Below are positions 1 to 64,000 of a stretch of DNA of 64,000 nt, one piece after another. The position numbers and the translations under genes were made by a program. The notes beneath the pieces are model-generated. The model saw only the letters and a program-made list of their open reading frames with translations. It was not told the origin of the DNA and made no database searches. How positions within the stretch are numbered: the stretch's first letter is position 1; each line of letters begins with the position of its first letter. Source of the stretch: an uncultured Deferribacteraceae bacterium (lineage in GTDB: Bacteria; Chrysiogenota; Deferribacteres; Deferribacterales; Mucispirillaceae); assembly GCA_947039395.1 (NCBI GenBank), contig CAMQYS010000005.1, positions 1-64,000 on the forward strand, in the 5' to 3' direction.

Positions 1-54
1 TATCAGTTATATCAGTTATATCAGTTATATCAGTTATATCAGTTATATCAGTTA
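1..54 (-). repeat. 9-bp coding tandem repeat (I-T-D)n, continuing past the window edge
   Basis: Six perfect copies of the 9-mer tatcagtta occupy the first 54 bases. On the minus strand, in the frame of the TPR protein, each unit reads ATA ACT GAT (Ile-Thr-Asp). The array runs off the left edge, so total copy number is unknown. A 9-bp unit keeps the frame when copies are gained or lost. Confidence 0.9.
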
Positions 55-1738
55 TGCTATTGTCATTATTCAAGCTGGCTATATCATTATGGATAGTTGT
101 ATTAAGTTCTTCTTGAGAGTTTATATTCTCAAAACTAAAAAGTGATTCATTTTCTGATTTTTCTGTATCATACTTAGATTTTTGAATATTATTAAGAGCG
201 TTCAATTCATGAGTATTTTCGATGTCTTCATCACTTTCATCTGTAACTGTAGAAATGTTTTTAGAAGCGACGCTATCTTCAACCTTATTTGTAGTTCTAT
301 CTATTTTATCTTTATCTGCTCCAAATGTATCTATATCTGTATTTACAGATGATAATATCTCTGAAAATATATCATCTTGATGAAAAGGTATCTCATCTCC
401 TAAGTCGATAGAGATAGGCTGGTTTGAGATATTTTCATTTGATGAGAGAAAGTAATCATCATCTTCATCAGAACGGAAATTAGGATAATGTTCAATTTGA
501 TTATCATTTTGAATATCATATAAGTTGACTAAAATATTACCAGTACGATTATCTAAATAGATATCATTATCAAGCTGGAGAGGTTCACGACTTTTTGTAA
601 CCTCTTCAAGATCATCTGCTAATCCCAAGATATCTGAATTATCTTTCATGCTAGTTGTATCGTCTACTGCTTCAAGCAAACTGGCTAGTTCACTTTCAGG
701 AGAGTTTTTTCTATCTTGTGTATTAGAAACAGATTTATTTGTATTACTACTATATTGTTCATCATCAAATGTATTTGTATCTACAACTGATAACAATGCG
801 TTGAATTCATCTTCAGTTATTAATTTGTCATCAATAACTTTTTCTTCAGTATTATTAGTATCTGTAATATCTAAGTTGACAAGATCAGAGTTATTATCTT
901 CAAAACCAACTGTTGAACTATCATTTACTTCATTATCTATAGTATTCTCACTTATTTTTTCTTCGTACGCACTGATCTGTTTCATATCAAGCTTATCGGT
1001 GGTATTTTTCTGAGTAGTTAGGTTGGTAGTAAGATCTTCATTTACCTCTTGTTCTGGTTCAATATATATAGACTCGCTTGGTAATTCCTCAATATTTTGT
1101 TTCTTTGAGGCAGTATTTTTACTTATCTCTTCCAATTTAATTAAAGATGTATCTATAAAATTATCGATATAATCTTCATCGAATTTAGCATCATTTCCTT
1201 CAATATCTTTAGCTAGATCTTCTATCATTAATTCAGCATTTTTAATACTTTGAGATATATCAGAAAAACTTGTTGCTCCTTCAACCTTGAGACTTTCTTT
1301 TTTAGGATTTTTATTTTTGGCTGCAAGAATTTGATCAAGATCAATACTCTCTCCAAGATCGGTTAGGCTCTCTAAAAGTTCTTCATCTTCAGGAGCTAAG
1401 AAGTACGCTGCTTTATAATACTTTATGGCACTGTCGTTATTGTTTAACTGCCTCATTGTAAAGGCTAACAGTTTAAGTGCTTTATAATTATCTTCATCTT
1501 CAGAAATAACTTCAAAAAGTATCTCTTTAGCGATATCAAGTTCGCCTAGATATACATACCCTTCAGCCAATAATGTTTTTGTTGGACAATGGTTTGGAAA
1601 TAGTTCTAAAGCGGTATTGCATACAGCAATAGCTTCTTCATATTTCTCTAACTTTAGATACGATAATGCTATCGGCAAATGATATTTAGAAGTTTTTTTC
1701 TCTTCTAATTTATCAATGAAATAGCTAAGGTTTGACAT
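1..1738 (-). CDS. TPR-repeat protein with acidic low-complexity tail (C-terminus off the left edge)
   Basis: An open minus-strand frame begins at an ATG at 1738 and runs without a stop to the window edge (about 579 codons seen). Residues 1 to about 130 form tetratricopeptide helices, for example the stretches YLKLEKYEEAIAVCNTALEL and LGELDIAKEIL, so a protein-protein scaffold is likely. The remainder is hydrophilic, rich in D, E, N, S and T, without recognisable domains, and ends at the edge in repeated I-T-D triplets. No signal peptide or membrane segment is visible, so it is probably cytoplasmic. It lies downstream of aroB on the same strand but is separated from it by about 360 bp. TPR fold confident; function unknown. 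Confidence 0.75.
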   Translation of the reverse strand, partial: MSNLSYFIDKLEEKKTSKYHLPIALSYLKLEKYEEAIAVCNTALELFPNHCPTKTLLAEGYVYLGELDIAKEILFEVISEDEDNYKALKLLAFTMRQLNNNDSAIKYYKAAYFLAPEDEELLESLTDLGESIDLDQILAAKNKNPKKESLKVEGATSFSDISQSIKNAELMIEDLAKDIEGNDAKFDEDYIDNFIDTSLIKLEEISKNTASKKQNIEELPSESIYIEPEQEVNEDLTTNLTTQKNTTDKLDMKQISAYEEKISENTIDNEVNDSSTVGFEDNNSDLVNLDITDTNNTEEKVIDDKLITEDEFNALLSVVDTNTFDDEQYSSNTNKSVSNTQDRKNSPESELASLLEAVDDTTSMKDNSDILGLADDLEEVTKSREPLQLDNDIYLDNRTGNILVNLYDIQNDNQIEHYPNFRSDEDDDYFLSSNENISNQPISIDLGDEIPFHQDDIFSEILSSVNTDIDTFGADKDKIDRTTNKVEDSVASKNISTVTDESDEDIENTHELNALNNIQKSKYDTEKSENESLFSFENINSQEELNTTIHNDIASLNNDNSITDITDITDITDITDITD

Positions 1739-2101
1739 ATACCTTGCGTATACACGTTCGTCCAAATAATCACCTATTGATTTTATTTATTCGTAAAAGT
1801 TTTATTCATTTCGTCTATAACATTATTTTAGTATATACTATAGAGCTGGGTGATATTATAATTATATATCCAACAGAGAGCTTTAATAAAGATATATTAA
1901 ATATATCGGGTTTCCGTAAGCCATATATACCTGTACAAATAGGGGGTATTCATATCGTTAATATAAAAAAATATCAACCATATTATATTTCTGTTAGTAT
2001 CTAATTATCTACATATCGTCCAAATAATCTACTAATGAATATTATTTATAAATATACAGTATCTATTAAAATATTGTATTATTAATTATTATACTAAAAT
2101 A
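1739..2101. other. Intergenic gap aroB/TPR gene with an imperfect direct repeat
   Basis: These 363 bases hold no gene I can support. A plus-strand frame of 90 codons (1732-2004) is open, but it has no clear ribosome site, overlaps the TPR start codon and is compositionally weak. The 13-mer cgtccaaataatc occurs at 1759 and again at 2017, each followed by a further ~19 bases of similar sequence, so the interior may be an insertion or duplication remnant. The promoter of the TPR gene, if separate from the aro operon, must lie here, but I see no convincing -35/-10 pair. Confidence 0.4.
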
Positions 2102-3160
2102 TCAATCATTAAAAATATTTAGTAGTAACTCTGCATCTATCTTTTCAACTATTTTACCTACCATATTTTCATCAGTTAAAACAAGTGTTATACCTTTTGA
2201 TGTAGATTTTTTATCTTTTAGCAGTGCAGACAAAAAGATATCAGTATTATTTATTTTATATTCTGTTTGATAGTTGAATCTTTTTAACATATCTAAAATT
2301 TTTATATATGCTTCTTCTTTTATATACCCTTTTTCTACACCGTATTTCATTTCATATATCATTCCAAGTGCTACTGCATATCCATGAGTTATCTGATTAT
2401 CTGAATCAATTTCTATTGCATGAGCTAATGTGTGTCCAAAATTTAATAGCATTCTTTTATTTGTTTCATAGGTATCTTCTTTTACTATATTAGATTTCAA
2501 AACACATGACTGCTCAATTATTTTTAGTAACAACTCTTGATCTCTATCTATTATGTTTTGATAGTTATCATATATTAGATTAAAGAAATCTATATCTGAT
2601 ATCGCAGCTACCTTAATTGTTTCTGCAAATCCATTTAAGAACTCTTCATCGTTTAATGTTTCAAGAAAGTTTATATCTATTATAACTTCTTTAGGTTGAT
2701 AGAAAGAGCCGATGATATTTTTTGCATCATCAAAATTAATACCTGTTTTCCCACCTATTGATGAATCAACCATTGATAGATATGTTGTTGGTATTTGAAT
2801 AAAGGGTATTCCTCTCATAAATATTGATGCGGCAAAACCTGTGATATCACCTGTTATTCCTCCACCTAGTGCTATTAAAGTACTTCCTCTTAAAGCATTA
2901 TTTTTAGATAAGAATTCTTCTATTTTAATTAACTCTTTAAATGTTTTATTTTTTTCATTAGCAGTAAAGATATAGACTCTATCTTTATCGTAAGGTAGTA
3001 GCTTACTATATATTTTAGATATATTTTCATCTACAATATATAACGGATTGAGGTTACTAGATTCATAGTAATTTAATTTCTCTTCAATTATAGAAGATGA
3101 AATAGTAATATCATAACTTAAATCTCTACTTACTATATTTTGTTTAATTAACTGTATCAT
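2102..3160 (-). CDS. aroB: 3-dehydroquinate synthase
   Basis: This 352-residue protein matches AroB, the NAD-dependent, metal-dependent enzyme that converts DAHP to 3-dehydroquinate, the second step of the shikimate pathway. Visible signatures are the nucleotide-binding stretch ALGGGITGDITGFAASIF, the substrate loop PTTYLSMVDSSIGGKTGIN, and metal-ligand regions around GFAETIK and the histidine-rich LLNFGHTLAHAIE, plus a second histidine in HGYAVALGM. Length is normal for the family. The start overlaps the end of aroK by 17 bp, implying translational coupling. Cytoplasmic. Confidence 0.97.
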   Translation of the reverse strand: MIQLIKQNIVSRDLSYDITISSSIIEEKLNYYESSNLNPLYIVDENISKIYSKLLPYDKDRVYIFTANEKNKTFKELIKIEEFLSKNNALRGSTLIALGGGITGDITGFAASIFMRGIPFIQIPTTYLSMVDSSIGGKTGINFDDAKNIIGSFYQPKEVIIDINFLETLNDEEFLNGFAETIKVAAISDIDFFNLIYDNYQNIIDRDQELLLKIIEQSCVLKSNIVKEDTYETNKRMLLNFGHTLAHAIEIDSDNQITHGYAVALGMIYEMKYGVEKGYIKEEAYIKILDMLKRFNYQTEYKINNTDIFLSALLKDKKSTSKGITLVLTDENMVGKIVEKIDAELLLNIFND

Positions 3161-3665
3161 TTACCTCTCCTAATATTACATCTATCACATTCTCAATAGT
3201 CATACTATCAGTATTTATCATGATATCTGAACCTATATAATAGAAAGCTCTTTTTTGTAGTAAGTTACTTATTTTATCTTCAAGATTACTACCTTCTAAA
3301 AGCGGTCTATTAGCACTATCATTACTTATTCTTTCAACGATAGTAGGGATAGATGCGATAAGTGATATTGTTGTTCCCATAGATTTCAATACTTGAAAAT
3401 TATCTTTATAAGTAACTGCTCCACCACCAGTTGATATAACATGATTTTTAAGATTAACTAAGCTATGAATAATTTCTCTCTCATGTTCTCTAAATTTCTC
3501 TTCGCCAACTTTTTTAAATAGTTGATCTATGCTACTTTTATACTTATCTTCTAATAGGTTATCTGTATCAATAAATACTTTACCTAACTTGCTTGCAAGC
3601 AGCTTGCCGATAGTTGATTTTCCTGTTGCCATAAATCCTATGAAGATTATATTGTTATCATTCAT
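3144..3665 (-). CDS. aroK: Shikimate kinase
   Basis: This 173-residue P-loop kinase phosphorylates shikimate at the 3-hydroxyl with ATP. It shows the Walker A motif GFMATGKST at residues 10-18, the D33-x-D35 shikimate/Mg contact, an arginine-rich region FREHEREII, the STGGGAV substrate loop and the lid-region RPLL. Length is typical. It sits between the PBP gene (25 bp upstream) and aroB (17 bp overlap), so shikimate genes are embedded in a mixed housekeeping operon. Confidence 0.96.
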   Translation of the reverse strand: MNDNNIIFIGFMATGKSTIGKLLASKLGKVFIDTDNLLEDKYKSSIDQLFKKVGEEKFREHEREIIHSLVNLKNHVISTGGGAVTYKDNFQVLKSMGTTISLIASIPTIVERISNDSANRPLLEGSNLEDKISNLLQKRAFYYIGSDIMINTDSMTIENVIDVILGEVNDTVN

Positions 3666-3689
3666 ACTTGTAGTACTCTCTTTATAATA

Positions 3690-5642
3690 TTAGTTATTGC
3701 TACTTGCTGGAATTGAAGCAGTTGTTGCAGGAGTATTGATTTTTCTTTCTTTTTTTACATCACTTTTTTTTAAAGCCTCAAGATAAGTGTTCCCTCTATT
3801 ATATGGCTCTACTTTTCCAGAATAGGTGTTTACTTTTTTTAATACTATTGAATTAGGCTTCTTTAAATAGAAAGACCGTAATGTAGGGTATAATTTTTTT
3901 TGTAACTTAGCAAGCATAGGAGCTACTACCTGTCCACCTGCATGACCGTCTCCCATACTTCTCATGTCATCATATCCTATCCATGCTACTGCAACGTATG
4001 GCCCGAATGAGACTACAGTCCATGCATCTTTATAATTGTTGGTTGTACCAGTTTTTGACGCAGTACCTGGAATTAATCTTGCTCCTCTTGCTGTTCCTGC
4101 ATTTGTTACTGATTGCATGATATATAATGTTTGGTATGCAGAAGCGGCATCAACTACTCTATGTGGTTTCTCTTTCATGTCAAATACTTTACCATCGTAT
4201 GTCATTGATTGAATAAATTGAGGTTTCTGTTTAATACCTAAATTAGCGATCGTTGAAAAAATTTCTGTAGCATTGATAGGAGTCATAGGTATAGCACCTA
4301 GTGCCATTGCATGATAAGCAGGAACTCTACCTTCCATTCCTAAATTTTCTGCCATTTTACTAACTTTACCAAGCCCTACATTTTCTGCTAATTTAACAGT
4401 CGCATTATTTAATGAGTGTACAAGCCCTGATCTAACTAATATACCACCATGAAATATTGATAAATAGTTTCTAGGTCTATATGTAGATCTCCCTGCTTTG
4501 AATGTATATGGTCTATCAACTATTCTATCAGTTGGAGATACCCCATTTGCAAATGCTGTTAAATAAACAATAGGTTTAAAGATTGATCCAGGTTGTCTTC
4601 TTAGTGAGAAAGCTCTATTTGTTAATGATCTTGAATACCTACTTCCAACGGCTGCCTCAATCGTACCAGTATCTTTATTAGCTATAACTAAAACAGCTTG
4701 TTTATTGATATCATTTTTTGGCATATAGTCGCTAAAAATTTGTTCAACAAGTGCTGTCATTGATTTATTATAAGATGTATATATTTTTAAACTTTTCTCT
4801 TCAACATCTATTAATGGATTTTTTGCAATTTCTTTAAGTATATAGTTTGTAAATCCAGGATCGTAATTGATCACTTCATCTTCATAGTTTAAAACTACTG
4901 CTGTACTTAATTCTTTTTGATATCTCTCTCTTGATATAAGTCCTGACTCATATACTGTGCGTAAGCTTTTTCTTGCATTTTTTTCTAGTAGTTGGTGTGA
5001 ATTGCTATCTGATACTTTAATAATCCTCATAGAGATAAGATATGATAGTTCTAATAATGATAGATCGCTAACCTCTTTAGAAAAATAGTAATCACTAGCA
5101 GCAGCGATACCGTATATCTTTTCTCCATATTCGAAATTATCAAGATAAATTCTAGTTAATTGGCTATTGGTATACTTGTTTTTTATCTTATCTAAAGTAT
5201 ACCAATGAAGAACATCTCCATATAAACCATCAATCTTGCTATCTTTTAAAATATCTAATGCGATTATATTTAACACTTGTCCTTTAATAGAGTAGAGATC
5301 TATATCAAATTGATTCATCATCAGATATTTCCATAAGCTTACATTATAAGTATCTGTAAACTTTTTTCCTTCAGACAATGTATACTCTATTAGATAAGAT
5401 AGTAAGCTGATATCATAATCTATTGGGATATTTTTTTTATGTTGATAAAATCTTTTATAGATAAGGCTGTTACTATTATCATATATTTCTAGTACGATAT
5501 CTTCTTTAAAATCATCTTTGATTGTAACATTTGGTACAGATAATCGCAGATAGTTTAACTCACTTTTAAAATAAAAGTATCCACCTGTAGATACAATAAT
5601 AAGAAGTAATAGTATAGTTAAAAAGCCAGTTAATTTTCCCAT
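3690..5642 (-). CDS. Class A penicillin-binding protein, transpeptidase intact, transglycosylase motifs eroded
   Basis: The protein (650 aa) has an N-terminal membrane anchor (about residues 5-25), a GT51-like half (about 40-230) and a transpeptidase half with all three catalytic motifs: S353-I-F-K356, S410-L-N412 and K530-T-G532. The transpeptidase crosslinks peptidoglycan stem peptides in the periplasm. In the GT51 half the order of elements is still readable (LTRIYLDNFEYGEKIYGIAAASDYYF matches the family's helix after the catalytic motifs), but the usual EDxxFxxHxG reads SEGKKFTDTYNVS and the GxSTITQQ motif reads KGQVLNIIALD. The polymerase half therefore looks inactive. The tail (after ~600) is a basic, proline/alanine/serine-rich stretch. 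It abuts rdgB with a 2-bp gap. Confidence 0.88.
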   Translation of the reverse strand: MGKLTGFLTILLLLIIVSTGGYFYFKSELNYLRLSVPNVTIKDDFKEDIVLEIYDNSNSLIYKRFYQHKKNIPIDYDISLLSYLIEYTLSEGKKFTDTYNVSLWKYLMMNQFDIDLYSIKGQVLNIIALDILKDSKIDGLYGDVLHWYTLDKIKNKYTNSQLTRIYLDNFEYGEKIYGIAAASDYYFSKEVSDLSLLELSYLISMRIIKVSDSNSHQLLEKNARKSLRTVYESGLISRERYQKELSTAVVLNYEDEVINYDPGFTNYILKEIAKNPLIDVEEKSLKIYTSYNKSMTALVEQIFSDYMPKNDINKQAVLVIANKDTGTIEAAVGSRYSRSLTNRAFSLRRQPGSIFKPIVYLTAFANGVSPTDRIVDRPYTFKAGRSTYRPRNYLSIFHGGILVRSGLVHSLNNATVKLAENVGLGKVSKMAENLGMEGRVPAYHAMALGAIPMTPINATEIFSTIANLGIKQKPQFIQSMTYDGKVFDMKEKPHRVVDAASAYQTLYIMQSVTNAGTARGARLIPGTASKTGTTNNYKDAWTVVSFGPYVAVAWIGYDDMRSMGDGHAGGQVVAPMLAKLQKKLYPTLRSFYLKKPNSIVLKKVNTYSGKVEPYNRGNTYLEALKKSDVKKERKINTPATTASIPASSNN

Positions 5643-5644
5643 AG

Positions 5645-6214
5645 TTAAATATTTTCCGTAACAAATTTCTTTAGTTTATAAAGGGCAGCCATTCTGTGAC
5701 TAATATTATTTTTTTCATTTGCTGAATATTCTGCAAGAGAACGTCCATCATCTAATAGAAAAATAGGATCGTATCCAAAACCGTTATTACCTACTATATT
5801 GTAAGATATATTTCCATTTAATATACCTTCGAAGTTTGCGATGATAACCCCATTTTTTGCTAATGAAATATTACATACAAAATAAGCTTTACGATTAGGA
5901 ACATCTTTCATATCGGATAAAAGTTGATTTATATTATCATTATCAGTTGCATTTTTATGAGCATATCTTGCAGAGAGTATACCAGGTTTGCCATCTAATC
6001 CATCGCATACTAATCCAGAATCATCTGCTATAACATAATCGTTTGGTACAAGAGTTGATAGATATTTAGACTTGATATCTGCATTCTCTTGAAATGTTGT
6101 ACCTGTTTCATCAATATCTGGTAGATTATTAAATGTTAATACCTCTGTATCTCTTAATATAGAAGATATCTCAATAACTTTATGTTTATTTTTTGTTGAT
6201 AAATATAATCTCAA
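5645..6214 (-). CDS. rdgB: RdgB/HAM1-type non-canonical purine NTP pyrophosphatase
   Basis: This 189-aa protein hydrolyses dITP, dHAPTP/XTP-type purine nucleotides to monophosphates and PPi, cleaning the nucleotide pool. Visible family motifs are the N-terminal STKNKHKVIEI nucleotide loop, the metal-binding ADDSGLVCDGLDGKPGILSARYA segment, the GFGYDPIF purine-binding motif and the SHR near the C-terminus. Length is normal. It is the second gene of the minus operon, 32 bp after the RlmD-like gene and 2 bp before the PBP gene. Confidence 0.95.
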   Translation of the reverse strand: MRLYLSTKNKHKVIEISSILRDTEVLTFNNLPDIDETGTTFQENADIKSKYLSTLVPNDYVIADDSGLVCDGLDGKPGILSARYAHKNATDNDNINQLLSDMKDVPNRKAYFVCNISLAKNGVIIANFEGILNGNISYNIVGNNGFGYDPIFLLDDGRSLAEYSANEKNNISHRMAALYKLKKFVTENI

Positions 6215-6246
6215 TTTACACCTTTTTATTATGTATCAATATAGCA

Positions 6247-7422
6247 CTATTTTCTTACTAATTTAGTTACAATTTCTATATGGTATGTATCTGGATATAG
6301 ATCAAAACAGTGCATATTTTCCATTTTATAATCATCTTCTAATCTAGTGATATCTCTTGCAAGCGTTGTTGGATCACAAGAAACATATATTATTTCTAAC
6401 GGCTTTAATCTTAATATTTCAGCAAGGACTCTTTTCTCTAATCCCTCTCTTGGAGGATCAAGAAAAATAACATCAATATTTTGAATGCTCTGCATATATG
6501 TATAGGCATCAATATTTTTTATATTAACCCCAGATAGCTCTGCAAGGTATGATGAGTTTTCATCGAACTCTACACCTGCTTTGTAATCACCTGCATTAAT
6601 AAGTCCTGATGTAAAGAAGCCAGTACCTGCGTATAGTTCCACGATTGATAAAGAACTACTAACTAATTCTACAGCATATTTTTGTAGATCATTTAAAAGA
6701 AAGTGATTACTCTGAAAAAAAGTATCTGGTCCTAAATTAACAGCACCGTAATGAGTATTGTATGCAGTTTTTTTCAACCCTGCTTTTCTTCCATTAACAG
6801 ATATTCCATCGAAAATACCTTCATAATTTACTTTTTTATAATTAACATTACTTATAAATGATGCAAGTGCTATGCCACTATCTGACTCAATAGCATATAG
6901 CTCTCCTATAATAGAAGGGTTTTTTTTAGCAAATAATTTTATTTTGTCGAATAATGATTTTTTTAATATAGGACATTCATCTACTTCGATAAAATCATTA
7001 CTTTTAAATTTATATAAACCGACTGTACCGTTTTGCACTTTAGCATATGTTCGTAATCTATAGTTGGCTTGAGGTGATGGAGTTATATCAAAATCTACGG
7101 CAGACTTATAGTTTCTAAGTGAGTTTTTAATAAACTTCTTTTTTATATCAAGTTGTGCTTCATACTCAATATGTGAGAAAGTACAACCACCACATATTCC
7201 ATATTTGTTACAGTTATTATTGTTTGATCTAAGTTCTGAAGGTGTAACAATATCTACTAATGATGCGTATGCGAGTGATTTTTTTGTTTCAGTTATTTTA
7301 CAATTTACTATATCTCCTTCAACAGTGTGTGGAATAAAAATAACCTTACCGTTGCTGTCTTTTGCAACTCCATAGCCACCGTAGGCAGTATCTATAATTT
7401 TAATATCTTTTATTATCTGCAT
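6247..7422 (-). CDS. rlmD: RlmD/TrmA-family RNA (uracil-5-)-methyltransferase
   Basis: A 391-aa protein with an N-terminal TRAM-like beta-barrel (about 1-55), an iron-sulfur cysteine cluster (NNCNKYGICGGCTFSH, around residues 70-85), and a C-terminal SAM-dependent domain. The latter has FFQSN, the SAM motif VELYAGTGFFTSGL, the DPPREGL motif and the catalytic-cysteine loop VSCDPTTLARD. This architecture fits 23S rRNA m5U methyltransferases (RlmC/RlmD) and the similar tRNA enzymes; I cannot tell the target base from sequence alone, so the symbol is tentative. Start chosen at 7422 because GGAG lies 7-8 bases upstream. Head of the minus operon, divergent from murI. Confidence 0.88.
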   Translation of the reverse strand: MQIIKDIKIIDTAYGGYGVAKDSNGKVIFIPHTVEGDIVNCKITETKKSLAYASLVDIVTPSELRSNNNNCNKYGICGGCTFSHIEYEAQLDIKKKFIKNSLRNYKSAVDFDITPSPQANYRLRTYAKVQNGTVGLYKFKSNDFIEVDECPILKKSLFDKIKLFAKKNPSIIGELYAIESDSGIALASFISNVNYKKVNYEGIFDGISVNGRKAGLKKTAYNTHYGAVNLGPDTFFQSNHFLLNDLQKYAVELVSSSLSIVELYAGTGFFTSGLINAGDYKAGVEFDENSSYLAELSGVNIKNIDAYTYMQSIQNIDVIFLDPPREGLEKRVLAEILRLKPLEIIYVSCDPTTLARDITRLEDDYKMENMHCFDLYPDTYHIEIVTKLVRK

Positions 7423-7553
7423 TTATATCTCCATAGATTGTTAGTATAGCATATTATTTTATCTTTAGGCATTATTTTTTATTCTAAATATATTGAAATA
7501 ATTTTTTATACGTTGTAACATATAGTTATAATTTTAATTATTTGGTGTACAAT

Positions 7554-8318
7554 ATGGCGTTAGGTGTTTTTGATTCAGGAATAGGTGGGCTAACAGTTTT
7601 TAAATCTATTGCTACTAGGTTTCCTAAGTTAGATATGATATATTTTGGAGATACAGCGAGAGTTCCATATGGTAATAAATCTCCTGAAACAATAGTTAGA
7701 TATACGCTTGAATGTACTAAGCATTTAATAGATAATTATAAGATAGATGCATTAGTGTTAGCATGTAACACAGCTTCATCTCATGCTTTAAAGACTTTGC
7801 ATGATGAGTTTCATATCCCTGTTTTGGGTGTGATTGATGCTGGTGTTAAAAATGCAGTTGATGTATCATCAAACAGAAAAGTTGCTGTGATTGCAACTCA
7901 CGCTACTATTAAATCAAAATCATATAATAAAGTTTTTCAATTGATGAATGAAAATATTGATATAGTCTCTCTTCCTTGTCCATTATTTGTTCCACTTGTT
8001 GAAGAAGCTCTTATTGATGGGGATATGGTGGAAACTATAGTTAGTGAGACATTAAAACCTATTAAGAATATCGGTATAGATACGATTATTTTAGGCTGTA
8101 CTCATTATCCTGTTTTGAAATCGGTTATCTCTAAAGTTATTCCTAATGTAAATATTGTTGATAGCACAACTTATATCGTTACAGATGTACTAGATCTAAA
8201 TATTAATCTTGAAGAGAGTGGCGTTAGAAAGATATTAATTACAGATGAGTCTCATGCGTTTAATTCACTTAAAAACATTCTTGTTGGCGATATAGATGTT
8301 GAGGTAATTAAGTTATAA
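7554..8318 (+). CDS. murI: Glutamate racemase
   Basis: The protein (254 aa) interconverts L- and D-glutamate for peptidoglycan synthesis. Both catalytic cysteines are present in their canonical contexts, LACNTASS and LGCTHYP, together with the N-terminal GVFDSGIGGLTV and GDTARVPYG motifs. I chose the ATG at 7554, which gives MALGVFDSG; a TTG at 7542 is also in frame, but ATG fits the family N-terminus. No strong Shine-Dalgarno is seen. Its last six bases are shared with the end of the convergent ankyrin gene. Confidence 0.96.
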   Translation: MALGVFDSGIGGLTVFKSIATRFPKLDMIYFGDTARVPYGNKSPETIVRYTLECTKHLIDNYKIDALVLACNTASSHALKTLHDEFHIPVLGVIDAGVKNAVDVSSNRKVAVIATHATIKSKSYNKVFQLMNENIDIVSLPCPLFVPLVEEALIDGDMVETIVSETLKPIKNIGIDTIILGCTHYPVLKSVISKVIPNVNIVDSTTYIVTDVLDLNINLEESGVRKILITDESHAFNSLKNILVGDIDVEVIKL

Positions 8319-10310
8319 TCTACCACCAGCAGTTTTTAATACTGTAAGAATGGGCTGATTGTTATCTCTATACGCCATTGTATATGCAGACATGTTTTGA
8401 AAGTTTTTCTTATTAGGATCAGCTCCTGCTAGAAGTATTCTTTTTACCATATCAGTATTTTTAAGTCTAACAGCGAGCATTAATGCTGTATCGCCATCGT
8501 TATTTGCTAGGTCAGGATTTTTGGTATAACTTAATACAGAGTTTAAGATATCAATTCTTCCCGTTGCAACAGCTACCATAAGTGGAGATGTACCTCTATC
8601 ATTTTGATAATCTGCAATAGCTCCTAACTCAAGTAGTTTTTTAGTCATAATATCATATTTATTTGCTATTGCTATAAATATAGGGGTGTTACCAGTTGTG
8701 TTTTCAATTGAGTTAATATCAGCACCTTTATCAATAGTTATTTCAGCATTTAAAATATCATTACTTCCTACATATTTGAAAAGCATAGTATTGACTTCAT
8801 CAGATATTCGTATCGCTGTTAATAATCTATTTGCTATTCTAGCGCTATCTTTATTTCTAGCTAAAATAAATACTGAATGTCCATCTCTATTAGTGATATT
8901 AAGATCTGGACTGTAATTTAATAGAAAATCTACAAGATCATAATTACCTTTTATAGTAGCTATCATAAGAGGAGTATTTCCATCATTATTTTTGATATCA
9001 ATATTGGCTCCATTTTCAAGCAATAGTTCCATGATCTCTAGGTTATTTGTATTCATAGCAACATGAAGTGGGGTATATCCATTATTATTAGATATATTTG
9101 GATCAACACCTAAATCTAATAGTAACTCTACTGACTCTTTATTACCTTGTTCAACGGCTTTAATCAGTGGAGTATCGGAGTTTGTATCTACAGTGTTTAG
9201 TTTTGCACCATTACTTATAAGAGTTTTAATTGTCTCTGTATTACCAAGAGTTGCTGCAATAAGTAGTGGAGTTTCTCCAAGTGTATTAGTGTCATTAACA
9301 TTAGCACCGTTTTTATTGAGCAGATCAACCACTTTCGCATTTGGTGAAACAGATGCATAGATAATCGGTGAATTGCCATTATTATCTCTACTGTTTATTA
9401 TTGCTCCTGCTTTTATTAATGCTTTAACGACATCATATAGTCCAAGATCAGCTGCTACATGTAACGCTGATTGTCCAGATCTATTTCTGTGATTAACATC
9501 TATACCATTTTCAATTAAGATATTTGCTGCACTACCTTGTCCAGAATAAACTGCTCTAATTAATGCATTATCGCCTGTTAATTCATCAAGTTCATTTATA
9601 TTACTTCTTGATAATGTAAGTAGTTTTAATAATCTATCGTGTTGTCCAGTAGCTGCAGCGGTAATAATATCTTTACCGATAACTACATCTTTTCTAAGGT
9701 TATCTTTATTTGCAAGAATATTAAAGTAAGGAATACTTATCACAGAATTAACTGTTGGATCTAATTTAGGTCTTTCTATAATACTAATATTTGGAAGAAA
9801 CTTTAGTTCTGAACGAGAGTACATTTTTGCAGCATCCATTGCAATTGTATTAGCGAATAATTTAGGACGTTCTTTAGTTTCTAAACTTTTAATAATTAAT
9901 GCATCTTCAAACGAGAACATAGACTCAAATATTTTTAGATCACTTTTTGGCATTTCATATATGTTGGCTGTAGTGAAATCAATTATTAATCCCATAGGTG
10001 TTGTTCCATTTGATAAGATTATTCCAGAATTTGTTTGCCAGCCATTAATAGTGTTAAAAAGTTTTAATGAAACATCTTTACCACCCTCTTTAGAGAAGAT
10101 CAGATCAATTGATTTCCTATCAGATGGAATAATAAAAAAGGCTGGAAAATCTACTGGCAAATCATCAATAGCATATTGAAAATCTTTTGGATCTTTAGGG
10201 GTAAGTGTTGCAGGATCTTTAAAAATATCATCATTTTTATCTGCATAGATATTATAAGGTGATATTAAAATTGTTAAGATCAATAGAAACGATAAAAAGA
10301 ATACTTTCAT
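8313..10310 (-). CDS. Exported ankyrin-repeat protein
   Basis: A 665-aa protein with an N-terminal signal peptide (hydrophobic residues 3-20, probable cleavage after IYA at about 23) and roughly 12-13 ankyrin repeats from about residue 230 to the end, with repeated G-x-TPL-x-A and GADxN signatures. Residues 25-200 form a separate domain of unknown type. Ankyrin arrays bind other proteins; the signal peptide places this one in the periplasm or outside. It follows the CDF transporter gene by 74 bp and may be the last gene of the rpsF operon. Partner and function are unknown. Its TAA overlaps the stop region of murI in the palindrome ttataa. Confidence 0.85.
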   Translation of the reverse strand: MKVFFLSFLLILTILISPYNIYADKNDDIFKDPATLTPKDPKDFQYAIDDLPVDFPAFFIIPSDRKSIDLIFSKEGGKDVSLKLFNTINGWQTNSGIILSNGTTPMGLIIDFTTANIYEMPKSDLKIFESMFSFEDALIIKSLETKERPKLFANTIAMDAAKMYSRSELKFLPNISIIERPKLDPTVNSVISIPYFNILANKDNLRKDVVIGKDIITAAATGQHDRLLKLLTLSRSNINELDELTGDNALIRAVYSGQGSAANILIENGIDVNHRNRSGQSALHVAADLGLYDVVKALIKAGAIINSRDNNGNSPIIYASVSPNAKVVDLLNKNGANVNDTNTLGETPLLIAATLGNTETIKTLISNGAKLNTVDTNSDTPLIKAVEQGNKESVELLLDLGVDPNISNNNGYTPLHVAMNTNNLEIMELLLENGANIDIKNNDGNTPLMIATIKGNYDLVDFLLNYSPDLNITNRDGHSVFILARNKDSARIANRLLTAIRISDEVNTMLFKYVGSNDILNAEITIDKGADINSIENTTGNTPIFIAIANKYDIMTKKLLELGAIADYQNDRGTSPLMVAVATGRIDILNSVLSYTKNPDLANNDGDTALMLAVRLKNTDMVKRILLAGADPNKKNFQNMSAYTMAYRDNNQPILTVLKTAGGRL

Positions 10311-10384
10311 TTATATTATCCTTAAAAGTTAAAAATGATTAGTTCATTATATATTATAGAGATCATTTTGGCTATAGAAACATT

Positions 10385-11419
10385 TTATTTACTATTTTGT
10401 AGTATAGAGTTCGGATTACCTTGTGTATCATCATGCGGTTCAGGGTGGATTAATATATCTGTATTAGATATAGATTGCTTAATACTTAGTTCAATCTCAT
10501 CAATTATTTTATGCGCATCTTCTAATGTGAGTTTACCACACATAATTATATGCATATTGATAAACTTTTTTGTACCAGCAGAACGTGTTCTAATATTATC
10601 AAAAAGTACTCCTTTAGATTCATATATCTTTAAGATATCAGATAATTTTGCATAATCTTCATCACTTATATTCTTATCAACCAAATCATTTGCAGCTCTA
10701 ATAGATAGATGTATAGCTGAACCTATTACATATATAGCTGTGATTACTGCAAATATGCTATCAATTATATATAAGTTAGTAAACTTAATTACAATAAGTG
10801 CAGCTAAGATTGCAGTGTTTGATAATATATCTGTTGTATAGTGGATAGAGTCTGCTTCTAGTGCCATTGAGTTATACTCTTTAGCTTTTCTTTTTAAATA
10901 TATCACTAGCAATATTGTTGTTACAACAGATATTACCATAACAAATATTGCAGTAAAAGATATATCTATAAAGTAATCTTTATTTTTTGATTTATTATAA
11001 ACAGATATTAAAATTGCTACACCAGAGAGTGTAATAATAATTGATTGAATAAATGCAGCTAAGATTTCAAATTTATGGTGTCCAAAAGAATGATTATAAT
11101 CTGCTGGTGAATCAGCTTTTTTTATAGCAAAATAGTTGATAGTAGATGAGAGCAAATCAAGTATAGAATCAATCGCTGATGAAAGTATAGCTAATGAACC
11201 ACTTAAAATACCAACAGTAGCTTTAATTATAGCTAAGAATACTGCTACAAATATAGCAACTAATGTAGTAAATCTTTTACCGCTAGGTCTATCTTTTTTA
11301 TTAGTGTTATTACTTTTATGATCATTGTTATCTTTAGGAGTATTATCTTTTTGACAAGCGTTATCTCTTTTATGAGTGCTGTCAACAATATTGTTGTTAA
11401 GACTACTTTGAGAGTCCAT
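10385..11419 (-). CDS. Cation diffusion facilitator (CDF) family metal transporter
   Basis: The protein has a hydrophilic N/K/D-rich leader of about 45 residues, then about six membrane helices starting at TTLVAIFVAVFLAIIKATVG, and a cytoplasmic C-terminal ferredoxin-like domain ending with IDEIELSIKQSISNTDILIHPEPHD. Family metal-site residues are seen in SAIDSILDLLSS (D-x3-D) and in the YNHSFGHHKFE motif between helices; a second site is in ALEADSIHYTTDI. This fits a cation/proton antiporter exporting a divalent metal such as Zn, Fe or Mn. I prefer the ATG at 11419 with GAGG 12 bases upstream; upstream in-frame ATGs at 11437 and 11431 are possible. It overlaps the DUF2232 gene by 17 bp. Confidence 0.9.
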   Translation of the reverse strand: MDSQSSLNNNIVDSTHKRDNACQKDNTPKDNNDHKSNNTNKKDRPSGKRFTTLVAIFVAVFLAIIKATVGILSGSLAILSSAIDSILDLLSSTINYFAIKKADSPADYNHSFGHHKFEILAAFIQSIIITLSGVAILISVYNKSKNKDYFIDISFTAIFVMVISVVTTILLVIYLKRKAKEYNSMALEADSIHYTTDILSNTAILAALIVIKFTNLYIIDSIFAVITAIYVIGSAIHLSIRAANDLVDKNISDEDYAKLSDILKIYESKGVLFDNIRTRSAGTKKFINMHIIMCGKLTLEDAHKIIDEIELSIKQSISNTDILIHPEPHDDTQGNPNSILQNSK

Positions 11420-12350
11420 TATTAACTTCATCCTCATCTATAAATATTTTAGGTTTAACCCATATATTAAGCATTCCAACACATGCTACAAATAGAATTA
11501 TTGAAGGTTTTGTGAATAATATTAATATGATTAATATCTTTATTAATCTTGAGAGTTTAACCTTATTGAAAAATATATCAAACAGTTCAAAACCTTGCAG
11601 AAAATATAGAAATGCACATATAGTTAAAATGTTTTTAGATATCAACTGAAGAGTAGGTTCTTTAATTAAAAATAATCCAGCGAATAGTATAAATATCCAT
11701 ACAAAATAATCTGGTAATCTAAATCGTTGAACTTGCCCATCATCAATAAAATTTGGACGTAATTTATTGACAAAAAAGATAGTAAGAAGAGTGAAGGAAT
11801 AGATTACTGCTGGCATCAACTCAATAAAGTTATTAGCTGCTTTCTCTTTATTATTTATCATATATGCAAATAAACCTTTGTCACTAAATCTTTCCATAGT
11901 CTTTTTTGCAGGTTCAGTTAGATCTGTTATAAACAGCAATATATTATTATACAGTTCAGTGTATATGTATGACACAAAAAATATTAATATTGTTGATAGC
12001 AACGATATTAGCAGTGGAGGTACAATGATAGGTATAAAAAACTGTTTTTTAGATGATTTTTTAGCAAGATAAAAGAAGGTTAACATAGGAACAAATATAC
12101 CAAGAATATAAATTAATGCTACCTTAGAGTAGGTTAATGCTAATATATATATGGATACAACTACAATATCTGATATTATAGTTCTATCATCTGCTGATAA
12201 GTATATCGCAAGAAATACATATGATATGATAAATAGAATTATAGTTATGAGAGGGTAAAATGAGATTAGCATAAATGATATCACAGAGAGTATAGGATAG
12301 AGGTAAACTTTTATACTAATCATATTTAACCTAGTTATCTTTAAATTCAT
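11403..12350 (-). CDS. DUF2232 (YybS-like) integral membrane protein
   Basis: A 315-aa polytopic membrane protein with about eight hydrophobic segments. Its position, immediately downstream of rpsR in an rpsF-ssb-rpsR cluster, and the pattern of helices with the central SFTLLTIFFVNKLRPNF region match the DUF2232/YybS family that commonly accompanies this ribosomal cluster. No catalytic motif is visible. Function of the family is not established. Overlaps the CDF gene start by 17 bp. Confidence 0.7.
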   Translation of the reverse strand: MNLKITRLNMISIKVYLYPILSVISFMLISFYPLITIILFIISYVFLAIYLSADDRTIISDIVVVSIYILALTYSKVALIYILGIFVPMLTFFYLAKKSSKKQFFIPIIVPPLLISLLSTILIFFVSYIYTELYNNILLFITDLTEPAKKTMERFSDKGLFAYMINNKEKAANNFIELMPAVIYSFTLLTIFFVNKLRPNFIDDGQVQRFRLPDYFVWIFILFAGLFLIKEPTLQLISKNILTICAFLYFLQGFELFDIFFNKVKLSRLIKILIILILFTKPSIILFVACVGMLNIWVKPKIFIDEDEVNNGLSK

Positions 12351-12403
12351 TGTTTATTTTGAAGATAAAATTTTTGTTTAGATATATGTTTAAACAGACT
12401 AAA

Positions 12404-12634
12404 CTATCTATTTAATGTAAACGGAATAATAGCTATAGTTCTAGCAGTTTTAATTGCCATAGCTAAAGTTCTTTGGTGTTTAGCACATGTTCCTGTTAAT
12501 CTTCTTGGCATTATTTTACCACGTTCTGTAATAAAATTCCTAAGTTGTTTAGAGTCTTTGTAATCTATATCAATTTTATCTGTACAAAACTTACAGATTT
12601 TTTTTCTTTGAAATCTTTTTCTAGCGATAGCCAT
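12404..12634 (-). CDS. rpsR: 30S ribosomal protein S18
   Basis: A 76-aa basic protein matching S18, which binds the 30S platform next to S6. The core [20 protein letters not shown] and the following [18 protein letters not shown] are canonical. It carries CKFC near residue 16 and a later cysteine in GTCAKH, the zinc-binding (C+) form of S18. It lies between ssb and the DUF2232 gene in the rpsF operon. Confidence 0.97.
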
Positions 12635-12682
12635 AATTATCTCCCAATAAATATATAATATTTTTTATAATATGTTTTAAAA

Positions 12683-13111
12683 TTAAAACGGTACATCATC
12701 TTCATCAATCATATCTGGTTGATCTTTAGATGAAGAAGTGTCATTAAAGTTGTTCGAATAGGAATCAGAGTAATCAGACTCTTTAGAATCTCTTTTAGAT
12801 CCGATCATCTGAAAAGTATCAATAATAACTTCATGTCTCACTCTTTTAGTTCCATCAGGTTGTTCCCAAGAGTTCATAGATAATCTACCTTCAATTAATA
12901 AAGGCGATCCTTTAGTAATATACTCTCCTATCACTTCGGCATTTCTACCAAAAGCAACGATATCAATAAACATAACTTCTTCTTTATCTTTATATTTTCT
13001 ATTAACAGCAAGTCCAGTTCTTGCAACAGTTGTATTGCTACCTGGAATACTTCTAAGTTCGGGTGTTTTTGTAATATTACCCATAAGAATTATCTTATTA
13101 TATGAAGCCAT
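12683..13111 (-). CDS. ssb: Single-stranded DNA-binding protein
   Basis: This 142-aa protein has the OB-fold of SSB at residues 1-105 (NKIILMGNITKTPELR, AVNRKYKD, FIDIVAFGRNAEVIGEYITKGSPLLIEGRL) and a disordered serine/aspartate-rich linker ending in the acidic tip MIDEDDVPF that recruits partner proteins. I chose the ATG at 13111 because AAGGA lies about 9 bases upstream and the product begins MASYNKI; an upstream frame extension to 13150 lacks support. It binds ssDNA during replication and repair and is co-operonic with rpsF and rpsR. Confidence 0.96.
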   Translation of the reverse strand: MASYNKIILMGNITKTPELRSIPGSNTTVARTGLAVNRKYKDKEEVMFIDIVAFGRNAEVIGEYITKGSPLLIEGRLSMNSWEQPDGTKRVRHEVIIDTFQMIGSKRDSKESDYSDSYSNNFNDTSSSKDQPDMIDEDDVPF

Positions 13112-13186
13112 AAACTTTGTCCTTGTATTATATCTAAAAATAAACCACACATCAAAAGAGCTAAAAGTATAAGTAGTTTGATAAGC

Positions 13187-13738
13187 TTATACCACTACGT
13201 TTTTTTCAACAGTTGCAGTTGTGTCAGTAGAAACATCAGATGCATCTGTATTAACTGTAACAGTTGGTGTAACCGTTTCAGCAGAAATAACGGTAGTATC
13301 TTTTTCAACAGAAGTTTCAGGAATATCTGTTTCAACAGGTTCAATACTGTTTGCAACGCCTTCATCTGCATCAGCTCTACTAGGATATTTACTTCCTTCA
13401 GGTCTAGGTTTGCGTACTGGTTCTTTTTTTGGTGCAGCTTTGAATTTTTTCTCATCAAGCATAACAACAACGTGACGTATTATATCTTCATTAAACTTGA
13501 ACCTTTTATCCAGTTCTGTATTAATGTAGTCGTTCTCTGCTTTAAATTGAATAAGTGTGTAGATAGCTTCGGTATAAGTTTCAATTTTGTACGATAATTG
13601 TAATTTACCCCATAGCTCTTCTTTAATGATTTCTCCACCGAAACTTTTAATGTTCTCTTTATAGAAATCGATGTGTTTTGCTTGCTCTTCTGCAGTGATT
13701 GTTGGTTTTAATAGAAAAACCGTTTCGTAAGTTCTCAA
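13187..13738 (-). CDS. rpsF: 30S ribosomal protein S6 with an 84-residue low-complexity tail
   Basis: The S6 core occupies residues 1-99 (RTYETVFLLKP at the start, EELWGKLQLSYKI, ending in VVVMLDEKKF); it binds 16S rRNA together with S18. The start is a TTG at 13738: AAGGAG lies 6-7 bases upstream and the product begins at the conserved RTYE. An upstream ATG at 13771 would add 11 unconserved residues and bury the ribosome site in the coding region. Residues 100-183 form a basic patch (PKKEPVRKPRPEG) followed by a T/V/D/E-rich, probably disordered tail absent from standard S6 (about 95-100 aa). Confidence 0.93.
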   Translation of the reverse strand: MRTYETVFLLKPTITAEEQAKHIDFYKENIKSFGGEIIKEELWGKLQLSYKIETYTEAIYTLIQFKAENDYINTELDKRFKFNEDIIRHVVVMLDEKKFKAAPKKEPVRKPRPEGSKYPSRADADEGVANSIEPVETDIPETSVEKDTTVISAETVTPTVTVNTDASDVSTDTTATVEKNVVV

Positions 13739-13813
13739 ATTATTCTCCTTCCTTATGGATATTGTAGCCATATACTTATAAATTTTACTGTATATATGGC
13801 AAGGCGGACTATA

Positions 13814-13842
13814 AGTTTAGTCAAATATATTATTTTTGTCAA
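13814..13842 (-). promoter_or_regulatory. Putative sigma-70 promoter of the rpsF operon
   Basis: On the minus strand TTGACA (13842-13837) is followed after 17 bases by TAAACT (13819-13814), four of six matches to the -10 consensus. It lies about 75 bases upstream of the rpsF start and back to back with the aminotransferase promoter. Confidence 0.5.
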
Positions 13843-13859
13843 GAAAAATAGGATAAATA

Positions 13860-13888
13860 TTGACATAGAGAGTTATCGTGATTATTAT
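13860..13888 (+). promoter_or_regulatory. Sigma-70 promoter of the aminotransferase gene
   Basis: A perfect -35 TTGACA (13860-13865), a 17-base spacer and TATTAT (13883-13888) stand about 40 bases before the start codon, followed by an AAGGA ribosome site. This is one of the best housekeeping promoter matches in the window. Confidence 0.72.
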
Positions 13889-13926
13889 AAATACAACATA
13901 AATAAAAGTTTTAAAGGATAATAGTT

Positions 13927-15234
13927 ATGAGAAGTGATTTTGCTGTTACAGGAAGTGGACTAACTTATGAGATAAGGAATATTGCAGAGATTGCAAATTA
14001 TCTTGCATCGCTTGGAATGGCTATATCTTTTGAGAATACAGGAGATCCTGTCGCTAAGGGAGAAATTATACCTACTTGGATGAAAGATGTTATAAAAGAA
14101 GTTATAGATGATGATAAATCTTTTGCATACTCCCCAACACGTGGTATTGAGTCTACTAGAACATATTTAGCAGATATCAATAATAAACGTGGTGGAGCTC
14201 AAATTAGTAAAGACGATATTATTTTCTTTAACGGGCTAGGTGATGCTATTGCTAGATGTTACTCATCTATGAGAGTTGATGCTAGAGTTATCATGCCTGA
14301 GCCTACATACTCTACACATTTTATGGCAGAGGTTATGCACTCATCGTTTCCACCGAACACATATAGATTAGATCCTCATAATAATTGGGAACCCGATATT
14401 GATGATCTTGAACGTAAAGTTAAAAGTCATAAATCAATTGTTGGTATATTGGTTGTTAATCCTGATAATCCGACAGGACATGTATATTCAGAGGAAAATC
14501 TTCGTAAAATTGTAGCAATAGCAGAAAAATACGATCTTTTTTTAATGTTCGATGAGTTATATCATAATATGATTTATAACGGTTATACTACTCCATATTT
14601 AAGCGATATAATAGGTGATACAGTTCAAGGTATGTCTATGAAATCATTATCTAAAGAGGTTCCTTGGCCTGGTGGTAGATGTGGCTGGATAGAGGTTTAT
14701 AATTCAGGTAAAGACCCTGCTTTTGATAGATATATAAATATGATATTCCAACTTAAAATGGCTGAAGTGTGTTCAACGACAATTCCACAGATGGCTATAC
14801 CTAAAATTCTTGAACATCAAGAGTATCAATCTTATTTAGTGGAGAGAGTTAAATATTATGAAAAAGTAGCAACATTAGCGTACGATATTTTAAAAGATGT
14901 TCCGTATGTTAAGGTAAATAAACCTAACGGTGCGTTTTATATTACGGTTGTGTTTGAAGAGTCTTTAATGAATGCAGGACAATTTTTAGAAATTAAAGAC
15001 CCAAAGATCAGAGAGTTTATAGATAGTAAATTAAATGTTAGTGCCGAGAACGATAAAAGGTTTACATATAATTTATTAGGATCAACGGGAATTTGTCTTG
15101 TCCCACTTACATCATTCTTTTCACCTATGCAAGGTTTTAGAGTTGTATTGCTAGAGAAAGATATAGAGATTTTTGAGAAAAATTTAAGAATAATCGCAAA
15201 AAAAGTTGTTGAATATATTGAGAGTAGTAAGTAG
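13927..15234 (+). CDS. PLP-dependent class I/II aminotransferase
   Basis: A 435-aa fold-type I aminotransferase. Visible motifs: NPDNPTGHVYSEENL (substrate carboxylate loop), FDELYHNMIYN (aspartate that binds the PLP pyridine nitrogen) and SMKSLSKEVPWPGGRCGW, where the SK lysine forms the Schiff base and the downstream arginines contact phosphate. The overall pattern resembles aspartate/LL-diaminopimelate-type aminotransferases, but the amino donor and acceptor cannot be read from sequence. It is monocistronic, with its own promoter and terminator, and cytoplasmic. Confidence 0.88.
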   Translation: MRSDFAVTGSGLTYEIRNIAEIANYLASLGMAISFENTGDPVAKGEIIPTWMKDVIKEVIDDDKSFAYSPTRGIESTRTYLADINNKRGGAQISKDDIIFFNGLGDAIARCYSSMRVDARVIMPEPTYSTHFMAEVMHSSFPPNTYRLDPHNNWEPDIDDLERKVKSHKSIVGILVVNPDNPTGHVYSEENLRKIVAIAEKYDLFLMFDELYHNMIYNGYTTPYLSDIIGDTVQGMSMKSLSKEVPWPGGRCGWIEVYNSGKDPAFDRYINMIFQLKMAEVCSTTIPQMAIPKILEHQEYQSYLVERVKYYEKVATLAYDILKDVPYVKVNKPNGAFYITVVFEESLMNAGQFLEIKDPKIREFIDSKLNVSAENDKRFTYNLLGSTGICLVPLTSFFSPMQGFRVVLLEKDIEIFEKNLRIIAKKVVEYIESSK

Positions 15235-15306
15235 TCACTGGATAGAGATTGATAAATTAGAAATTGTTACTTATAAATTATAGATTAATTATAATGATAA
15301 AAAAAT

Positions 15307-15331
15307 CCCCTTGTACGTCGAGGGGTTTTTT
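15307..15331 (+). terminator. Rho-independent terminator of the aminotransferase gene
   Basis: Stem CCCCT (15307-15311) pairs with AGGGG (15321-15325) around a 9-base loop and is followed by a run of T residues. It lies about 70 bases after the aminotransferase stop. Confidence 0.85.
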
Positions 15332-15401
15332 AATGAGTGTTGATATAGGTTGTTTTTTATGTAAGTATTATAGCTAAGTAAGAATGGTTTTTAAAGATTA
15401 A

Positions 15402-16220
15402 TTATTTTAGATTTTTATAATACTTTGCTATCATTTGTGTAGCATCTTCTTCGGTGTAACTACCAAATATCGGTGTGCCTTTAAATGGTGGATTTTTTTC
15501 ATCATAACCACCACTTATGCCACTTAAATCAGTTGGTTTATTAATTCCTAATCTCATATAGTATTCAAATGATTTAAGAAGAATTGTACGTACTATTGAT
15601 CTAGTTCCTTTTAAACAAGCATTGCCTAAATTCGTCCCTGTAAGATTAGCATTCAATATGAAAGCACCTTTAAGATCAGCCTCTTGTAAATCAGCTCTAG
15701 TAAGGTTAGCACCTTTTAAATTTGCTAGTGTTAGAGTAGTGAACAATAAGTTGGCATCAATAAGATTAGCTTCAATTAAATTAGCCTCTGTAAGGTTCGC
15801 TCCTGTAAAATCTATTCTATATTCTTTATACACCTTGAAATCGTTTTCATTTATGCAAAGTATATTTAATATAGTCTGTATCGGTTCAGATGGTTTTTCA
15901 GTATATTTAGCTTTATACTCATCTGTTATTGTAACCTCTCTAATAAATGAACATAAAATATTAAACACATTCTCTCTATAACTTTCATCCTCTTGAGCTA
16001 TTCTGTGAAGTGTGTATATTCCACCTAAAACTACAGCGTTATTGTCTTTACCAAGTTGATTGATTGCGTTTGTAAATCTTTCATTACGTTCCGATCTTAT
16101 CGCATTATTATTTTGTTTCCCGAGAGCCTCTATATTAATTCCAATAAAAATAATAGAAGCTATTCCAAAGAGAACAGAAAATATCGCTAAAACAAAACCT
16201 ATATTTGTGAGTGCTTCCAT
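15402..16220 (-). CDS. Membrane-anchored pentapeptide-repeat protein
   Basis: A 272-aa protein with one N-terminal membrane helix (residues about 7-30, FVLAIFSVLFGIASIIFIGI), a helical cytoplasmic section (NERFTNAINQLGKDNNAVVLGGIYTLHRIAQ) and about twelve A(D/N)LxX pentapeptide repeats at about residues 135-200 (for example ANLTEANLIEANLIDANL). The repeats form a right-handed quadrilateral beta-helix. The helical section before the repeats is seen in many membrane-tethered pentapeptide proteins of unknown role. No enzymatic motif. Monocistronic, minus strand. Confidence 0.85.
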   Translation of the reverse strand: MEALTNIGFVLAIFSVLFGIASIIFIGINIEALGKQNNNAIRSERNERFTNAINQLGKDNNAVVLGGIYTLHRIAQEDESYRENVFNILCSFIREVTITDEYKAKYTEKPSEPIQTILNILCINENDFKVYKEYRIDFTGANLTEANLIEANLIDANLLFTTLTLANLKGANLTRADLQEADLKGAFILNANLTGTNLGNACLKGTRSIVRTILLKSFEYYMRLGINKPTDLSGISGGYDEKNPPFKGTPIFGSYTEEDATQMIAKYYKNLK

Positions 16221-16312
16221 AGTTCCTCTCTATATCCTGTTGGTATCGTTGACATATTTTATACCTGTTCATAAACAAGTATATACAATTAAGTTAATTT
16301 GTCTATTTATTA

Positions 16313-16352
16313 TAATAAAAAAAAGTGGCTAGATTTTAATCGATCTAACCAC
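16313..16352 (-). terminator. Rho-independent terminator after leuD
   Basis: On the minus strand an interrupted stem (GTGG + TAGAT arms on the plus strand at 16325 onward pairing with ATCTA + CCAC) is followed by eight or more T residues. It lies about 40 bases after the leuD stop codon. Confidence 0.8.
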
Positions 16353-16390
16353 CTTTATAATTTATAAAAATTTTTTATTATCAATACTAA

Positions 16391-16981
16391 CTAATACGGT
16401 AAATTCTTTTCAAATGTTTGAACTTCATCTTTATTTGATGCAAGTTCTGCGATTGTGTCGTAACTTCCATTTAGTAACGATGACTTTAAGGCATCTTTTA
16501 ACTCTACTTTATAAATCGTACCTGCAACAGATAACTCTGATTTTTCTATATCCATATTAATTTCTGTATCTGGATTTGTCTCAATAGTTTTTAAAATATT
16601 TTCAATATTATTTTTATCAAGAGTGATACAAACTAAACCTAATACTGATGAGTTACCGTAAAATATTTCAGCAAACGATTCTGCTAATATAAGATTGTAT
16701 CCAGCTCTTTTAATAGCTTGTGGAGCATGCTCTCTTGATGATCCACAACCGAAATTATTATTTGTTATTATGATACTTGCACCGTTAAATTTCTTATCGT
16801 TCATAGGGTGGTTAGTAGGAGTGCCATCAGGTGAAAATCTTTCATCACAGAACGCACTATCGCCTAATCCTTCAAACGTTGTTGATATTAAAAACCTAGC
16901 AGGGATAATCCTATCTGTATCAATATCATCTCCTCTAAGCGGCAAACCTTTTCCATTTATCTTTTTTATAACTGTTAACAT
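16391..16981 (-). CDS. leuD: 3-isopropylmalate dehydratase, small subunit
   Basis: A 196-aa swivel-domain subunit of isopropylmalate isomerase, which works with LeuC to convert 2- to 3-isopropylmalate in leucine synthesis. Visible signatures are DDIDTDRIIPARFL at the N-terminus and NNNFGCGSSREHAPQAI, the substrate-recognition loop. The length (about 190-200) and SFAEIFYGNSSVLGLVCI segment fit the bacterial LeuCD class. It follows leuC on the same strand after a 180-bp gap that contains a tandem repeat. Confidence 0.96.
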   Translation of the reverse strand: MLTVIKKINGKGLPLRGDDIDTDRIIPARFLISTTFEGLGDSAFCDERFSPDGTPTNHPMNDKKFNGASIIITNNNFGCGSSREHAPQAIKRAGYNLILAESFAEIFYGNSSVLGLVCITLDKNNIENILKTIETNPDTEINMDIEKSELSVAGTIYKVELKDALKSSLLNGSYDTIAELASNKDEVQTFEKNLPY

Positions 16982-17064
16982 ACTATTTAATCTCCTATAA
17001 ATATACTTTCATTATGCGTTGTTATATATCTATTGTGTAGTTACATATCTATCTATGTAGCTTG

Positions 17065-17157
17065 TATATATTCGTGTAGCTAGTATTTATCGTGTAGTTT
17101 TATATATTCGTGTAGCTAGTATTTATCGTGTAGTTTTATATATTCGTGTAGTTCGTA
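17065..17157. repeat. 36-bp tandem repeat between leuC and leuD
   Basis: Two perfect 36-bp units (17065-17100 and 17101-17136) are followed by a partial third copy (from 17137). Each unit is itself two related 18-base halves sharing tatcgtgtag or tattcgtgtag. Degenerate copies of the gtgtag/atgtag motif extend back to about 17030. The array is AT-rich and non-coding, lying in the leuC-leuD intergenic region. Confidence 0.9.
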
Positions 17158-17161
17158 TCTT

Positions 17162-18544
17162 TTATAGATATTTTCTAACATCAGCCACTTTTCCTTCAAT
17201 TGCAGCTACAACAACCATAGCTGGATTTAGAAGGATAGTTCTTCCAGTTGATGATCCTTGTCTACCTTTAAAATTTCTATTAGATGATGATGCTGCAACT
17301 TGATCGCCAACTAATCTATCAGGGTTCATAGCAAGACACATAGAACAGCCCGGTTCACGCCATTCAAAACCAGCATCTTTAAATATCAGATCTAATCCTT
17401 CATCTTCTGCTTGCTTCTTAACGATAACAGATCCAGGAACTGCAAGCCCTTGAACGTTAGGTGAGATTTTTTTACCTTTAAGGATAGAGGCTGCTAATCT
17501 AAAATCTTCAATTCTACCGTTTGTACATGATCCTATGAAAGCAACATGAATAGGAAAGCCTATCATACTTTTTCCTGCATCAACTTTAATATAATCTAAA
17601 GCTTCTTGCATTAAAGCAGTTGTTGCTTGAGGTACATTTTCATCTATATTTATAGCCATTTCAGGAGTGATTCCCCAAGTTATCATAGGTTCAATAGCTG
17701 ATACATCTATATCAATAATATCATCGTACTTAGCGTCACTATCAGATGCTATAGATTTCCAGTATTCTAATGATTTATCGAAATCAGCACCTTTAGGAGC
17801 GTACGGTTTATCTTTTATATATGCGAAAGTTTTCTCATCAGGGTTCATATATCCAACTCTAGCTCCACCTTCAATCGCCATGTTACATATAGTCATTCTA
17901 CCTTCCATACTCATCTCATCAATAACATTTCCAGCAAACTCATAAGCGTATCCAAGTCCACCGTTTACACCTAATTTAGATATAAGGAATAGTATAAGAT
18001 CTTTAGCGTACACACCTTTATTAAGTTTACCATTAAAATTGATACGTCTTACTTTAAAAGGGTTTATGCTTATTGTTTGAGTAGCTAGAATATCTCTTAC
18101 TTGTGATGTTCCAACACCGAACGCTATTGCACCGAATGCTCCATGAGTTGCAGTATGGCTATCCCCACAGGCGATTGTCATACCGGGTTGAGTAAGCCCT
18201 TCTTCAGGACCTACGATATGGATAACACCGTAGCTGTTATCTTTTATACCGAAAAGTTTTATACCGAAATCAGATGTATTTTTTTCAATAGCTTGCATCA
18301 TCTCTTCTGCGATGTTATCTGCAAATGGACGAGTTAAGTTATGTGTTGGTATGATATGATCGTGAGTTGCGAAACTTCTCTCTGGATATGCAACTTTTAA
18401 TCCTAACTCTCTTAACATTGAGAATGCTTGAGGCGATGTTACCTCATGTAATAGATGTAAACCTATAAAAAGTTGTGTTTGTCCGTTAGACAGTTTTTTA
18501 ATTGTATGGCGTTCCCATACTTTTTGAAATAAATTTTTTCCCAT
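17162..18544 (-). CDS. leuC: 3-isopropylmalate dehydratase, large subunit
   Basis: A 460-aa aconitase-family catalytic subunit binding a 4Fe-4S cluster. The three cluster cysteines are visible in [14 protein letters not shown] and in [11 protein letters not shown]. Other markers are [37 protein letters not shown] and the C-terminal [10 protein letters not shown]. It lies upstream of leuD on the minus strand. No leuA, leuB or leader peptide gene is in the window, and I see no T-box upstream. Confidence 0.97.
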
Positions 18545-18699
18545 TTTAATCAGCCTATTTTATAATAATTTAATGCAAGTAGCATATCACTGATATATAA
18601 AAAAGACAATATTAAGATGATCAGCATTTAGCTTGATGATGCTAAGTTTCTCATAGTATGATAAACAATATTGATTTAGTTATTACTAATAGTAGCGTA

Positions 18700-19704
18700 T
18701 TAAAGTTGTTTTATAATTTTATGTTGATAATATAAAACTCCATTAAACTCTTTACTTATAATCTCTCCTGATTGTAGTAGTGGGGTTAAAATTTCATCAG
18801 CTATTACTGGATCAATTTTTAATGTTTTAATAATATCTTCAAGAGTCGTTGGACGCATTTTTAATATAGGGATAAGTTTTTCTATAGCTACGTTTTTACC
18901 TTGAACTACTGATGAAGAGCTACTATAATTAATAATAGTATTATTATTTAAATTATCATCTACACTCTTATCTTTAGAGAATGAAACCCCTTGTGAAGCT
19001 ATATATGATTTAACTTCTTCAAGCTCTTTATTTGTTAATGATACTGCAAATGAGTGAGATGGTGGACGTATAATTGTTCCTATATCTAATCTTGTATAAT
19101 TAATTTTTTTAAGTACGGAAATTAATGTATTTATATCTTCAGGTAGATCGTTAATATTTTTTGCAAGAAGCACTTCAAGATATAGTTTACCTGTATATTC
19201 ATTTGAAAATGCTATGAGACAATTTATGATATTATTGATACTAATCTCTTTAGCAGGTTTATTAATTTTTTCAAAAGCTGTTTTTGTGACAGCGTCAAGT
19301 GATGGCACAACGATATCGAAATCTAATAATGTTTTGTAAACATCTTTATTATCAAGTGTTGTTGTGTTGGTTAAGATCGCAATCTCTTTTTCACCTTTTA
19401 CGATATCACGAATACCTATTAATACATCTTTTAGGCATGAGTTTAATGTAGGTTCACCTGATCCTGTAATGGTAACCACATCTATACTATCTTTTATTTC
19501 ATGGTAGACACTACTAAACTCTGCTAAAATAGCTTCTGCTTTAAAGTAAGGCTTTATTTGTGTAGATAAGTTTCTAGTTATGCCAACTTCACAGTAGATA
19601 CAATCAAGTGAACATATTTTTTTAGGTATAACATCAATACCTAAAGATTTTCCTATTCTAGATGAATTTACGGGACCAAAAATATATTGTAACTCTTTTT
19701 TCAT
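18700..19704 (-). CDS. Radical SAM protein (COG0731-type Fe-S oxidoreductase)
   Basis: A 334-aa protein beginning with FGPVNSSRIGKSLGID and the cluster motif C31SLDC35IYC38 (CxxxCxxC), then VTITGSGEPTLN, LTNTTTL and a PSLDA segment, all typical of a subgroup of radical SAM proteins related to tRNA wybutosine-type enzymes but of unknown substrate. Residues after about 240 form a C-terminal winged-helix-like part (RPTTLEDIIKTLKIDPVIADEILTPLLQSGEI). Monocistronic. SAM cleavage chemistry is certain by family; the product is not. Confidence 0.8.
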   Translation of the reverse strand: MKKELQYIFGPVNSSRIGKSLGIDVIPKKICSLDCIYCEVGITRNLSTQIKPYFKAEAILAEFSSVYHEIKDSIDVVTITGSGEPTLNSCLKDVLIGIRDIVKGEKEIAILTNTTTLDNKDVYKTLLDFDIVVPSLDAVTKTAFEKINKPAKEISINNIINCLIAFSNEYTGKLYLEVLLAKNINDLPEDINTLISVLKKINYTRLDIGTIIRPPSHSFAVSLTNKELEEVKSYIASQGVSFSKDKSVDDNLNNNTIINYSSSSSVVQGKNVAIEKLIPILKMRPTTLEDIIKTLKIDPVIADEILTPLLQSGEIISKEFNGVLYYQHKIIKQL

Positions 19705-19920
19705 TATAAAACTCTTTTAATTATATTACTTTCTAGTAGTAAGATATAACGAAGGCGTATTTATATCAATTAGAATTTTACATACTTTTGATTGAATGAT
19801 AGATTAAGTGGATTATATTTCTATTATTGAGCTTTACAAAGACGCTTAAAAATATTAAATTAATCTGATTTATGAATGTATTCATATTGGTAGAAAATAG
19901 ATATATAGTTAGGTGTAATC

Positions 19921-20523
19921 ATGGGACTTGGTGGAATAATTATAAATGCGCGTAAGCTTAATAATATCGGTAGATGGGCAAATGAATTTTTGCATCAAAG
20001 AGCATCTGTTGCAGAACACTCCTTTTTGGTGACACAGCTAGCACAACTTCTTGGCTTTATAGAGGAAGAAAATGGAAAAACTGTGAACTGGAAAGTTTTG
20101 TATAGGAAGGCATTAAATCATGATCTTCCTGAAGCTGTGATGGGAGATGTTATATCTACTACTAAAAATATTAATAAAGATGTGAAAAAAACATTAGAGC
20201 ATGTAGAAAGAGAGTTAGTTGAAGATGAACTACTTGCTAACATTGAGCCTCATTATAGGGAGCTATATAGAGAAGCTATATTTGATGGTAAAGATGATAC
20301 CTTAGAAGGTATGATACTATCTGCTGCTGATAATATTGATGCACTACTTGAATGTGTTCAAGAGGTAAAACTTTCAAATAAAGATCCATTTCTTGCAAAA
20401 TATTATACAATACTAGATAAACTTTTAGTGATAGATATCGTTTCTTCTAGATATTTTATTAGTGATATTCTACCATCATTAATAGGCGATTGCGGTCTAT
20501 TGGCTAAAGGAGTAAAAAAATGA
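19921..20523 (+). CDS. HD-domain phosphohydrolase, YfbR-like 5'-nucleotidase type
   Basis: A 200-aa HD protein. Metal ligands are visible as H in SVAEHSF, the HD pair in ALNHDLPEAVMGDV, and a distal D in SAADNIDALLE. The N-terminal RWANEFLHQRASVAEHS resembles YfbR-type 5'-deoxynucleotidases, which dephosphorylate dNMPs. Specificity is inferred. The start has AGGTG upstream. Its stop overlaps the next gene's start in ATGA. Confidence 0.75.
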   Translation: MGLGGIIINARKLNNIGRWANEFLHQRASVAEHSFLVTQLAQLLGFIEEENGKTVNWKVLYRKALNHDLPEAVMGDVISTTKNINKDVKKTLEHVERELVEDELLANIEPHYRELYREAIFDGKDDTLEGMILSAADNIDALLECVQEVKLSNKDPFLAKYYTILDKLLVIDIVSSRYFISDILPSLIGDCGLLAKGVKK

Positions 20524-21011
20524 AGTTACGTATATTAGTATTAACAGTTATCGCTATGTTTTTTATTGTTTCTTGCAAACATAGAGCAGTTTATCAAGGT
20601 GACCCTATCGTTACAGATCTTGAAGTGCATGATCCACTTGATTTTTATCAGTTGAAAGAGAAGTATAAAGGTAAAATATTAATTGTCAATTATTTTGCAT
20701 CTTGGTGTCCTCCTTGTAGAGCTGAAGCTCCTGATTTGCTTAGAGTGTATAATGATTATAAAGATAAAAATTTCATAATAGTTGGATACTCTATAGATAC
20801 GAATAAAAATGCAGCTATGAATTTTATAAATAATTTCGGTTTAGAGTTTCCAACATTTTTAGCATCAGAGCTTCTTCAAGATGAGATGAGAGTTCGTAAA
20901 GTACCAGAAACATTTATATATGATAAAGAAGGAATTTTAATTGAAATGGTTCCAGGAATTGTTTCAGAGAAATATCTAAAAGTATTTGCAGAGATGGGGA
21001 GTAATCCTTAA
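20520..21011 (+). CDS. TlpA/ResA-like thioredoxin-fold lipoprotein
   Basis: A 163-aa protein with a lipoprotein signal (hydrophobic LTVIAMFFIVSC, lipobox cysteine at about 19), then a thioredoxin fold with NYFASWCPPCRAEAPDLLRVY holding the redox CxxC, and the cis-proline loop RKVPETFIYD. It probably reduces or isomerises periplasmic disulfides, for example in cytochrome c maturation. Overlaps the HD gene by 4 bp. The next gene begins 126 bp later. Confidence 0.88.
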   Translation: MKLRILVLTVIAMFFIVSCKHRAVYQGDPIVTDLEVHDPLDFYQLKEKYKGKILIVNYFASWCPPCRAEAPDLLRVYNDYKDKNFIIVGYSIDTNKNAAMNFINNFGLEFPTFLASELLQDEMRVRKVPETFIYDKEGILIEMVPGIVSEKYLKVFAEMGSNP

Positions 21012-21136
21012 GTTTATATTTTTATATACTTATAAATTTATAATTTTTTAAGTTTTAAACTTGGTTGTTTTTAATAGATTGGTATCTATAAGATAAAATT
21101 AATGTGCTACACAGTTTTATTAGTTGAGGTTAAGTA

Positions 21137-22801
21137 ATGAGTAAAAGTGATAAAGATACGATATATATCTCTGGACATAAAAATCCAGATACAGATTCAG
21201 TTGCATCAGCTGTTTGTTATGCGTATCTTAAAAATATCGTTGATGATACGTATAATTATGTTCCTATGAGATGTGGAAATGTTTCTGATCAGACAAAGTT
21301 TATATTTGATAATGCAAAGATAGGTTTGCCAGAATTTATAAAGGATATCTATCCTAAAGTTAAAGATAGTATGACTAAAAACCTTATCAATGTGAAAATG
21401 AGTGATCCTATATCGCTAATATTAAAACATATTCAAGAGCATTCAATACGTTTTGTTCCAGTATTAGATGATAATGAAAATTTTGTAAATATGGTTGGAG
21501 TACATGATCTTACAGATATTTTTATAAGAGATGATAGAAATAAAAAGCCACTCTTTTCATTAAGGTATGATACATTAAGAAGGTCACTTAGAGCAGAGAT
21601 ATTAAATGTTGGTGAATTAGAAGAGTTTGATGCATCAATAGTTGTTACAACAATGGCGTATGAGTCTTTCCACAACTATTTGATCAATAATAATATTGAT
21701 ATATCTAAAACAATATTAGTAACAGGTAGTAGACAGAATATATTAGATGATGTTTTTAAGATGGACTTTCCTGCAATAGTTATAGTAGGTATGAATAAGG
21801 ATACTATGGATACTTTTTCAGCAAGTAATTTTAAAGGTTGGGTATTTGCATCTCCATTTGATTCTGCTCAAACTATTAGATGTATTGAGATGGCAACACC
21901 AGTTAATAAGATAGTTAAAAGTGATAAACCGATGATGATAAGATTAAATGATTATCTAGATAAAGCTATAGAAATGATTAGTGAAGTAAATATAAAAGCT
22001 TTACCCGTTGTTGAAGATAATAAACTTGTAGGGATAGTTACTGGTACCGATATATTGAAGAAGAAGAAACAGAAACTAATATTGATGGATCATAACGAGA
22101 TCACTCAAGCAGTAGATGGAGCAGAAGTTGCAGAGATAGTTGAGATAGTTGATCATCATAGGCTTGGAACAGTAAAGACAACATCACCAGTTACATTTTA
22201 TGCAAAACCAGTTGGTAGCACATGTACACTTGTGTATCAACTTTATAGATCACACGATATAGCTATCCCTAAAGATATCGCAAAACTTCTTTTAGGGGGT
22301 GTTTTGAGTGACACTGTAATATTAAGATCGCCTACTACTACAAAAGATGATATAGATATAGCTAATGCGTTAGCTGAAATAACTGGGTTAGATATTAAAC
22401 AATACGGTACAGATATCTTTTCTGCAACTGACTCATTGTCACATAGAGATATGAAAGATGTTGTTAGAGGAGATTTTAAAATCTTTAATGAGTTCGGTAG
22501 ACGTATAGGCATATCACAAGTAGAGACAGTGACATTACAAGAATTACCAGAGCTTAGATCTAAAATACATATTGAGCTTAATGGTTTAAATAAAGAACAT
22601 AAACTTGATTGGTCGATGTTGCTTATTACTGATATAACTACGGAGATTAGTGAGTTAATAACTACTCCATACGCTGCTGCTGAAAGATTGTTTAAGTATA
22701 GTAAGGTAGAGGAACATGTATATTTGCTACCTGGAATATTGTCAAGGAAGAAACAGTTGTTACCTGAGGTATCGCGTATACTAGAAGAACTAAATAGATA
22801 A
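21137..22801 (+). CDS. ppaC: CBS/DRTGG-domain manganese-dependent inorganic pyrophosphatase (family II)
   Basis: A 554-aa family II PPase with a regulatory insert. The DHH catalytic part begins with GHKNPDTDSV (H14, D18, D20) and resumes with D339HHRLG and GSTCTLVYQLY; the DHHA2 part ends the protein. Between residues about 70 and 310 lie a CBS domain, a DRTGG-like domain and a second CBS domain (KALPVVEDNKLVGIVTGTDIL). Such enzymes hydrolyse PPi and are controlled by adenine nucleotides or diadenosine polyphosphates bound to the CBS pair. GAGG lies before the start. It is followed by potassium/proton-type transport genes. Confidence 0.93.
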   Translation: MSKSDKDTIYISGHKNPDTDSVASAVCYAYLKNIVDDTYNYVPMRCGNVSDQTKFIFDNAKIGLPEFIKDIYPKVKDSMTKNLINVKMSDPISLILKHIQEHSIRFVPVLDDNENFVNMVGVHDLTDIFIRDDRNKKPLFSLRYDTLRRSLRAEILNVGELEEFDASIVVTTMAYESFHNYLINNNIDISKTILVTGSRQNILDDVFKMDFPAIVIVGMNKDTMDTFSASNFKGWVFASPFDSAQTIRCIEMATPVNKIVKSDKPMMIRLNDYLDKAIEMISEVNIKALPVVEDNKLVGIVTGTDILKKKKQKLILMDHNEITQAVDGAEVAEIVEIVDHHRLGTVKTTSPVTFYAKPVGSTCTLVYQLYRSHDIAIPKDIAKLLLGGVLSDTVILRSPTTTKDDIDIANALAEITGLDIKQYGTDIFSATDSLSHRDMKDVVRGDFKIFNEFGRRIGISQVETVTLQELPELRSKIHIELNGLNKEHKLDWSMLLITDITTEISELITTPYAAAERLFKYSKVEEHVYLLPGILSRKKQLLPEVSRILEELNR

Positions 22802-22823
22802 GCTATTAAAGTGAAGAGGTCAA

Positions 22824-24236
22824 ATGGATTCTAAAAAAGTATTAATACACGGTACAGGATTTTTTCAACATAAGCTTCTATCAGCTGTAAGTATGGATAG
22901 AAAATGTATTGTTGTAGATACAGAACAAGAGTTACTTAATAGTTATAAAAACGAGATGAGTAATATTGATATTTTAAAAGGTGATCTCACAAGCATTCCT
23001 ACTTGGAAGAAGATAGACCTGCCGATGATATCTCATATAATACTTTCAATGCAAGATTATGAAATGCTTCATGAAGTGTTAAGGATCACTAGAGATGAGA
23101 TGAAACTTCAGATACCTATACTTGTTCTACTATATAAAAGAACAGATAATCTTGAAGAGTTAGAAAAATTTAATGTTAAGATTATTAACCCTCTTGATAT
23201 CAATATAGAGTTAATAACTGGAATAATAGATAAGAATTATATTAGACCATTAAACATAGGTTTAGGTGAAGGCGAAATTGTTGAAGTGCTTATCATTCGT
23301 AGATCTCATATGATTCATCGTAAACTGAAATACTTTAGATCGACTAGATGGAAGGTAGTTGTAGCTTATCGTGATAATCAAATAATCTTTCCAGATGATG
23401 ATTTTATGTTAGAGATAGGCGATAGAATAGTTATCGTTGGAGAACCTAAAGCTGTTGCAAATATCGTACAAAATCTAACAACTGGTATGTATGAGTTTCC
23501 TCTTGAATATGGATCAAACTGTGCGGTACTGATTATTGATGATGTTGAGAAGAAATATATCGATGAAATTATATTTTTTGAAAGTATGGTTAAATCTAAA
23601 AAACTTGTTGTATACGGTAAAAGTAAAGATTTAGAGATCAAAAAAGAAGAAGTTAAATCACTTTGTGGATCTAACGGTGGTTACAGTTTAGAGTTGAAAT
23701 CGTTTAAAGATATCGTAAATGCTAAAGATGTAGGAATGATCGTTACGCCTGTTAAAGATAAGTTTAATATATTTGATTTAAAGTTAAGATACTTATTTCA
23801 ACATAGTAAAGTTCCGCTTTTATTAACAAGAGGAGTATCGCCTTATGAAGAGATTCTTGTATCTCTAAACGGTAGCGATGCTGATAGATTGTTAGAGACA
23901 AGTTCTGAACTTGCAACATTTTTCTCTGTTAAACTTAGGTACATATTTGTTACTCGTCCAGATGAGTTGATGAGTCAAGTTGATGAAGAAAATTTACAGA
24001 TGATGAACGATACAATATCGAACTTTGAAAGCGTTACAAATCTAAAATTAAAGTTTGAAGTGTTAAAAGGTAACCCTGTGAGAGAGAGTTTAAAAGCGAT
24101 TGATAGAAGCGTTAGTACGCTCTTAATGGTATCATCTAACCTTGCTGAATACATATCGTTATTCTCATCTAATGTACCATACTATCTTGCTGTAAAATCA
24201 AAAGTATCGGTATTAGTTTTACCATCAGAGTATTAA
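22824..24236 (+). CDS. RCK (TrkA-N/TrkA-C) protein fused to a universal-stress-like domain
   Basis: A 470-aa cytoplasmic protein. Residues 1-130 form a Rossmann-like RCK domain (VLIHGTGFFQHKLLSAV, then LKGDLTSIPTW) with a degenerate glycine motif. Residues about 140-215 are a TrkA-C domain (GEIVEVLIIRRSHMI, FMLEIGDRIVIVGEP). The rest, from about 330, resembles a UspA domain (VPLLLTRG, EEILVSLNGSDADRLLETSSELA, VLVLPSEY). It ends one base before the CPA2 antiporter start, so it is probably the cytoplasmic regulatory subunit of that transporter. Confidence 0.75.
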   Translation: MDSKKVLIHGTGFFQHKLLSAVSMDRKCIVVDTEQELLNSYKNEMSNIDILKGDLTSIPTWKKIDLPMISHIILSMQDYEMLHEVLRITRDEMKLQIPILVLLYKRTDNLEELEKFNVKIINPLDINIELITGIIDKNYIRPLNIGLGEGEIVEVLIIRRSHMIHRKLKYFRSTRWKVVVAYRDNQIIFPDDDFMLEIGDRIVIVGEPKAVANIVQNLTTGMYEFPLEYGSNCAVLIIDDVEKKYIDEIIFFESMVKSKKLVVYGKSKDLEIKKEEVKSLCGSNGGYSLELKSFKDIVNAKDVGMIVTPVKDKFNIFDLKLRYLFQHSKVPLLLTRGVSPYEEILVSLNGSDADRLLETSSELATFFSVKLRYIFVTRPDELMSQVDEENLQMMNDTISNFESVTNLKLKFEVLKGNPVRESLKAIDRSVSTLLMVSSNLAEYISLFSSNVPYYLAVKSKVSVLVLPSEY

Positions 24237-24237
24237 T

Positions 24238-25425
24238 ATGAGTGAAAAAGAAGCCATTGTATTAGTTTTAATTGCTGTTGGTGCATATATTATTCCGTTT
24301 ACTAGTAAAAAGTTAATGCTTCCATCAGCTGTTGGAGAGATATTATACGGAATGGGTTTAGCTTTTATTATTACAACTGGGCATGAAACTATGCCACTTG
24401 TAAAATATTTTTCTATGTTCGGTTTCCTTCTACTTATGTATATTGCAGGGCTTGAACTTGATTTTAATAAGTTTAGAGATATATCAAAGAAAGATGTAAT
24501 TTTATATTTTAGTATTTATATACCTATTTTGCTTGCTAGTATATTTATTGTAAATATATTTAATCTTGATAGAGCGTTTGTGTTAGTCCTTTTTACAACA
24601 GGTATCGGATTACAGTTCTCCGTATTAAAAGAGACAGGACTTATGTCAACATCGCTTGGACAGAGTATGTTGATTATCTGTATGATCGGAGAGATTTTTT
24701 CATTACTAGGATTAACACTTTTTTCTATGATTGCAGAGTCAGGCGTTTCAGCTGCTTTACTATTTGATGTCTTGTATATAGCGATATTTTTTGTAGTTAT
24801 ATACCTAGTTCTAAAAGGTTTAAAATATTTAATATGGTGGTTTCCAGAACTTCAATCAATGTTTCTAAAAGTTGGAAATATTACAGAGACTGGGATTAGA
24901 GGAAACTTTTTAATACTATTTTTCTTCGTAGCATTAGCGGTTATATTGAAGATAGAGTTTGTAATAGGAGCTTTTATAGGTGGAATGATTATAGCATTAG
25001 TTTTTCCAGATAGAGAGTCTATTTTAGAGAGACTAACTGGTGTTGCATACGGATTTTTCATACCTGTATTTTTTATCTCTGTTGGTGCTGGATTTAACTA
25101 TAAACATATATTTGATAAAGATGTTTTGATATTAGCACTTATAATTTCTGTTTTTATATTTGTTACAAAATTTGTCGGATCTATCTTGCTATTTTTTACA
25201 GATATAAAGAATAAAAAAGTTGTTTTAGTTGCAACATCACTCTCATTTCCATTAACTATTTTAGTTGCTATCGGAGAAGTTTTTAAAGAGAAAAGTATTA
25301 TCACTGAAGAACAATCATCAGCTATACTTCTATCAGCTATTATCACAGCTATCATATATCCGTGGATATTTAAACTACTTGTCAAACTGCTTGTAGATAG
25401 TAGAGATGTAAAAGCAGTTGAATAG
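24238..25425 (+). CDS. CPA2-family cation/proton antiporter (Kef/NapA type)
   Basis: A 395-aa membrane protein with about 11-12 helices. The typical features are the first-helix LPSAVGEILYGMGLAF, the GFLLLMYIAGLELDFNKF segment (LxxAGLE/D motif) and late helices with GGMIIALVFPD and FFISVGAGFNY, where acidic residues bind the cation. It lacks a fused RCK domain, which is supplied by the preceding gene. The probable substrate is K+ or Na+ in exchange for H+; selectivity cannot be read from sequence. Confidence 0.88.
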   Translation: MSEKEAIVLVLIAVGAYIIPFTSKKLMLPSAVGEILYGMGLAFIITTGHETMPLVKYFSMFGFLLLMYIAGLELDFNKFRDISKKDVILYFSIYIPILLASIFIVNIFNLDRAFVLVLFTTGIGLQFSVLKETGLMSTSLGQSMLIICMIGEIFSLLGLTLFSMIAESGVSAALLFDVLYIAIFFVVIYLVLKGLKYLIWWFPELQSMFLKVGNITETGIRGNFLILFFFVALAVILKIEFVIGAFIGGMIIALVFPDRESILERLTGVAYGFFIPVFFISVGAGFNYKHIFDKDVLILALIISVFIFVTKFVGSILLFFTDIKNKKVVLVATSLSFPLTILVAIGEVFKEKSIITEEQSSAILLSAIITAIIYPWIFKLLVKLLVDSRDVKAVE

Positions 25426-25655
25426 TTTTTTGTGATTGTGTAGATAGAAAGATCATGTGATTGATTATGCTTACGGTTTATAATTGTATGATATCAGTTG
25501 TGTGTACATCAATATATTATAAGCCACATCTAAAAAAATATGAAAAAAATTATTTTGCTATTGATGTTCAGAAGAAAAGTGTCATTATATTCAAATAATT
25601 TTCCAACTAATATAATCAGAGTATTTAATTCATATAAGTAATAGGGGTGATAATT

Positions 25656-26171
25656 ATGATAGTAGGAGATCCATATAAATTTGCAGTTATTACGCAAGAG
25701 ATAAAAGAATGGAATACATGTAATACTTTCTGCAACGGAGTTTTACTTTTTTGTATTGATGGAGAAATTTTTCCAAAAACAATTGATACTGCAACTCTTA
25801 CATATGAACTATCTAGATATGTAGAGAAGTTAGCTACTATTGTTGTTGATCGTAAATTATATGATATGCTAAAAGAGGAAGCCTTCGTTTCTATGTATAA
25901 TTTAGTATATCCAGAAGATTGGGATATTGGTAACGATTACAGGTTTGATTTTTCTCCAGAGTCTAATGCTAATGGTGATTGCAAAGTTTTTGTAGTTAGC
26001 AACGGTGAGTATGTCCGTGTTATGGCTGCATCAGAGATTAAATATAATAAAGAAGAGTCGAGGCATGAACTTGATAATATTGCAATCAGTGATATAACGA
26101 TTACAGTGGAAGAATTTCATGAGATAATCTCTGCATTAAAGAGTTATATAGATGATTATAGAATGTTGTAA
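25656..26171 (+). CDS. Imm42-like immunity protein
   Basis: A 171-aa acidic protein whose N-terminus (MIVGDPYKFAVITQEIKEWN, then NGVLLFCIDGEIFPK) matches my recollection of the Imm42 immunity family that neutralises polymorphic toxins. I chose the ATG at 25656 because AGGGGTG lies 8 bases upstream; a GTG at 25647 is also in frame. No cognate toxin is adjacent. It is the first gene of an island of small, unrelated proteins and remnants. Family assignment is from memory of motif shape and is not certain. Confidence 0.6.
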   Translation: MIVGDPYKFAVITQEIKEWNTCNTFCNGVLLFCIDGEIFPKTIDTATLTYELSRYVEKLATIVVDRKLYDMLKEEAFVSMYNLVYPEDWDIGNDYRFDFSPESNANGDCKVFVVSNGEYVRVMAASEIKYNKEESRHELDNIAISDITITVEEFHEIISALKSYIDDYRML

Positions 26172-26242
26172 CAAATAGCTAATTGTTGGTATACAATAAG
26201 GTGTAATCTGTAAAGGTTATATTTTATGAAAGGAGATACATT

Positions 26243-26480
26243 ATAATAGAGAAAATTACTCAAGAGTTATTGACTGAATGTAAGACGATTTTTATGCAAG
26301 CATCAAACGACAATATATTTTTCACAAGCCCATTTTTACTTTAATATAGATATGTTAAATAATACTTCACATCTAATAATTCACATGAGTAAAAATTACG
26401 CTCGTTGTTTTTTATATGACATTACCTTAAAAGATAATACGGTATCGCTATTAAATAAAAAGGTTGTATGGGTTTCATAA
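26243..26480 (+). pseudogene. Broken small gene: start codon lost and one frameshift
   Basis: A good ribosome site AAAGGAG (26229-26235) is followed 7 bases later by ATA at 26243 where an ATG is expected. From there 33 codons (reading IIEKITQELLTECKTIFMQ onward) end at TAA 26342. The +1 frame, joined near a TTTTT run at about 26333-26337, continues for some 47 codons (YFNIDMLNNTSHLIIHMS onward) to TAA 26478. This is most simply an immunity-type gene that lost its start and frame. Family unknown. Confidence 0.5.
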
Positions 26481-26512
26481 AATGAAAGTTAAAATACTTA
26501 AAATGAGTAACC

Positions 26513-26689
26513 ATGATTAAAGCACAATTTGGAATTATTGATAAAATAGATTTTGATAAAGATTATTCAGATTATAGATAGGAGAAGTCACTGTATTTAT
26601 ATAGTAATTATCGTAAAGCTGTAGACAACCTACGCAAAGGTTTGAACTTAGAAATACCTCATAAGTTTTGTCAAGATTGGGAGATATAA
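26513..26689 (+). pseudogene. Remnant of a small immunity-type gene with an in-frame stop
   Basis: An ATG at 26513 opens MIKAQFGIIDKIDFDKDYSD and is stopped by TAG at 26579; the same frame then stays open to TAA at 26687 (reading EKSLYLYSNYRKAVDNLRKG onward). The N-terminus resembles small immunity-type proteins in general shape. The next frame (26709 onward) is open upstream to about 26670, so 26513-27008 may be fragments of one gene. Confidence 0.4.
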
Positions 26690-26708
26690 GTTTTCAAATT
26701 ATCAAAGA

Positions 26709-27008
26709 GTGAATGAATTTGTGAATTATTATATATATAATTTACGTAGTGATGATGAGAAAGTTAGCTTATTCATGATTATTGTATCGTCATTTGATGA
26801 TAGCTTAGGAATGAAATGTTTTGACTTAAATTTATGGGAAGCATTTTCAAATATCATAATGCAAGATTACGAACTTCATGAAGGAAAATTAGCTTATTGG
26901 GCTTCATACCCAGAAGACGATGAAGAGGACTGCCTTGAAGATTGTTTTTATATTGCACTTTACGTTAGAGATATTATACAAAAACACAGAAATAACTTCG
27001 ATAAATGA
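26709..27008 (+). CDS. Hypothetical acidic protein, probably a fragment
   Basis: An open frame of 99 codons from a GTG at 26709 with no visible ribosome site. The product is acidic and aromatic (SSFDDSLGMKCFDLNLWEAF, AYWASYPEDDEEDCLEDC). I do not recognise it. A different frame continues after it (about 26990-27147) with a well-formed coding-like C-terminus (YELSSVIINYYDKYSENHD, ending TYNDV), suggesting a frameshift near 26990. In context it looks like a decaying member of the immunity island rather than an intact gene. Confidence 0.4.
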   Translation: MNEFVNYYIYNLRSDDEKVSLFMIIVSSFDDSLGMKCFDLNLWEAFSNIIMQDYELHEGKLAYWASYPEDDEEDCLEDCFYIALYVRDIIQKHRNNFDK

Positions 27009-27189
27009 GTATTGTACGTATGAACTATCATCTGTGATTATCAATTATTACGATAAATATTCTGAAAACCATGATTTACAAAACGCATTAAAATCATGGA
27101 TATTACATAAAGATTTAACGTTAGAACAGACCTATAATGACGTATAATCTTACAAAGAGATAATTTGAAAGTTAAAAAGGAGAATATAC

Positions 27190-27735
27190 ATGGATATGAG
27201 TGAGCTAATTCAACGTATAGTAAGCACGGTGGATAAAAAGTATGTTCAAAGAAACTGTAAGATAATGTTGAAAAAACTGAGTTTTAAATCTGTTAATGAT
27301 TTAGGAAATGTAACAGAATTGGCTGTATGGCTATATATATATGGGCTGTATGATGAGGCTCTTGAAGTTTGTGATATAATTAAAGATGTGCCATTTACAG
27401 GAAATTATACATTATGGGAAGCGGTGGATAAAGCATTGTGTATCAAAGCAAGGATATTAAGAGAGCAGGGAAAGATAGAAGAAAGCTCCGAGATAATTGA
27501 GTATGTTAACCGATATAGACATCCAAATTTATATGAAAATGGGGTTCAATGGTTCACAGAAACCCTTGAAGTAAACATCGCCAGTAATCTTGGAACTGTT
27601 AATGGAAGACAATGGAGGTTGCTAAAATTGGAAACTGCCATACAATATAGAGAAGCAGGTAAATTTCCAATTTCCGATGAATCCTTAGAAATGATTATTA
27701 AAGATACGATAGCCATTCTGGAAACTGAAAAATAA
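27190..27735 (+). CDS. Hypothetical helical protein of the immunity island
   Basis: A 181-aa, mostly helical protein with a good AAGGAG ribosome site 8 bases before its ATG. The middle (NVTELAVWLYIYGLYDEALEVCDIIK, then ALCIKARILREQGKIEESSEII) resembles TPR-like helix pairs. No catalytic motif, signal or membrane segment. I recall similar orphan proteins within immunity-gene arrays of other bacteria, but I cannot name the family with confidence. Codon use looks slightly less AT-biased than in neighbouring housekeeping genes. Confidence 0.6.
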   Translation: MDMSELIQRIVSTVDKKYVQRNCKIMLKKLSFKSVNDLGNVTELAVWLYIYGLYDEALEVCDIIKDVPFTGNYTLWEAVDKALCIKARILREQGKIEESSEIIEYVNRYRHPNLYENGVQWFTETLEVNIASNLGTVNGRQWRLLKLETAIQYREAGKFPISDESLEMIIKDTIAILETEK

Positions 27736-27817
27736 ATCACACTTACATAAGATTACGAGCATTGCACGCATGTAGCCGTACTCTCTAATACTTAAGTAAA
27801 ATAAAACTAAATACGTA

Positions 27818-27937
27818 AATGAAGAAAATTCTATTATACTTGATGAAAATGTTTTAAAGAAAATTATGCAAACAAGGAATTTAGTTGGAATAATTTAAAC
27901 TTAGATATATTTCTGTTTCATTCTAGTGGAGATAATC
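27818..27937 (+). pseudogene. Short remnant with a frameshift, immunity island
   Basis: Two adjoining frames give coding-like peptides: ENSIILDENVLKKIM (from about 27821) and, in the next frame from about 27863, NYANKEFSWNNLNLDIFLFH followed by SSGDNHE. No start or full-length product remains. It is probably the 3' end of a lost gene directly before the 27938 gene. Confidence 0.35.
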
Positions 27938-28354
27938 ATGAAAGAAAATCAAAATTGGATTGTATGTAATCCAACAAATATTGAAGTTGGAAAAGCTTAC
28001 GCAGTTGAAGCTGTACATTGTGAAGACGGAATAAAGTTTGTTGTAGATTGTGAAAAAAATAAGATAGAAGTTATGTTTGCAGGGTTTGTTCCATCCTACA
28101 CTTACTCTCTAGAAGGAATGAGATTAGCATCTTATGTTCCAGTTCAAGAAAAACATAATGATAAATATTATTTTCAAAAATGGTTTCTGTATAAAATTGA
28201 GAATTCTAGTTTTGTAAAATGGGGAGTTGAAGAAAGTTGTGGATGCTACTCTGAGGCAGAACTTACACATTATTGTATAGTCACCGAGCAATCTCTTATG
28301 GATATTTTAGCAACAAGTGAACCACAAATTATAATTAATCGAAACAACTCCTAA
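27938..28354 (+). CDS. Hypothetical protein of the immunity island
   Basis: A 138-aa protein starting at the ATG at 27938, which has GGAG 7 bases upstream (a GTG at 27926 is also in frame but would include this site). It is soluble, aromatic and beta-rich (FAGFVPSYTYSLEGMRLASY, YFQKWFLYKIENSSFVKWGV) with several cysteines. I do not recognise a family. Size, isolation and neighbours suggest an immunity-type protein. Convergent with the HEAT-like gene 19 bp downstream. Confidence 0.55.
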   Translation: MKENQNWIVCNPTNIEVGKAYAVEAVHCEDGIKFVVDCEKNKIEVMFAGFVPSYTYSLEGMRLASYVPVQEKHNDKYYFQKWFLYKIENSSFVKWGVEESCGCYSEAELTHYCIVTEQSLMDILATSEPQIIINRNNS

Positions 28355-28373
28355 ATATTTGTTTAGTATATCA

Positions 28374-28874
28374 TCATTTAAGTTCAACATCAAACACAGT
28401 AGAACTCAATTCATACATGAGTTCTAAACTTTCCTCCATGCCTGATATTTTTTCTTTTAGAATATTAACATAGATCAACTTTTTTTCATCAGTCATATTA
28501 GCAAACTGTTTTTCAAATAAAGTATATGTATTATATTTTACTTCATAATTGCCATAAATTAATAGATCAATAAAACCATCTAATCTATCTGCAACATTTA
28601 ATTTCTCAAGAGCGTATATTAAAGTGCCTCTACAATTTTTTAGTTCAGGTTTATTAATTAATTTGATTAGTGGATTTATAGATTTATCACAACGCAAATC
28701 TCGAAATACTATAGCGATCGTGTTGCGATGTGCATCGTCTTTTGTTGTTTCAAGTCTTCGAATAAGTTTTTCTATGAATAAATCGTAATCATTCTTTTGA
28801 AGAGTTAATGCTAGGTTTGTAATATCTTCTATTTTATTTTCAGCTATCCAAGTATCAATTTTGTTTAAATCCAT
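28374..28874 (-). CDS. HEAT-repeat-like hypothetical protein
   Basis: A 166-aa all-helical protein. The pattern DDAHRNTIAIVFRDLRCDKS followed by INPLIKLINKPELKNCRG and TLIYALEKLNVADRLDGFIDLL is that of HEAT/armadillo helix pairs, as found in some immunity proteins and adaptor proteins. No signal or catalytic motif. It closes the accessory island on the minus strand, followed by no partner. Function unknown. Confidence 0.6.
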   Translation of the reverse strand: MDLNKIDTWIAENKIEDITNLALTLQKNDYDLFIEKLIRRLETTKDDAHRNTIAIVFRDLRCDKSINPLIKLINKPELKNCRGTLIYALEKLNVADRLDGFIDLLIYGNYEVKYNTYTLFEKQFANMTDEKKLIYVNILKEKISGMEESLELMYELSSTVFDVELK

Positions 28875-28925
28875 TATTTAAAACTCCTTATATACGAAAA
28901 CCTATTCAACAACATTTGATAGTAT

Positions 28926-28964
28926 AATCAAAAAAGCACCCTCAATATTGAGAGTGCCTTTTTA
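28926..28964. terminator. Bidirectional terminator at the right end of the island
   Basis: An inverted repeat GCAC-c-CTCAAT / ATTGAG-a-GTGC (28936-28957) is flanked by A residues on the left and T residues on the right, so it can work on both strands. It lies downstream of the SPFH gene (minus) and could serve it. Confidence 0.8.
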
Positions 28965-29020
28965 TTTTGTAAACTAATTAATCTATAAAACTTAACAATT
29001 TTTAAATTATCAACAGTTAT

Positions 29021-29827
29021 TTATTTTGTAGACATATTAAATATCATAGAGTCTTCACCACCACCTTGATATAGAGGAAGAACTCCGTTCCATTTGTCTA
29101 TCATTTTCTGTCTAATAAGTCTATCAGATAGAGAAGTTTCAACTATTCTATTTGCTTCTGCCACACCTTGAGATTTTTCTATTTCAGCTTGTGCTTCATA
29201 TTTAACTCTTTCAAGATCGTTTTTAGCACGTAAAGCGTTCTGTTCAGCGATCTTTTTAGACTCAATACTTTTATCGAATTCATCACTAAACTCATGATCA
29301 ATTATTGAAGATGCTGATACAGAGATTCCGTAACTTGAAAAATCACGTCTAAGTTCTGTTAACAGTTCTTGTGCTAAAATAGCACGTTTTTCGATAAATT
29401 CTTCTATAGTATATCTTGATACAACAGCGTTCACGCTTTCAGATACTCTAGGTTCGATTAACCTTGCTTTATAATCTGTACCGAAATTTCTATAAAGCTC
29501 AAGAACATCTCCAGTGATAGAGAATTGAACATTTATTACAACATCAATTGTTTGTATATCTTTACTTGAAACAGTAAAACTTCTTTGAGTATTCTGTTCT
29601 CTAACTTCCATCATTTTCACAGTTTCAATAAGAGGTATTTTAAATGATAGTCCTGCATCACGAACGCTTACTGCATTTCCAAAACGTAAAACCACACCTT
29701 TATTTCCAGTTGTTACTGTAACAATACTTAAAAGTATAGCTCCGATCAGAAGAATTCCTATCGCTATAAATATAAACTTTTTCTCAATTGTTTCGCCAAG
29801 TTTCTCTTTCATCTTCATTTTATTCAA
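29021..29827 (-). CDS. SPFH/prohibitin-family membrane protein
   Basis: A 268-aa protein with one N-terminal membrane helix (residues about 18-40), an SPFH domain (TTGNKGVVLRFGNAVSVRDAGLSFKIP, DVVINVQFSITG) and a long charged helix (about 175-235, IAEQNALRAKNDLERVKYEAQ) typical of prohibitin and HflC/HflK relatives. Such proteins form large membrane rings that scaffold or restrain proteases such as FtsH. No hflK/hflC partner or NfeD gene is adjacent. Monocistronic. Confidence 0.85.
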   Translation of the reverse strand: MNKMKMKEKLGETIEKKFIFIAIGILLIGAILLSIVTVTTGNKGVVLRFGNAVSVRDAGLSFKIPLIETVKMMEVREQNTQRSFTVSSKDIQTIDVVINVQFSITGDVLELYRNFGTDYKARLIEPRVSESVNAVVSRYTIEEFIEKRAILAQELLTELRRDFSSYGISVSASSIIDHEFSDEFDKSIESKKIAEQNALRAKNDLERVKYEAQAEIEKSQGVAEANRIVETSLSDRLIRQKMIDKWNGVLPLYQGGGEDSMIFNMSTK

Positions 29828-30214
29828 ACTCCTTAAGCACTTATAATATAATAATTATAGCTTATATAATACAATACATCAATATTAAAAAATATAAGAG
29901 ATATGTCTAGTGTTTAAGCTGTTAACTGTATTTTATATAGTTGTTGATATTATTAAATTTTTGTAGATAATATAAAATCTTTACAAATAGATGTTGATGT
30001 ATTATACATAGAAACATTTTTTATTATCTATTCTGCTTGATTATAGTGATGTAAATAGGTTATAAGTATAAAATAATTAACTTTATTAACATTATCATAT
30101 GAATAAGTTTTAAGGTTGATATTTATAATAGGTGGTAGTTTAATAATAGCCGTTTACAATTAAAATATGTTAAAATCATGGCACAGATAAAAATTCTATT
30201 ATTAGGAGCTGACC
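29828..30214. other. Intergenic region upstream of the SPFH and ftsY-side genes
   Basis: These 387 bases between divergent genes are extremely AT-rich and hold no frame, tRNA or clear hairpin I can support. Promoters for both flanking genes should lie here, but no -35/-10 pair stands out above the AT background. Confidence 0.4.
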
Positions 30215-30547
30215 ATGTTTATAGACATAGCTAAAATATCATCACAGATGAATGAAAGTGACGAGAAATTATTAAAAGAAAAGATCAGAGATGCAATTAT
30301 TCTGATAAAAGATGATTTGATGTTAATAGGGTTATCTATCGGTACTAAAGATGATAAACAGATTTTACAATCATTAGAGAGAGTTAAAAGTTTTTGTAAG
30401 AAAGTCTATTTAGATAGCTTATACGATTTAGCTGATGATATAGAGAAAGCTCTTCATAGTGAAGATCTTATCCAGATAGATGAAAAATTTGCATTACTAC
30501 AAAATGCGTTTAATGAAACTATTGAAGCGTTTGATCGTATACGTTAA
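30215..30547 (+). CDS. Hypothetical small helical protein upstream of ftsY
   Basis: A 110-aa, entirely helical, acidic protein with an AGGAG ribosome site before its ATG. Its helix lengths (EKLLKEKIRDAIILIKDDLM, QILQSLERVKSFCKKVYLDS, DLADDIEKALHSEDLIQIDE) resemble a four-helix bundle such as an Hpt domain, but the phosphorylatable histidine is absent. It lies 46 bases before ftsY and may be co-transcribed with it. Function unknown. Confidence 0.65.
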   Translation: MFIDIAKISSQMNESDEKLLKEKIRDAIILIKDDLMLIGLSIGTKDDKQILQSLERVKSFCKKVYLDSLYDLADDIEKALHSEDLIQIDEKFALLQNAFNETIEAFDRIR

Positions 30548-30593
30548 GCATAATTAATTAATTGAATTGAGTTTTATCTTATTAGGAGAGAGT

Positions 30594-31607
30594 GTGGGGC
30601 TATTTAATTTTTTTAAATCAAAAGAAGAGAAGAGGATAAAACTAAATCGATCGGTATCTAAGACATCGTCTAAGATATATGGCAGAATATCATCTATATT
30701 TTTAGGTAGAAAAAAGATTGATGAAGAACTTTTAGAAGAGATAGAAGAGGTTTTAATCTCTGCAGATATCGGTGTTGTAATGGTTGATGCGATACTTGAT
30801 AGTGTTAAAAAAGAATCTTCAAGAGGCGAGTTAAAAGATGTAGATCAGCTAATAGCATCTATTAAAAAAGTTATTGTAGATATTATTGATATCTCTACAA
30901 AAAAGAATAAAGATGTTGATATAGTGGTAGAGGATAATATAGATGTTGAGAGCGATATAGATATTTCAACTCCGTATCAAGTTTTAGTAGTTGGAGTAAA
31001 TGGTGTTGGTAAAACAACAACGATAGCTAAGCTATCAAATATTTATAAATTATTAGGTTATAAAGTTTTAATTGCAGCAGCAGATACATTTAGAGCAGCA
31101 GCTGTTGAACAGCTAACTATATGGTCTGATCGTATCGGTGTAGATATTGTTACAAAAGATGAGGGAACAGATCCTGCATCGGTTGTATATACAGCTGTTG
31201 AGAGAGTTGAAAAAGAAGGGTATGAGGTTTTAATTGTTGATACCGCAGGACGACTTCATAATAAAGTTAATCTTATGCAAGAGCTGTTAAAGATGGAGAA
31301 AGTTGCAAAGAAAGGCAGTGAGTTAGGGTTCTCTGAAAAACTGTTAGTGATAGATGCAACATCTGGACAAAATGCGATAACACAAGCAAGAGCTTTCAAT
31401 GAGTTAATCGGTTTAACAGGCTTAATAGTTACAAAACTTGATGGCACTGCGAAAGGCGGTGTTGTTATAAATATAATTAATGAGCTTAGAATACCTGTTA
31501 AATTTATCTGTATCGGCGAGTCTGTTGAAGATATTATTCCCTTTAACGCTGAAGATTTTGTTGATGCTGTTTTTAGTGATGAGAATTTAGCAAAAGAGAA
31601 TTTCTAA
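30594..31607 (+). CDS. ftsY: Signal recognition particle receptor FtsY
   Basis: An SRP-family GTPase of 337 aa that docks ribosome-nascent chain complexes at the inner membrane. The N-domain (about 50-120) precedes the G domain with GVNGVGKTTTIAKL (G1), DTFRAAAVEQL, DTAGRLHNKVNLMQEL (G3) and TKLDGTAKGG (G4/G5). It begins MGLFNFFKSKEEK, a short basic amphipathic membrane anchor without the long acidic A-domain of E. coli. I chose the GTG at 30594 because AGGAGAG lies just upstream; the in-frame TTG at 30567 has no ribosome site. Stop and next start overlap in TAATG. Confidence 0.96.
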   Translation: MGLFNFFKSKEEKRIKLNRSVSKTSSKIYGRISSIFLGRKKIDEELLEEIEEVLISADIGVVMVDAILDSVKKESSRGELKDVDQLIASIKKVIVDIIDISTKKNKDVDIVVEDNIDVESDIDISTPYQVLVVGVNGVGKTTTIAKLSNIYKLLGYKVLIAAADTFRAAAVEQLTIWSDRIGVDIVTKDEGTDPASVVYTAVERVEKEGYEVLIVDTAGRLHNKVNLMQELLKMEKVAKKGSELGFSEKLLVIDATSGQNAITQARAFNELIGLTGLIVTKLDGTAKGGVVINIINELRIPVKFICIGESVEDIIPFNAEDFVDAVFSDENLAKENF

Positions 31608-32380
31608 TGAATAGTAGTTTAAAGTGGATTAATGGTTCAACTACATTATCTCCTATAAAATTTATAGCGAAGGTTGATAACTCTTTATACGACCTAAACC
31701 ATTTTAGTAGAGAAGATTTTAATAAAGAGGTTTTAGAGTTAGATAGTTTAGAGCTAGCATTAAACTTATCAATATCATTATACTCACCTATATCTTCTCT
31801 CGAACTTTCTACTATTGCACAGATTATTCACGATAATAGTTTAGATTATAATAAAGTTGATATTTTCTCTTTAAGAGATATAAAGAGTGATAGAAATTTT
31901 AATACAATTTTAGGTATCAATAATTTTCCAGAAAGCATTAGAAAATACCTTACATTAAAAACCTTACCGCTTAAAAGCATTGAACTTATAACAACTTTCT
32001 CTACATCTTTACAAGAGTTTTTGAATGGATTTTTTATATCTAATATCTCTACTTCGTATCAGAAAGCTAAAATATTTATAGATAATATGGCGATACATAA
32101 AGAGAGTTTAGAGGGTGTTAAATATGTTGATGGGTTTGAGTTTGATGATAGAAAAATATCTTCACATATAGAGATAGAGAATTCATTGATCGCAATAAAC
32201 AGTAAAGTGTTTCCTATCTTAATCTCAACCGATGATAATTTTGAATCAGGTAAATTAAAGTTTTCTTTCTATGTAGATAAAGGTAACAGTTACGATAAAT
32301 TTATAGATATTTTAGATAAGAACGATAAAGATATAAGAACATTGATAGAGTTTCTAAAGGGGTATGATTTAGGTTTATGA
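31607..32380 (+). CDS. Unknown conserved-position protein between ftsY and an SPL-family gene
   Basis: A 257-aa soluble protein that I do not recognise. It is rich in serine, isoleucine and asparagine, with no signal peptide, membrane helix or catalytic motif visible. It is translationally coupled on both sides: its ATG overlaps the ftsY stop by one base, and its TGA overlaps the next gene's ATG (ATGA). This tight coupling suggests a role with the radical SAM protein that follows. Confidence 0.65.
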   Translation: MNSSLKWINGSTTLSPIKFIAKVDNSLYDLNHFSREDFNKEVLELDSLELALNLSISLYSPISSLELSTIAQIIHDNSLDYNKVDIFSLRDIKSDRNFNTILGINNFPESIRKYLTLKTLPLKSIELITTFSTSLQEFLNGFFISNISTSYQKAKIFIDNMAIHKESLEGVKYVDGFEFDDRKISSHIEIENSLIAINSKVFPILISTDDNFESGKLKFSFYVDKGNSYDKFIDILDKNDKDIRTLIEFLKGYDLGL

Positions 32381-33396
32381 TCTATATTAATAAATCTGTA
32401 ATAGATAGCAAGTTAGTCAAGATGGCTTTATCAAGTAATATTGATTATAAGATAGTTGATGATGCAAGTGAGATAGTTGATAAGAAGAGTAATATATATT
32501 TAGATGATAGAAAAGATAACTATATAAGGATTTGTCCAGGGACTAAGATATACCGTTGTTGCAGTTATCATAATATAGATATTATGCAAGGTTGTCCGTT
32601 TGATTGTTCGTACTGTATTCTGCAAGCATATCTTGATCATAATATGATTAAAGTATCAACAGATATTGACTCTATCGTAGAACATATTAGATCGTTTCAA
32701 GGAAATATTAGGTTAGGATCAGGCGAGTTATCAGATAGTTTAGCGTTAGATAATATTATTCCATTTACAAAAATTATTGTTCCAGTAGTTAACGAACTAG
32801 ATAATATTCAGTTTGAGTTTAAAACTAAGTCGTCTAATATCTCTAATCTATTAAATTTAAATCCTAAAAACATCATTGTATCGTTTTCATTAAATCCAGA
32901 GAGTATCGTATCTAAGTATGAATCAAAAACAGCATCTGTTGAGAGCAGAATTAATGCAGCCGTTGAATTATCAAAGTACGGATATAAGATTGGATTTCAT
33001 TTTGATCCAGTTATTTATGTAGATAATTATAAAGAGTTATATACAGAGTTAATAGGTATTTTAACATCTAAAATTAGTGAGGAAAGTATAGAGTTTATAT
33101 CAATCTCAACCTTTAGAGCACCATCAGCATTACTAGATGCAATTAAACTTAGAGATAAATATACAGATCTTTTAAATTCTGATATGATAAAATCTCCTGA
33201 TGGTAAATACCGTTACTATAAATCTCTACGTGTTGATATGTTAAGAACTGTTTATGATAGCCTTAGATTAGAGTGGAAAGATGTTTTCATATATTTTTGT
33301 ATGGAACATAATACAGTTTGGGAGTCGGTAATAGGATACGATCCAGGAGATAGAGACAAATTCGAGTTACTTTTCAATAACTCTTTTTTAGCTTGA
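32377..33396 (+). CDS. Spore photoproduct lyase-family radical SAM protein
   Basis: A 339-aa radical SAM protein with the motif C73PFDCSYC80 followed by ILQAYLDHNMI, the exact arrangement of SPL-family enzymes (CxxxCxxC then LQ). Other markers are the preceding RICPGTKIYRCCSYHNIDIMQG, LGSGELSDSLALD and EFKTKSSNI. Family members in spore formers repair the UV spore photoproduct with a radical mechanism, but this organism shows no sporulation genes here, so the substrate is open. Coupled to the upstream unknown gene; smc follows 33 bp later. Confidence 0.82.
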   Translation: MIYINKSVIDSKLVKMALSSNIDYKIVDDASEIVDKKSNIYLDDRKDNYIRICPGTKIYRCCSYHNIDIMQGCPFDCSYCILQAYLDHNMIKVSTDIDSIVEHIRSFQGNIRLGSGELSDSLALDNIIPFTKIIVPVVNELDNIQFEFKTKSSNISNLLNLNPKNIIVSFSLNPESIVSKYESKTASVESRINAAVELSKYGYKIGFHFDPVIYVDNYKELYTELIGILTSKISEESIEFISISTFRAPSALLDAIKLRDKYTDLLNSDMIKSPDGKYRYYKSLRVDMLRTVYDSLRLEWKDVFIYFCMEHNTVWESVIGYDPGDRDKFELLFNNSFLA

Positions 33397-33429
33397 TATT
33401 TTTGTCAAAATAGATGAGAATATGAGGCT

Positions 33430-36400
33430 ATGAAATTCAAAAGACTATCCTTACACGGGTTCAAATCATTTGTTGATAAAACAGCATTAGACTTTCCAGA
33501 TGGTATTACTGCTATTGTTGGTCCAAACGGATCGGGAAAGAGTAATATTATGGATGCAGTGCGATGGGTTTTTGGCGAGCAATCGGCAAAAGAGCTTCGT
33601 GGTGCTGATATGGATGATGTTGTATTTAACGGATCAGCTAAGCGTAAACCTGCTGGTTTTGCAGAGGTATCATTAACATTATCTGATATAGATGACTCTA
33701 TCGCTTCAAAATACGGCACATTTTCAGATATAACAATAACAAGAAAATTTTATCGTTCAGGTGAGCGAGAGTATTATATAAATAATCGTAAATGTCGTCT
33801 AAAAGATATTAAAGAGATATTTATGGATACAGGACTAGGCGCAAGAAGTATATCTATCATCGAGCAAGGCAAGGTTGATAAGATAATAAACTCATCTCCT
33901 GAAGAGCTTAGATTTTTTCTTGAAGAGACTGCAGGTGTCACTAAATTTAAAGATAAGAAGAAAGATGCAGAGAAAAACTTAGCTAATACAAGAGAGAATT
34001 TAGATAGAATTAATGATATAGTAACTGGTGTGTTTGAGAGAATGGAACAGCTTTCATCTCAAGTTGAAAAATTAAAACAATCTGAAGATATGCAAAACCG
34101 TAAACGTGCATTAGAGAAACAGTTTTTATCTGTTACATATTCAAATAAAATTTCTGAAGAGATAAATCTCCTCAAAGGTATAGAAGAGAAAAAGTTAGGG
34201 TTAGCATCTGCTATTAAACTACATAATGAGTCTATCAATAACATAGCAAGAGTTAATAGTAACTACTCTTTAATAGAGGAAGAGACTAAAGCTATTCAAG
34301 ATAATAGACTTTATGCAACAACATCTAAAGTTAAAGCAGATGCGGAGATACAGAGTTTAAAAGAGAAGATACATAATGTTGCTGATGTAAAATTTAATAT
34401 AAGTCAGGATATAAGTGCAGAAGAAAGTAAACTGAATAATTTCTTGGTAGATAAAAGTCGTTTAAATAAAGAGATAGATGATATAGCATCATCAAAAGAT
34501 GGCATAGATGATAAGGTTGCTATTATTGAAGAAGTTATATCTGATGTAAAACTATCTAAAAGAACTATAGATGAAGATGTTTCTGCAGTTGATATTAAAT
34601 TTAACGCTATCAGAGCAAGATTAGTTGAAAAGAGAGAAGATAAAGTTCGTAAAGATGCAGATCTTTCAAACTATAAAAGTAATCTTGAAAGGTTAGAGAA
34701 TGAAAAATCATCACTTTTTTCTAACATAGATATTTTAATAAGTAGCATAGGTACTTTAGAGAAAGATATTGAAACGACTTCATTAAAATTAAAGAATGTA
34801 GAGATTTCTTTATCTGATAAACGTGAAGAGTATAATAAGTTAAAAGGTGAAGTTGATTTTTATCGTATTAAGCAGTCAGAACTTTCAGGTGAGCTGAAAA
34901 ATATTAAACTTAACCTTGATTTTTTAGAACAAGAAATTCTCTCTTTCACATTAGGATCAGGCGATGATAGTAAACCTTTAAAAGCTTATAAATCTAAACT
35001 TCTTATAGATGAATTAGAAAATCTATCAGCTAATACTACATTTGATTTATCGGATATTATTCTGTTTGAAGATAGTGATTATAATGAGATAATAAATACT
35101 GTAAAAGCATTAAGGTTTTCTATGCGTTTTACGTTCAGATCAGAACTAGAATCTATTAAGAAATTGATTGCAAGTCATGAGTATAAGTCGGTCGATGATA
35201 ATATCTACTATATTAATAACACTTATAAGAAGATCGGTGAAGATGATAAAGGTGGCAAGATCATCAAGATAAAAGAGAAGATGTTAAAAGATACAGAACA
35301 GATGTCTATTATCAATGAAGAGCTTGAACAATCTAGTAATGTGTTAAATGAGATGTTAGGTAAAGTGTCTTCTATGGAGAGCGAGATATCTGCTTTAGAT
35401 GAAGAGCTTCGACTTGAAAGAGATTTTTATACTAAATATGTGACTGAAATCGAGAATGTTAAAGTTGATCTAATAGGCAGAAGAGAGAGAGTTGTTTTAA
35501 TTGATAAAGAGTTAGATAGTTCGATTAAAACTGTTTCATCTGTTGAAGATGATGTTATTGTTTTAACCGACATAATTACTACTCTTGAAGATGATATATC
35601 TGAAGTTGAAGAAGAGAGAACAAGTTTACTAGATAAGCAACAGTTTATAATACGAGATCTTGAAAATAGACGTGAAGAGTATAATACGATTAAACGTGAA
35701 CAGAGTATTATTGATGAACGTGTAAACTCTATTAACCGAGAATTAACAACTATTGAATCATTGCTCACAGAATCAAGCAATACGATAAAAAACTTAAAAG
35801 GTAGATTGCTATCTTTAACAGATGTTGATGAGATATCTTGGAAAGAAGAGTTAGAGAATTTGTTAGAGTCTGTTAAACAGCTGGAAATAAATGTGTTATC
35901 AACTGAAGAAGATCTTAAAAAATCTCAAGATACATTAAATAATCTTAAAGTTGAGATGGAAAATTTAAGAAGAGAGATATCAGAGCGTAATAAAGTTGTT
36001 AGAGATAAAGAGCTTGAAATTACTCAATCAGAGATAGCTTTAGCCTCTACTAAGACTTATGTTGAAACGATCTCTCAACAATATTTAGAGAAATTTGGTG
36101 CTGATATTAATGATGAATATAGAGAGTATTTAGCAGGCGATTTTGACTCAACAAGAACAAGAAGTGAGATATCTAAATTAGAGTCAGATATAGATAAACT
36201 AGGTCCATTAAATCTAAATGCTGTAAATGATTATAATGAAACAGATGAGAAATATAAATTTTTAACAACACAGCGTGATGATCTTGAGAGTTCAATATCT
36301 GATATAAATATGTTTATAAATGAGACAGATCAAACAACATCATTGATATTTGAGAAAACTTTTGCATCAGTTAGAGATAATTTTACTTACGTTTTCAAAA

Positions 36401-36807
36401 CTCTTTTTGGTAATGGTGAGTCTGAGTTAAGATTAACTGATCCAGATAATATTCTAACATCTGGTATAGAGATTTATGTACAACCTCCGGGTAAGAAATT
36501 GCAACATATGGGATTGCTATCAGGTGGAGAGAAAGCACTTGTAGCGATGACTCTTCTGTTCGCATTGTTTTTACAAAAACCTACACCATTCTGTTTTCTA
36601 GATGAGGTTGATGCTCCTCTTGATGATGCCAATGTTGAAAGATATACTGATGTTGTAAGAACATTAAGTGATAAAACACAATTTATTTTAATAACACATA
36701 ACCATAATACTATGGCTGTTGCTGATTCATTATACGGAGTGAAGATGCAGGAGTCTGGTGTATCATCTATTCTATCTGTTAAGCTTGATCATTCTGAAAA
36801 TATATAA
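33430..36807 (+). CDS. smc: SMC chromosome segregation ATPase with a short hinge
   Basis: A 1125-aa SMC protein. The N-terminal head has Walker A GPNGSGKSN (31-39) and FKSFVDKT; the C-terminal head has the signature LLSGGEKALVAM (about 1027) and Walker B PFCFLDEVDAPLDD (about 1053). Two long coiled coils (about 165-505 and 610-940) flank a region of only about 100 residues (508-608) where the hinge should be. That region has DLSDIILFEDSDYNEIINTV, resembling the first half of an SMC hinge, but the conserved glycine-rich dimer motifs of the standard hinge are missing. Condenses and segregates DNA, with ScpAB elsewhere. Confidence 0.92.
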   Translation: MKFKRLSLHGFKSFVDKTALDFPDGITAIVGPNGSGKSNIMDAVRWVFGEQSAKELRGADMDDVVFNGSAKRKPAGFAEVSLTLSDIDDSIASKYGTFSDITITRKFYRSGEREYYINNRKCRLKDIKEIFMDTGLGARSISIIEQGKVDKIINSSPEELRFFLEETAGVTKFKDKKKDAEKNLANTRENLDRINDIVTGVFERMEQLSSQVEKLKQSEDMQNRKRALEKQFLSVTYSNKISEEINLLKGIEEKKLGLASAIKLHNESINNIARVNSNYSLIEEETKAIQDNRLYATTSKVKADAEIQSLKEKIHNVADVKFNISQDISAEESKLNNFLVDKSRLNKEIDDIASSKDGIDDKVAIIEEVISDVKLSKRTIDEDVSAVDIKFNAIRARLVEKREDKVRKDADLSNYKSNLERLENEKSSLFSNIDILISSIGTLEKDIETTSLKLKNVEISLSDKREEYNKLKGEVDFYRIKQSELSGELKNIKLNLDFLEQEILSFTLGSGDDSKPLKAYKSKLLIDELENLSANTTFDLSDIILFEDSDYNEIINTVKALRFSMRFTFRSELESIKKLIASHEYKSVDDNIYYINNTYKKIGEDDKGGKIIKIKEKMLKDTEQMSIINEELEQSSNVLNEMLGKVSSMESEISALDEELRLERDFYTKYVTEIENVKVDLIGRRERVVLIDKELDSSIKTVSSVEDDVIVLTDIITTLEDDISEVEEERTSLLDKQQFIIRDLENRREEYNTIKREQSIIDERVNSINRELTTIESLLTESSNTIKNLKGRLLSLTDVDEISWKEELENLLESVKQLEINVLSTEEDLKKSQDTLNNLKVEMENLRREISERNKVVRDKELEITQSEIALASTKTYVETISQQYLEKFGADINDEYREYLAGDFDSTRTRSEISKLESDIDKLGPLNLNAVNDYNETDEKYKFLTTQRDDLESSISDINMFINETDQTTSLIFEKTFASVRDNFTYVFKTLFGNGESELRLTDPDNILTSGIEIYVQPPGKKLQHMGLLSGGEKALVAMTLLFALFLQKPTPFCFLDEVDAPLDDANVERYTDVVRTLSDKTQFILITHNHNTMAVADSLYGVKMQESGVSSILSVKLDHSENI

Positions 36808-36820
36808 GTAGGCTATCATC

Positions 36821-37900
36821 ATGTTAAATTCAATACTATTTTTTATTATAGGTCTACTTGTTGGCATAGGTATTACATACTTTATCGCTGGAAGAATTTT
36901 CTCAAAAACAAAAACGCCTAATCTTTCTGAACATATCGATCTGATTATTAAAATTGCAAATGAAAAACTATCATCAGAGAGAGAGTTGACATCGAAAGAT
37001 TTAGAGAGCAAAAAAGAGTTAATAGATGATAAGTTACTTCATTTAGATAAAGAACTAAAGGGTATGACAACACTTGTTAGAGAGCTTGAACAACGTAGAA
37101 CTGTACAGTTTGCCGAGCTTAGAACGATTGTAAATAGTAGTAGTGATGAAACGAAGCGATTAATAGATATAACAAATAAGTTGAATAACACGCTCTCATC
37201 TAAACAAGCTAGAGGCTCATGGGCAGAGAGAATGGCATTTGATATTTTATCGTATGCAGGTATGGTAGAGGGTGTTAACTATACAAGACAAGAACAACAA
37301 TCAACAGGTAATAAACCAGATTTTACATTTTTTTTACCGAATGGATATAAACTTAATATGGATGTGAAATTTCCATTAGAAAATTATGAGAGATATAATA
37401 GTGCAGCCGATGCAGATAAAAATAGATATAAAACAGAGTTTGTAGCTAGTATTAAAAAACATTTAAAAGATATCACAAGTAGAGAGTATATAAATGTTGA
37501 GGATAATACAGTAGATTCTGTACTTATGTTTATCCCTAATGAGCGCATTTATACAGCAATTTTTGAAGTAGATGCGTCTATATTAAATTTAGCGATTGAG
37601 AGTAGAATACTTATCTGTTCGCCAGTTTCTATTATTTCAGTTCTATCAATTATTCGCCAAGCTGCAGATAATTTTATATTAGAGCAGAAAGCTAAAGAAT
37701 TATTAGTAGCTATGGGTGGTTTTAGAAAACAGTGGCAAAACTATCTTGAGAGTTTTGATATGTTAGGAAATGCAATTGATAAAGTTTCAGATCAGTATAC
37801 TAAATTAAAGACTACAAGAAGTAATCAGTTAGATAAATCGGTAAAGCGATTAGATGAGTTAAGAGAGAGATCTATAATAGATATTTATTCCACTGATTAG
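36821..37900 (+). CDS. rmuC: RmuC-family DNA recombination protein
   Basis: A 359-aa protein with an N-terminal membrane helix (residues 2-24), a coiled coil (about 35-100) and the RmuC nuclease-like core: RGSWAERMAFDILSYAGM, GNKPDFTFFLPNGYKLNMDVKFPLENYERY, then FIPNERIYTAI. The PDF...DVKFP layout is that of a restriction-endonuclease-like fold. RmuC restrains rearrangement at inverted repeats in E. coli. It starts 13 bp after smc, so the two are co-transcribed. Confidence 0.92.
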   Translation: MLNSILFFIIGLLVGIGITYFIAGRIFSKTKTPNLSEHIDLIIKIANEKLSSERELTSKDLESKKELIDDKLLHLDKELKGMTTLVRELEQRRTVQFAELRTIVNSSSDETKRLIDITNKLNNTLSSKQARGSWAERMAFDILSYAGMVEGVNYTRQEQQSTGNKPDFTFFLPNGYKLNMDVKFPLENYERYNSAADADKNRYKTEFVASIKKHLKDITSREYINVEDNTVDSVLMFIPNERIYTAIFEVDASILNLAIESRILICSPVSIISVLSIIRQAADNFILEQKAKELLVAMGGFRKQWQNYLESFDMLGNAIDKVSDQYTKLKTTRSNQLDKSVKRLDELRERSIIDIYSTD

Positions 37901-37990
37901 AATTTAGCTTTAATGTTTATCTTTCAAAGACTTGTTTATAGGTAATACTCTATACTCTCATTCAATACAAATCAATTAAATTACTATTAA

Positions 37991-38593
37991 TTAGAACCAA
38001 AATCCTGCGGTAATAGATCCAGAATATATAGGTATAAAAGCAATTAGATCATATTCTATATTAAATCTAAATACAACGGCTATTGTATGTTTAAGGTATA
38101 ATGTTACTCCAGTGGTAATAATATATGTACCACTATCGAAGTATTGAGAGGTATTAAAATCGTTAGATAGAATAGAATAGTATGAACCACCAGTAAGTAT
38201 AAATGGAGCGACTTTAATATTATTAGATGTATAGGCGTCAATATCAATACCTAACAGTACAGTTGGCTTGAAAACACTGAATGAGTAATTAGATGGCAAG
38301 CAGTAATCTATGCCTATAGAAAGAGCGAAACTTACATTTTGTTTTTTAGGTGGGAGAGTATTTATAGATTGAAAATAATCTACAACCATGCAATTTAAAT
38401 GCGTAACATCATCATAAGTACTAAGCAGCGAAGTAGCTTTATATCCAACAGTCAAAGAACCTAAAGGTGTCCCTATATTTTCTTGTTTATAAGTAAGAAA
38501 CTCATTAAAGTCTACTTCGTCAGCTTTTAATTTTAAGATAGGTGTAAATAGCATTATTGTAAGTGCTATTACTAAAACTATTTTCACGTTCAT
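37991..38593 (-). CDS. Small outer-membrane beta-barrel-type protein, copy 1
   Basis: A 200-aa exported protein with a signal peptide (VKIVLVIALTIMLFTPILKLKA). The mature part has alternating hydrophobic beta strands and ends TAGFWF, an aromatic terminal residue as in outer-membrane barrels recognised by BamA. It is 25 bases after copy 2 and similar to it in size and layout, but pairwise identity looks low by eye. No specific family recognised. Confidence 0.6.
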   Translation of the reverse strand: MNVKIVLVIALTIMLFTPILKLKADEVDFNEFLTYKQENIGTPLGSLTVGYKATSLLSTYDDVTHLNCMVVDYFQSINTLPPKKQNVSFALSIGIDYCLPSNYSFSVFKPTVLLGIDIDAYTSNNIKVAPFILTGGSYYSILSNDFNTSQYFDSGTYIITTGVTLYLKHTIAVVFRFNIEYDLIAFIPIYSGSITAGFWF

Positions 38594-38618
38594 AATTTTT
38601 CAATAATTTTCTTGTTGA

Positions 38619-39152
38619 TTAGAACACAAAACCAATTTTAGAACCAAGTGATGCATCAAACTCACCGTATGATGCATTGTGATTAGACTCTAAAATAGAG
38701 TATGCAATATTTGCTTCAAGAGATAAAACGATAAATTTTATATTTATTTTTATTCCACCTTTCATTATAAACCCAGGCCCGTGATAATATTCAGGGCTAA
38801 ATTTAGCTTCAAGGTATGAATAAAGAATACCACCACCGATAAAAGGTTTAAACCCGATAATACTTGTGCTATCAACCTTACTTTGTAATAGTGCCACCAA
38901 CTCTAATTTATGTTTATCAAAACTTAATCCAGAACAATATTGGTATCCACCAACAAGTGTTATAAGAGGTATTTTACCACCAACTTCAATATCATAACAA
39001 TCTGAACTATCATTAAATGCAGTACTTAAAGAAGTACCTTTCTCATACCCACCTAATATAAATACCCCTGATCCAGCTTGAGCTGTTGTTGTTGTAAGTA
39101 TGAAGAAAATTCCTAAAAAAAGTATTGTAAGAATGTTGTTTTTGAACGTCAT
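38619..39152 (-). CDS. Small outer-membrane beta-barrel-type protein, copy 2
   Basis: A 177-aa protein with a signal peptide ending near TAQA (residue about 26) and a mature domain of repeated beta hairpins (GVFILGGYEKGTSLS, FKPFIGGGILYSYLEAKF, FDASLGSKIGFVF). The C-terminal F and strand periodicity fit an 8-strand outer-membrane barrel. Middle member of three consecutive genes of this kind on the minus strand, between copies 3 and 1. Confidence 0.62.
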   Translation of the reverse strand: MTFKNNILTILFLGIFFILTTTTAQAGSGVFILGGYEKGTSLSTAFNDSSDCYDIEVGGKIPLITLVGGYQYCSGLSFDKHKLELVALLQSKVDSTSIIGFKPFIGGGILYSYLEAKFSPEYYHGPGFIMKGGIKINIKFIVLSLEANIAYSILESNHNASYGEFDASLGSKIGFVF

Positions 39153-39258
39153 AAATTTATTCCCCTTATAAAATAATAATAATAACTAATAATCGTAAAA
39201 ATAACAATAAACATTATAATATTTATTATATATGATTATATGTGTAGTAAGCAAGTGA

Positions 39259-39906
39259 TTAAAATAGTACACCTATTTTGATTAACGCAGAGGTTATCAG
39301 CGCATGAGTAGGGCTATAAGACTCTCTAAAAAATAGTGTATAAGTAAAATCAATTTCTGCTGATATCAGAAAAGAGTAGATATTATATCTTATACCGATT
39401 GAAGCGTTTGTACCAACAGCGTTATATACCTCTGTTTTACTGTTTTTAAGTTTTAGAGATTGGTATTTAATTCCAGCAGTTATGTAAGGTGTTAGTCCGA
39501 ATTTATTTTTATCTATTTTACGTTGCAATAGAAGTTGTATTTTTGCTTTATGAGCAGAAGATACAGAACCGTTACAGTTACTATATCCTGCTGTTATTCC
39601 AAAAACTTTATATATTACTTTTCCGACATCTATATTGCCACATAGCAGTAATGTTGTAGCATCTAGATCGAAAGGTCCATTTGTGATAAATAGATCTGTT
39701 GCAAACCCAATATTCAGAAATAATGAAGATAAATCAGATGAATTATCTATTGGAGAGTTTATTGTGATAGTGTTATTTGTAATAGAGTTATCTATCGTAG
39801 CAATATCTGTTGTAGAATTATCTACTATATCTGCATAAGAGAGTTTTATCGGTTGTGCTATTACTAGAATAAATAGTATTACAAGCTTAAAGTGTAGATG
39901 CTTCAT
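39259..39906 (-). CDS. Small outer-membrane beta-barrel-type protein, copy 3
   Basis: A 215-aa protein with a signal peptide (LHFKLVILFILVIAQPIKLSYA) and an inserted N/T/D/I-rich stretch after it, then beta strands (LFLNIGFATDLFITNGPF, FGLTPYITAGIKYQSLKL, ALIKIGVLF). Terminal F. Furthest upstream of the three, probably transcribed with copies 2 and 1. The conserved elements are the GGY/AGY-C-SGxxSxxHK segment seen also in copy 2 (GYQYCSGLSFDKHK versus GYSNCNGSVSSAHK). Confidence 0.62.
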   Translation of the reverse strand: MKHLHFKLVILFILVIAQPIKLSYADIVDNSTTDIATIDNSITNNTITINSPIDNSSDLSSLFLNIGFATDLFITNGPFDLDATTLLLCGNIDVGKVIYKVFGITAGYSNCNGSVSSAHKAKIQLLLQRKIDKNKFGLTPYITAGIKYQSLKLKNSKTEVYNAVGTNASIGIRYNIYSFLISAEIDFTYTLFFRESYSPTHALITSALIKIGVLF

Positions 39907-40127
39907 GATATATTGAACGCCTTTATTATATAGTTAAATTAGTTACTGATACTATATTATAAATAAAGGAATTGGTATATATTTTTCGTATAGTGATTAA
40001 AATATTTATATTACTATTAATAATTGATAGGTAATAGTTAGTAGTTGATAACGAATAGTTAATAAGTTTTAATAATAAGTTATATTCTCTACTATAGTTT
40101 TATTACAATTTAAGTTATATTTTTAGC

Positions 40128-40156
40128 TTGCAATTTTAAAAAAAAGATGTTATTTT
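40128..40156 (+). promoter_or_regulatory. groESL sigma-70 promoter
   Basis: TTGCAA (40128-40133), a 17-base spacer and TATTTT (40151-40156) precede the CIRCE operator, so transcription should begin inside the operator. This overlap is the usual arrangement for HrcA control. Confidence 0.7.
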
Positions 40157-40182
40157 TAGCACTCTCTATACATGAGTGCTAA
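40156..40182 (+). promoter_or_regulatory. CIRCE operator (HrcA binding site)
   Basis: A perfect CIRCE element: arms TTAGCACTC and GAGTGCTAA separated by nine bases. HrcA bound here represses groESL until heat shock titrates GroEL. The hrcA gene is not in this window. Confidence 0.95.
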
Positions 40183-40286
40183 AAGCATATTGAGTTTGTT
40201 TCTATATTTATTTAAGTAAATCTTGAGATTAATAGTAATTTTGTTTTATGTACTTATATCATAAATATTTTTATTTGGAGGATTTT

Positions 40287-40586
40287 ATGTCAAAGAAGAT
40301 TTCTATCAAGCCATTACAAGATAGAGTAATTGTTAAAAGGTTTGAAGTGGAAGAGAAGACTGCATCAGGTATTATTATTCCTGACACAGCAAAAGAGAAA
40401 CCACAAGAGGGTTTAGTAGTGGCTGCAGGTCCAGGCAAATGTTTAGACAGTGGCACTATAGTTAATCTGACAGTTAAAGTTGGAGACAAAGTAGTTTTTG
40501 GAAAGTATTCTGGATCAGAGATAAAAATTGATGGCGAAGAGTATGTTATTATGCGTGAAGATGATATTATGGGTATATTAGTTTAA
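40287..40586 (+). CDS. groES: Co-chaperonin GroES
   Basis: A 99-aa cap of the GroEL folding chamber. The start at the ATG at 40287 has GGAGG 6 bases upstream and gives [19 protein letters not shown]; upstream in-frame codons back to 40248 are leader sequence. The mobile loop [19 protein letters not shown] (residues about 18-36) and the [15 protein letters not shown]-terminus are canonical. Confidence 0.98.
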
Positions 40587-40649
40587 TATATTTACATATT
40601 TAAGAGTTAAGCAATTTATATATTAAGATGAATTTAAGGAGTCGAATAG

Positions 40650-42287
<1,638 letters not shown>

Positions 42288-42331
42288 TTCCTTCTCCTGT
42301 ATGTTTTAATATGAATTAATTTTTTATATAT

Positions 42332-42380
42332 AGCTTGCTTTATTTTCACTTTTACGGTGAGAGTACGGCAAGCTTTTTTA
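42332..42380 (+). terminator. groESL terminator
   Basis: AGCTTGC (42332-42338) pairs with GCAAGCT (42368-42374), enclosing a second small TCAC/GTGA stem, and is followed by six T residues. About 45 bases after the groEL stop. Confidence 0.85.
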
Positions 42381-42695
42381 ATTTATATTTATATGATTTT
42401 TACTACTATTTTAGCGATACAATTTTTTGCTATTACTGTTACCTTAAAACTTTTCAAATTTATATTTATATAGTTCTCTCAATCAATATATTGACCATAT
42501 TTTTTAAACTTTTATGTTGAGATCAATTCTCAATCTATTTATAACTCAACTATAAATTAATTCTCATCAATTATTTGAGGTATATTTGCATTATCTTAAT
42601 ATTAAATATAGTCCAGTAAATTTAGTAATATTATTACATTTATTTATTCAATATTTATATTTTAATGTATAAAGTTATTATAACTGTAAAATTAT
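42381..42695. other. AT-rich intergenic region before the flagellin promoter
   Basis: About 315 bases, strongly AT-rich, with no frame, RNA or hairpin I can support between the groEL terminator and the sigma-28 promoter. Confidence 0.5.
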
Positions 42696-42722
42696 TAAAG
42701 TTAGTGAGTAAGGTGCCGATAA
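42696..42722 (+). promoter_or_regulatory. Sigma-28 (FliA) flagellar promoter
   Basis: TAAAGTTA (42696-42703), an 11-base spacer and a perfect GCCGATAA (42715-42722) match the enteric sigma-28 consensus TAAAGTTT-N11-GCCGATAA at all but one base. Transcription should begin near 42730, about 210 bases before the flagellin start. Confidence 0.92.
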
Positions 42723-42776
42723 GTGAGAAGTAAGAGTTGTTGAATACTTTATATAAGGAACAGATACTGAGTTAAT

Positions 42777-42836
42777 CAGGTCAGTTCATAACGGAAGTAC
42801 TCCGTTTATGATGTGGCCTGTTGTGGGCTTTTTTTG
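42777..42836 (+). terminator. Hairpin plus U-tract in the flagellin leader (attenuator or small-RNA end)
   Basis: CAGG (42777-42780) pairs with CCTG (42817-42820); inside, TCATAA pairs with TTATGA and CGGA with TCCG, with an internal loop between. Some 8 bases later, GGGC runs into seven T residues (42829-42835), so the whole looks like a factor-independent terminator between a sigma-28 promoter and the flagellin gene. About 107 nucleotides would be transcribed if it terminates. Confidence 0.6.
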
Positions 42837-42939
42837 TGATCAAAATTATATAATTTACTTTAACAAAACTTATTTTTATGTAGGGTTCATGGATGAACTT
42901 TAAAGAAAACAATTCTAATTTTACAAGGAGGTAGGTAAG

Positions 42940-45324
42940 ATGAGCTTATTCGTATATAATAATTTATATGCATCGCCAGCTCAAGTTGCTTTATCGAAGG
43001 CATCAAGGGATCAGGGGAATGTTATCAAACAGCTCTCTACTGGATTACGTATTAACTCAGCGAGTGATGATGCATCAGGGCTTGCAGTAGCTGATAAGCT
43101 TGCAGGTCAGATAAGTGGTTTAAAAAGAGCTTCATTAAATACTCAAGATGGACTTTCATACATGCAGAGTGTTGAAGGTGCGATGAGTCAAGTGAGTGAT
43201 ATGATTCTTCGTATCAGAGAGCTTGCTGTACAAGCAGGTAACGGTGCGTACACTGCTAATGATAGGGTGATATTACAGCTTGAAGTTGATGAATTAAAAG
43301 AAGAGATTAATCGAGTTGCTAAATCAGCAGAGTTTAATACTAAAAAATTATTAGATGGAGATTCAACGGCGTTGTGGTCGTCATCTAATGCAAATATTAA
43401 TGCTATAGTTCGTGGACCTAATATAGGCGAGGGTAACTATAAGATTGATGTTACAGGTCAAACTGCTGGTCAGAATGCTATTTATAAGTCAGATATCATG
43501 TCTGTTTTACCAGGAACATTAGTTGCAGAGGTGATTGAAAGGGTAGATACTAATCTAGGCTCAGTGAGAGATCCGATAAATCTTCCTACGACAGATGGTG
43601 ATGGAATAAATATCCATGTGCAAACATCTGGAACATCAGCTCAAACAGCTAACAGTGTAGACAGTTTTAAACAAGATGATTCTACATGGGATGTTAATGG
43701 TTTATCAGCAACTGCTGATGTAAACTTTTCAGGTTATTTTGAGTTAGAGATGATTGAGTCAGGAACTGTTGGTGCTCCTCCTAATAGTGGTGTAGTGTCA
43801 TATAAGTATAGAGTGATGGATTCAAAGACAGGGGAGATGTCGAAATGGATAACAGCAGTAACAACGGCTGGAACAAATAAAAGTGCAGTTTTCACTATTA
43901 ATTTAAGTGCAGCACTTACTGCAACTGGAACAGGAGTTATCACATTCAATATTGATCAAGCTGCGATAGTAACAAGTGGAGATAAGTTCTTAGGTTCATT
44001 CTCTCCACCGATTCCAGCAGGGCAAACATGGGCTGCTGATGGAGGAGGAGTTGTTCAAGTCTCTGGTGCATCGTCTGTGACGCCACCTATTCACTACTCA
44101 TCATCAAACTCGTTAACTAAAGATAACAATGGTGATAATTTTGATGACTATAATGAAGTGCCTATATACATTATGAATTTAGATAGTGAAAACGGCTATA
44201 CATCAGTAGGTTCACTAACTTTAGAGTTTAAAGAGGCAACAGTTGGTGCTGGAAATAAAACATTAACAGGTGTATCAACGGTTATGATCAGAGATGAAGG
44301 TGTCGCAACAAAGGATACTAAGTTACGTGATCTAGCTGGTTTCACAAATGTTGATGGTGTTAATATTTTAGAACTTGGACAAGAGTTGACTATATATGCA
44401 AACGGTAAACAAGCTAAGATATTTATCGGATACGAAGATACTATCGAAGATTTAGAGAAGAAACTCAATAAAGCAATAGTAGATGATTTAGGAATGGGAG
44501 TACCAGATACTATTCCTAATGCAGATGTGATAAATGCAAACCTTGTTAAATTTGTTTCAAGAGATGATGTTGATCCAGGTACTGATAGAGCAGTTGCAGG
44601 AACGTTTGTAATGCAAACAGGAACGTTTGGAAGATTTTCAGAGTTAGCTTTTATAGGTGATCAAGATATGATCAATGCACTTAATCTAGGAGTGATCCAA
44701 GAACCTGAAGGTTCATTACTTGATGTAAAAGTTACAGATGCTCACACAGGAGAACTTATAGGTACTGAGAGAGTAGGAGATGGATATCTACGAGGAGTAA
44801 TTGAAGGGGTAGATATTATCCTAGATGATACTATCGGATTTGTTCCAACATGGGATCCTGTAACAAATAGGGTAGAGTATTTAAAAGCTTCTGGAGGAGA
44901 GACAGTATATTTTCACTTAGTTGATAATACTACTCAGATACAAGTAGGAGCAAATCAGGGACAATTGTTAAATATATCAGTAGGCCAGCTTGACACGACT
45001 GGACTCGAAATGGATGATTTATACGTTGTGGACTTAGAAACATCGCAACGTGCTATAACTCAAGCAAATAGAGCTATAGAAAAAGTTAATAGGTTTAAAG
45101 CTACTGCAGGTTCGCAGATGAGTAGACTAGAATATACACTTGATAATATTACTAACATATCAATGAACCTTGATACTGCAGAGGCTAGAATAAGAGATCT
45201 TGATATAGCAGAAGCATCAACAAGACTTGCAAGAGATCAGTTATTATTTCAAACAGCGACAACGATGTTAGCACAAGCTAATCTTATTCCTCAAAATGCA
45301 TTAACATTAATTAGAGGTGGATAG
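42940..45324 (+). CDS. fliC: Flagellin with a large hypervariable centre
   Basis: A 794-aa flagellin, the filament subunit. The N-terminal D0/D1 region (residues 1-145: QLSTGLRINSASDDASGLAV, LNTQDGLSYMQSVEGAMSQV, IRELAVQAGNG, FNTKKLLDG) and the C-terminal D1/D0 (about 700-794: RDLDIAEASTRLARDQLLFQ, ending NALTLIRGG) are well conserved. Between them lie about 550 residues of surface-exposed domains, much longer than most flagellins (often 270-600 aa). AAGGAGGT stands 8 bases before the ATG. No chaperone (fliS) or cap (fliD) gene is adjacent. Confidence 0.96.
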   Translation: MSLFVYNNLYASPAQVALSKASRDQGNVIKQLSTGLRINSASDDASGLAVADKLAGQISGLKRASLNTQDGLSYMQSVEGAMSQVSDMILRIRELAVQAGNGAYTANDRVILQLEVDELKEEINRVAKSAEFNTKKLLDGDSTALWSSSNANINAIVRGPNIGEGNYKIDVTGQTAGQNAIYKSDIMSVLPGTLVAEVIERVDTNLGSVRDPINLPTTDGDGINIHVQTSGTSAQTANSVDSFKQDDSTWDVNGLSATADVNFSGYFELEMIESGTVGAPPNSGVVSYKYRVMDSKTGEMSKWITAVTTAGTNKSAVFTINLSAALTATGTGVITFNIDQAAIVTSGDKFLGSFSPPIPAGQTWAADGGGVVQVSGASSVTPPIHYSSSNSLTKDNNGDNFDDYNEVPIYIMNLDSENGYTSVGSLTLEFKEATVGAGNKTLTGVSTVMIRDEGVATKDTKLRDLAGFTNVDGVNILELGQELTIYANGKQAKIFIGYEDTIEDLEKKLNKAIVDDLGMGVPDTIPNADVINANLVKFVSRDDVDPGTDRAVAGTFVMQTGTFGRFSELAFIGDQDMINALNLGVIQEPEGSLLDVKVTDAHTGELIGTERVGDGYLRGVIEGVDIILDDTIGFVPTWDPVTNRVEYLKASGGETVYFHLVDNTTQIQVGANQGQLLNISVGQLDTTGLEMDDLYVVDLETSQRAITQANRAIEKVNRFKATAGSQMSRLEYTLDNITNISMNLDTAEARIRDLDIAEASTRLARDQLLFQTATTMLAQANLIPQNALTLIRGG

Positions 45325-45372
45325 AGAGTTTTTTAACATCAGTAATTAAATTTTTATTCAGTATTTTTATAA

Positions 45373-45431
45373 CCTCAGTTCTGCATAGTTATATATTATG
45401 AAGTAGATGATATGTATCTGCAGAATTGAGG
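45373..45431. repeat. Inverted repeat downstream of flagellin
   Basis: CCTCAGTTCTGCA (45373-45385) pairs with TGCAGAATTGAGG (45419-45431), 13 base pairs with one G-T wobble, around a 33-base loop. No T-run follows on either strand, so it is not a standard terminator. It may stabilise the flagellin transcript end. Confidence 0.6.
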
Positions 45432-45513
45432 TATTCAAATCTTAATATTGACTTAATCAAATTTACAATTATAATTCTGATATATAGGTAGTTATTTACT
45501 ATTCGGGTTAGAT

Positions 45514-46884
45514 ATGTTTAATAATATTGTATATTTTTTTAAAGAGGGTATAAAGCCGTTTACAAAACTTGATTATCTCGTTTATTTTGTTATGTTGGCA
45601 GGTTGTTTTTTTATATTTCAACAGTATAGTGACCTAACATTTACAGCGATTAGTTCTTCGTCATATTTCAAGGGGCATGTATTAGATTTTTACGAATATA
45701 ATAAACAGTTTCATCATTTATATATAGCCTACTACGATGATTTTGGTAGTACAGTTACTCACTATATGCCATCTACATATATCTTTTTTGCGATACTCAA
45801 TGTACCTTTCTATATATTTGGAGTTGCACCAGACCATGTAACTGGTATTACTCCATTTCTTTTATTTTATAATAAAACTATGACATTAATAGTTTATTTT
45901 TTATCAACATATATTTTATATAAGGTAGGAAGAGTAGCAGGGCTTGATAGAAAAAAAACTTACATCATGCTTATAATTTTTATCACAGCTCCTATAGGTT
46001 TTTTCAGTCAGATAATTTATGGACAGTACGATATATTGACAGTTTTATTTATGCTTCTAGGACTTCTTTCTTTTTATAAAGGAGATAGATATAAATATCT
46101 TATATATTTTAGTATAGCGATTACATTTAAATACCATGCATTACTATTTCTTATTCCTCTTATGTTAATTAGAGAGAAGAATATTCTTAAATTGGCAATT
46201 AACTCGTTGATAGTTATAATACCATTACTATTTTACTCTATATTATATTATGGTTCAGATGCGTTTGTTCAAGATGTGCTTAATTATGATGGTGCAAATA
46301 TATTTGCATGGCCTACCTACTTTACACTTATATTACTCTACCTTTATATCTACTTTAAAGGTTTTAAAAAGGAAGAGATTTTAGAGTGGAGTATATTTTA
46401 TTTAACAGGTGTTGTGTTTATCGTATTTGGCTTATCACCATGGAGTCCACAGTGGTTATTAATGGCGATGCCGATACTAGCTTTAGGAACAGTTCTAAGC
46501 AAGCATATTAAAAAACTTCTTGTGATAGATATATTTATGATGTTATTTTATATCGGACAATCTACGTTATTGTTTCCTAAAAATGTAGATCAAGATATGT
46601 TAAATCAAGGTGTTTTTAGAGTTTATATGCCAGAAAATCTTAATTTATTTTTACCTATAGGTGGACATATATATCCGTTTTATCACATGTATTTTTATGT
46701 AGCATTATTTACTATATGTTTATTTCTACATTTTTTCCTAAAGTCTCCTATATTTAGATTTAATTATGTAAACGAAGATATTTCAAATACAGTGAACTAT
46801 ATTAGAGTGAGATTTATGTTCGGTTTACTTTGCTTTATAATACCAGTTATCATCTCATTTACTGCAGCAAAGTATTTTAGTTAG
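45514..46884 (+). CDS. Polytopic GT-C-like glycosyltransferase
   Basis: A 456-aa inner-membrane protein with about 11-12 helices and an extended first periplasmic loop (about 45-90) with acidic residues (YYDDFGSTVTHYMPSTYIF). The FFSQIIYGQYDILTVLFMLLGLLSFYKGDRYKYLIY segment matches the helix region of membrane mannosyl-/GT-C-type transferases using lipid-linked sugars. The acceptor is unknown. It follows fliC by 190 bp, so flagellin glycosylation is conceivable but unsupported otherwise. No clear ribosome site at 45514. Confidence 0.6.
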   Translation: MFNNIVYFFKEGIKPFTKLDYLVYFVMLAGCFFIFQQYSDLTFTAISSSSYFKGHVLDFYEYNKQFHHLYIAYYDDFGSTVTHYMPSTYIFFAILNVPFYIFGVAPDHVTGITPFLLFYNKTMTLIVYFLSTYILYKVGRVAGLDRKKTYIMLIIFITAPIGFFSQIIYGQYDILTVLFMLLGLLSFYKGDRYKYLIYFSIAITFKYHALLFLIPLMLIREKNILKLAINSLIVIIPLLFYSILYYGSDAFVQDVLNYDGANIFAWPTYFTLILLYLYIYFKGFKKEEILEWSIFYLTGVVFIVFGLSPWSPQWLLMAMPILALGTVLSKHIKKLLVIDIFMMLFYIGQSTLLFPKNVDQDMLNQGVFRVYMPENLNLFLPIGGHIYPFYHMYFYVALFTICLFLHFFLKSPIFRFNYVNEDISNTVNYIRVRFMFGLLCFIIPVIISFTAAKYFS

Positions 46885-47002
46885 ATTATATCGGTAATGC
46901 TAGTATATTTTAATATATAATTTACTTGCAATTCTATTTAAAGAATATTATAATAACTCCTTAATTATTTTAAAAATCACATCGATCAATTCTAAAAAGT
47001 CT

Positions 47003-47033
47003 AGTGCCTATATATTAAGATAGGTGTCTTTTT
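47003..47033 (+). terminator. Hairpin plus T-run upstream of rpsB
   Basis: CCTAT (47007-47011) pairs with ATAGG (47020-47024), extended outward by G-T wobble pairs, and TTTTT follows. It lies about 120 bases after the GT-C gene and 35 before rpsB, so it may end the upstream transcript or be part of an rpsB autoregulatory leader. Confidence 0.5.
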
Positions 47034-47064
47034 AGTACGGTGGAAGTTTAACAAAGGAGAATTT

Positions 47065-48060
47065 ATGTCACACATTTCAATGAAGAGCCTGTTAGAGGCT
47101 GGTGTTCATTTTGGTCATCAAACGAAAAGATGGAATCCTAAAATGTCTAAATATATCTACGGTGCAAGAAACGGCATCTATATTTTAGACCTTCAAAAAA
47201 CAGTTCAATGTTTTAACAATGCGTATGAGTTTGCAAGAGATATGGCAAAAGGTGGCGCATCATTTTTATTTGTTGGAACAAAAAAACAAGCTCAAGATGC
47301 AATAAAAGAGACAGCAGCAAGATGTAACTCATTTTATGTAAACCAGCGTTGGCTTGGTGGTACATTAACTAACTTTAACACGATTAAAACTAGAGTTGGC
47401 AGATTAAAAGAGTTAGAGAGTATCCTTAATAGTGAATATATTAAACGTTTCACTAAAAAAGAAGCATCTTTACTTAAAAAAGAATACGATAAACTAGAGC
47501 GTAACTTAGGTGGAATTAGAGATATGAAATTAATTCCTGATGTTATGTTTATAGTAGATATAAGATTAGAACAGAATGCAATAAATGATGCACATACTTT
47601 AGGTATTCCTATAATTGCTATCGTTGATACTAACTGTGATCCAGATCAAGTTGATTTTCCTATTCCTGGTAATGATGATGCAATACGTGCATGTCAATTA
47701 ATAGCTAGCCGTATAGCTGATGCAGTAATAGAAGGAAGACAGTTAAGAGAAGAAAGGTTAGCAGAAGAGATCAGATCAGCAGGGGAAGAACTTCCTGATA
47801 TAGAAAATATTCCTGTATCAATGGCAGAGGCAGAGGGTACTGTTGCTAGTACGCCTGCTCCTATAGTTAAAACTGCGCCAGTTGCAGAGGTAAAAGCACC
47901 TGTAGTTGAAACTGCGCCAGTTGCAGAGGTAAAAGCACCTGTAGTTGAAACTGCGCCAGTTGCAGAGGTAAAAGCACCTGTAGTTGAAACTGCACCAGTT
48001 GCAGAGGTAAAAACACCTGTTGAGTCTAGCAAAGAAGAAACTAAAGAAGAGGTGAAATAA
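47065..48060 (+). CDS. rpsB: 30S ribosomal protein S2 with a tandem-repeat tail
   Basis: The S2 core (residues 1 to about 240; [60 protein letters not shown]) sits at the 30S head-body junction. It is followed by an extension to residue 331 that includes four 13-residue repeats of the type [13 protein letters not shown] (residues about 270-321). Typical S2 proteins have about 230-260 residues. AAAGGAG precedes the ATG. Overlaps tsf by one base (TAATG). Confidence 0.96.
47872..48027 (+). repeat. 39-bp tandem repeat in the rpsB tail
   Basis: Four copies at 47872, 47911, 47950 and 47989; the first three are identical over all 39 bases and the fourth diverges toward its 3' end. Each encodes [13 protein letters not shown]. 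Sequence identity at third codon positions indicates recent expansion. Confidence 0.95.
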
Positions 48061-48950
48061 TGGCTGAAATAACTGCTGCACTTGTAAAAGAGTTAAGAGA
48101 GAAAACAGGCGGGGGAATGGTTAACTGTAAGAAAGCGCTTACAGAGAGTAATGGTGATTTTGATAAAGCGATAGATTATCTTAGAAAGAAAGGATTAGAT
48201 GATGCTGCGAAAAAATCTAGCCGTATAGCTGCTGATGGACTAATTACCGTTTGTAAATCAGATGACAGTAAGACAGCTGTAATTTTAGAAATTAATAGTG
48301 AAACAGATTTTGTTGCAAAAACAGATGATTTTATAGAGCTTTGTAATGACTTAGCAAATTTAATATTAACTAAAAAACCAGTAGATATAGATTCTTTAAA
48401 TAAACTACCTTTTGATAAATATAACTCAACTGTTGAGGCTGTAGTATCAGAGAAAGTAGGAATAATAGGTGAGAATATTATCTTGCGTAGATTTTCTATA
48501 TTAGAGTCTACAGATGGTATCGTAGAAGGATACATTCACATGGGTGGTAAAATGGGAGCGATTGTTGAGATGGAAAATGTCACTATCGCAGATGCTCAGA
48601 TTATCAAAGATATTGCATTACATATCTGTGCGATGAATCCACTATGTGTTTCACCTGATGAACTTGATCAAGATTTATTAAAACATGAGGAAGAAATTTA
48701 TATAGCAAAAGCTAAAGAAAGTGGAAAACCTGACAATATTATCCCTAAAATTGTTGAAGGACAGATCAAGAAATTTACTGAAGAATCTTGTTTATTATCT
48801 CAAAATTTTGTTAAAGATCCTGATATTACTATTAAAGATTTCTTGGGAGATAAGAAGGTTATTAGGTTTACACGTTTAATGTTAGGTGATGGTATTGAAA
48901 GACCTAAAGAAGATTTTGCAGAAGAAGTTAAGAAACAAGCTGGACTATAG
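48060..48950 (+). CDS. tsf: Elongation factor Ts
   Basis: A 296-aa guanine-nucleotide exchange factor for EF-Tu. The N-terminal UBA-like domain (VKELREKTGGGMVNCKKALT, residues 7-26) and the TDFVAKTDDF motif (about 82) that disrupts the EF-Tu magnesium site are present, as are GYIHMGGKMGAIVEM and SQNFVKDPDITI. Length typical. Coupled to rpsB by a one-base overlap. Confidence 0.98.
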   Translation: MAEITAALVKELREKTGGGMVNCKKALTESNGDFDKAIDYLRKKGLDDAAKKSSRIAADGLITVCKSDDSKTAVILEINSETDFVAKTDDFIELCNDLANLILTKKPVDIDSLNKLPFDKYNSTVEAVVSEKVGIIGENIILRRFSILESTDGIVEGYIHMGGKMGAIVEMENVTIADAQIIKDIALHICAMNPLCVSPDELDQDLLKHEEEIYIAKAKESGKPDNIIPKIVEGQIKKFTEESCLLSQNFVKDPDITIKDFLGDKKVIRFTRLMLGDGIERPKEDFAEEVKKQAGL

Positions 48951-48953
48951 TCT

Positions 48954-49862
48954 ATGTCAGAGACTAAACGTAAAGTATTAAATATAACTCTTAAAGTGAT
49001 TACTGGTATAGTATTTCTACTACTTCTTATTATATTGGTAGCACTTATTCTGATCTCAATTTGGCGTCCTGATCCTGTTGTTTTAGCAGATGATAATACG
49101 ACTGAAAAGATAATAGCTTTTGGTGACACAAGATCATCATATGTTACGCATAACGAGATTGTAAAGTTGATAGATAATGAGTCTCCAGATATGGTTATTC
49201 ATACTGGTGATATGATTAATATTACTACTCAAATCCAGTCATGGTTAATTTTTCTCTTTATTGAGAAGAAGTTATGGAATGATGGTACAGAGTTTTTTCC
49301 AGTACGTGGAAATCATGAAGATGTAAAGTGGATATATAACTCTATTTTTAGAGTTCCAGATGGTAATACATACTATACTTTTGAAAGAATGGGTATACAG
49401 TTTATTGTTTTAGATGCTAGTTGGGATTTTGAGCCGATGTTTGAAGAAGAGAAACAGATAGCATGGCTTAATGAAGTAATTGTTAAAGATAAAGATAAGC
49501 CTAAGATAGTTATGATACATCCACCTTTAGAGACAACGGGTAAATATCAGAAGTTTTATAGAGAGGGGTGGCATGAGTTATTTTTAGAGAATAACGTTAT
49601 CGCTACTTTATCTGCACATGTTCATAGTTATGAGCGATCTGATCGTGATGGTATCCAGTATATTGTTACAGCAGGTGGCGGAGCACCGATGTATCCTGCA
49701 ACATATGAAAATGAGTATAGTGTTATAAGAAAACCGTACAACCATTATGTTAGGATAACTAGAGATAATAGTAGTGAAGGTAGTTATAGATTTGAGGCGA
49801 TAAATATTGATGGAACAGTGTTTGATAATATTACCAGTTCTATAAAATCATTGATTAAGTAG
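48954..49862 (+). CDS. Membrane-anchored calcineurin-like metallophosphoesterase
   Basis: A 302-aa phosphoesterase with one N-terminal membrane helix (about residues 13-38) and the five-block metal-binding pattern: GDTRSS, HTGDMIN, VRGNHED, HPPLE and SAHVHSYERSD, with a GGGAP segment as in purple-acid-type members. Probably faces the periplasm. Substrate unknown. It follows tsf by three bases, so may be co-transcribed despite unrelated function. Confidence 0.88.
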   Translation: MSETKRKVLNITLKVITGIVFLLLLIILVALILISIWRPDPVVLADDNTTEKIIAFGDTRSSYVTHNEIVKLIDNESPDMVIHTGDMINITTQIQSWLIFLFIEKKLWNDGTEFFPVRGNHEDVKWIYNSIFRVPDGNTYYTFERMGIQFIVLDASWDFEPMFEEEKQIAWLNEVIVKDKDKPKIVMIHPPLETTGKYQKFYREGWHELFLENNVIATLSAHVHSYERSDRDGIQYIVTAGGGAPMYPATYENEYSVIRKPYNHYVRITRDNSSEGSYRFEAINIDGTVFDNITSSIKSLIK

Positions 49863-49894
49863 TCTTAAGTATTATAAAAAATTAAATATTATAT

Positions 49895-49936
49895 AAGAGA
49901 ATCCCTCTCTACATTATTTTAGAGAGGGATTCTCTT
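49895..49936. terminator. Strong bidirectional terminator
   Basis: A perfect 14-bp stem (GAGAATCCCTCTCT at 49897-49910 with its complement at 49921-49934), extendable by two A-T pairs, around a 10-base loop. It lies between the convergent metallophosphoesterase and ArsR genes. T-runs are short on both strands. Confidence 0.8.
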
Positions 49937-49942
49937 GACATT

Positions 49943-50281
49943 TTAAACAATATTTTTAAAAGTTGTGTTCTTACCTTTACTATCTTTTGCAGGTACTGAA
50001 GAATCGTTAATAGACTTTTTAAGTTGCATAAGCATCTCTTTAATATTGTTTGATGCTAACCCATAACTGATACTTGTACCATTTCTGTTACCAGTAATTA
50101 CGCCTCTGTTTCTAAGAATTGACAGATGTTGGCTAATAGTTGCTTGAGCAATAGAAAGCTTTTTACAGATTTCATTTACAGTGAAATCGTGCTCCAATAA
50201 CTCAAAAGCAATTCTTAATCTGACAGGATGACCTAAAGCTTTAATCTTTTCTGAATAATTTTCTAAAACCCTTCTTTCCAT
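49943..50281 (-). CDS. ArsR/SmtB-family winged-helix repressor
   Basis: A 112-aa regulator with helix-turn-helix FTVNEICKKLSIAQATISQHLSILRNRGVI (about residues 34-63) and wing GNRNGTSISYGL. The ELxVCDL metal site of helix alpha-3 found in classical metal-sensing ArsR proteins is replaced by ELLEHDFTV, and only one cysteine is present, so its signal is unclear. I chose the ATG at 50281 (GAGGG 8 bases upstream) over a TTG at 50296. A 24-bp palindrome lies 53 bases upstream. Confidence 0.88.
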   Translation of the reverse strand: MERRVLENYSEKIKALGHPVRLRIAFELLEHDFTVNEICKKLSIAQATISQHLSILRNRGVITGNRNGTSISYGLASNNIKEMLMQLKKSINDSSVPAKDSKGKNTTFKNIV

Positions 50282-50333
50282 GTGGCATACCCTCAAAATT
50301 ATTAAATCAACAAAGTTAAAATTAACTCATATC

Positions 50334-50357
50334 TATTATATGTATATACATATAATA
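50334..50357 (-). promoter_or_regulatory. 24-bp palindrome over the arsR promoter: probable operator
   Basis: A perfect 24-bp palindrome with half-site TATTATATGTAT. A minus-strand -35 (TTGACA, 50368-50363) is followed after 16 bases by TATACA inside the palindrome, so a bound repressor would block RNA polymerase. This is the arrangement expected for ArsR autoregulation. Confidence 0.65.
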
Positions 50358-50476
50358 AAAATTGTCAATATGAAATTAAACACAATGTTGATTTTCTAAT
50401 CTGATAGTACAACTTTATAAACTATTTATCAATAAAATTAGTATATAAATAAAAATATTATTTTATTATCAATACA

Positions 50477-50677
50477 TTACGTTACATTAAAACCTATATC
50501 TTTAATTATTTCTTTAATTTCATTAATAGAGATATTATTATTAGGTATCAATCCTTTAACTGTTTTTTTTTCTAAATTAATATCTAGGTTAATAATTTTA
50601 TTAGTCGTCTCTAAAGTTTCTTTAATTACTTCAACACAATGCTGACATGTCATATTAACATTAAAAATAAATTCCAT
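50477..50677 (-). CDS. Heavy-metal-associated (HMA) metallochaperone, CopZ/MerP type
   Basis: A 66-aa ferredoxin-like protein with MTCQHC at residues 8-13 (the metal-binding CxxC) and the family pattern of beta-alpha-beta repeats (VKGLIPNNNISINEIKEIIKDIGF). The start at 50677 has GGAG upstream; longer in-frame ORFs to 50779 lack a site. It probably carries Cu+ or a similar thiophilic metal, but its transporter is not in the window. Lies 195 bases upstream of arsR, same strand. Confidence 0.85.
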   Translation of the reverse strand: MEFIFNVNMTCQHCVEVIKETLETTNKIINLDINLEKKTVKGLIPNNNISINEIKEIIKDIGFNVT

Positions 50678-51152
50678 AAATTTTCTCCAACTATAAGTAT
50701 TTGATAAGATTGCATAAAACATATATCTAGATATATTTAAGAGTATCACTAAAGTATATATTAAAGGTATATAATTCATATATTCGTATCTTAAGTAAGT
50801 ATCTAATGAGTTAATTTATCTATTTTTTAGATACATTTTCTCGGTTACCAACGATTATTAAATAAATTCAACTTTGTTATCTAAATATTATTTTAATTAT
50901 TGTACTCTAAAAAACTAATAAATCATAGTAGATAACATTATTATGATAATTATCTATATCGCTTAATAGAGCATAGATAAGATAGATATGATTTAATTCA
51001 TAATATAATAATATAATAAGAATTGTAAAGATTATATTAAACAAAACATATTTAGATATATAAATTCTAATCTTATGACTGGTAATTTATATTATTTGAA
51101 TGTATAATATTGAAAAGCATAGTTGTTTAGCTAGCAATGTGAGGTATATTTG
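50678..51152. other. AT-rich intergenic region between HMA and MOSC-MoaB genes
   Basis: A 475-base gap between divergent genes without a supported frame. A TATAAT at 51103-51108 lies about 45 bases before the MOSC-MoaB start and is a plausible -10, but no good -35 is seen. No riboswitch or tRNA recognised. Confidence 0.4.
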
Positions 51153-52085
51153 ATGAGTAGTATCCATAGCATTTCAATATCAGAAAAAAAAGGTATGCGT
51201 AAAGCAAATGTTGAGAAAGCAAATTTTATATTTAATTTTGGAATAGAAAATGATGCACATGGGGATTCTTCTTGGCATCGACAGATATCATTACTTGCTG
51301 TTGAATCAATTAACAGTATGGTTGAGAAGGGTTTAGATGTTAAATCTGGTGATTTTGCTGAAAATGTAACAACCCAAGATATTGATCTTCTTTCATTTCC
51401 GATAGGCACTAGGTTAATCATCAACGGTGTTGATATGACTATTTCACAGATAGGAAAAGTTTGTCATAATAGATGTGCGATATATTATCAAGCAGGGGAT
51501 TGCGTTATGCCTAGGGAGGGTATATTTGCAGTTGTAAATAGTGGTGGAGAGATGAAAGTTGGTGACAGTATTGAAGTTATACCTAAGAAAGCTATATCAA
51601 TAGGTGTTATAACATTATCAGATAAAGGTTCAAAAGGCGAGCGTGAGGATAAAACTGGTCCAGCACTTGTTGAATATTTAAATGATAAATTTAAACCATC
51701 TTTTATTAGATTAGATATGATTCCTGATGATAAAGATAAGTTAGAGATGTATTTGAAAGATTTTGCAGACAATCAAAATTTTGATATAATTATCACAGAT
51801 GGATCAACAGGTGTTTCATCAAGAGATATAGCACCTGATGTAACATTACCGTTGCTTGATAGACGTCTTCAAGGTTTTGAAGAGGTGATGAGAATGGAGA
51901 GTTATAAGATTACTAAAACTGCAATGATATCAAGGGCTGTTGTCGGAATTAGAGGTAAATCTCTTATAATTAATCTACCTGGTAGTGTAAAAGCTGCTAT
52001 AGAGAATTTATCTTTTATATCAGATGCGTTGATACATACTGTTGACAAGATTAATGACGATCCGAGAGATTGTGGCACTGTATAG
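51153..52085 (+). CDS. MOSC domain fused to MoaB/MogA molybdopterin enzyme
   Basis: A 310-aa fusion. Residues 1 to about 145 are a MOSC domain (GIENDAHGDSSWHRQISLL, DFAENVT, IGKVCHNRCAIYYQAGDCVMP), a molybdenum-cofactor sulfur-handling fold; residues about 150-300 are MoaB/MogA (IGVITLSDKGSKGEREDKTG, ITDGSTGVSSRDIAPDVT, INLPGSVKAA), which adenylates molybdopterin. The combination acts in molybdenum-cofactor maturation. The start at the ATG at 51153 has GAGG 8 bases upstream. Ends one base before holB. Confidence 0.93.
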   Translation: MSSIHSISISEKKGMRKANVEKANFIFNFGIENDAHGDSSWHRQISLLAVESINSMVEKGLDVKSGDFAENVTTQDIDLLSFPIGTRLIINGVDMTISQIGKVCHNRCAIYYQAGDCVMPREGIFAVVNSGGEMKVGDSIEVIPKKAISIGVITLSDKGSKGEREDKTGPALVEYLNDKFKPSFIRLDMIPDDKDKLEMYLKDFADNQNFDIIITDGSTGVSSRDIAPDVTLPLLDRRLQGFEEVMRMESYKITKTAMISRAVVGIRGKSLIINLPGSVKAAIENLSFISDALIHTVDKINDDPRDCGTV

Positions 52086-52976
52086 ATGAATTTTTACGGA
52101 CATGATAAGCAGGTAGAGTTATTTTTACGTACAATTAAATCGAATCGTTTACATCATGCATATATTTTTTCAGGGATTAAAGGTATAGGTAAAAGATATT
52201 TTGCTACAAATATAGCTAGATATCTTTGTTGTGAAGAGAGAGCCTACTTTTCTAAATGTCTATGTAGAAGTTGTAGAATGATAGATGAAGGAATGCATCC
52301 AGATATATATCAGATTAATAGAGAGAGTTTATTAGCAGATAATATTAGGGAACTGATTTCAGATATATCTATGACGGCTACTGTTGGAACATACAAGGTA
52401 GTAATTATAGATGATGCAGATGTGTTATCTGCGACTAATCAAGTGGTTGCTGCAAATATATTATTAAAAACATTGGAGGAGCCATCGGACTCTACAATCT
52501 TTTTTCTAATAACAGATAGGTATGATGAAATTTTAGCTACGATTAGATCAAGAGCGGTTAATATTATGTTTAGACCTCTTGAATTTCATGATGTAAAAGA
52601 TGCAGTGAGTAGTTTGCGTCCAGATATATCATTTATTGATACAGCTGTATCGTTATCATACGGTTCAATCGGTAAAGCGTTAGATATTATAGATAGCAAT
52701 ATTATAAATGTTAATCAGTTATTGATTGATAAAGAGTTTGTAAAATTTGTAGAGTATATTAGATCAGTTCCAGATACAAAAACTTTATTTATGGTTATAT
52801 CTAACATATATCCTTATGTATTAGTGTTATATAAAGAAACGGGTTACTATGAATTATCTGAATTAAGTTATTATATGTTAGAGATTTTAAAAAGATTAAA
52901 CTATAATATAAATTTAGATTTAATTAAGTCAGATTTTGCATCAAAAATTGTTGAGGTATTAAGTGAAAAAATATGA
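52086..52976 (+). CDS. holB: DNA polymerase III subunit delta'
   Basis: A 296-aa AAA+ clamp-loader subunit. The Walker A-like FSGIKGIGKRYFATNIARY, the zinc-binding cysteines in KCLCRSCRMIDEGMHPD, IDDADVLSATNQVVAANILLKTLEEP and the arginine-finger-like ATIRSRAV are typical; the degenerate P-loop fits delta' rather than the ATP-hydrolysing tau/gamma. Ends overlapping the next gene's start by 14 bp. Confidence 0.9.
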   Translation: MNFYGHDKQVELFLRTIKSNRLHHAYIFSGIKGIGKRYFATNIARYLCCEERAYFSKCLCRSCRMIDEGMHPDIYQINRESLLADNIRELISDISMTATVGTYKVVIIDDADVLSATNQVVAANILLKTLEEPSDSTIFFLITDRYDEILATIRSRAVNIMFRPLEFHDVKDAVSSLRPDISFIDTAVSLSYGSIGKALDIIDSNIINVNQLLIDKEFVKFVEYIRSVPDTKTLFMVISNIYPYVLVLYKETGYYELSELSYYMLEILKRLNYNINLDLIKSDFASKIVEVLSEKI

Positions 52977-53688
52977 AGTAGTAGGAGTTAAGTTTAGGGA
53001 TGCAGGTAAGATCTACGACTATCTGCCCGCTAATATAGATTGTGTAATAAATGAGAAAGTGGTTATAGAGTCTGATAAGGGCGAAGATATGGGAACGGTT
53101 ATGGTTCTAAGGCATGAGGTTGATGTTGAAGATAACCAAGAGATGAAATCTATTATCCGTAAAGCAACAGCAGATGATATAGAGAGAAGTGAGAACAACA
53201 AAAAAGATACTCCTAAAGCATTTAAAGAGTGTAGAAAGCTACTTAAAGAAGCGAAACTAGATATGAAACTGATCGCATGTGAGTACTCTCTTGATAGATC
53301 AAAATTAACATACTTTTTTACAGCAGAAGGTAGAGTTGATTTTAGACAGTTAGTTAAAGATTTAGCAAGAGTATTTAAAACACGTATCGAGATGAGACAG
53401 ATAGGTGTGAGAGATGCTACAAAAATGTTAGGTGGATTTGGATTGTGTGGAAGAGAGTTTTGTTGTGCATCGTTTCTGCATAAGTTTGATAATATATCTA
53501 TTAAAATGGCGAAGAAACAAAATTTAATATTAAATCCAATTAAAATATCTGGTGTATGTGGAAGACTTATGTGTTGTCTTGTTTTTGAGAAAGACGGATA
53601 TAACGCTGAACATTTATATATTGATAAAGATAAAGTAGAAGATGATATTACTGATGAGCTTATAGTAACTGATAAAGATTTAATTTAA
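52963..53688 (+). CDS. PSP1-domain protein (RicT-like)
   Basis: A 241-aa protein with the PSP1 C-terminal domain: EYSLDRSKLTYFFTAEGRVDFRQLVKDLARVF, RIEMRQIGVRDATKMLGGFGLCGREFCC and ISGVCGRLMCCLVFE. The three cysteine sites match the Fe-S-binding Ric complex proteins. In Bacillus RicT acts with RicA/RicF on RNase Y; the same gene is often next to holB, as here. The start is the GTG at 52963 with GAGG 7 bases upstream, inside the end of holB. Confidence 0.9.
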   Translation: MKKYEVVGVKFRDAGKIYDYLPANIDCVINEKVVIESDKGEDMGTVMVLRHEVDVEDNQEMKSIIRKATADDIERSENNKKDTPKAFKECRKLLKEAKLDMKLIACEYSLDRSKLTYFFTAEGRVDFRQLVKDLARVFKTRIEMRQIGVRDATKMLGGFGLCGREFCCASFLHKFDNISIKMAKKQNLILNPIKISGVCGRLMCCLVFEKDGYNAEHLYIDKDKVEDDITDELIVTDKDLI

Positions 53689-53702
53689 GGATAATAGAAA
53701 TA

Positions 53703-55634
53703 ATGTTTAAAGATAGTAAAACATTTTATGTGTCAACACCGATATATTTTGTTAATGATAAACCGCATATAGGTCATGCTTATACAACCGTTGCAGCGGA
53801 TGTTATATCTAGATATAAAGCGTTGCTAGGTTATGAAAAATTCTTTCTAACTGGAACAGATGAACACGGACAAAAAATTGAAGAGTCCGCTAAAGAGCAG
53901 AATACCTCTCCGAAAGATTTAGCAGATAAAAATATGCAAAATTTTAAAGAGTTGTGGAACAATTTAAATATCAATAATGATGCATTTATAAGAACTACAG
54001 ATGCATACCATAAAGAAGCTGTACTTAAACTATATAATATTATGAAAGATAAGGGCGATGTATATCTAGGTGAATACTCTGGAGCGTATTGCACTCCTTG
54101 TGAAAGTTATTGGACAGAAACACAGTTGATTGATGAAAACATATGTCCTGATTGCGGAAGAGTTACAAAAGAGTTAAAAGAGGCTTCATACTTCTTTAAA
54201 CTTTCTAAATATCAAGATAAAATTTTAGAACATATAAAAGCAAACCCTGATTTTATTAAACCAGAATCAAGAAAAAATGAGATTATTTCATTTGTATCTG
54301 AAGGTTTAAGAGATCTATCAATAAGTAGGGTTAATTTTAGTTGGGGTATTAAGGTTGATGAAGATAGCGATCATGTTATCTATGTTTGGATAGATGCATT
54401 GACAAATTATTTATCAGCTCTAGGCTATTTTGATAAAGATAGTGATAAGAAAAAGTTTTGGCCTATTGATTATCATGTAGTAGGAAAAGATATAATACGT
54501 TTCCATGCAGTTTACTGGCCAGCTATGTTAATGAGTGCTGGAATTGAACTACCTAAATCTATCTTTGCGCATGGTTGGTGGACTGTTGATGGGAAAAAAA
54601 TGAGTAAATCAATGGGTAATGCTATTGATCCTAATTTTATAATTACAAAATTTTCAGCTGATGCTTTTAGATATTTTTTAATGAGAGAGGTACCATTCGG
54701 ATTAGATGGTGATTTTTCATATAAAGCACTTATTCATAGAGTTAATACTGACCTTGCGAACGATCTAGGTAATCTAGTTTCAAGAACATTAGGTTTGCTA
54801 GATAAATATTTTGATAGAGTTATTCCAGAGTATAATGCTTCTACAAAAGAAGATGATGAGTTATACGATTATATTATAAGCAGTATAGATACTATAGATA
54901 AACGATTAAATAATTTATCTTTTAATAAAGCATTGATGACTGTTTGGGAGATTATATCTTCGTTAAATAAATATATCGATGCGATGAAACCTTGGAACTT
55001 AGCTAAAGATGAAAGTAGTCACGATAGATTAGGTTCAATACTATATCTTATTCTTGATGCGATTAGATTGTTATCATATTTTATTTATCCGTTTATGCCA
55101 GTCTCTTCTAAGAAGATTTATAAAGCGGTAACAGGCGATGATGATCTTAAAAATATTACATCTGTTGATGATTTAAAGAGAGTTAAAATATTAAAGTCAG
55201 GTGTCAAGCTTGATGAAGTTAAACAGATATTTCCAAGAATAGATGAAGTAGAGATGTTAAAAGAAGTTACTCCAAAAATAGAGAAAGAGATAAAGAAAGA
55301 TGTTATCGAAAAGATAAATTTCACAGATTTTGAAAAAGTAGAGATTAAAGCAGGTAAGATTCTAGGTGCAGAGAGAGTTCCTAAATCAGATAAATTATTG
55401 AAACTATCTGTTGACTGTGGTGATGAACCAAGAATTATTGTATCCGGTATCGGTAAAACATTTGAACCTACAGATCTAATCGGTAAAACAGTTGCTGTTA
55501 TCACTAACTTACTACCCGCTAAATTAATGGGTGTAGAGTCTAATGGTATGATATTAGCTGCAACAGATGATAATAATCATCATCAACTACTAGAGTTACC
55601 AGTTACTATTAAGGCAGGTACGAAGATAAAGTAA
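53703..55634 (+). CDS. metG: Methionyl-tRNA synthetase
   Basis: A 643-aa class I synthetase. Motifs: STPIYFVNDKPHIGHAYT (HIGH), TGTDEHGQKI, zinc cysteines CTPCESYW...CPDCGR, KKMSKSMGN, and an anticodon-binding region. The last ~110 residues are the dimerising tRNA-binding OB domain (INFTDFEKVEIKAGKILGAE, then LMGVESNGMILAA). It charges tRNA-Met. Lies in an operon with holB, PSP1 and tatD, and overlaps tatD by one base. Confidence 0.98.
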   Translation: MFKDSKTFYVSTPIYFVNDKPHIGHAYTTVAADVISRYKALLGYEKFFLTGTDEHGQKIEESAKEQNTSPKDLADKNMQNFKELWNNLNINNDAFIRTTDAYHKEAVLKLYNIMKDKGDVYLGEYSGAYCTPCESYWTETQLIDENICPDCGRVTKELKEASYFFKLSKYQDKILEHIKANPDFIKPESRKNEIISFVSEGLRDLSISRVNFSWGIKVDEDSDHVIYVWIDALTNYLSALGYFDKDSDKKKFWPIDYHVVGKDIIRFHAVYWPAMLMSAGIELPKSIFAHGWWTVDGKKMSKSMGNAIDPNFIITKFSADAFRYFLMREVPFGLDGDFSYKALIHRVNTDLANDLGNLVSRTLGLLDKYFDRVIPEYNASTKEDDELYDYIISSIDTIDKRLNNLSFNKALMTVWEIISSLNKYIDAMKPWNLAKDESSHDRLGSILYLILDAIRLLSYFIYPFMPVSSKKIYKAVTGDDDLKNITSVDDLKRVKILKSGVKLDEVKQIFPRIDEVEMLKEVTPKIEKEIKKDVIEKINFTDFEKVEIKAGKILGAERVPKSDKLLKLSVDCGDEPRIIVSGIGKTFEPTDLIGKTVAVITNLLPAKLMGVESNGMILAATDDNNHHQLLELPVTIKAGTKIK

Positions 55635-56416
55635 TGAGTGATATATTTTTAACAGATACACATTGTCATCTTAACTATATTCCTATTGAAGAGGTTGCAG
55701 ATACAATTGAGAGAGCTAAAGAGAACGGCGTAAAGCGTATGATTACGATAGGTACAGATTATAGCAAAAGCGTTGAAGCTGTAAATATTGCAAACAAGTA
55801 TGATAATATATATGCAACAGTAGGTGTTCATCCTTCAGATGCGAAAGCGTATAACTCATCTATGTATGATAAGTTTATCAAGCTTGCATCAAACGATAAA
55901 GTTGTAGCAGTAGGTGAGATAGGGCTTGATTTTTTTAGAGATCACTCTCCACGAGATATTCAAGAGAAAGTATTTACTGAGTTTATCAATATATCTATAG
56001 ATCTATCAAAACCGATTGTTATTCATAATAGAGACTCATCAGATAGAATGGTAGATATATTATCATCAGAGTTGTCAAGAAAAAATAATGGTGGAATTAT
56101 TCACTGTTATAACGGCGATAAAAAGGTTTTAGATTGGGCAATAAGTAACGAATTTTATATATCAATTGCTGGAAATGTAACTTATAAAAATGCAGTAGAG
56201 ATAAGAGATATGCTTACATTTATCCCTCTTGATAGAATTTTAATTGAGACGGACTCACCATTTTTAACTCCTTCTGCAATGCGTGGAAAAGTTAAAAATA
56301 ATGAACCAGCATTTGTTAAATATACATTTAGTTTTATTGCAGACTTACTAAAGATAGATGAAAAAGAATTAGCTGATATATTAGATACAAACATTAAATC
56401 AGTTTTTAATATTTAA
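55634..56416 (+). CDS. tatD: TatD-family metal-dependent hydrolase/DNase
   Basis: A 260-aa TIM-barrel hydrolase. Metal ligands are visible in DTHCHLNYI (residues 8-16), VGEIGLDFFRD, VIHNRDS, IIHCYNGD and LIETDSPFLTP. YcfH/TatD members are often encoded with metG and holB, exactly as here. 3'-5' nuclease activity is known for E. coli TatD; substrate in this organism is not shown. Coupled to metG through TAATG. Confidence 0.94.
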   Translation: MSDIFLTDTHCHLNYIPIEEVADTIERAKENGVKRMITIGTDYSKSVEAVNIANKYDNIYATVGVHPSDAKAYNSSMYDKFIKLASNDKVVAVGEIGLDFFRDHSPRDIQEKVFTEFINISIDLSKPIVIHNRDSSDRMVDILSSELSRKNNGGIIHCYNGDKKVLDWAISNEFYISIAGNVTYKNAVEIRDMLTFIPLDRILIETDSPFLTPSAMRGKVKNNEPAFVKYTFSFIADLLKIDEKELADILDTNIKSVFNI

Positions 56417-56437
56417 TTGTAGTATGGTTTTAATCTT

Positions 56438-56803
56438 ATGAAAAAATATATATTAGCATTAGGTATTGATACAAATTTTGTTGATAGATTAAATAAAATC
56501 TATACAGGTCTTGGTATAACAATTATCAACTCACAAAGTAGTGAGAAAATATTATCACTTATTTATGGTTACGATTTTAATCTTCTAATAGTAGATGATT
56601 CATTATATAAATCTTTATATGATTTAGATTTAGAGTTAAATGTTAATCTTCTGAAATTTCCAGTTATTGTTTTAGCTGAAGAGTTAACAGCAGATAAAAT
56701 ATTTATATCCAATGAGTTAGGGGTGTATGATATTCTTGATATTAATACTGATATGAAAGATATATTACTTACAATAGATAAAGCACTTAATTTTTTTAAT
56801 TAA
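56438..56803 (+). CDS. Receiver-like domain protein with a degenerate phosphorylation site
   Basis: A 121-aa protein with the size and beta-alpha order of a REC domain (YILALGIDTNF, NLLIVDDSLYKSLYDL, FPVIVLAEELTADK, GVYDILDINTDMKDILLTID). The N-terminal acidic pair and the conserved C-terminal lysine are not found, though an aspartate occupies the end of strand 3. No effector domain. It may be a phosphorylation-independent pseudo-receiver. Between tatD and uspA, likely co-transcribed. Confidence 0.65.
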   Translation: MKKYILALGIDTNFVDRLNKIYTGLGITIINSQSSEKILSLIYGYDFNLLIVDDSLYKSLYDLDLELNVNLLKFPVIVLAEELTADKIFISNELGVYDILDINTDMKDILLTIDKALNFFN

Positions 56804-56821
56804 GTTACAAGGACGTGAAGT

Positions 56822-57289
56822 ATGAAATATGTTAAAAAGATTTTATTCCCGACAGATTTTTCTGAGGCATCGCATTACGCTTTATCGTATGCCGTTGAGA
56901 TGCAAAAGATATTAAAAGCAGAATTAGAAATAGTACATGTTTTATTTGATGAGTCAAATATTATTTCATTTTATCTTCCACAGATGATGATGACTAATAT
57001 ATCAAAAGAGTTTGAAGAGGGTGCGCTTAGACAGTTTGAAGATTTTACATTAAATATGCCTGTTTTAAAGGATGTAAAGTACAGTAAGAAACTTTTAAAA
57101 GGTACTCCGTATCTTGAAATAAATGAAGAAGCAGAAAAAGGTAATTTTGACCTTATTATTATCGGTACACATGGTAGAACAGGTTTAGGACATGTACTAT
57201 TTGGTTCAACTGCGGAAAAAGTTGTTAGAACGGCTCCTTGCCCAGTCTTAACAGTTAGACCTAAAGGTAAGTCGACTGATCTCGCATAA
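56822..57289 (+). CDS. Universal stress protein, UspA family
   Basis: A 155-aa UspA-fold protein. Markers are KKILFPTDFSEASHYALSYA at the start and the ATP-loop IIGTHGRTGLGHVLFGSTAEKVVRTAPCPVLTVR (G2xG9xGS/T pattern) at the C-terminus, so it probably binds ATP. Biological role in this organism unknown. Last gene of a plus-strand run. Confidence 0.94.
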   Translation: MKYVKKILFPTDFSEASHYALSYAVEMQKILKAELEIVHVLFDESNIISFYLPQMMMTNISKEFEEGALRQFEDFTLNMPVLKDVKYSKKLLKGTPYLEINEEAEKGNFDLIIIGTHGRTGLGHVLFGSTAEKVVRTAPCPVLTVRPKGKSTDLA

Positions 57290-57726
57290 TGCAGTGGTGA
57301 GGGTTTTAGAGGTGTATTTGTTGCTATACATAGCGTTGTTCTACCTTTATTTTCTTAGTTATGTGTATAATTAGTAGAAAGTAATATGTAATAGCTTGAT
57401 TTTATATTGAGTAGTTGGTATCGTTCAATCAATATATAGTCGATTACGAAGAAATATATTTTAGGTATATGGAGTATAAATATATTAATTATATTTATAC
57501 TTTTTTTATATAGTTTATTAGATACGATAAAGATTGAGTTTCAAAATATTAGATCTGTCTATGTTTTTAACGATAGATTAATATATTTATATAAGTTAAA
57601 TATATGTTTTAGATTAGATATTAATTTTTTAAAACGTTACTATATTTTAGTACGTTAAAATATTTATAGAATTATTTAAAAATTTCACATTAAATAGAAA
57701 CTCAATATAGTTAAAATATTTTGTAA
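57290..57726. other. AT-rich gap after uspA
   Basis: About 437 bases without a supported gene. The only structure is the inverted repeat at 57474-57500, listed separately. Confidence 0.45.
57474..57507 (+). terminator. AT-rich hairpin with T-run
   Basis: A perfect 11-bp inverted repeat (GTATAAATATA at 57474-57484, complement at 57490-57500) followed by seven T residues (57501-57507). It lies 185 bases after uspA, so it is a weak or distant terminator of that run. Confidence 0.5.
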
Positions 57727-58596
57727 TTATTTGTTTTTTTCAAGTATAACACCGAATTCAAATGTATTAAATATAGGCATCGTTACCTCTTTTAATTCTA
57801 AGTTAATATATCCAAGTTTATTGAGTATTTCAATATTATCTTTAAAAGATCGTGGAGTAAATGCCCATGCGTGAACATCAATATATTTCTCTGAATTAAG
57901 ATATTCATCTATAATATTATTTAGTTCATCTTTCAGATCTGCAAGGTTAGGTTTTTTACCATGAATACCGAAAAAATGTTTAATTGGTTTAGGTTTTGCC
58001 TGTATCATTTTATGTTCAATTATATTTTTCAATGAATGTTTTACAACTTTATTTATATGAGCGTCAATGATTTCTGCGATTGATGAGATATTTCTAAAAT
58101 AATCGTATGATAATCTTTTATCAGGTACAATAGCTATAAACTTACCGCCATCAACTAATAGATTTTCAACAGTTTTTAAATGTTTAATAAGATCAGGGTG
58201 ATGTTCGATATTATGTGAAGATATTACATAGTCAAACTTTTCATTGATAATAGTAAGATCACCTACTGGAGAGATAAAATCAATTTTACTTGGTATTTTT
58301 TCAGTTGATGCTCCCCATTCTACTGCTCTAATGTGTAGTTGCTCAGTATCAAGAACATCAAAATATTTAATATCATAGTCCCCATTATTTTCTATAAGTG
58401 GACAGAAGAAAGGACCGATCTCTAATACTTTAGAACCTTTAGGGATAGATGCAATCATCCCTTCTCTTGTTTTACACTTTAACCCTTTTAAACCTTCTTT
58501 ATTTAGAAATAGATAAGAGATAAATTTATAAACAGGTTCTTTTTTATCTAAAATATATTTCGGTAATATATTCTTAATAATCTTTTTTAATTGCAT
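57727..58596 (-). CDS. SAM-dependent methyltransferase, tandem copy A
   Basis: A 289-aa class I methyltransferase: SAM motif I SKVLEIGPFFCPLIE (about residues 53-67), motif II-III region FDVLDTEQL, and FDYVISSHNIEHHPDLIKHL followed by LLVDGGKFIAIVPDKR. The HNIEHHPD signature and the C-terminal EVTMPIFNTFEFGVILEK are shared with copy B. Probably modifies a small molecule, sugar or surface polymer; the substrate is unknown. Lies 30 bases downstream of copy B. Confidence 0.85.
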   Translation of the reverse strand: MQLKKIIKNILPKYILDKKEPVYKFISYLFLNKEGLKGLKCKTREGMIASIPKGSKVLEIGPFFCPLIENNGDYDIKYFDVLDTEQLHIRAVEWGASTEKIPSKIDFISPVGDLTIINEKFDYVISSHNIEHHPDLIKHLKTVENLLVDGGKFIAIVPDKRLSYDYFRNISSIAEIIDAHINKVVKHSLKNIIEHKMIQAKPKPIKHFFGIHGKKPNLADLKDELNNIIDEYLNSEKYIDVHAWAFTPRSFKDNIEILNKLGYINLELKEVTMPIFNTFEFGVILEKNK

Positions 58597-58626
58597 TTAT
58601 ATCACCTTTGTGAATATTTTATTTTA

Positions 58627-59499
58627 CTACATACTCTTTTCAAGCATGGCACAGAAGTCAAATGTTTTTTTATAAATAGGCATCGTTACCTCTTTTAGTT
58701 CTAAGTTAATATATCCTAATTTCTTAAGTGTATCTATATTATCTTTGAAAGATCGTGGAGTAAATATCCATGCGTGAACATCAATATATTTCTCAGAGTT
58801 AAGATATTCATCTATAACATTATTTAACTCATCTTTCAGATCTGCAAGGTTAGGTTGTATGCCATGTGTACCAGAAAAATGTCTAACTAGTTTGTTATGT
58901 GTGTGTAGTAGTTTATGGTTGATTATATTTGCTAGTGAATGTTTTACTGCCTTATTTATATGTGCATCAATAATTTCAGCAATTGATGATGCATTGAAAA
59001 AATGATCATATGTAAATCTTTTATCTGGAATAATAACTATGAATTTACCACCATCAACTAATAAGTTCTCAACAATATTTAGATGATTGATAAGATCAGG
59101 GTGGTGTTCAATATTATGAGATGAGATTATATAATCAAATTTTTCATTAACAATAGTTAGATCACCAGTAGGAGAAATATAGTCAATTACACTTGGTATC
59201 TTTTCAGTTGACATTCCCCATTCAATTGCTCTAGCATATAGTTCTTCAATGTTTAAAACATCAAAAAATTTTATATCATATCCACTATCTTTTTCAATTA
59301 ATGGGCAGTAAAAAGGACCTATCTCTAATACTTTAGAACCTTTAGGGATAGAGGCGATCATCTCTTTCCTTGTTTTATTTTTTATGTCCTTCAATCCTTC
59401 CTTATCCACAAATAGAGGAGATATCAACTTATATAGTAATTCTTTTTTGTCTTTAATATATTTCAACTTTATCTCTTTAATAATTGTGTTTAAGCTCAT
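58627..59499 (-). CDS. SAM-dependent methyltransferase, tandem copy B
   Basis: A 290-aa paralogue of copy A with the same layout (SKVLEIGPFYCPLIEKD, IISSHNIEHHPDLINHLNIV, LLVDGGKFIVIIPDKRFTYD, DVHAWIFTPRSFKDNIDTLK). By eye most aligned residues are identical in long stretches, and non-coding 3' bases are shared as well, so the duplication is recent. It is upstream of copy A on the minus strand. Substrate unknown. Confidence 0.85.
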   Translation of the reverse strand: MSLNTIIKEIKLKYIKDKKELLYKLISPLFVDKEGLKDIKNKTRKEMIASIPKGSKVLEIGPFYCPLIEKDSGYDIKFFDVLNIEELYARAIEWGMSTEKIPSVIDYISPTGDLTIVNEKFDYIISSHNIEHHPDLINHLNIVENLLVDGGKFIVIIPDKRFTYDHFFNASSIAEIIDAHINKAVKHSLANIINHKLLHTHNKLVRHFSGTHGIQPNLADLKDELNNVIDEYLNSEKYIDVHAWIFTPRSFKDNIDTLKKLGYINLELKEVTMPIYKKTFDFCAMLEKSM

Positions 59500-59520
59500 T
59501 TTGACTCCATTTATTTTATT

Positions 59521-59549
59521 TACTACATACTCTTTTCAAGCACAATGCC
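59521..59549 (-). pseudogene. 3'-end remnant of a third methyltransferase copy
   Basis: The 22 bases 59521-59542 are identical to 58625-58646, the end of copy B, and translate (minus strand) to the terminal residues GIVLEKSM and a stop, intermediate between copy A (GVILEK) and copy B (MLEKSM). This is the scar of a third copy or of the duplication breakpoint just upstream of copy B. Confidence 0.7.
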
Positions 59550-59584
59550 AAGTTAAGTAATTGGACTTAGGTGCTATTAATTAT

Positions 59585-60901
59585 TTAATTCATAAGTAAT
59601 TTTGTAATATCATTATAAAAAGCAAAAGCCATAAGTGAAAGTAGTAACAGTAATCCAACGGTTTGAAATCCACCGATTATTTTTTCATTAATTTTTCTAC
59701 GTGTTATTGACTCTATAGCTAAAATAAGTAGGTGTCCACCATCAAGCACAGGAATAGGTAGAAGATTGAATACAGCTAAATTTATAGAGATAATAGCAAT
59801 AAAAAACAGCAGTGCACCGATACCAGAGTCAGCAGAATCTGCAGTTGTTTTAACTATCATAATAGGTCCACCTACTTGATCTGCTGGCGCTGTACCAGAT
59901 ATTAGTTTTCCAAGACTCACAAATATTAATTTTGAAAAGTCATAACTTTTTATAACGCCTAATTTAAGTGATTCAAGAAAACCGTAGCTAACTAGAGTAT
60001 TTCCTTCAATAGGAGAAACACCTGCTATTCCAACTGTGTTATCTCCTTCTTTACTATCCATAGGCGTTAGTTTTAGGTCAAATATTGTACCATCTCTATC
60101 AACTTTAACTAATAGTTCTTTTGATGGATTTGTTCTTATTGTATCTCTTACATCGTTCCAATCAGACATACTTTCATTGTTGATTGAGATAACTCTATCT
60201 TTACGCATTAACTCAGCTTTACTAGCAGGATAATCAGGTACTACTTGACCGATAATAGGTGGAAGCAGTAAACCTATTCCAATATATCCAGTAGGTTCAG
60301 TTTCATTAAATATGTTTTGTTGATCAATTACTATTGAGGTAACAGTTTTTACTGTTCCATCAGCTAGGGTAATTTCAATATCTTTATTAGGATTATCTGC
60401 GATATAAGAAGATACTTCACTCCAAGATTGAATATTTTCTGAATCAATCTTAACGATAGTATCTCCACTTTTTAGTCCAGCTATTTCAGCAGGAGAATCT
60501 ACCTCTACAATACCAACTTGTGCTTTAAAATCAGGTATACCAGATGCGAAGAGCCCCCAAAAAATTACTATTGCAAGTAAATAATTAAATAATGGACCAC
60601 CGATTACTATTAAAGCACGTTTAAATCTATTAACATCAGTTAAAGCTCTACCGTGTAATTCAGATGTTTCGTTATTTTTAACATCATCAGGATTTTCACC
60701 ATACATTTTAACGTATCCACCTAAAGGTATGGCAGATATTAGGTATTCAGTTTCTCCGTATTTAAATCCTACAACTTTAGGTCCAAATCCGATAGAAAAT
60801 TTCTCTACATAAACATTTGATAATTTTGCAAAAATAAAATGCCCTAATTCATGTATAAAAACTAAGAAAGCTAATACACCGATAGCTATTAATATTGTCA
60901 T
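59585..60901 (-). CDS. rseP: Site-2 intramembrane protease RseP
   Basis: A 438-aa inner-membrane zinc protease. HELGH (residues 17-21) in the first helix and NLLPIPVLDGGHLL near the C-terminus give the metal ligands; two PDZ domains lie between (VDSPAEIAGLKSGDTIVKID, then DYPASKAELMRKDRVISINN). Length and membrane layout are standard. It cleaves anti-sigma factors and signal peptides within the membrane. Downstream of dxr after 214 bases; no bamA follows in this window. Confidence 0.95.
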   Translation of the reverse strand: MTILIAIGVLAFLVFIHELGHFIFAKLSNVYVEKFSIGFGPKVVGFKYGETEYLISAIPLGGYVKMYGENPDDVKNNETSELHGRALTDVNRFKRALIVIGGPLFNYLLAIVIFWGLFASGIPDFKAQVGIVEVDSPAEIAGLKSGDTIVKIDSENIQSWSEVSSYIADNPNKDIEITLADGTVKTVTSIVIDQQNIFNETEPTGYIGIGLLLPPIIGQVVPDYPASKAELMRKDRVISINNESMSDWNDVRDTIRTNPSKELLVKVDRDGTIFDLKLTPMDSKEGDNTVGIAGVSPIEGNTLVSYGFLESLKLGVIKSYDFSKLIFVSLGKLISGTAPADQVGGPIMIVKTTADSADSGIGALLFFIAIISINLAVFNLLPIPVLDGGHLLILAIESITRRKINEKIIGGFQTVGLLLLLSLMAFAFYNDITKLLMN

Positions 60902-61115
60902 AAATTCCTCTTAAACTTTTTAACTTGTATTGTAACTTGAATTTTAATTTATATGTACCTATGTTTTGATTTACACATGTAACTTATATTTTACACTGTA
61001 ACTTATGCAGTATTTAGCATTTAAAACTTAATAAATATTTATACTTTTAAATTCACTTATATTATGCTGTAACTATACCGATAAATATTTTACCATAAAT
61101 TTATAAAATATTAAA

Positions 61116-62234
61116 TTACTTAAACTTTTTAATTATTAAATCAGCGGTTTCATAAGCTTTTTTTGAAGAAGTTATCGCATCGTGTACAGTTTTAGAATCT
61201 TCAAAATCTATCTCTTCAAGTGCTAATTCTACTACTTTTGTTATATCAGTAAATTTTATATCTCCTTTCATGAAAGCCATAACTGCTGCTTCATTTGAAG
61301 AATTTAGCATAATAAATCTTTTATTACTATTACACTCAAGCGCATCTAAAGCGATCTGTAAGGCTTTAAACCTTGTAAGATCTGGTTTAAAGAAGGTCAT
61401 ATTTCCAACCTCAGTAAGATCTAGACCTTTAGCAGCATTTTTAACTCTATCAGGATATGCTAAAGCGTACGAGATAGGTATTTTCATATCAGGATAACTT
61501 AATTGAGCTATTGTTGAGCCGTCATTATAATTAACTAATGAGTGAATAATACTTTCTGGATGTATAACTACATTTAATTTAGTATGATCTATATTAAAGA
61601 GGTATTTTGCTTCAATAAGTTCTAAACCTTTATTCATCATTGTTGCAGAATCAATAGAGACTTTATCACCCATAAACCATTTTGGATGTTTTAATGCTTC
61701 TTCTTTAGAGATATAATCCATAGAATCAGATGGACGAGTTCTAAAAGGCCCTCCTGATGCTGTTAACGTAATTGACTCAATATCTTCGGTATTATGTCCA
61801 ATTAATGATTGAAATATAGCTGAATGTTCTGAGTCAACAGGAACTATATTTGATCCAGTTTCTTTTGCACGGTTGATAATAATATCACCAGCTGTAACTA
61901 ACGATTCTTTATTAGCTAGTGCGATATCTATTCCATGATCTATGATCATATATGCAGAATTAATCCCATATACACCAGTTGCAGCATGAAGAACCATATC
62001 AATATCTAATGTTTCAAGATAGCTTTTTAGTATAGATTCATAGTTAGGATCAGTTGTTAAAAATGAATGTTTTGCTCCAGTGTCACTTTGTATTTGATCT
62101 AGTAGTTTTTCGTTATTGTGCGCAGTTATAAACTCTATCAAGAATTTATCTTGATTTTGCATTAATAGTTCAATAGCTTGAGTACCTATAGATCCTGTTG
62201 CGCCGATTATTCCGATTTTTTTTATTTTTTGCAT
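61116..62234 (-). CDS. dxr: 1-deoxy-D-xylulose 5-phosphate reductoisomerase
   Basis: A 372-aa MEP-pathway enzyme making 2-C-methyl-D-erythritol 4-phosphate with NADPH. The NADPH loop GATGSIGTQ (about 10-18), ANKESLVTAG, PVDSEHSAIFQSL, ASGGPFRT, ATMMNKGLELIEA and HPESIIHSLV are all present. Length slightly short of E. coli (398) but normal for the family. Between cdsA and rseP in the standard frr-uppS-cdsA-dxr-rseP order. Confidence 0.97.
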   Translation of the reverse strand: MQKIKKIGIIGATGSIGTQAIELLMQNQDKFLIEFITAHNNEKLLDQIQSDTGAKHSFLTTDPNYESILKSYLETLDIDMVLHAATGVYGINSAYMIIDHGIDIALANKESLVTAGDIIINRAKETGSNIVPVDSEHSAIFQSLIGHNTEDIESITLTASGGPFRTRPSDSMDYISKEEALKHPKWFMGDKVSIDSATMMNKGLELIEAKYLFNIDHTKLNVVIHPESIIHSLVNYNDGSTIAQLSYPDMKIPISYALAYPDRVKNAAKGLDLTEVGNMTFFKPDLTRFKALQIALDALECNSNKRFIMLNSSNEAAVMAFMKGDIKFTDITKVVELALEEIDFEDSKTVHDAITSSKKAYETADLIIKKFK

Positions 62235-62252
62235 ATTATTAATTTCTCACAT

Positions 62253-63077
62253 TTACCAAACTTTAATATATTTATCTAATATGTTTATGTAAAGAAAAAG
62301 TAGTGGTGCAGCAAATATAATAGAATCAAATCTATCATATACACCGCCATGCCCTGGTATAATTGTTCCTGAATCTTTTACATTTGCAGATCTTTTAATC
62401 ATTGATTCAATTAGATCACCTAGCACACCTATAGTAATTATTTCAATAGTAAGTATCACAATCCAAATAATGGATTTATCTAGTAGGTAGTGATTAATAA
62501 CTAATCCACCTATTAAAGCAAATATAGTTCCTCCGATCAAACCTTCAATAGATTTTTTTGGACTAACAGATTCAATCAACTTATGTTTACCGAATTTCAC
62601 CCCTACAAAATATGCAAATACATCTGATAACCATACAACAAAGTATAGATATATTAACCATTGATAAGAGATATCCCTTATTAAAAATAAAGTAGATAAG
62701 CATAGTGGTAACATAATTGATGCAACAAATGTAACAGATATATCTACAAAAGCATCTTTAATAGGATTTTTACTTACCATTTTAATTATAAATAGTGTAA
62801 CAAAAAGAAAAAACATATATACAAGGAGAATAAGATGTAGTTTGAAAAATATGAGATTTGTAATTACTATTGCAGATACATATATAGGAATAGTAGTAAT
62901 CAAATGTTCATTATTTTTTAATAGTGCTACAAACTCACGAGTTATCAATATATTTACTATTAATATCAATATGAAAAATATACGATGATCTGCATAAATT
63001 GTTGCATAGATTGATATCGCTGCAAGTATCGACCCTGCGATAGTTCTTTTAATTAATTCTGTCTTCTGATGACCCAT
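62253..63077 (-). CDS. cdsA: Phosphatidate cytidylyltransferase
   Basis: A 274-aa integral membrane enzyme with about eight helices that makes CDP-diacylglycerol from phosphatidate and CTP. The family signature is visible: SVSPKKSIEGLIGG, then GVLGDLIESMIKRSANVKDSGTIIPGHGGVYDRFDS near the C-terminus. It lies between uppS and dxr and supplies all phospholipid synthesis. Confidence 0.95.
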   Translation of the reverse strand: MGHQKTELIKRTIAGSILAAISIYATIYADHRIFFILILIVNILITREFVALLKNNEHLITTIPIYVSAIVITNLIFFKLHLILLVYMFFLFVTLFIIKMVSKNPIKDAFVDISVTFVASIMLPLCLSTLFLIRDISYQWLIYLYFVVWLSDVFAYFVGVKFGKHKLIESVSPKKSIEGLIGGTIFALIGGLVINHYLLDKSIIWIVILTIEIITIGVLGDLIESMIKRSANVKDSGTIIPGHGGVYDRFDSIIFAAPLLFLYINILDKYIKVW

Positions 63078-63156
63078 CTTAGATTACTCCAGTTTTATTG
63101 CTGTTATAATACTTTATCATATAATAAAAATAAAGTTATAAATTTTTAGATACCGG

Positions 63157-63879
63157 TTATTCATCAACCTTACCGTATCTTCTAACACGTTGAGAGAACT
63201 CTATTATAGCTTCATTAAAATCAGTTTCATTAAAATCTGGCCATAATTTATCTACAAATAACATTTCAGAGTAAGCTAATTGCCATAACATAAAGTTGCT
63301 AATACGATTTTCTCCAGATGTTCTTATAAGTAGATCAATATCTGGTATCATCGGATTATATAGATAGTCATTAAATAAGCTTTGATTGATCTGATTAATT
63401 TTTATATCGCCATTTAATACAGATTGAGCAATAGTTTTAGTTGCATCAATAATTTCATCTTTTCCGCTATATGATATAGCTAAGTTTAAAACCATACCAG
63501 TATTTGAAGATGAGTCCTCTCTAAGTTTTTGAATGGTGTCTTGAGTTCTATCAGGTAATCTATCTAATTTTCCTGATGTGGTGAACGATATATTATTGTT
63601 TATAATAGTTTTACGTTCAGATTCAAGATACTCTTGAAGAAGTTTCATAAGGTACTGTACTTCTTTTGTTGGACGATCAAAATTTTCTGTAGAGAAGGTA
63701 AACATTGATAGATATTTAAGGTTTAAACTAGCAGCATGAGTTATTATTTTTCTCACTGCGTTAGCTCCCTCCCTATGTCCAGCTATTCTAGGAAGTAGAC
63801 GTTTTTTTGCCCATCTGCCGTTGCCGTCCATTATTATAGCTATATGTTTAGGTACAGGATTACCTTTATTTTGTTGCAA
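63157..63879 (-). CDS. uppS: Undecaprenyl diphosphate synthase
   Basis: A 240-aa cis-prenyltransferase. It shows HIAIIMDGNGRWAKKR (catalytic aspartate at about residue 18), GHREGANAVRKI, FSTENFDRP and RTSGENRISNFMLWQLAYSE. The start is a TTG at 63879: GGAG lies 8 bases upstream inside the end of frr, the gene begins two bases after the frr stop, and no ATG lies before MDGNGRW. Makes the lipid carrier for peptidoglycan and O-antigen. Confidence 0.95.
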   Translation of the reverse strand: MQQNKGNPVPKHIAIIMDGNGRWAKKRLLPRIAGHREGANAVRKIITHAASLNLKYLSMFTFSTENFDRPTKEVQYLMKLLQEYLESERKTIINNNISFTTSGKLDRLPDRTQDTIQKLREDSSSNTGMVLNLAISYSGKDEIIDATKTIAQSVLNGDIKINQINQSLFNDYLYNPMIPDIDLLIRTSGENRISNFMLWQLAYSEMLFVDKLWPDFNETDFNEAIIEFSQRVRRYGKVDE

Positions 63880-63881
63880 CG

Positions 63882-64000
63882 TTAAATCTCCATTACTTCT
63901 TTTTCTTTAGCTACAGTTATTTCATCTACGTTTTTAATAGAGTTATCGGTGATCTTTTGAATATCTTCTAGCATTTTTTTAGATTCATCTTCACCTATAG
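63882..64000 (-). CDS. frr: Ribosome recycling factor (C-terminal part, cut by window edge)
   Basis: The last 38 codons are visible (including ESKKMLEDIQKITDNSIKNV and DEITVAKEKEVMEI, then TAA at 63882), matching the C-terminal helix of RRF. It recycles ribosomes after termination. The rest lies to the right of the window. Confidence 0.9.
   Translation of the reverse strand, partial: IGEDESKKMLEDIQKITDNSIKNVDEITVAKEKEVMEI

Follow-up and report, generated by a model that had tools for sequence, protein, structure and literature searches.

A probable orphan immunity island between two housekeeping genes in an uncultured Deferribacteraceae bacterium

Background

The locus described here raises the question why a gut-type bacterium that lacks the common toxin-injecting machinery should carry a short run of small genes, some intact and some broken, between an antiporter gene and an SPFH gene. 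A sequence-only reading of the locus had proposed an array of immunity genes without toxins, protecting the cell against polymorphic toxins of competitors. Arrays of this kind are on record elsewhere. The AID-1 and rAID systems of gut Bacteroidales are horizontally acquired arrays of orphan immunity genes; rAID arrays additionally have a tyrosine recombinase and share motifs between their genes (PMC12247911). Heterogeneous poly-immunity loci are known to lie behind polymorphic toxin genes (Zhang et al. 2012, PMC3482391).

The window, i.e. the whole stretch of 64,000 nucleotides analysed, is from contig C5 of a genome of 2.1 Mb in 64 contigs (G000). Its closest relatives are the congeners G001 (uncultured Deferribacteraceae bacterium, contig CAMRDM010000029.1), G002 and G003; all genomes compared are draft or metagenome-assembled.

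Results and Discussion

Gene content of the island

The island and its flanks consist of the following features:

24238-25425, + strand: CPA2-type Na+/H+ antiporter, left flank, housekeeping (PF00999, Na_H_Exchanger, E 1.1e-39)
25656-26171, + strand: Imm42 immunity protein, intact, 171 aa, with its own ribosome-binding site (PF15593, E 3.7e-31)
26240-26490, + strand: coding-like debris riddled with stops, no parent identified (from translation; no Pfam match)
26500-27008, + strand: frameshifted pseudogene, Clospo_01618-like, relative of an intact 133-aa gene on contig C26 of the same genome (44% identity over 99 aa; PF22374 below cut-off)
27009-27150, + strand: coding-like debris, a C-terminal remnant, parent gene not identified (from translation)
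27190-27735, + strand: DUF6707 protein, 181 aa, all-helical, predicted immunity protein against a nuclease toxin (PF20453, E 3.2e-21)
27752-27813, + strand: conserved 3' tail, a truncated and decayed copy (other copies follow orphan immunity-type genes on other contigs)
27815-27935, + strand: coding-like debris in two frames, no parent identified (from translation)
27938-28354, + strand: immunity-type protein, 138 aa, unnamed family (homologue context; dN/dS 0.08)
28374-28874, - strand: HEAT-like protein, 166 aa, Imm-HEAT-like (HEAT_2, E 1e-3, below cut-off)
29021-29827, - strand: SPFH/Band_7 protein, right flank, housekeeping (PF01145, E 1.1e-32)

All four small genes described earlier as intact are open reading frames at the coordinates given there, each preceded by a Shine-Dalgarno-like sequence, and the Pfam matches agree with housekeeping functions for both flanks. 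Profile searches assigned Imm42, DUF6707 and a sub-threshold HEAT_2 match to three of them and no family to the gene at 27938; none is a housekeeping gene. Of the family names first proposed, Imm42 lies well above its cut-off, and the HEAT assignment falls below its own. At least three broken genes had been proposed; one pseudogene could be demonstrated, at about 26600-27008, with the intact relative at locus L040 (8918-9319) and the Clospo_01618 match at E 4e-4, and the three other stretches are debris for which no parent was found. Since no island ORF exceeds 181 aa, the island contains no toxin, secretion or integrase gene, as had been stated, and an integron integrase gene is likewise absent from this locus. 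The island proteins gave no significant NCBIfam match and only sub-threshold PADLOC matches, which does not place them among phage-defence systems; an Rfam search of the window returned no match.

Homologues of three island genes lie beside toxin genes or in immunity arrays

The Imm42 match covers the complete profile (positions 1-162 of 162) with 109 bits against a cut-off of 27.2, and the product also matches PDB entry 5ffp, annotated as 'Immunity 23 family' (E 1.5e-5). A survey of 2012 pairs Imm42 with the toxin family Ntox18 (Zhang et al., PMC3482391). On a Salmonella plasmid an Imm42 gene is found directly 3' of a toxin-tip-type gene, itself located behind a CdiA-like gene. In our genus, G001 and G002 carry different Imm42 alleles (25–27% identity) at another locus, beside SUKH and Imm10 genes.

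For the gene at 27938 no family could be identified by Pfam, NCBIfam or PADLOC searches, and its structure model was unusable (pLDDT 37). An indication of its function is a homologue in Paenibacillus phage Likha, LIKHA_26 (34% identity over 98 aa). It starts 14 bp after the polymorphic toxin gene LIKHA_25, whose product of 669 aa contains a PT-TG pre-toxin domain (E 2.2e-11). On a Cronobacter plasmid another homologue adjoins an Imm42 gene; their cluster includes MafI and follows an endonuclease toxin tip. The 27938 gene itself has a dN/dS of 0.08 in the comparison of G000 with G001, indicating the strongest purifying selection among the island genes.

The DUF6707 match is partial, spanning positions 89-192 of a profile with 279 positions. 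The predicted model is a TPR-like helical repeat of low confidence, and a fold search gave no significant match. In other genomes, DUF6707 homologues were found beside a toxin or within an immunity array. In a Streptococcus-like genome the DUF6707 gene is the last of a co-directional cluster that also contains genes for Imm-NTF2, Imm26, SUKH-1, DUF4304 and a pentapeptide protein. In a study of Salmonella, a DUF6707 protein is put forward as putatively paired with an Rhs-NucA_B effector (PMC11669294). A second Bacillota locus with DUF6707 (L091) has no obvious immunity array around it. Among 60 relatives DUF6707 occurred in no genome other than G000 and G001, and the one match in a contig scan besides the congener was distant and archaeal.

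HEAT repeats are a known class of immunity proteins (PMC3482391). Homologues of the HEAT-like gene are annotated as HEAT proteins and occur among small accessory plasmid genes with no clear toxin nearby; the tie of this gene to toxins is generic. Its dN/dS between G000 and G001 is 0.24. The expectation that homologues adjoin toxins or stand in immunity arrays was therefore borne out for three of the four genes and is less certain for the HEAT gene. Because of these homologue contexts, the prediction that Imm42, the 27938 gene and DUF6707 are immunity genes is well supported, and the HEAT gene is likely to be one too.

The island is accessory and has moved between species

Comparison of the locus across the relatives indicates that the island is accessory: only about 0.3 kb separates the CPA2 and SPFH genes in G002 and G003, where the terminator of the SPFH gene is kept, and the island is partial in G001. 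The latter has DUF6707, 27938 and the HEAT gene at the site with 95–99% amino acid identity, without Imm42. Everything upstream of the 3' end of the pseudogene is absent there, and because only this 3' end remains, the left part was most simply lost from G001. Neither outcome named beforehand as contrary to an immunity island, i.e. housekeeping families for the four genes or conservation in all relatives, was found.

Synonymous divergence between G000 and G001, calculated for this single genome pair by the Nei-Gojobori method with Jukes-Cantor correction, is 0.047, 0.079 and 0.097 for the island genes, compared with 0.352 for CPA2 and 0.372 for SPFH. This corresponds to 20 synonymous changes in about 309 sites in the island versus 127 in about 571 in the flanks (Fisher p 5e-14; the site totals printed by the script are 289 and 444). 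Nucleotide identity rises from 86–93% to 96–99% in the last 300 bp or so of CPA2 and falls again at the stop codon of SPFH. Together, the low island divergence and these identity edges argue that the island was exchanged after the species had split, and it has most simply spread between species through its flanks by homologous recombination. The same tendency is seen elsewhere in the two genomes, with a median dS of 0.053 for 15 immunity-type genes versus 0.467 for 24 others (Mann-Whitney p 6e-4), in classes that were assigned after the genes had been seen; four of the 15 show ordinary divergence. A low-divergence tract is also present inside a Usp gene, and recombination between the species is not unique to the island.

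A recurrent 3' tail connected with tnpW

The sequence of 60–150 bp that follows DUF6707 has eight copies at separate places in G000 and is also present in G001; it was found in none of G002-G012. All seven copies with a visible upstream gene lie on the same strand as an orphan gene and within about 25 bp of its stop codon, the preceding genes being DUF6882, genes for proteins of 121, 155 and 239 aa, HEAT-431, SUKH-1 and DUF6707. Better kept copies consist of IARKYPYSLATK-stop, a terminator-like hairpin and then tnpW. The IARKYPYSLATK-stop is apparently the end of a lost (mobile-element) gene, and in the least decayed copies the hairpin has a stem like that of a terminator (best z -4.8). One remnant at the end of a tail matches TnpW (E 5.8e-11).

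Among 194 genomes searched TnpW was present in G000 only. Plasmid-borne homologues are from Clostridia and Campylobacter coli, within conjugative modules of Bacillota type, and one tail-carrying contig of our set also has genes for a TrwC relaxase and a TrwB coupling protein. Some of the immunity genes thus probably came in with a Bacillota mobile element. Neighbourhoods of tnpW in Bacillota have the matching order of a gene, a hairpin-like leader and tnpW, but their leader is a different one and they lack an immunity gene. Searches of plasmids and phages for the tail DNA, and of viral contigs for patterns derived from it, had no match, and no donor was located. That the tail may itself promote transfer is our hypothesis. 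The literature searched contained no paper in which tnpW is linked to immunity genes, and none that connects immunity proteins with Deferribacterota.

Many immunity-type islands in a lineage lacking T6SS and Rhs

Many further islands of this sort occur in the lineage, which lacks T6SS and Rhs. At other loci strings of small genes could be identified with DUF4275, DUF6882, SUKH-1, Imm10 and unknown families. SUKH-1 matches number 9, 6, 2, 2 and 3 in G000-G004 and zero in the sister genus (G005-G012), whereas TssC/VipB is absent from G000-G004 and present in seven of the eight sister-genus genomes, a contrast for which the number of independent lineages is small. In having a T6SS, which is known from M. 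schaedleri (PMC5285517), the sister genus looks Mucispirillum-like. Profile searches detected RHS in none of the genomes searched; the search for toxins covered the three families VipB, RHS and TPS.

The genome is not proven to be toxin-free, as a two-partner-secretion (TPS) exoprotein gene is present. As a source of a cognate toxin this gene was rejected: it occurs as one copy in all 13 genomes, in the comparison of G000 with G001 its C-terminus does not behave as a variable tip, and it is followed by a HAD phosphatase gene, for which reasons it looks like an ordinary exoprotein.

Comparison with known systems

Like AID-1 and rAID, the genes described here are several small orphan immunity genes without cognate effectors at the locus, with signs of horizontal acquisition, SUKH-type genes among them and, in part, conserved sequence motifs between genes. 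The differences concern the host (Deferribacterota instead of Bacteroidales), the scattering of genes over many small islands, and the absence of a tyrosine recombinase from the island, which has no ORF above 181 aa and is bounded directly by CPA2 and SPFH. Moreover, the island has three genes on the + strand and one on the - strand with a single truncated motif copy (eight genome-wide), and the motif is a 3' tail tied to tnpW. Because the recombinase is lacking, the genes are scattered and partly on mixed strands, and the motif differs, we do not class the island as rAID; we see it as related to the AID/rAID systems of Bacteroidales, but dispersed and recombinase-free.

The poly-immunity loci of Zhang et al. 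likewise bring together unrelated immunity families (Imm42, Imm-HEAT, SUKH), but the island has no upstream toxin gene or toxin-tip cassette and is directly flanked by housekeeping genes. In the CDI/Maf-type clusters on Cronobacter and Salmonella plasmids (NZ_CP101592, NZ_CP019193), Imm42 is the neighbour of a 27938-like gene in Cronobacter and follows a toxin tip in Salmonella. These clusters come after toxin-tip genes, the island does not.

Proposed function and alternative explanations

On the basis of the gene families, homologue contexts, presence and absence among relatives, the low-divergence tract, the tail that several genes share and the lack of T6SS and Rhs, we consider it highly probable that this is an acquired, toxin-less immunity island directed against toxins of competitors. 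The orphan array of the sequence-only reading is thereby supported; the protection it would give, and the identity of the toxins, we infer. Each intact gene would encode a small protein of cytoplasmic type, able to bind a single class of toxin from competing bacteria and to block it, the predicted targets being the Imm42 class, a nuclease-type toxin (DUF6707), a PT-TG-type tip (27938) and probably a nuclease (HEAT protein). Such genes would arrive singly or in small groups, some of them bringing a tail from a Bacillota integrative element, made up of a short conserved 3' sequence, a terminator hairpin and tnpW. They would come to lie between housekeeping genes, pass from one congeneric species to another by homologous recombination in the conserved flanks, and decay once no longer useful, which would explain the pseudogenes in the island.

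The decay could also mean that the genes are relics of a once complete cluster of toxin and poly-immunity genes that has lost its toxin and no longer provides a selected defence, in agreement with the pseudogene, the further debris and the poly-immunity loci on record behind toxins (PMC3482391). We regard this as improbable, given that no remnant of a toxin was found at the site, nor a toxin between CPA2 and SPFH in the congeners, that 27938 and the HEAT gene are under constraint (dN/dS 0.08 and 0.24), and that the island recently crossed species with three frames still open. Nor do we think it at all probable that helical, HEAT and DUF proteins represent a chance mixture of unrelated mobile-element cargo with Imm42 as the only immunity gene. 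The weak HEAT match, the lack of a family for 27938 and the mobile-element origin that tnpW implies for some genes would fit such a mixture; 27938 and DUF6707, however, have independent toxin or immunity contexts, and genes of this kind are repeatedly associated with SUKH-1, Imm10 and Imm42 at other loci of the genus.

An orphan immunity island thus remains the preferred reading. A further-reaching idea, which we put forward tentatively and hold to be rather doubtful, is that single orphan immunity genes behave as recombinase-free cassettes, with the common 3' tail and conserved flanks serving as homology that is portable. In this way a Deferribacterota lineage without T6SS would capture antidotes from Bacillota elements and pass them between species.

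Conclusion

Collections of orphan immunity genes are well documented mainly in gut Bacteroidales, and here a Deferribacterota lineage is found with many dispersed ones. The family of the 27938 gene gains a functional prediction, namely immunity, and the tail provides a searchable tag for further immunity genes and their crossing of phyla. An immunity-rich lineage without T6SS or Rhs next to a T6SS-bearing sister genus without SUKH-1 offers a natural contrast in which to ask whether bacteria arm themselves or only shield themselves.

A mobilizable or conjugative element on contig C12 of the source genome G000 (L041:7995-15107 and L061:5684-6355) comprises:

Genes of the element: TrwC relaxase, TrwB and ParA
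Cargo: DUF6882, a 121-aa gene and SUKH-1

All three cargo genes are followed by the tail, the conserved 3' sequence found after orphan genes, with a tnpW match at two of the three, and T4SS-like genes are present on the counterpart of this element in the congener G001. The element is a likely vehicle.

On contig C11 of G000, at least eight small genes, including DUF4275 and a weak DUF6678, lie in one co-directional row (L122:5102-9004) adjoined by a broken SUKH gene; this row is a further, larger immunity-type array. Runs of tandem ankyrin-repeat genes adjoin SUKH-1 genes on contigs C25 (L118) and C15 (L124) of G000, both neighbourhoods being situated at contig ends, and are possibly Imm-ank-type arrays. 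Each of the 13 members of the family (G000-G012; loci L121 and L126) has a single two-partner-secretion exoprotein gene; in G000 and G001 a HAD phosphatase gene comes after it, and an accessory SUKH island lies beyond that.

Within the TrkA_C/Usp-type gene, a stretch (window 22937-23936) is 98.5-100% identical between G000 and G001, compared to 82-93% on either side, and marks a separate inter-species recombination tract.

In Paenibacillus phage Likha (L130:2869-5297), a PT-TG polymorphic toxin gene is followed directly 3' by a relative of island gene 27938-28354 (+), the two forming a candidate phage-borne toxin-immunity pair.
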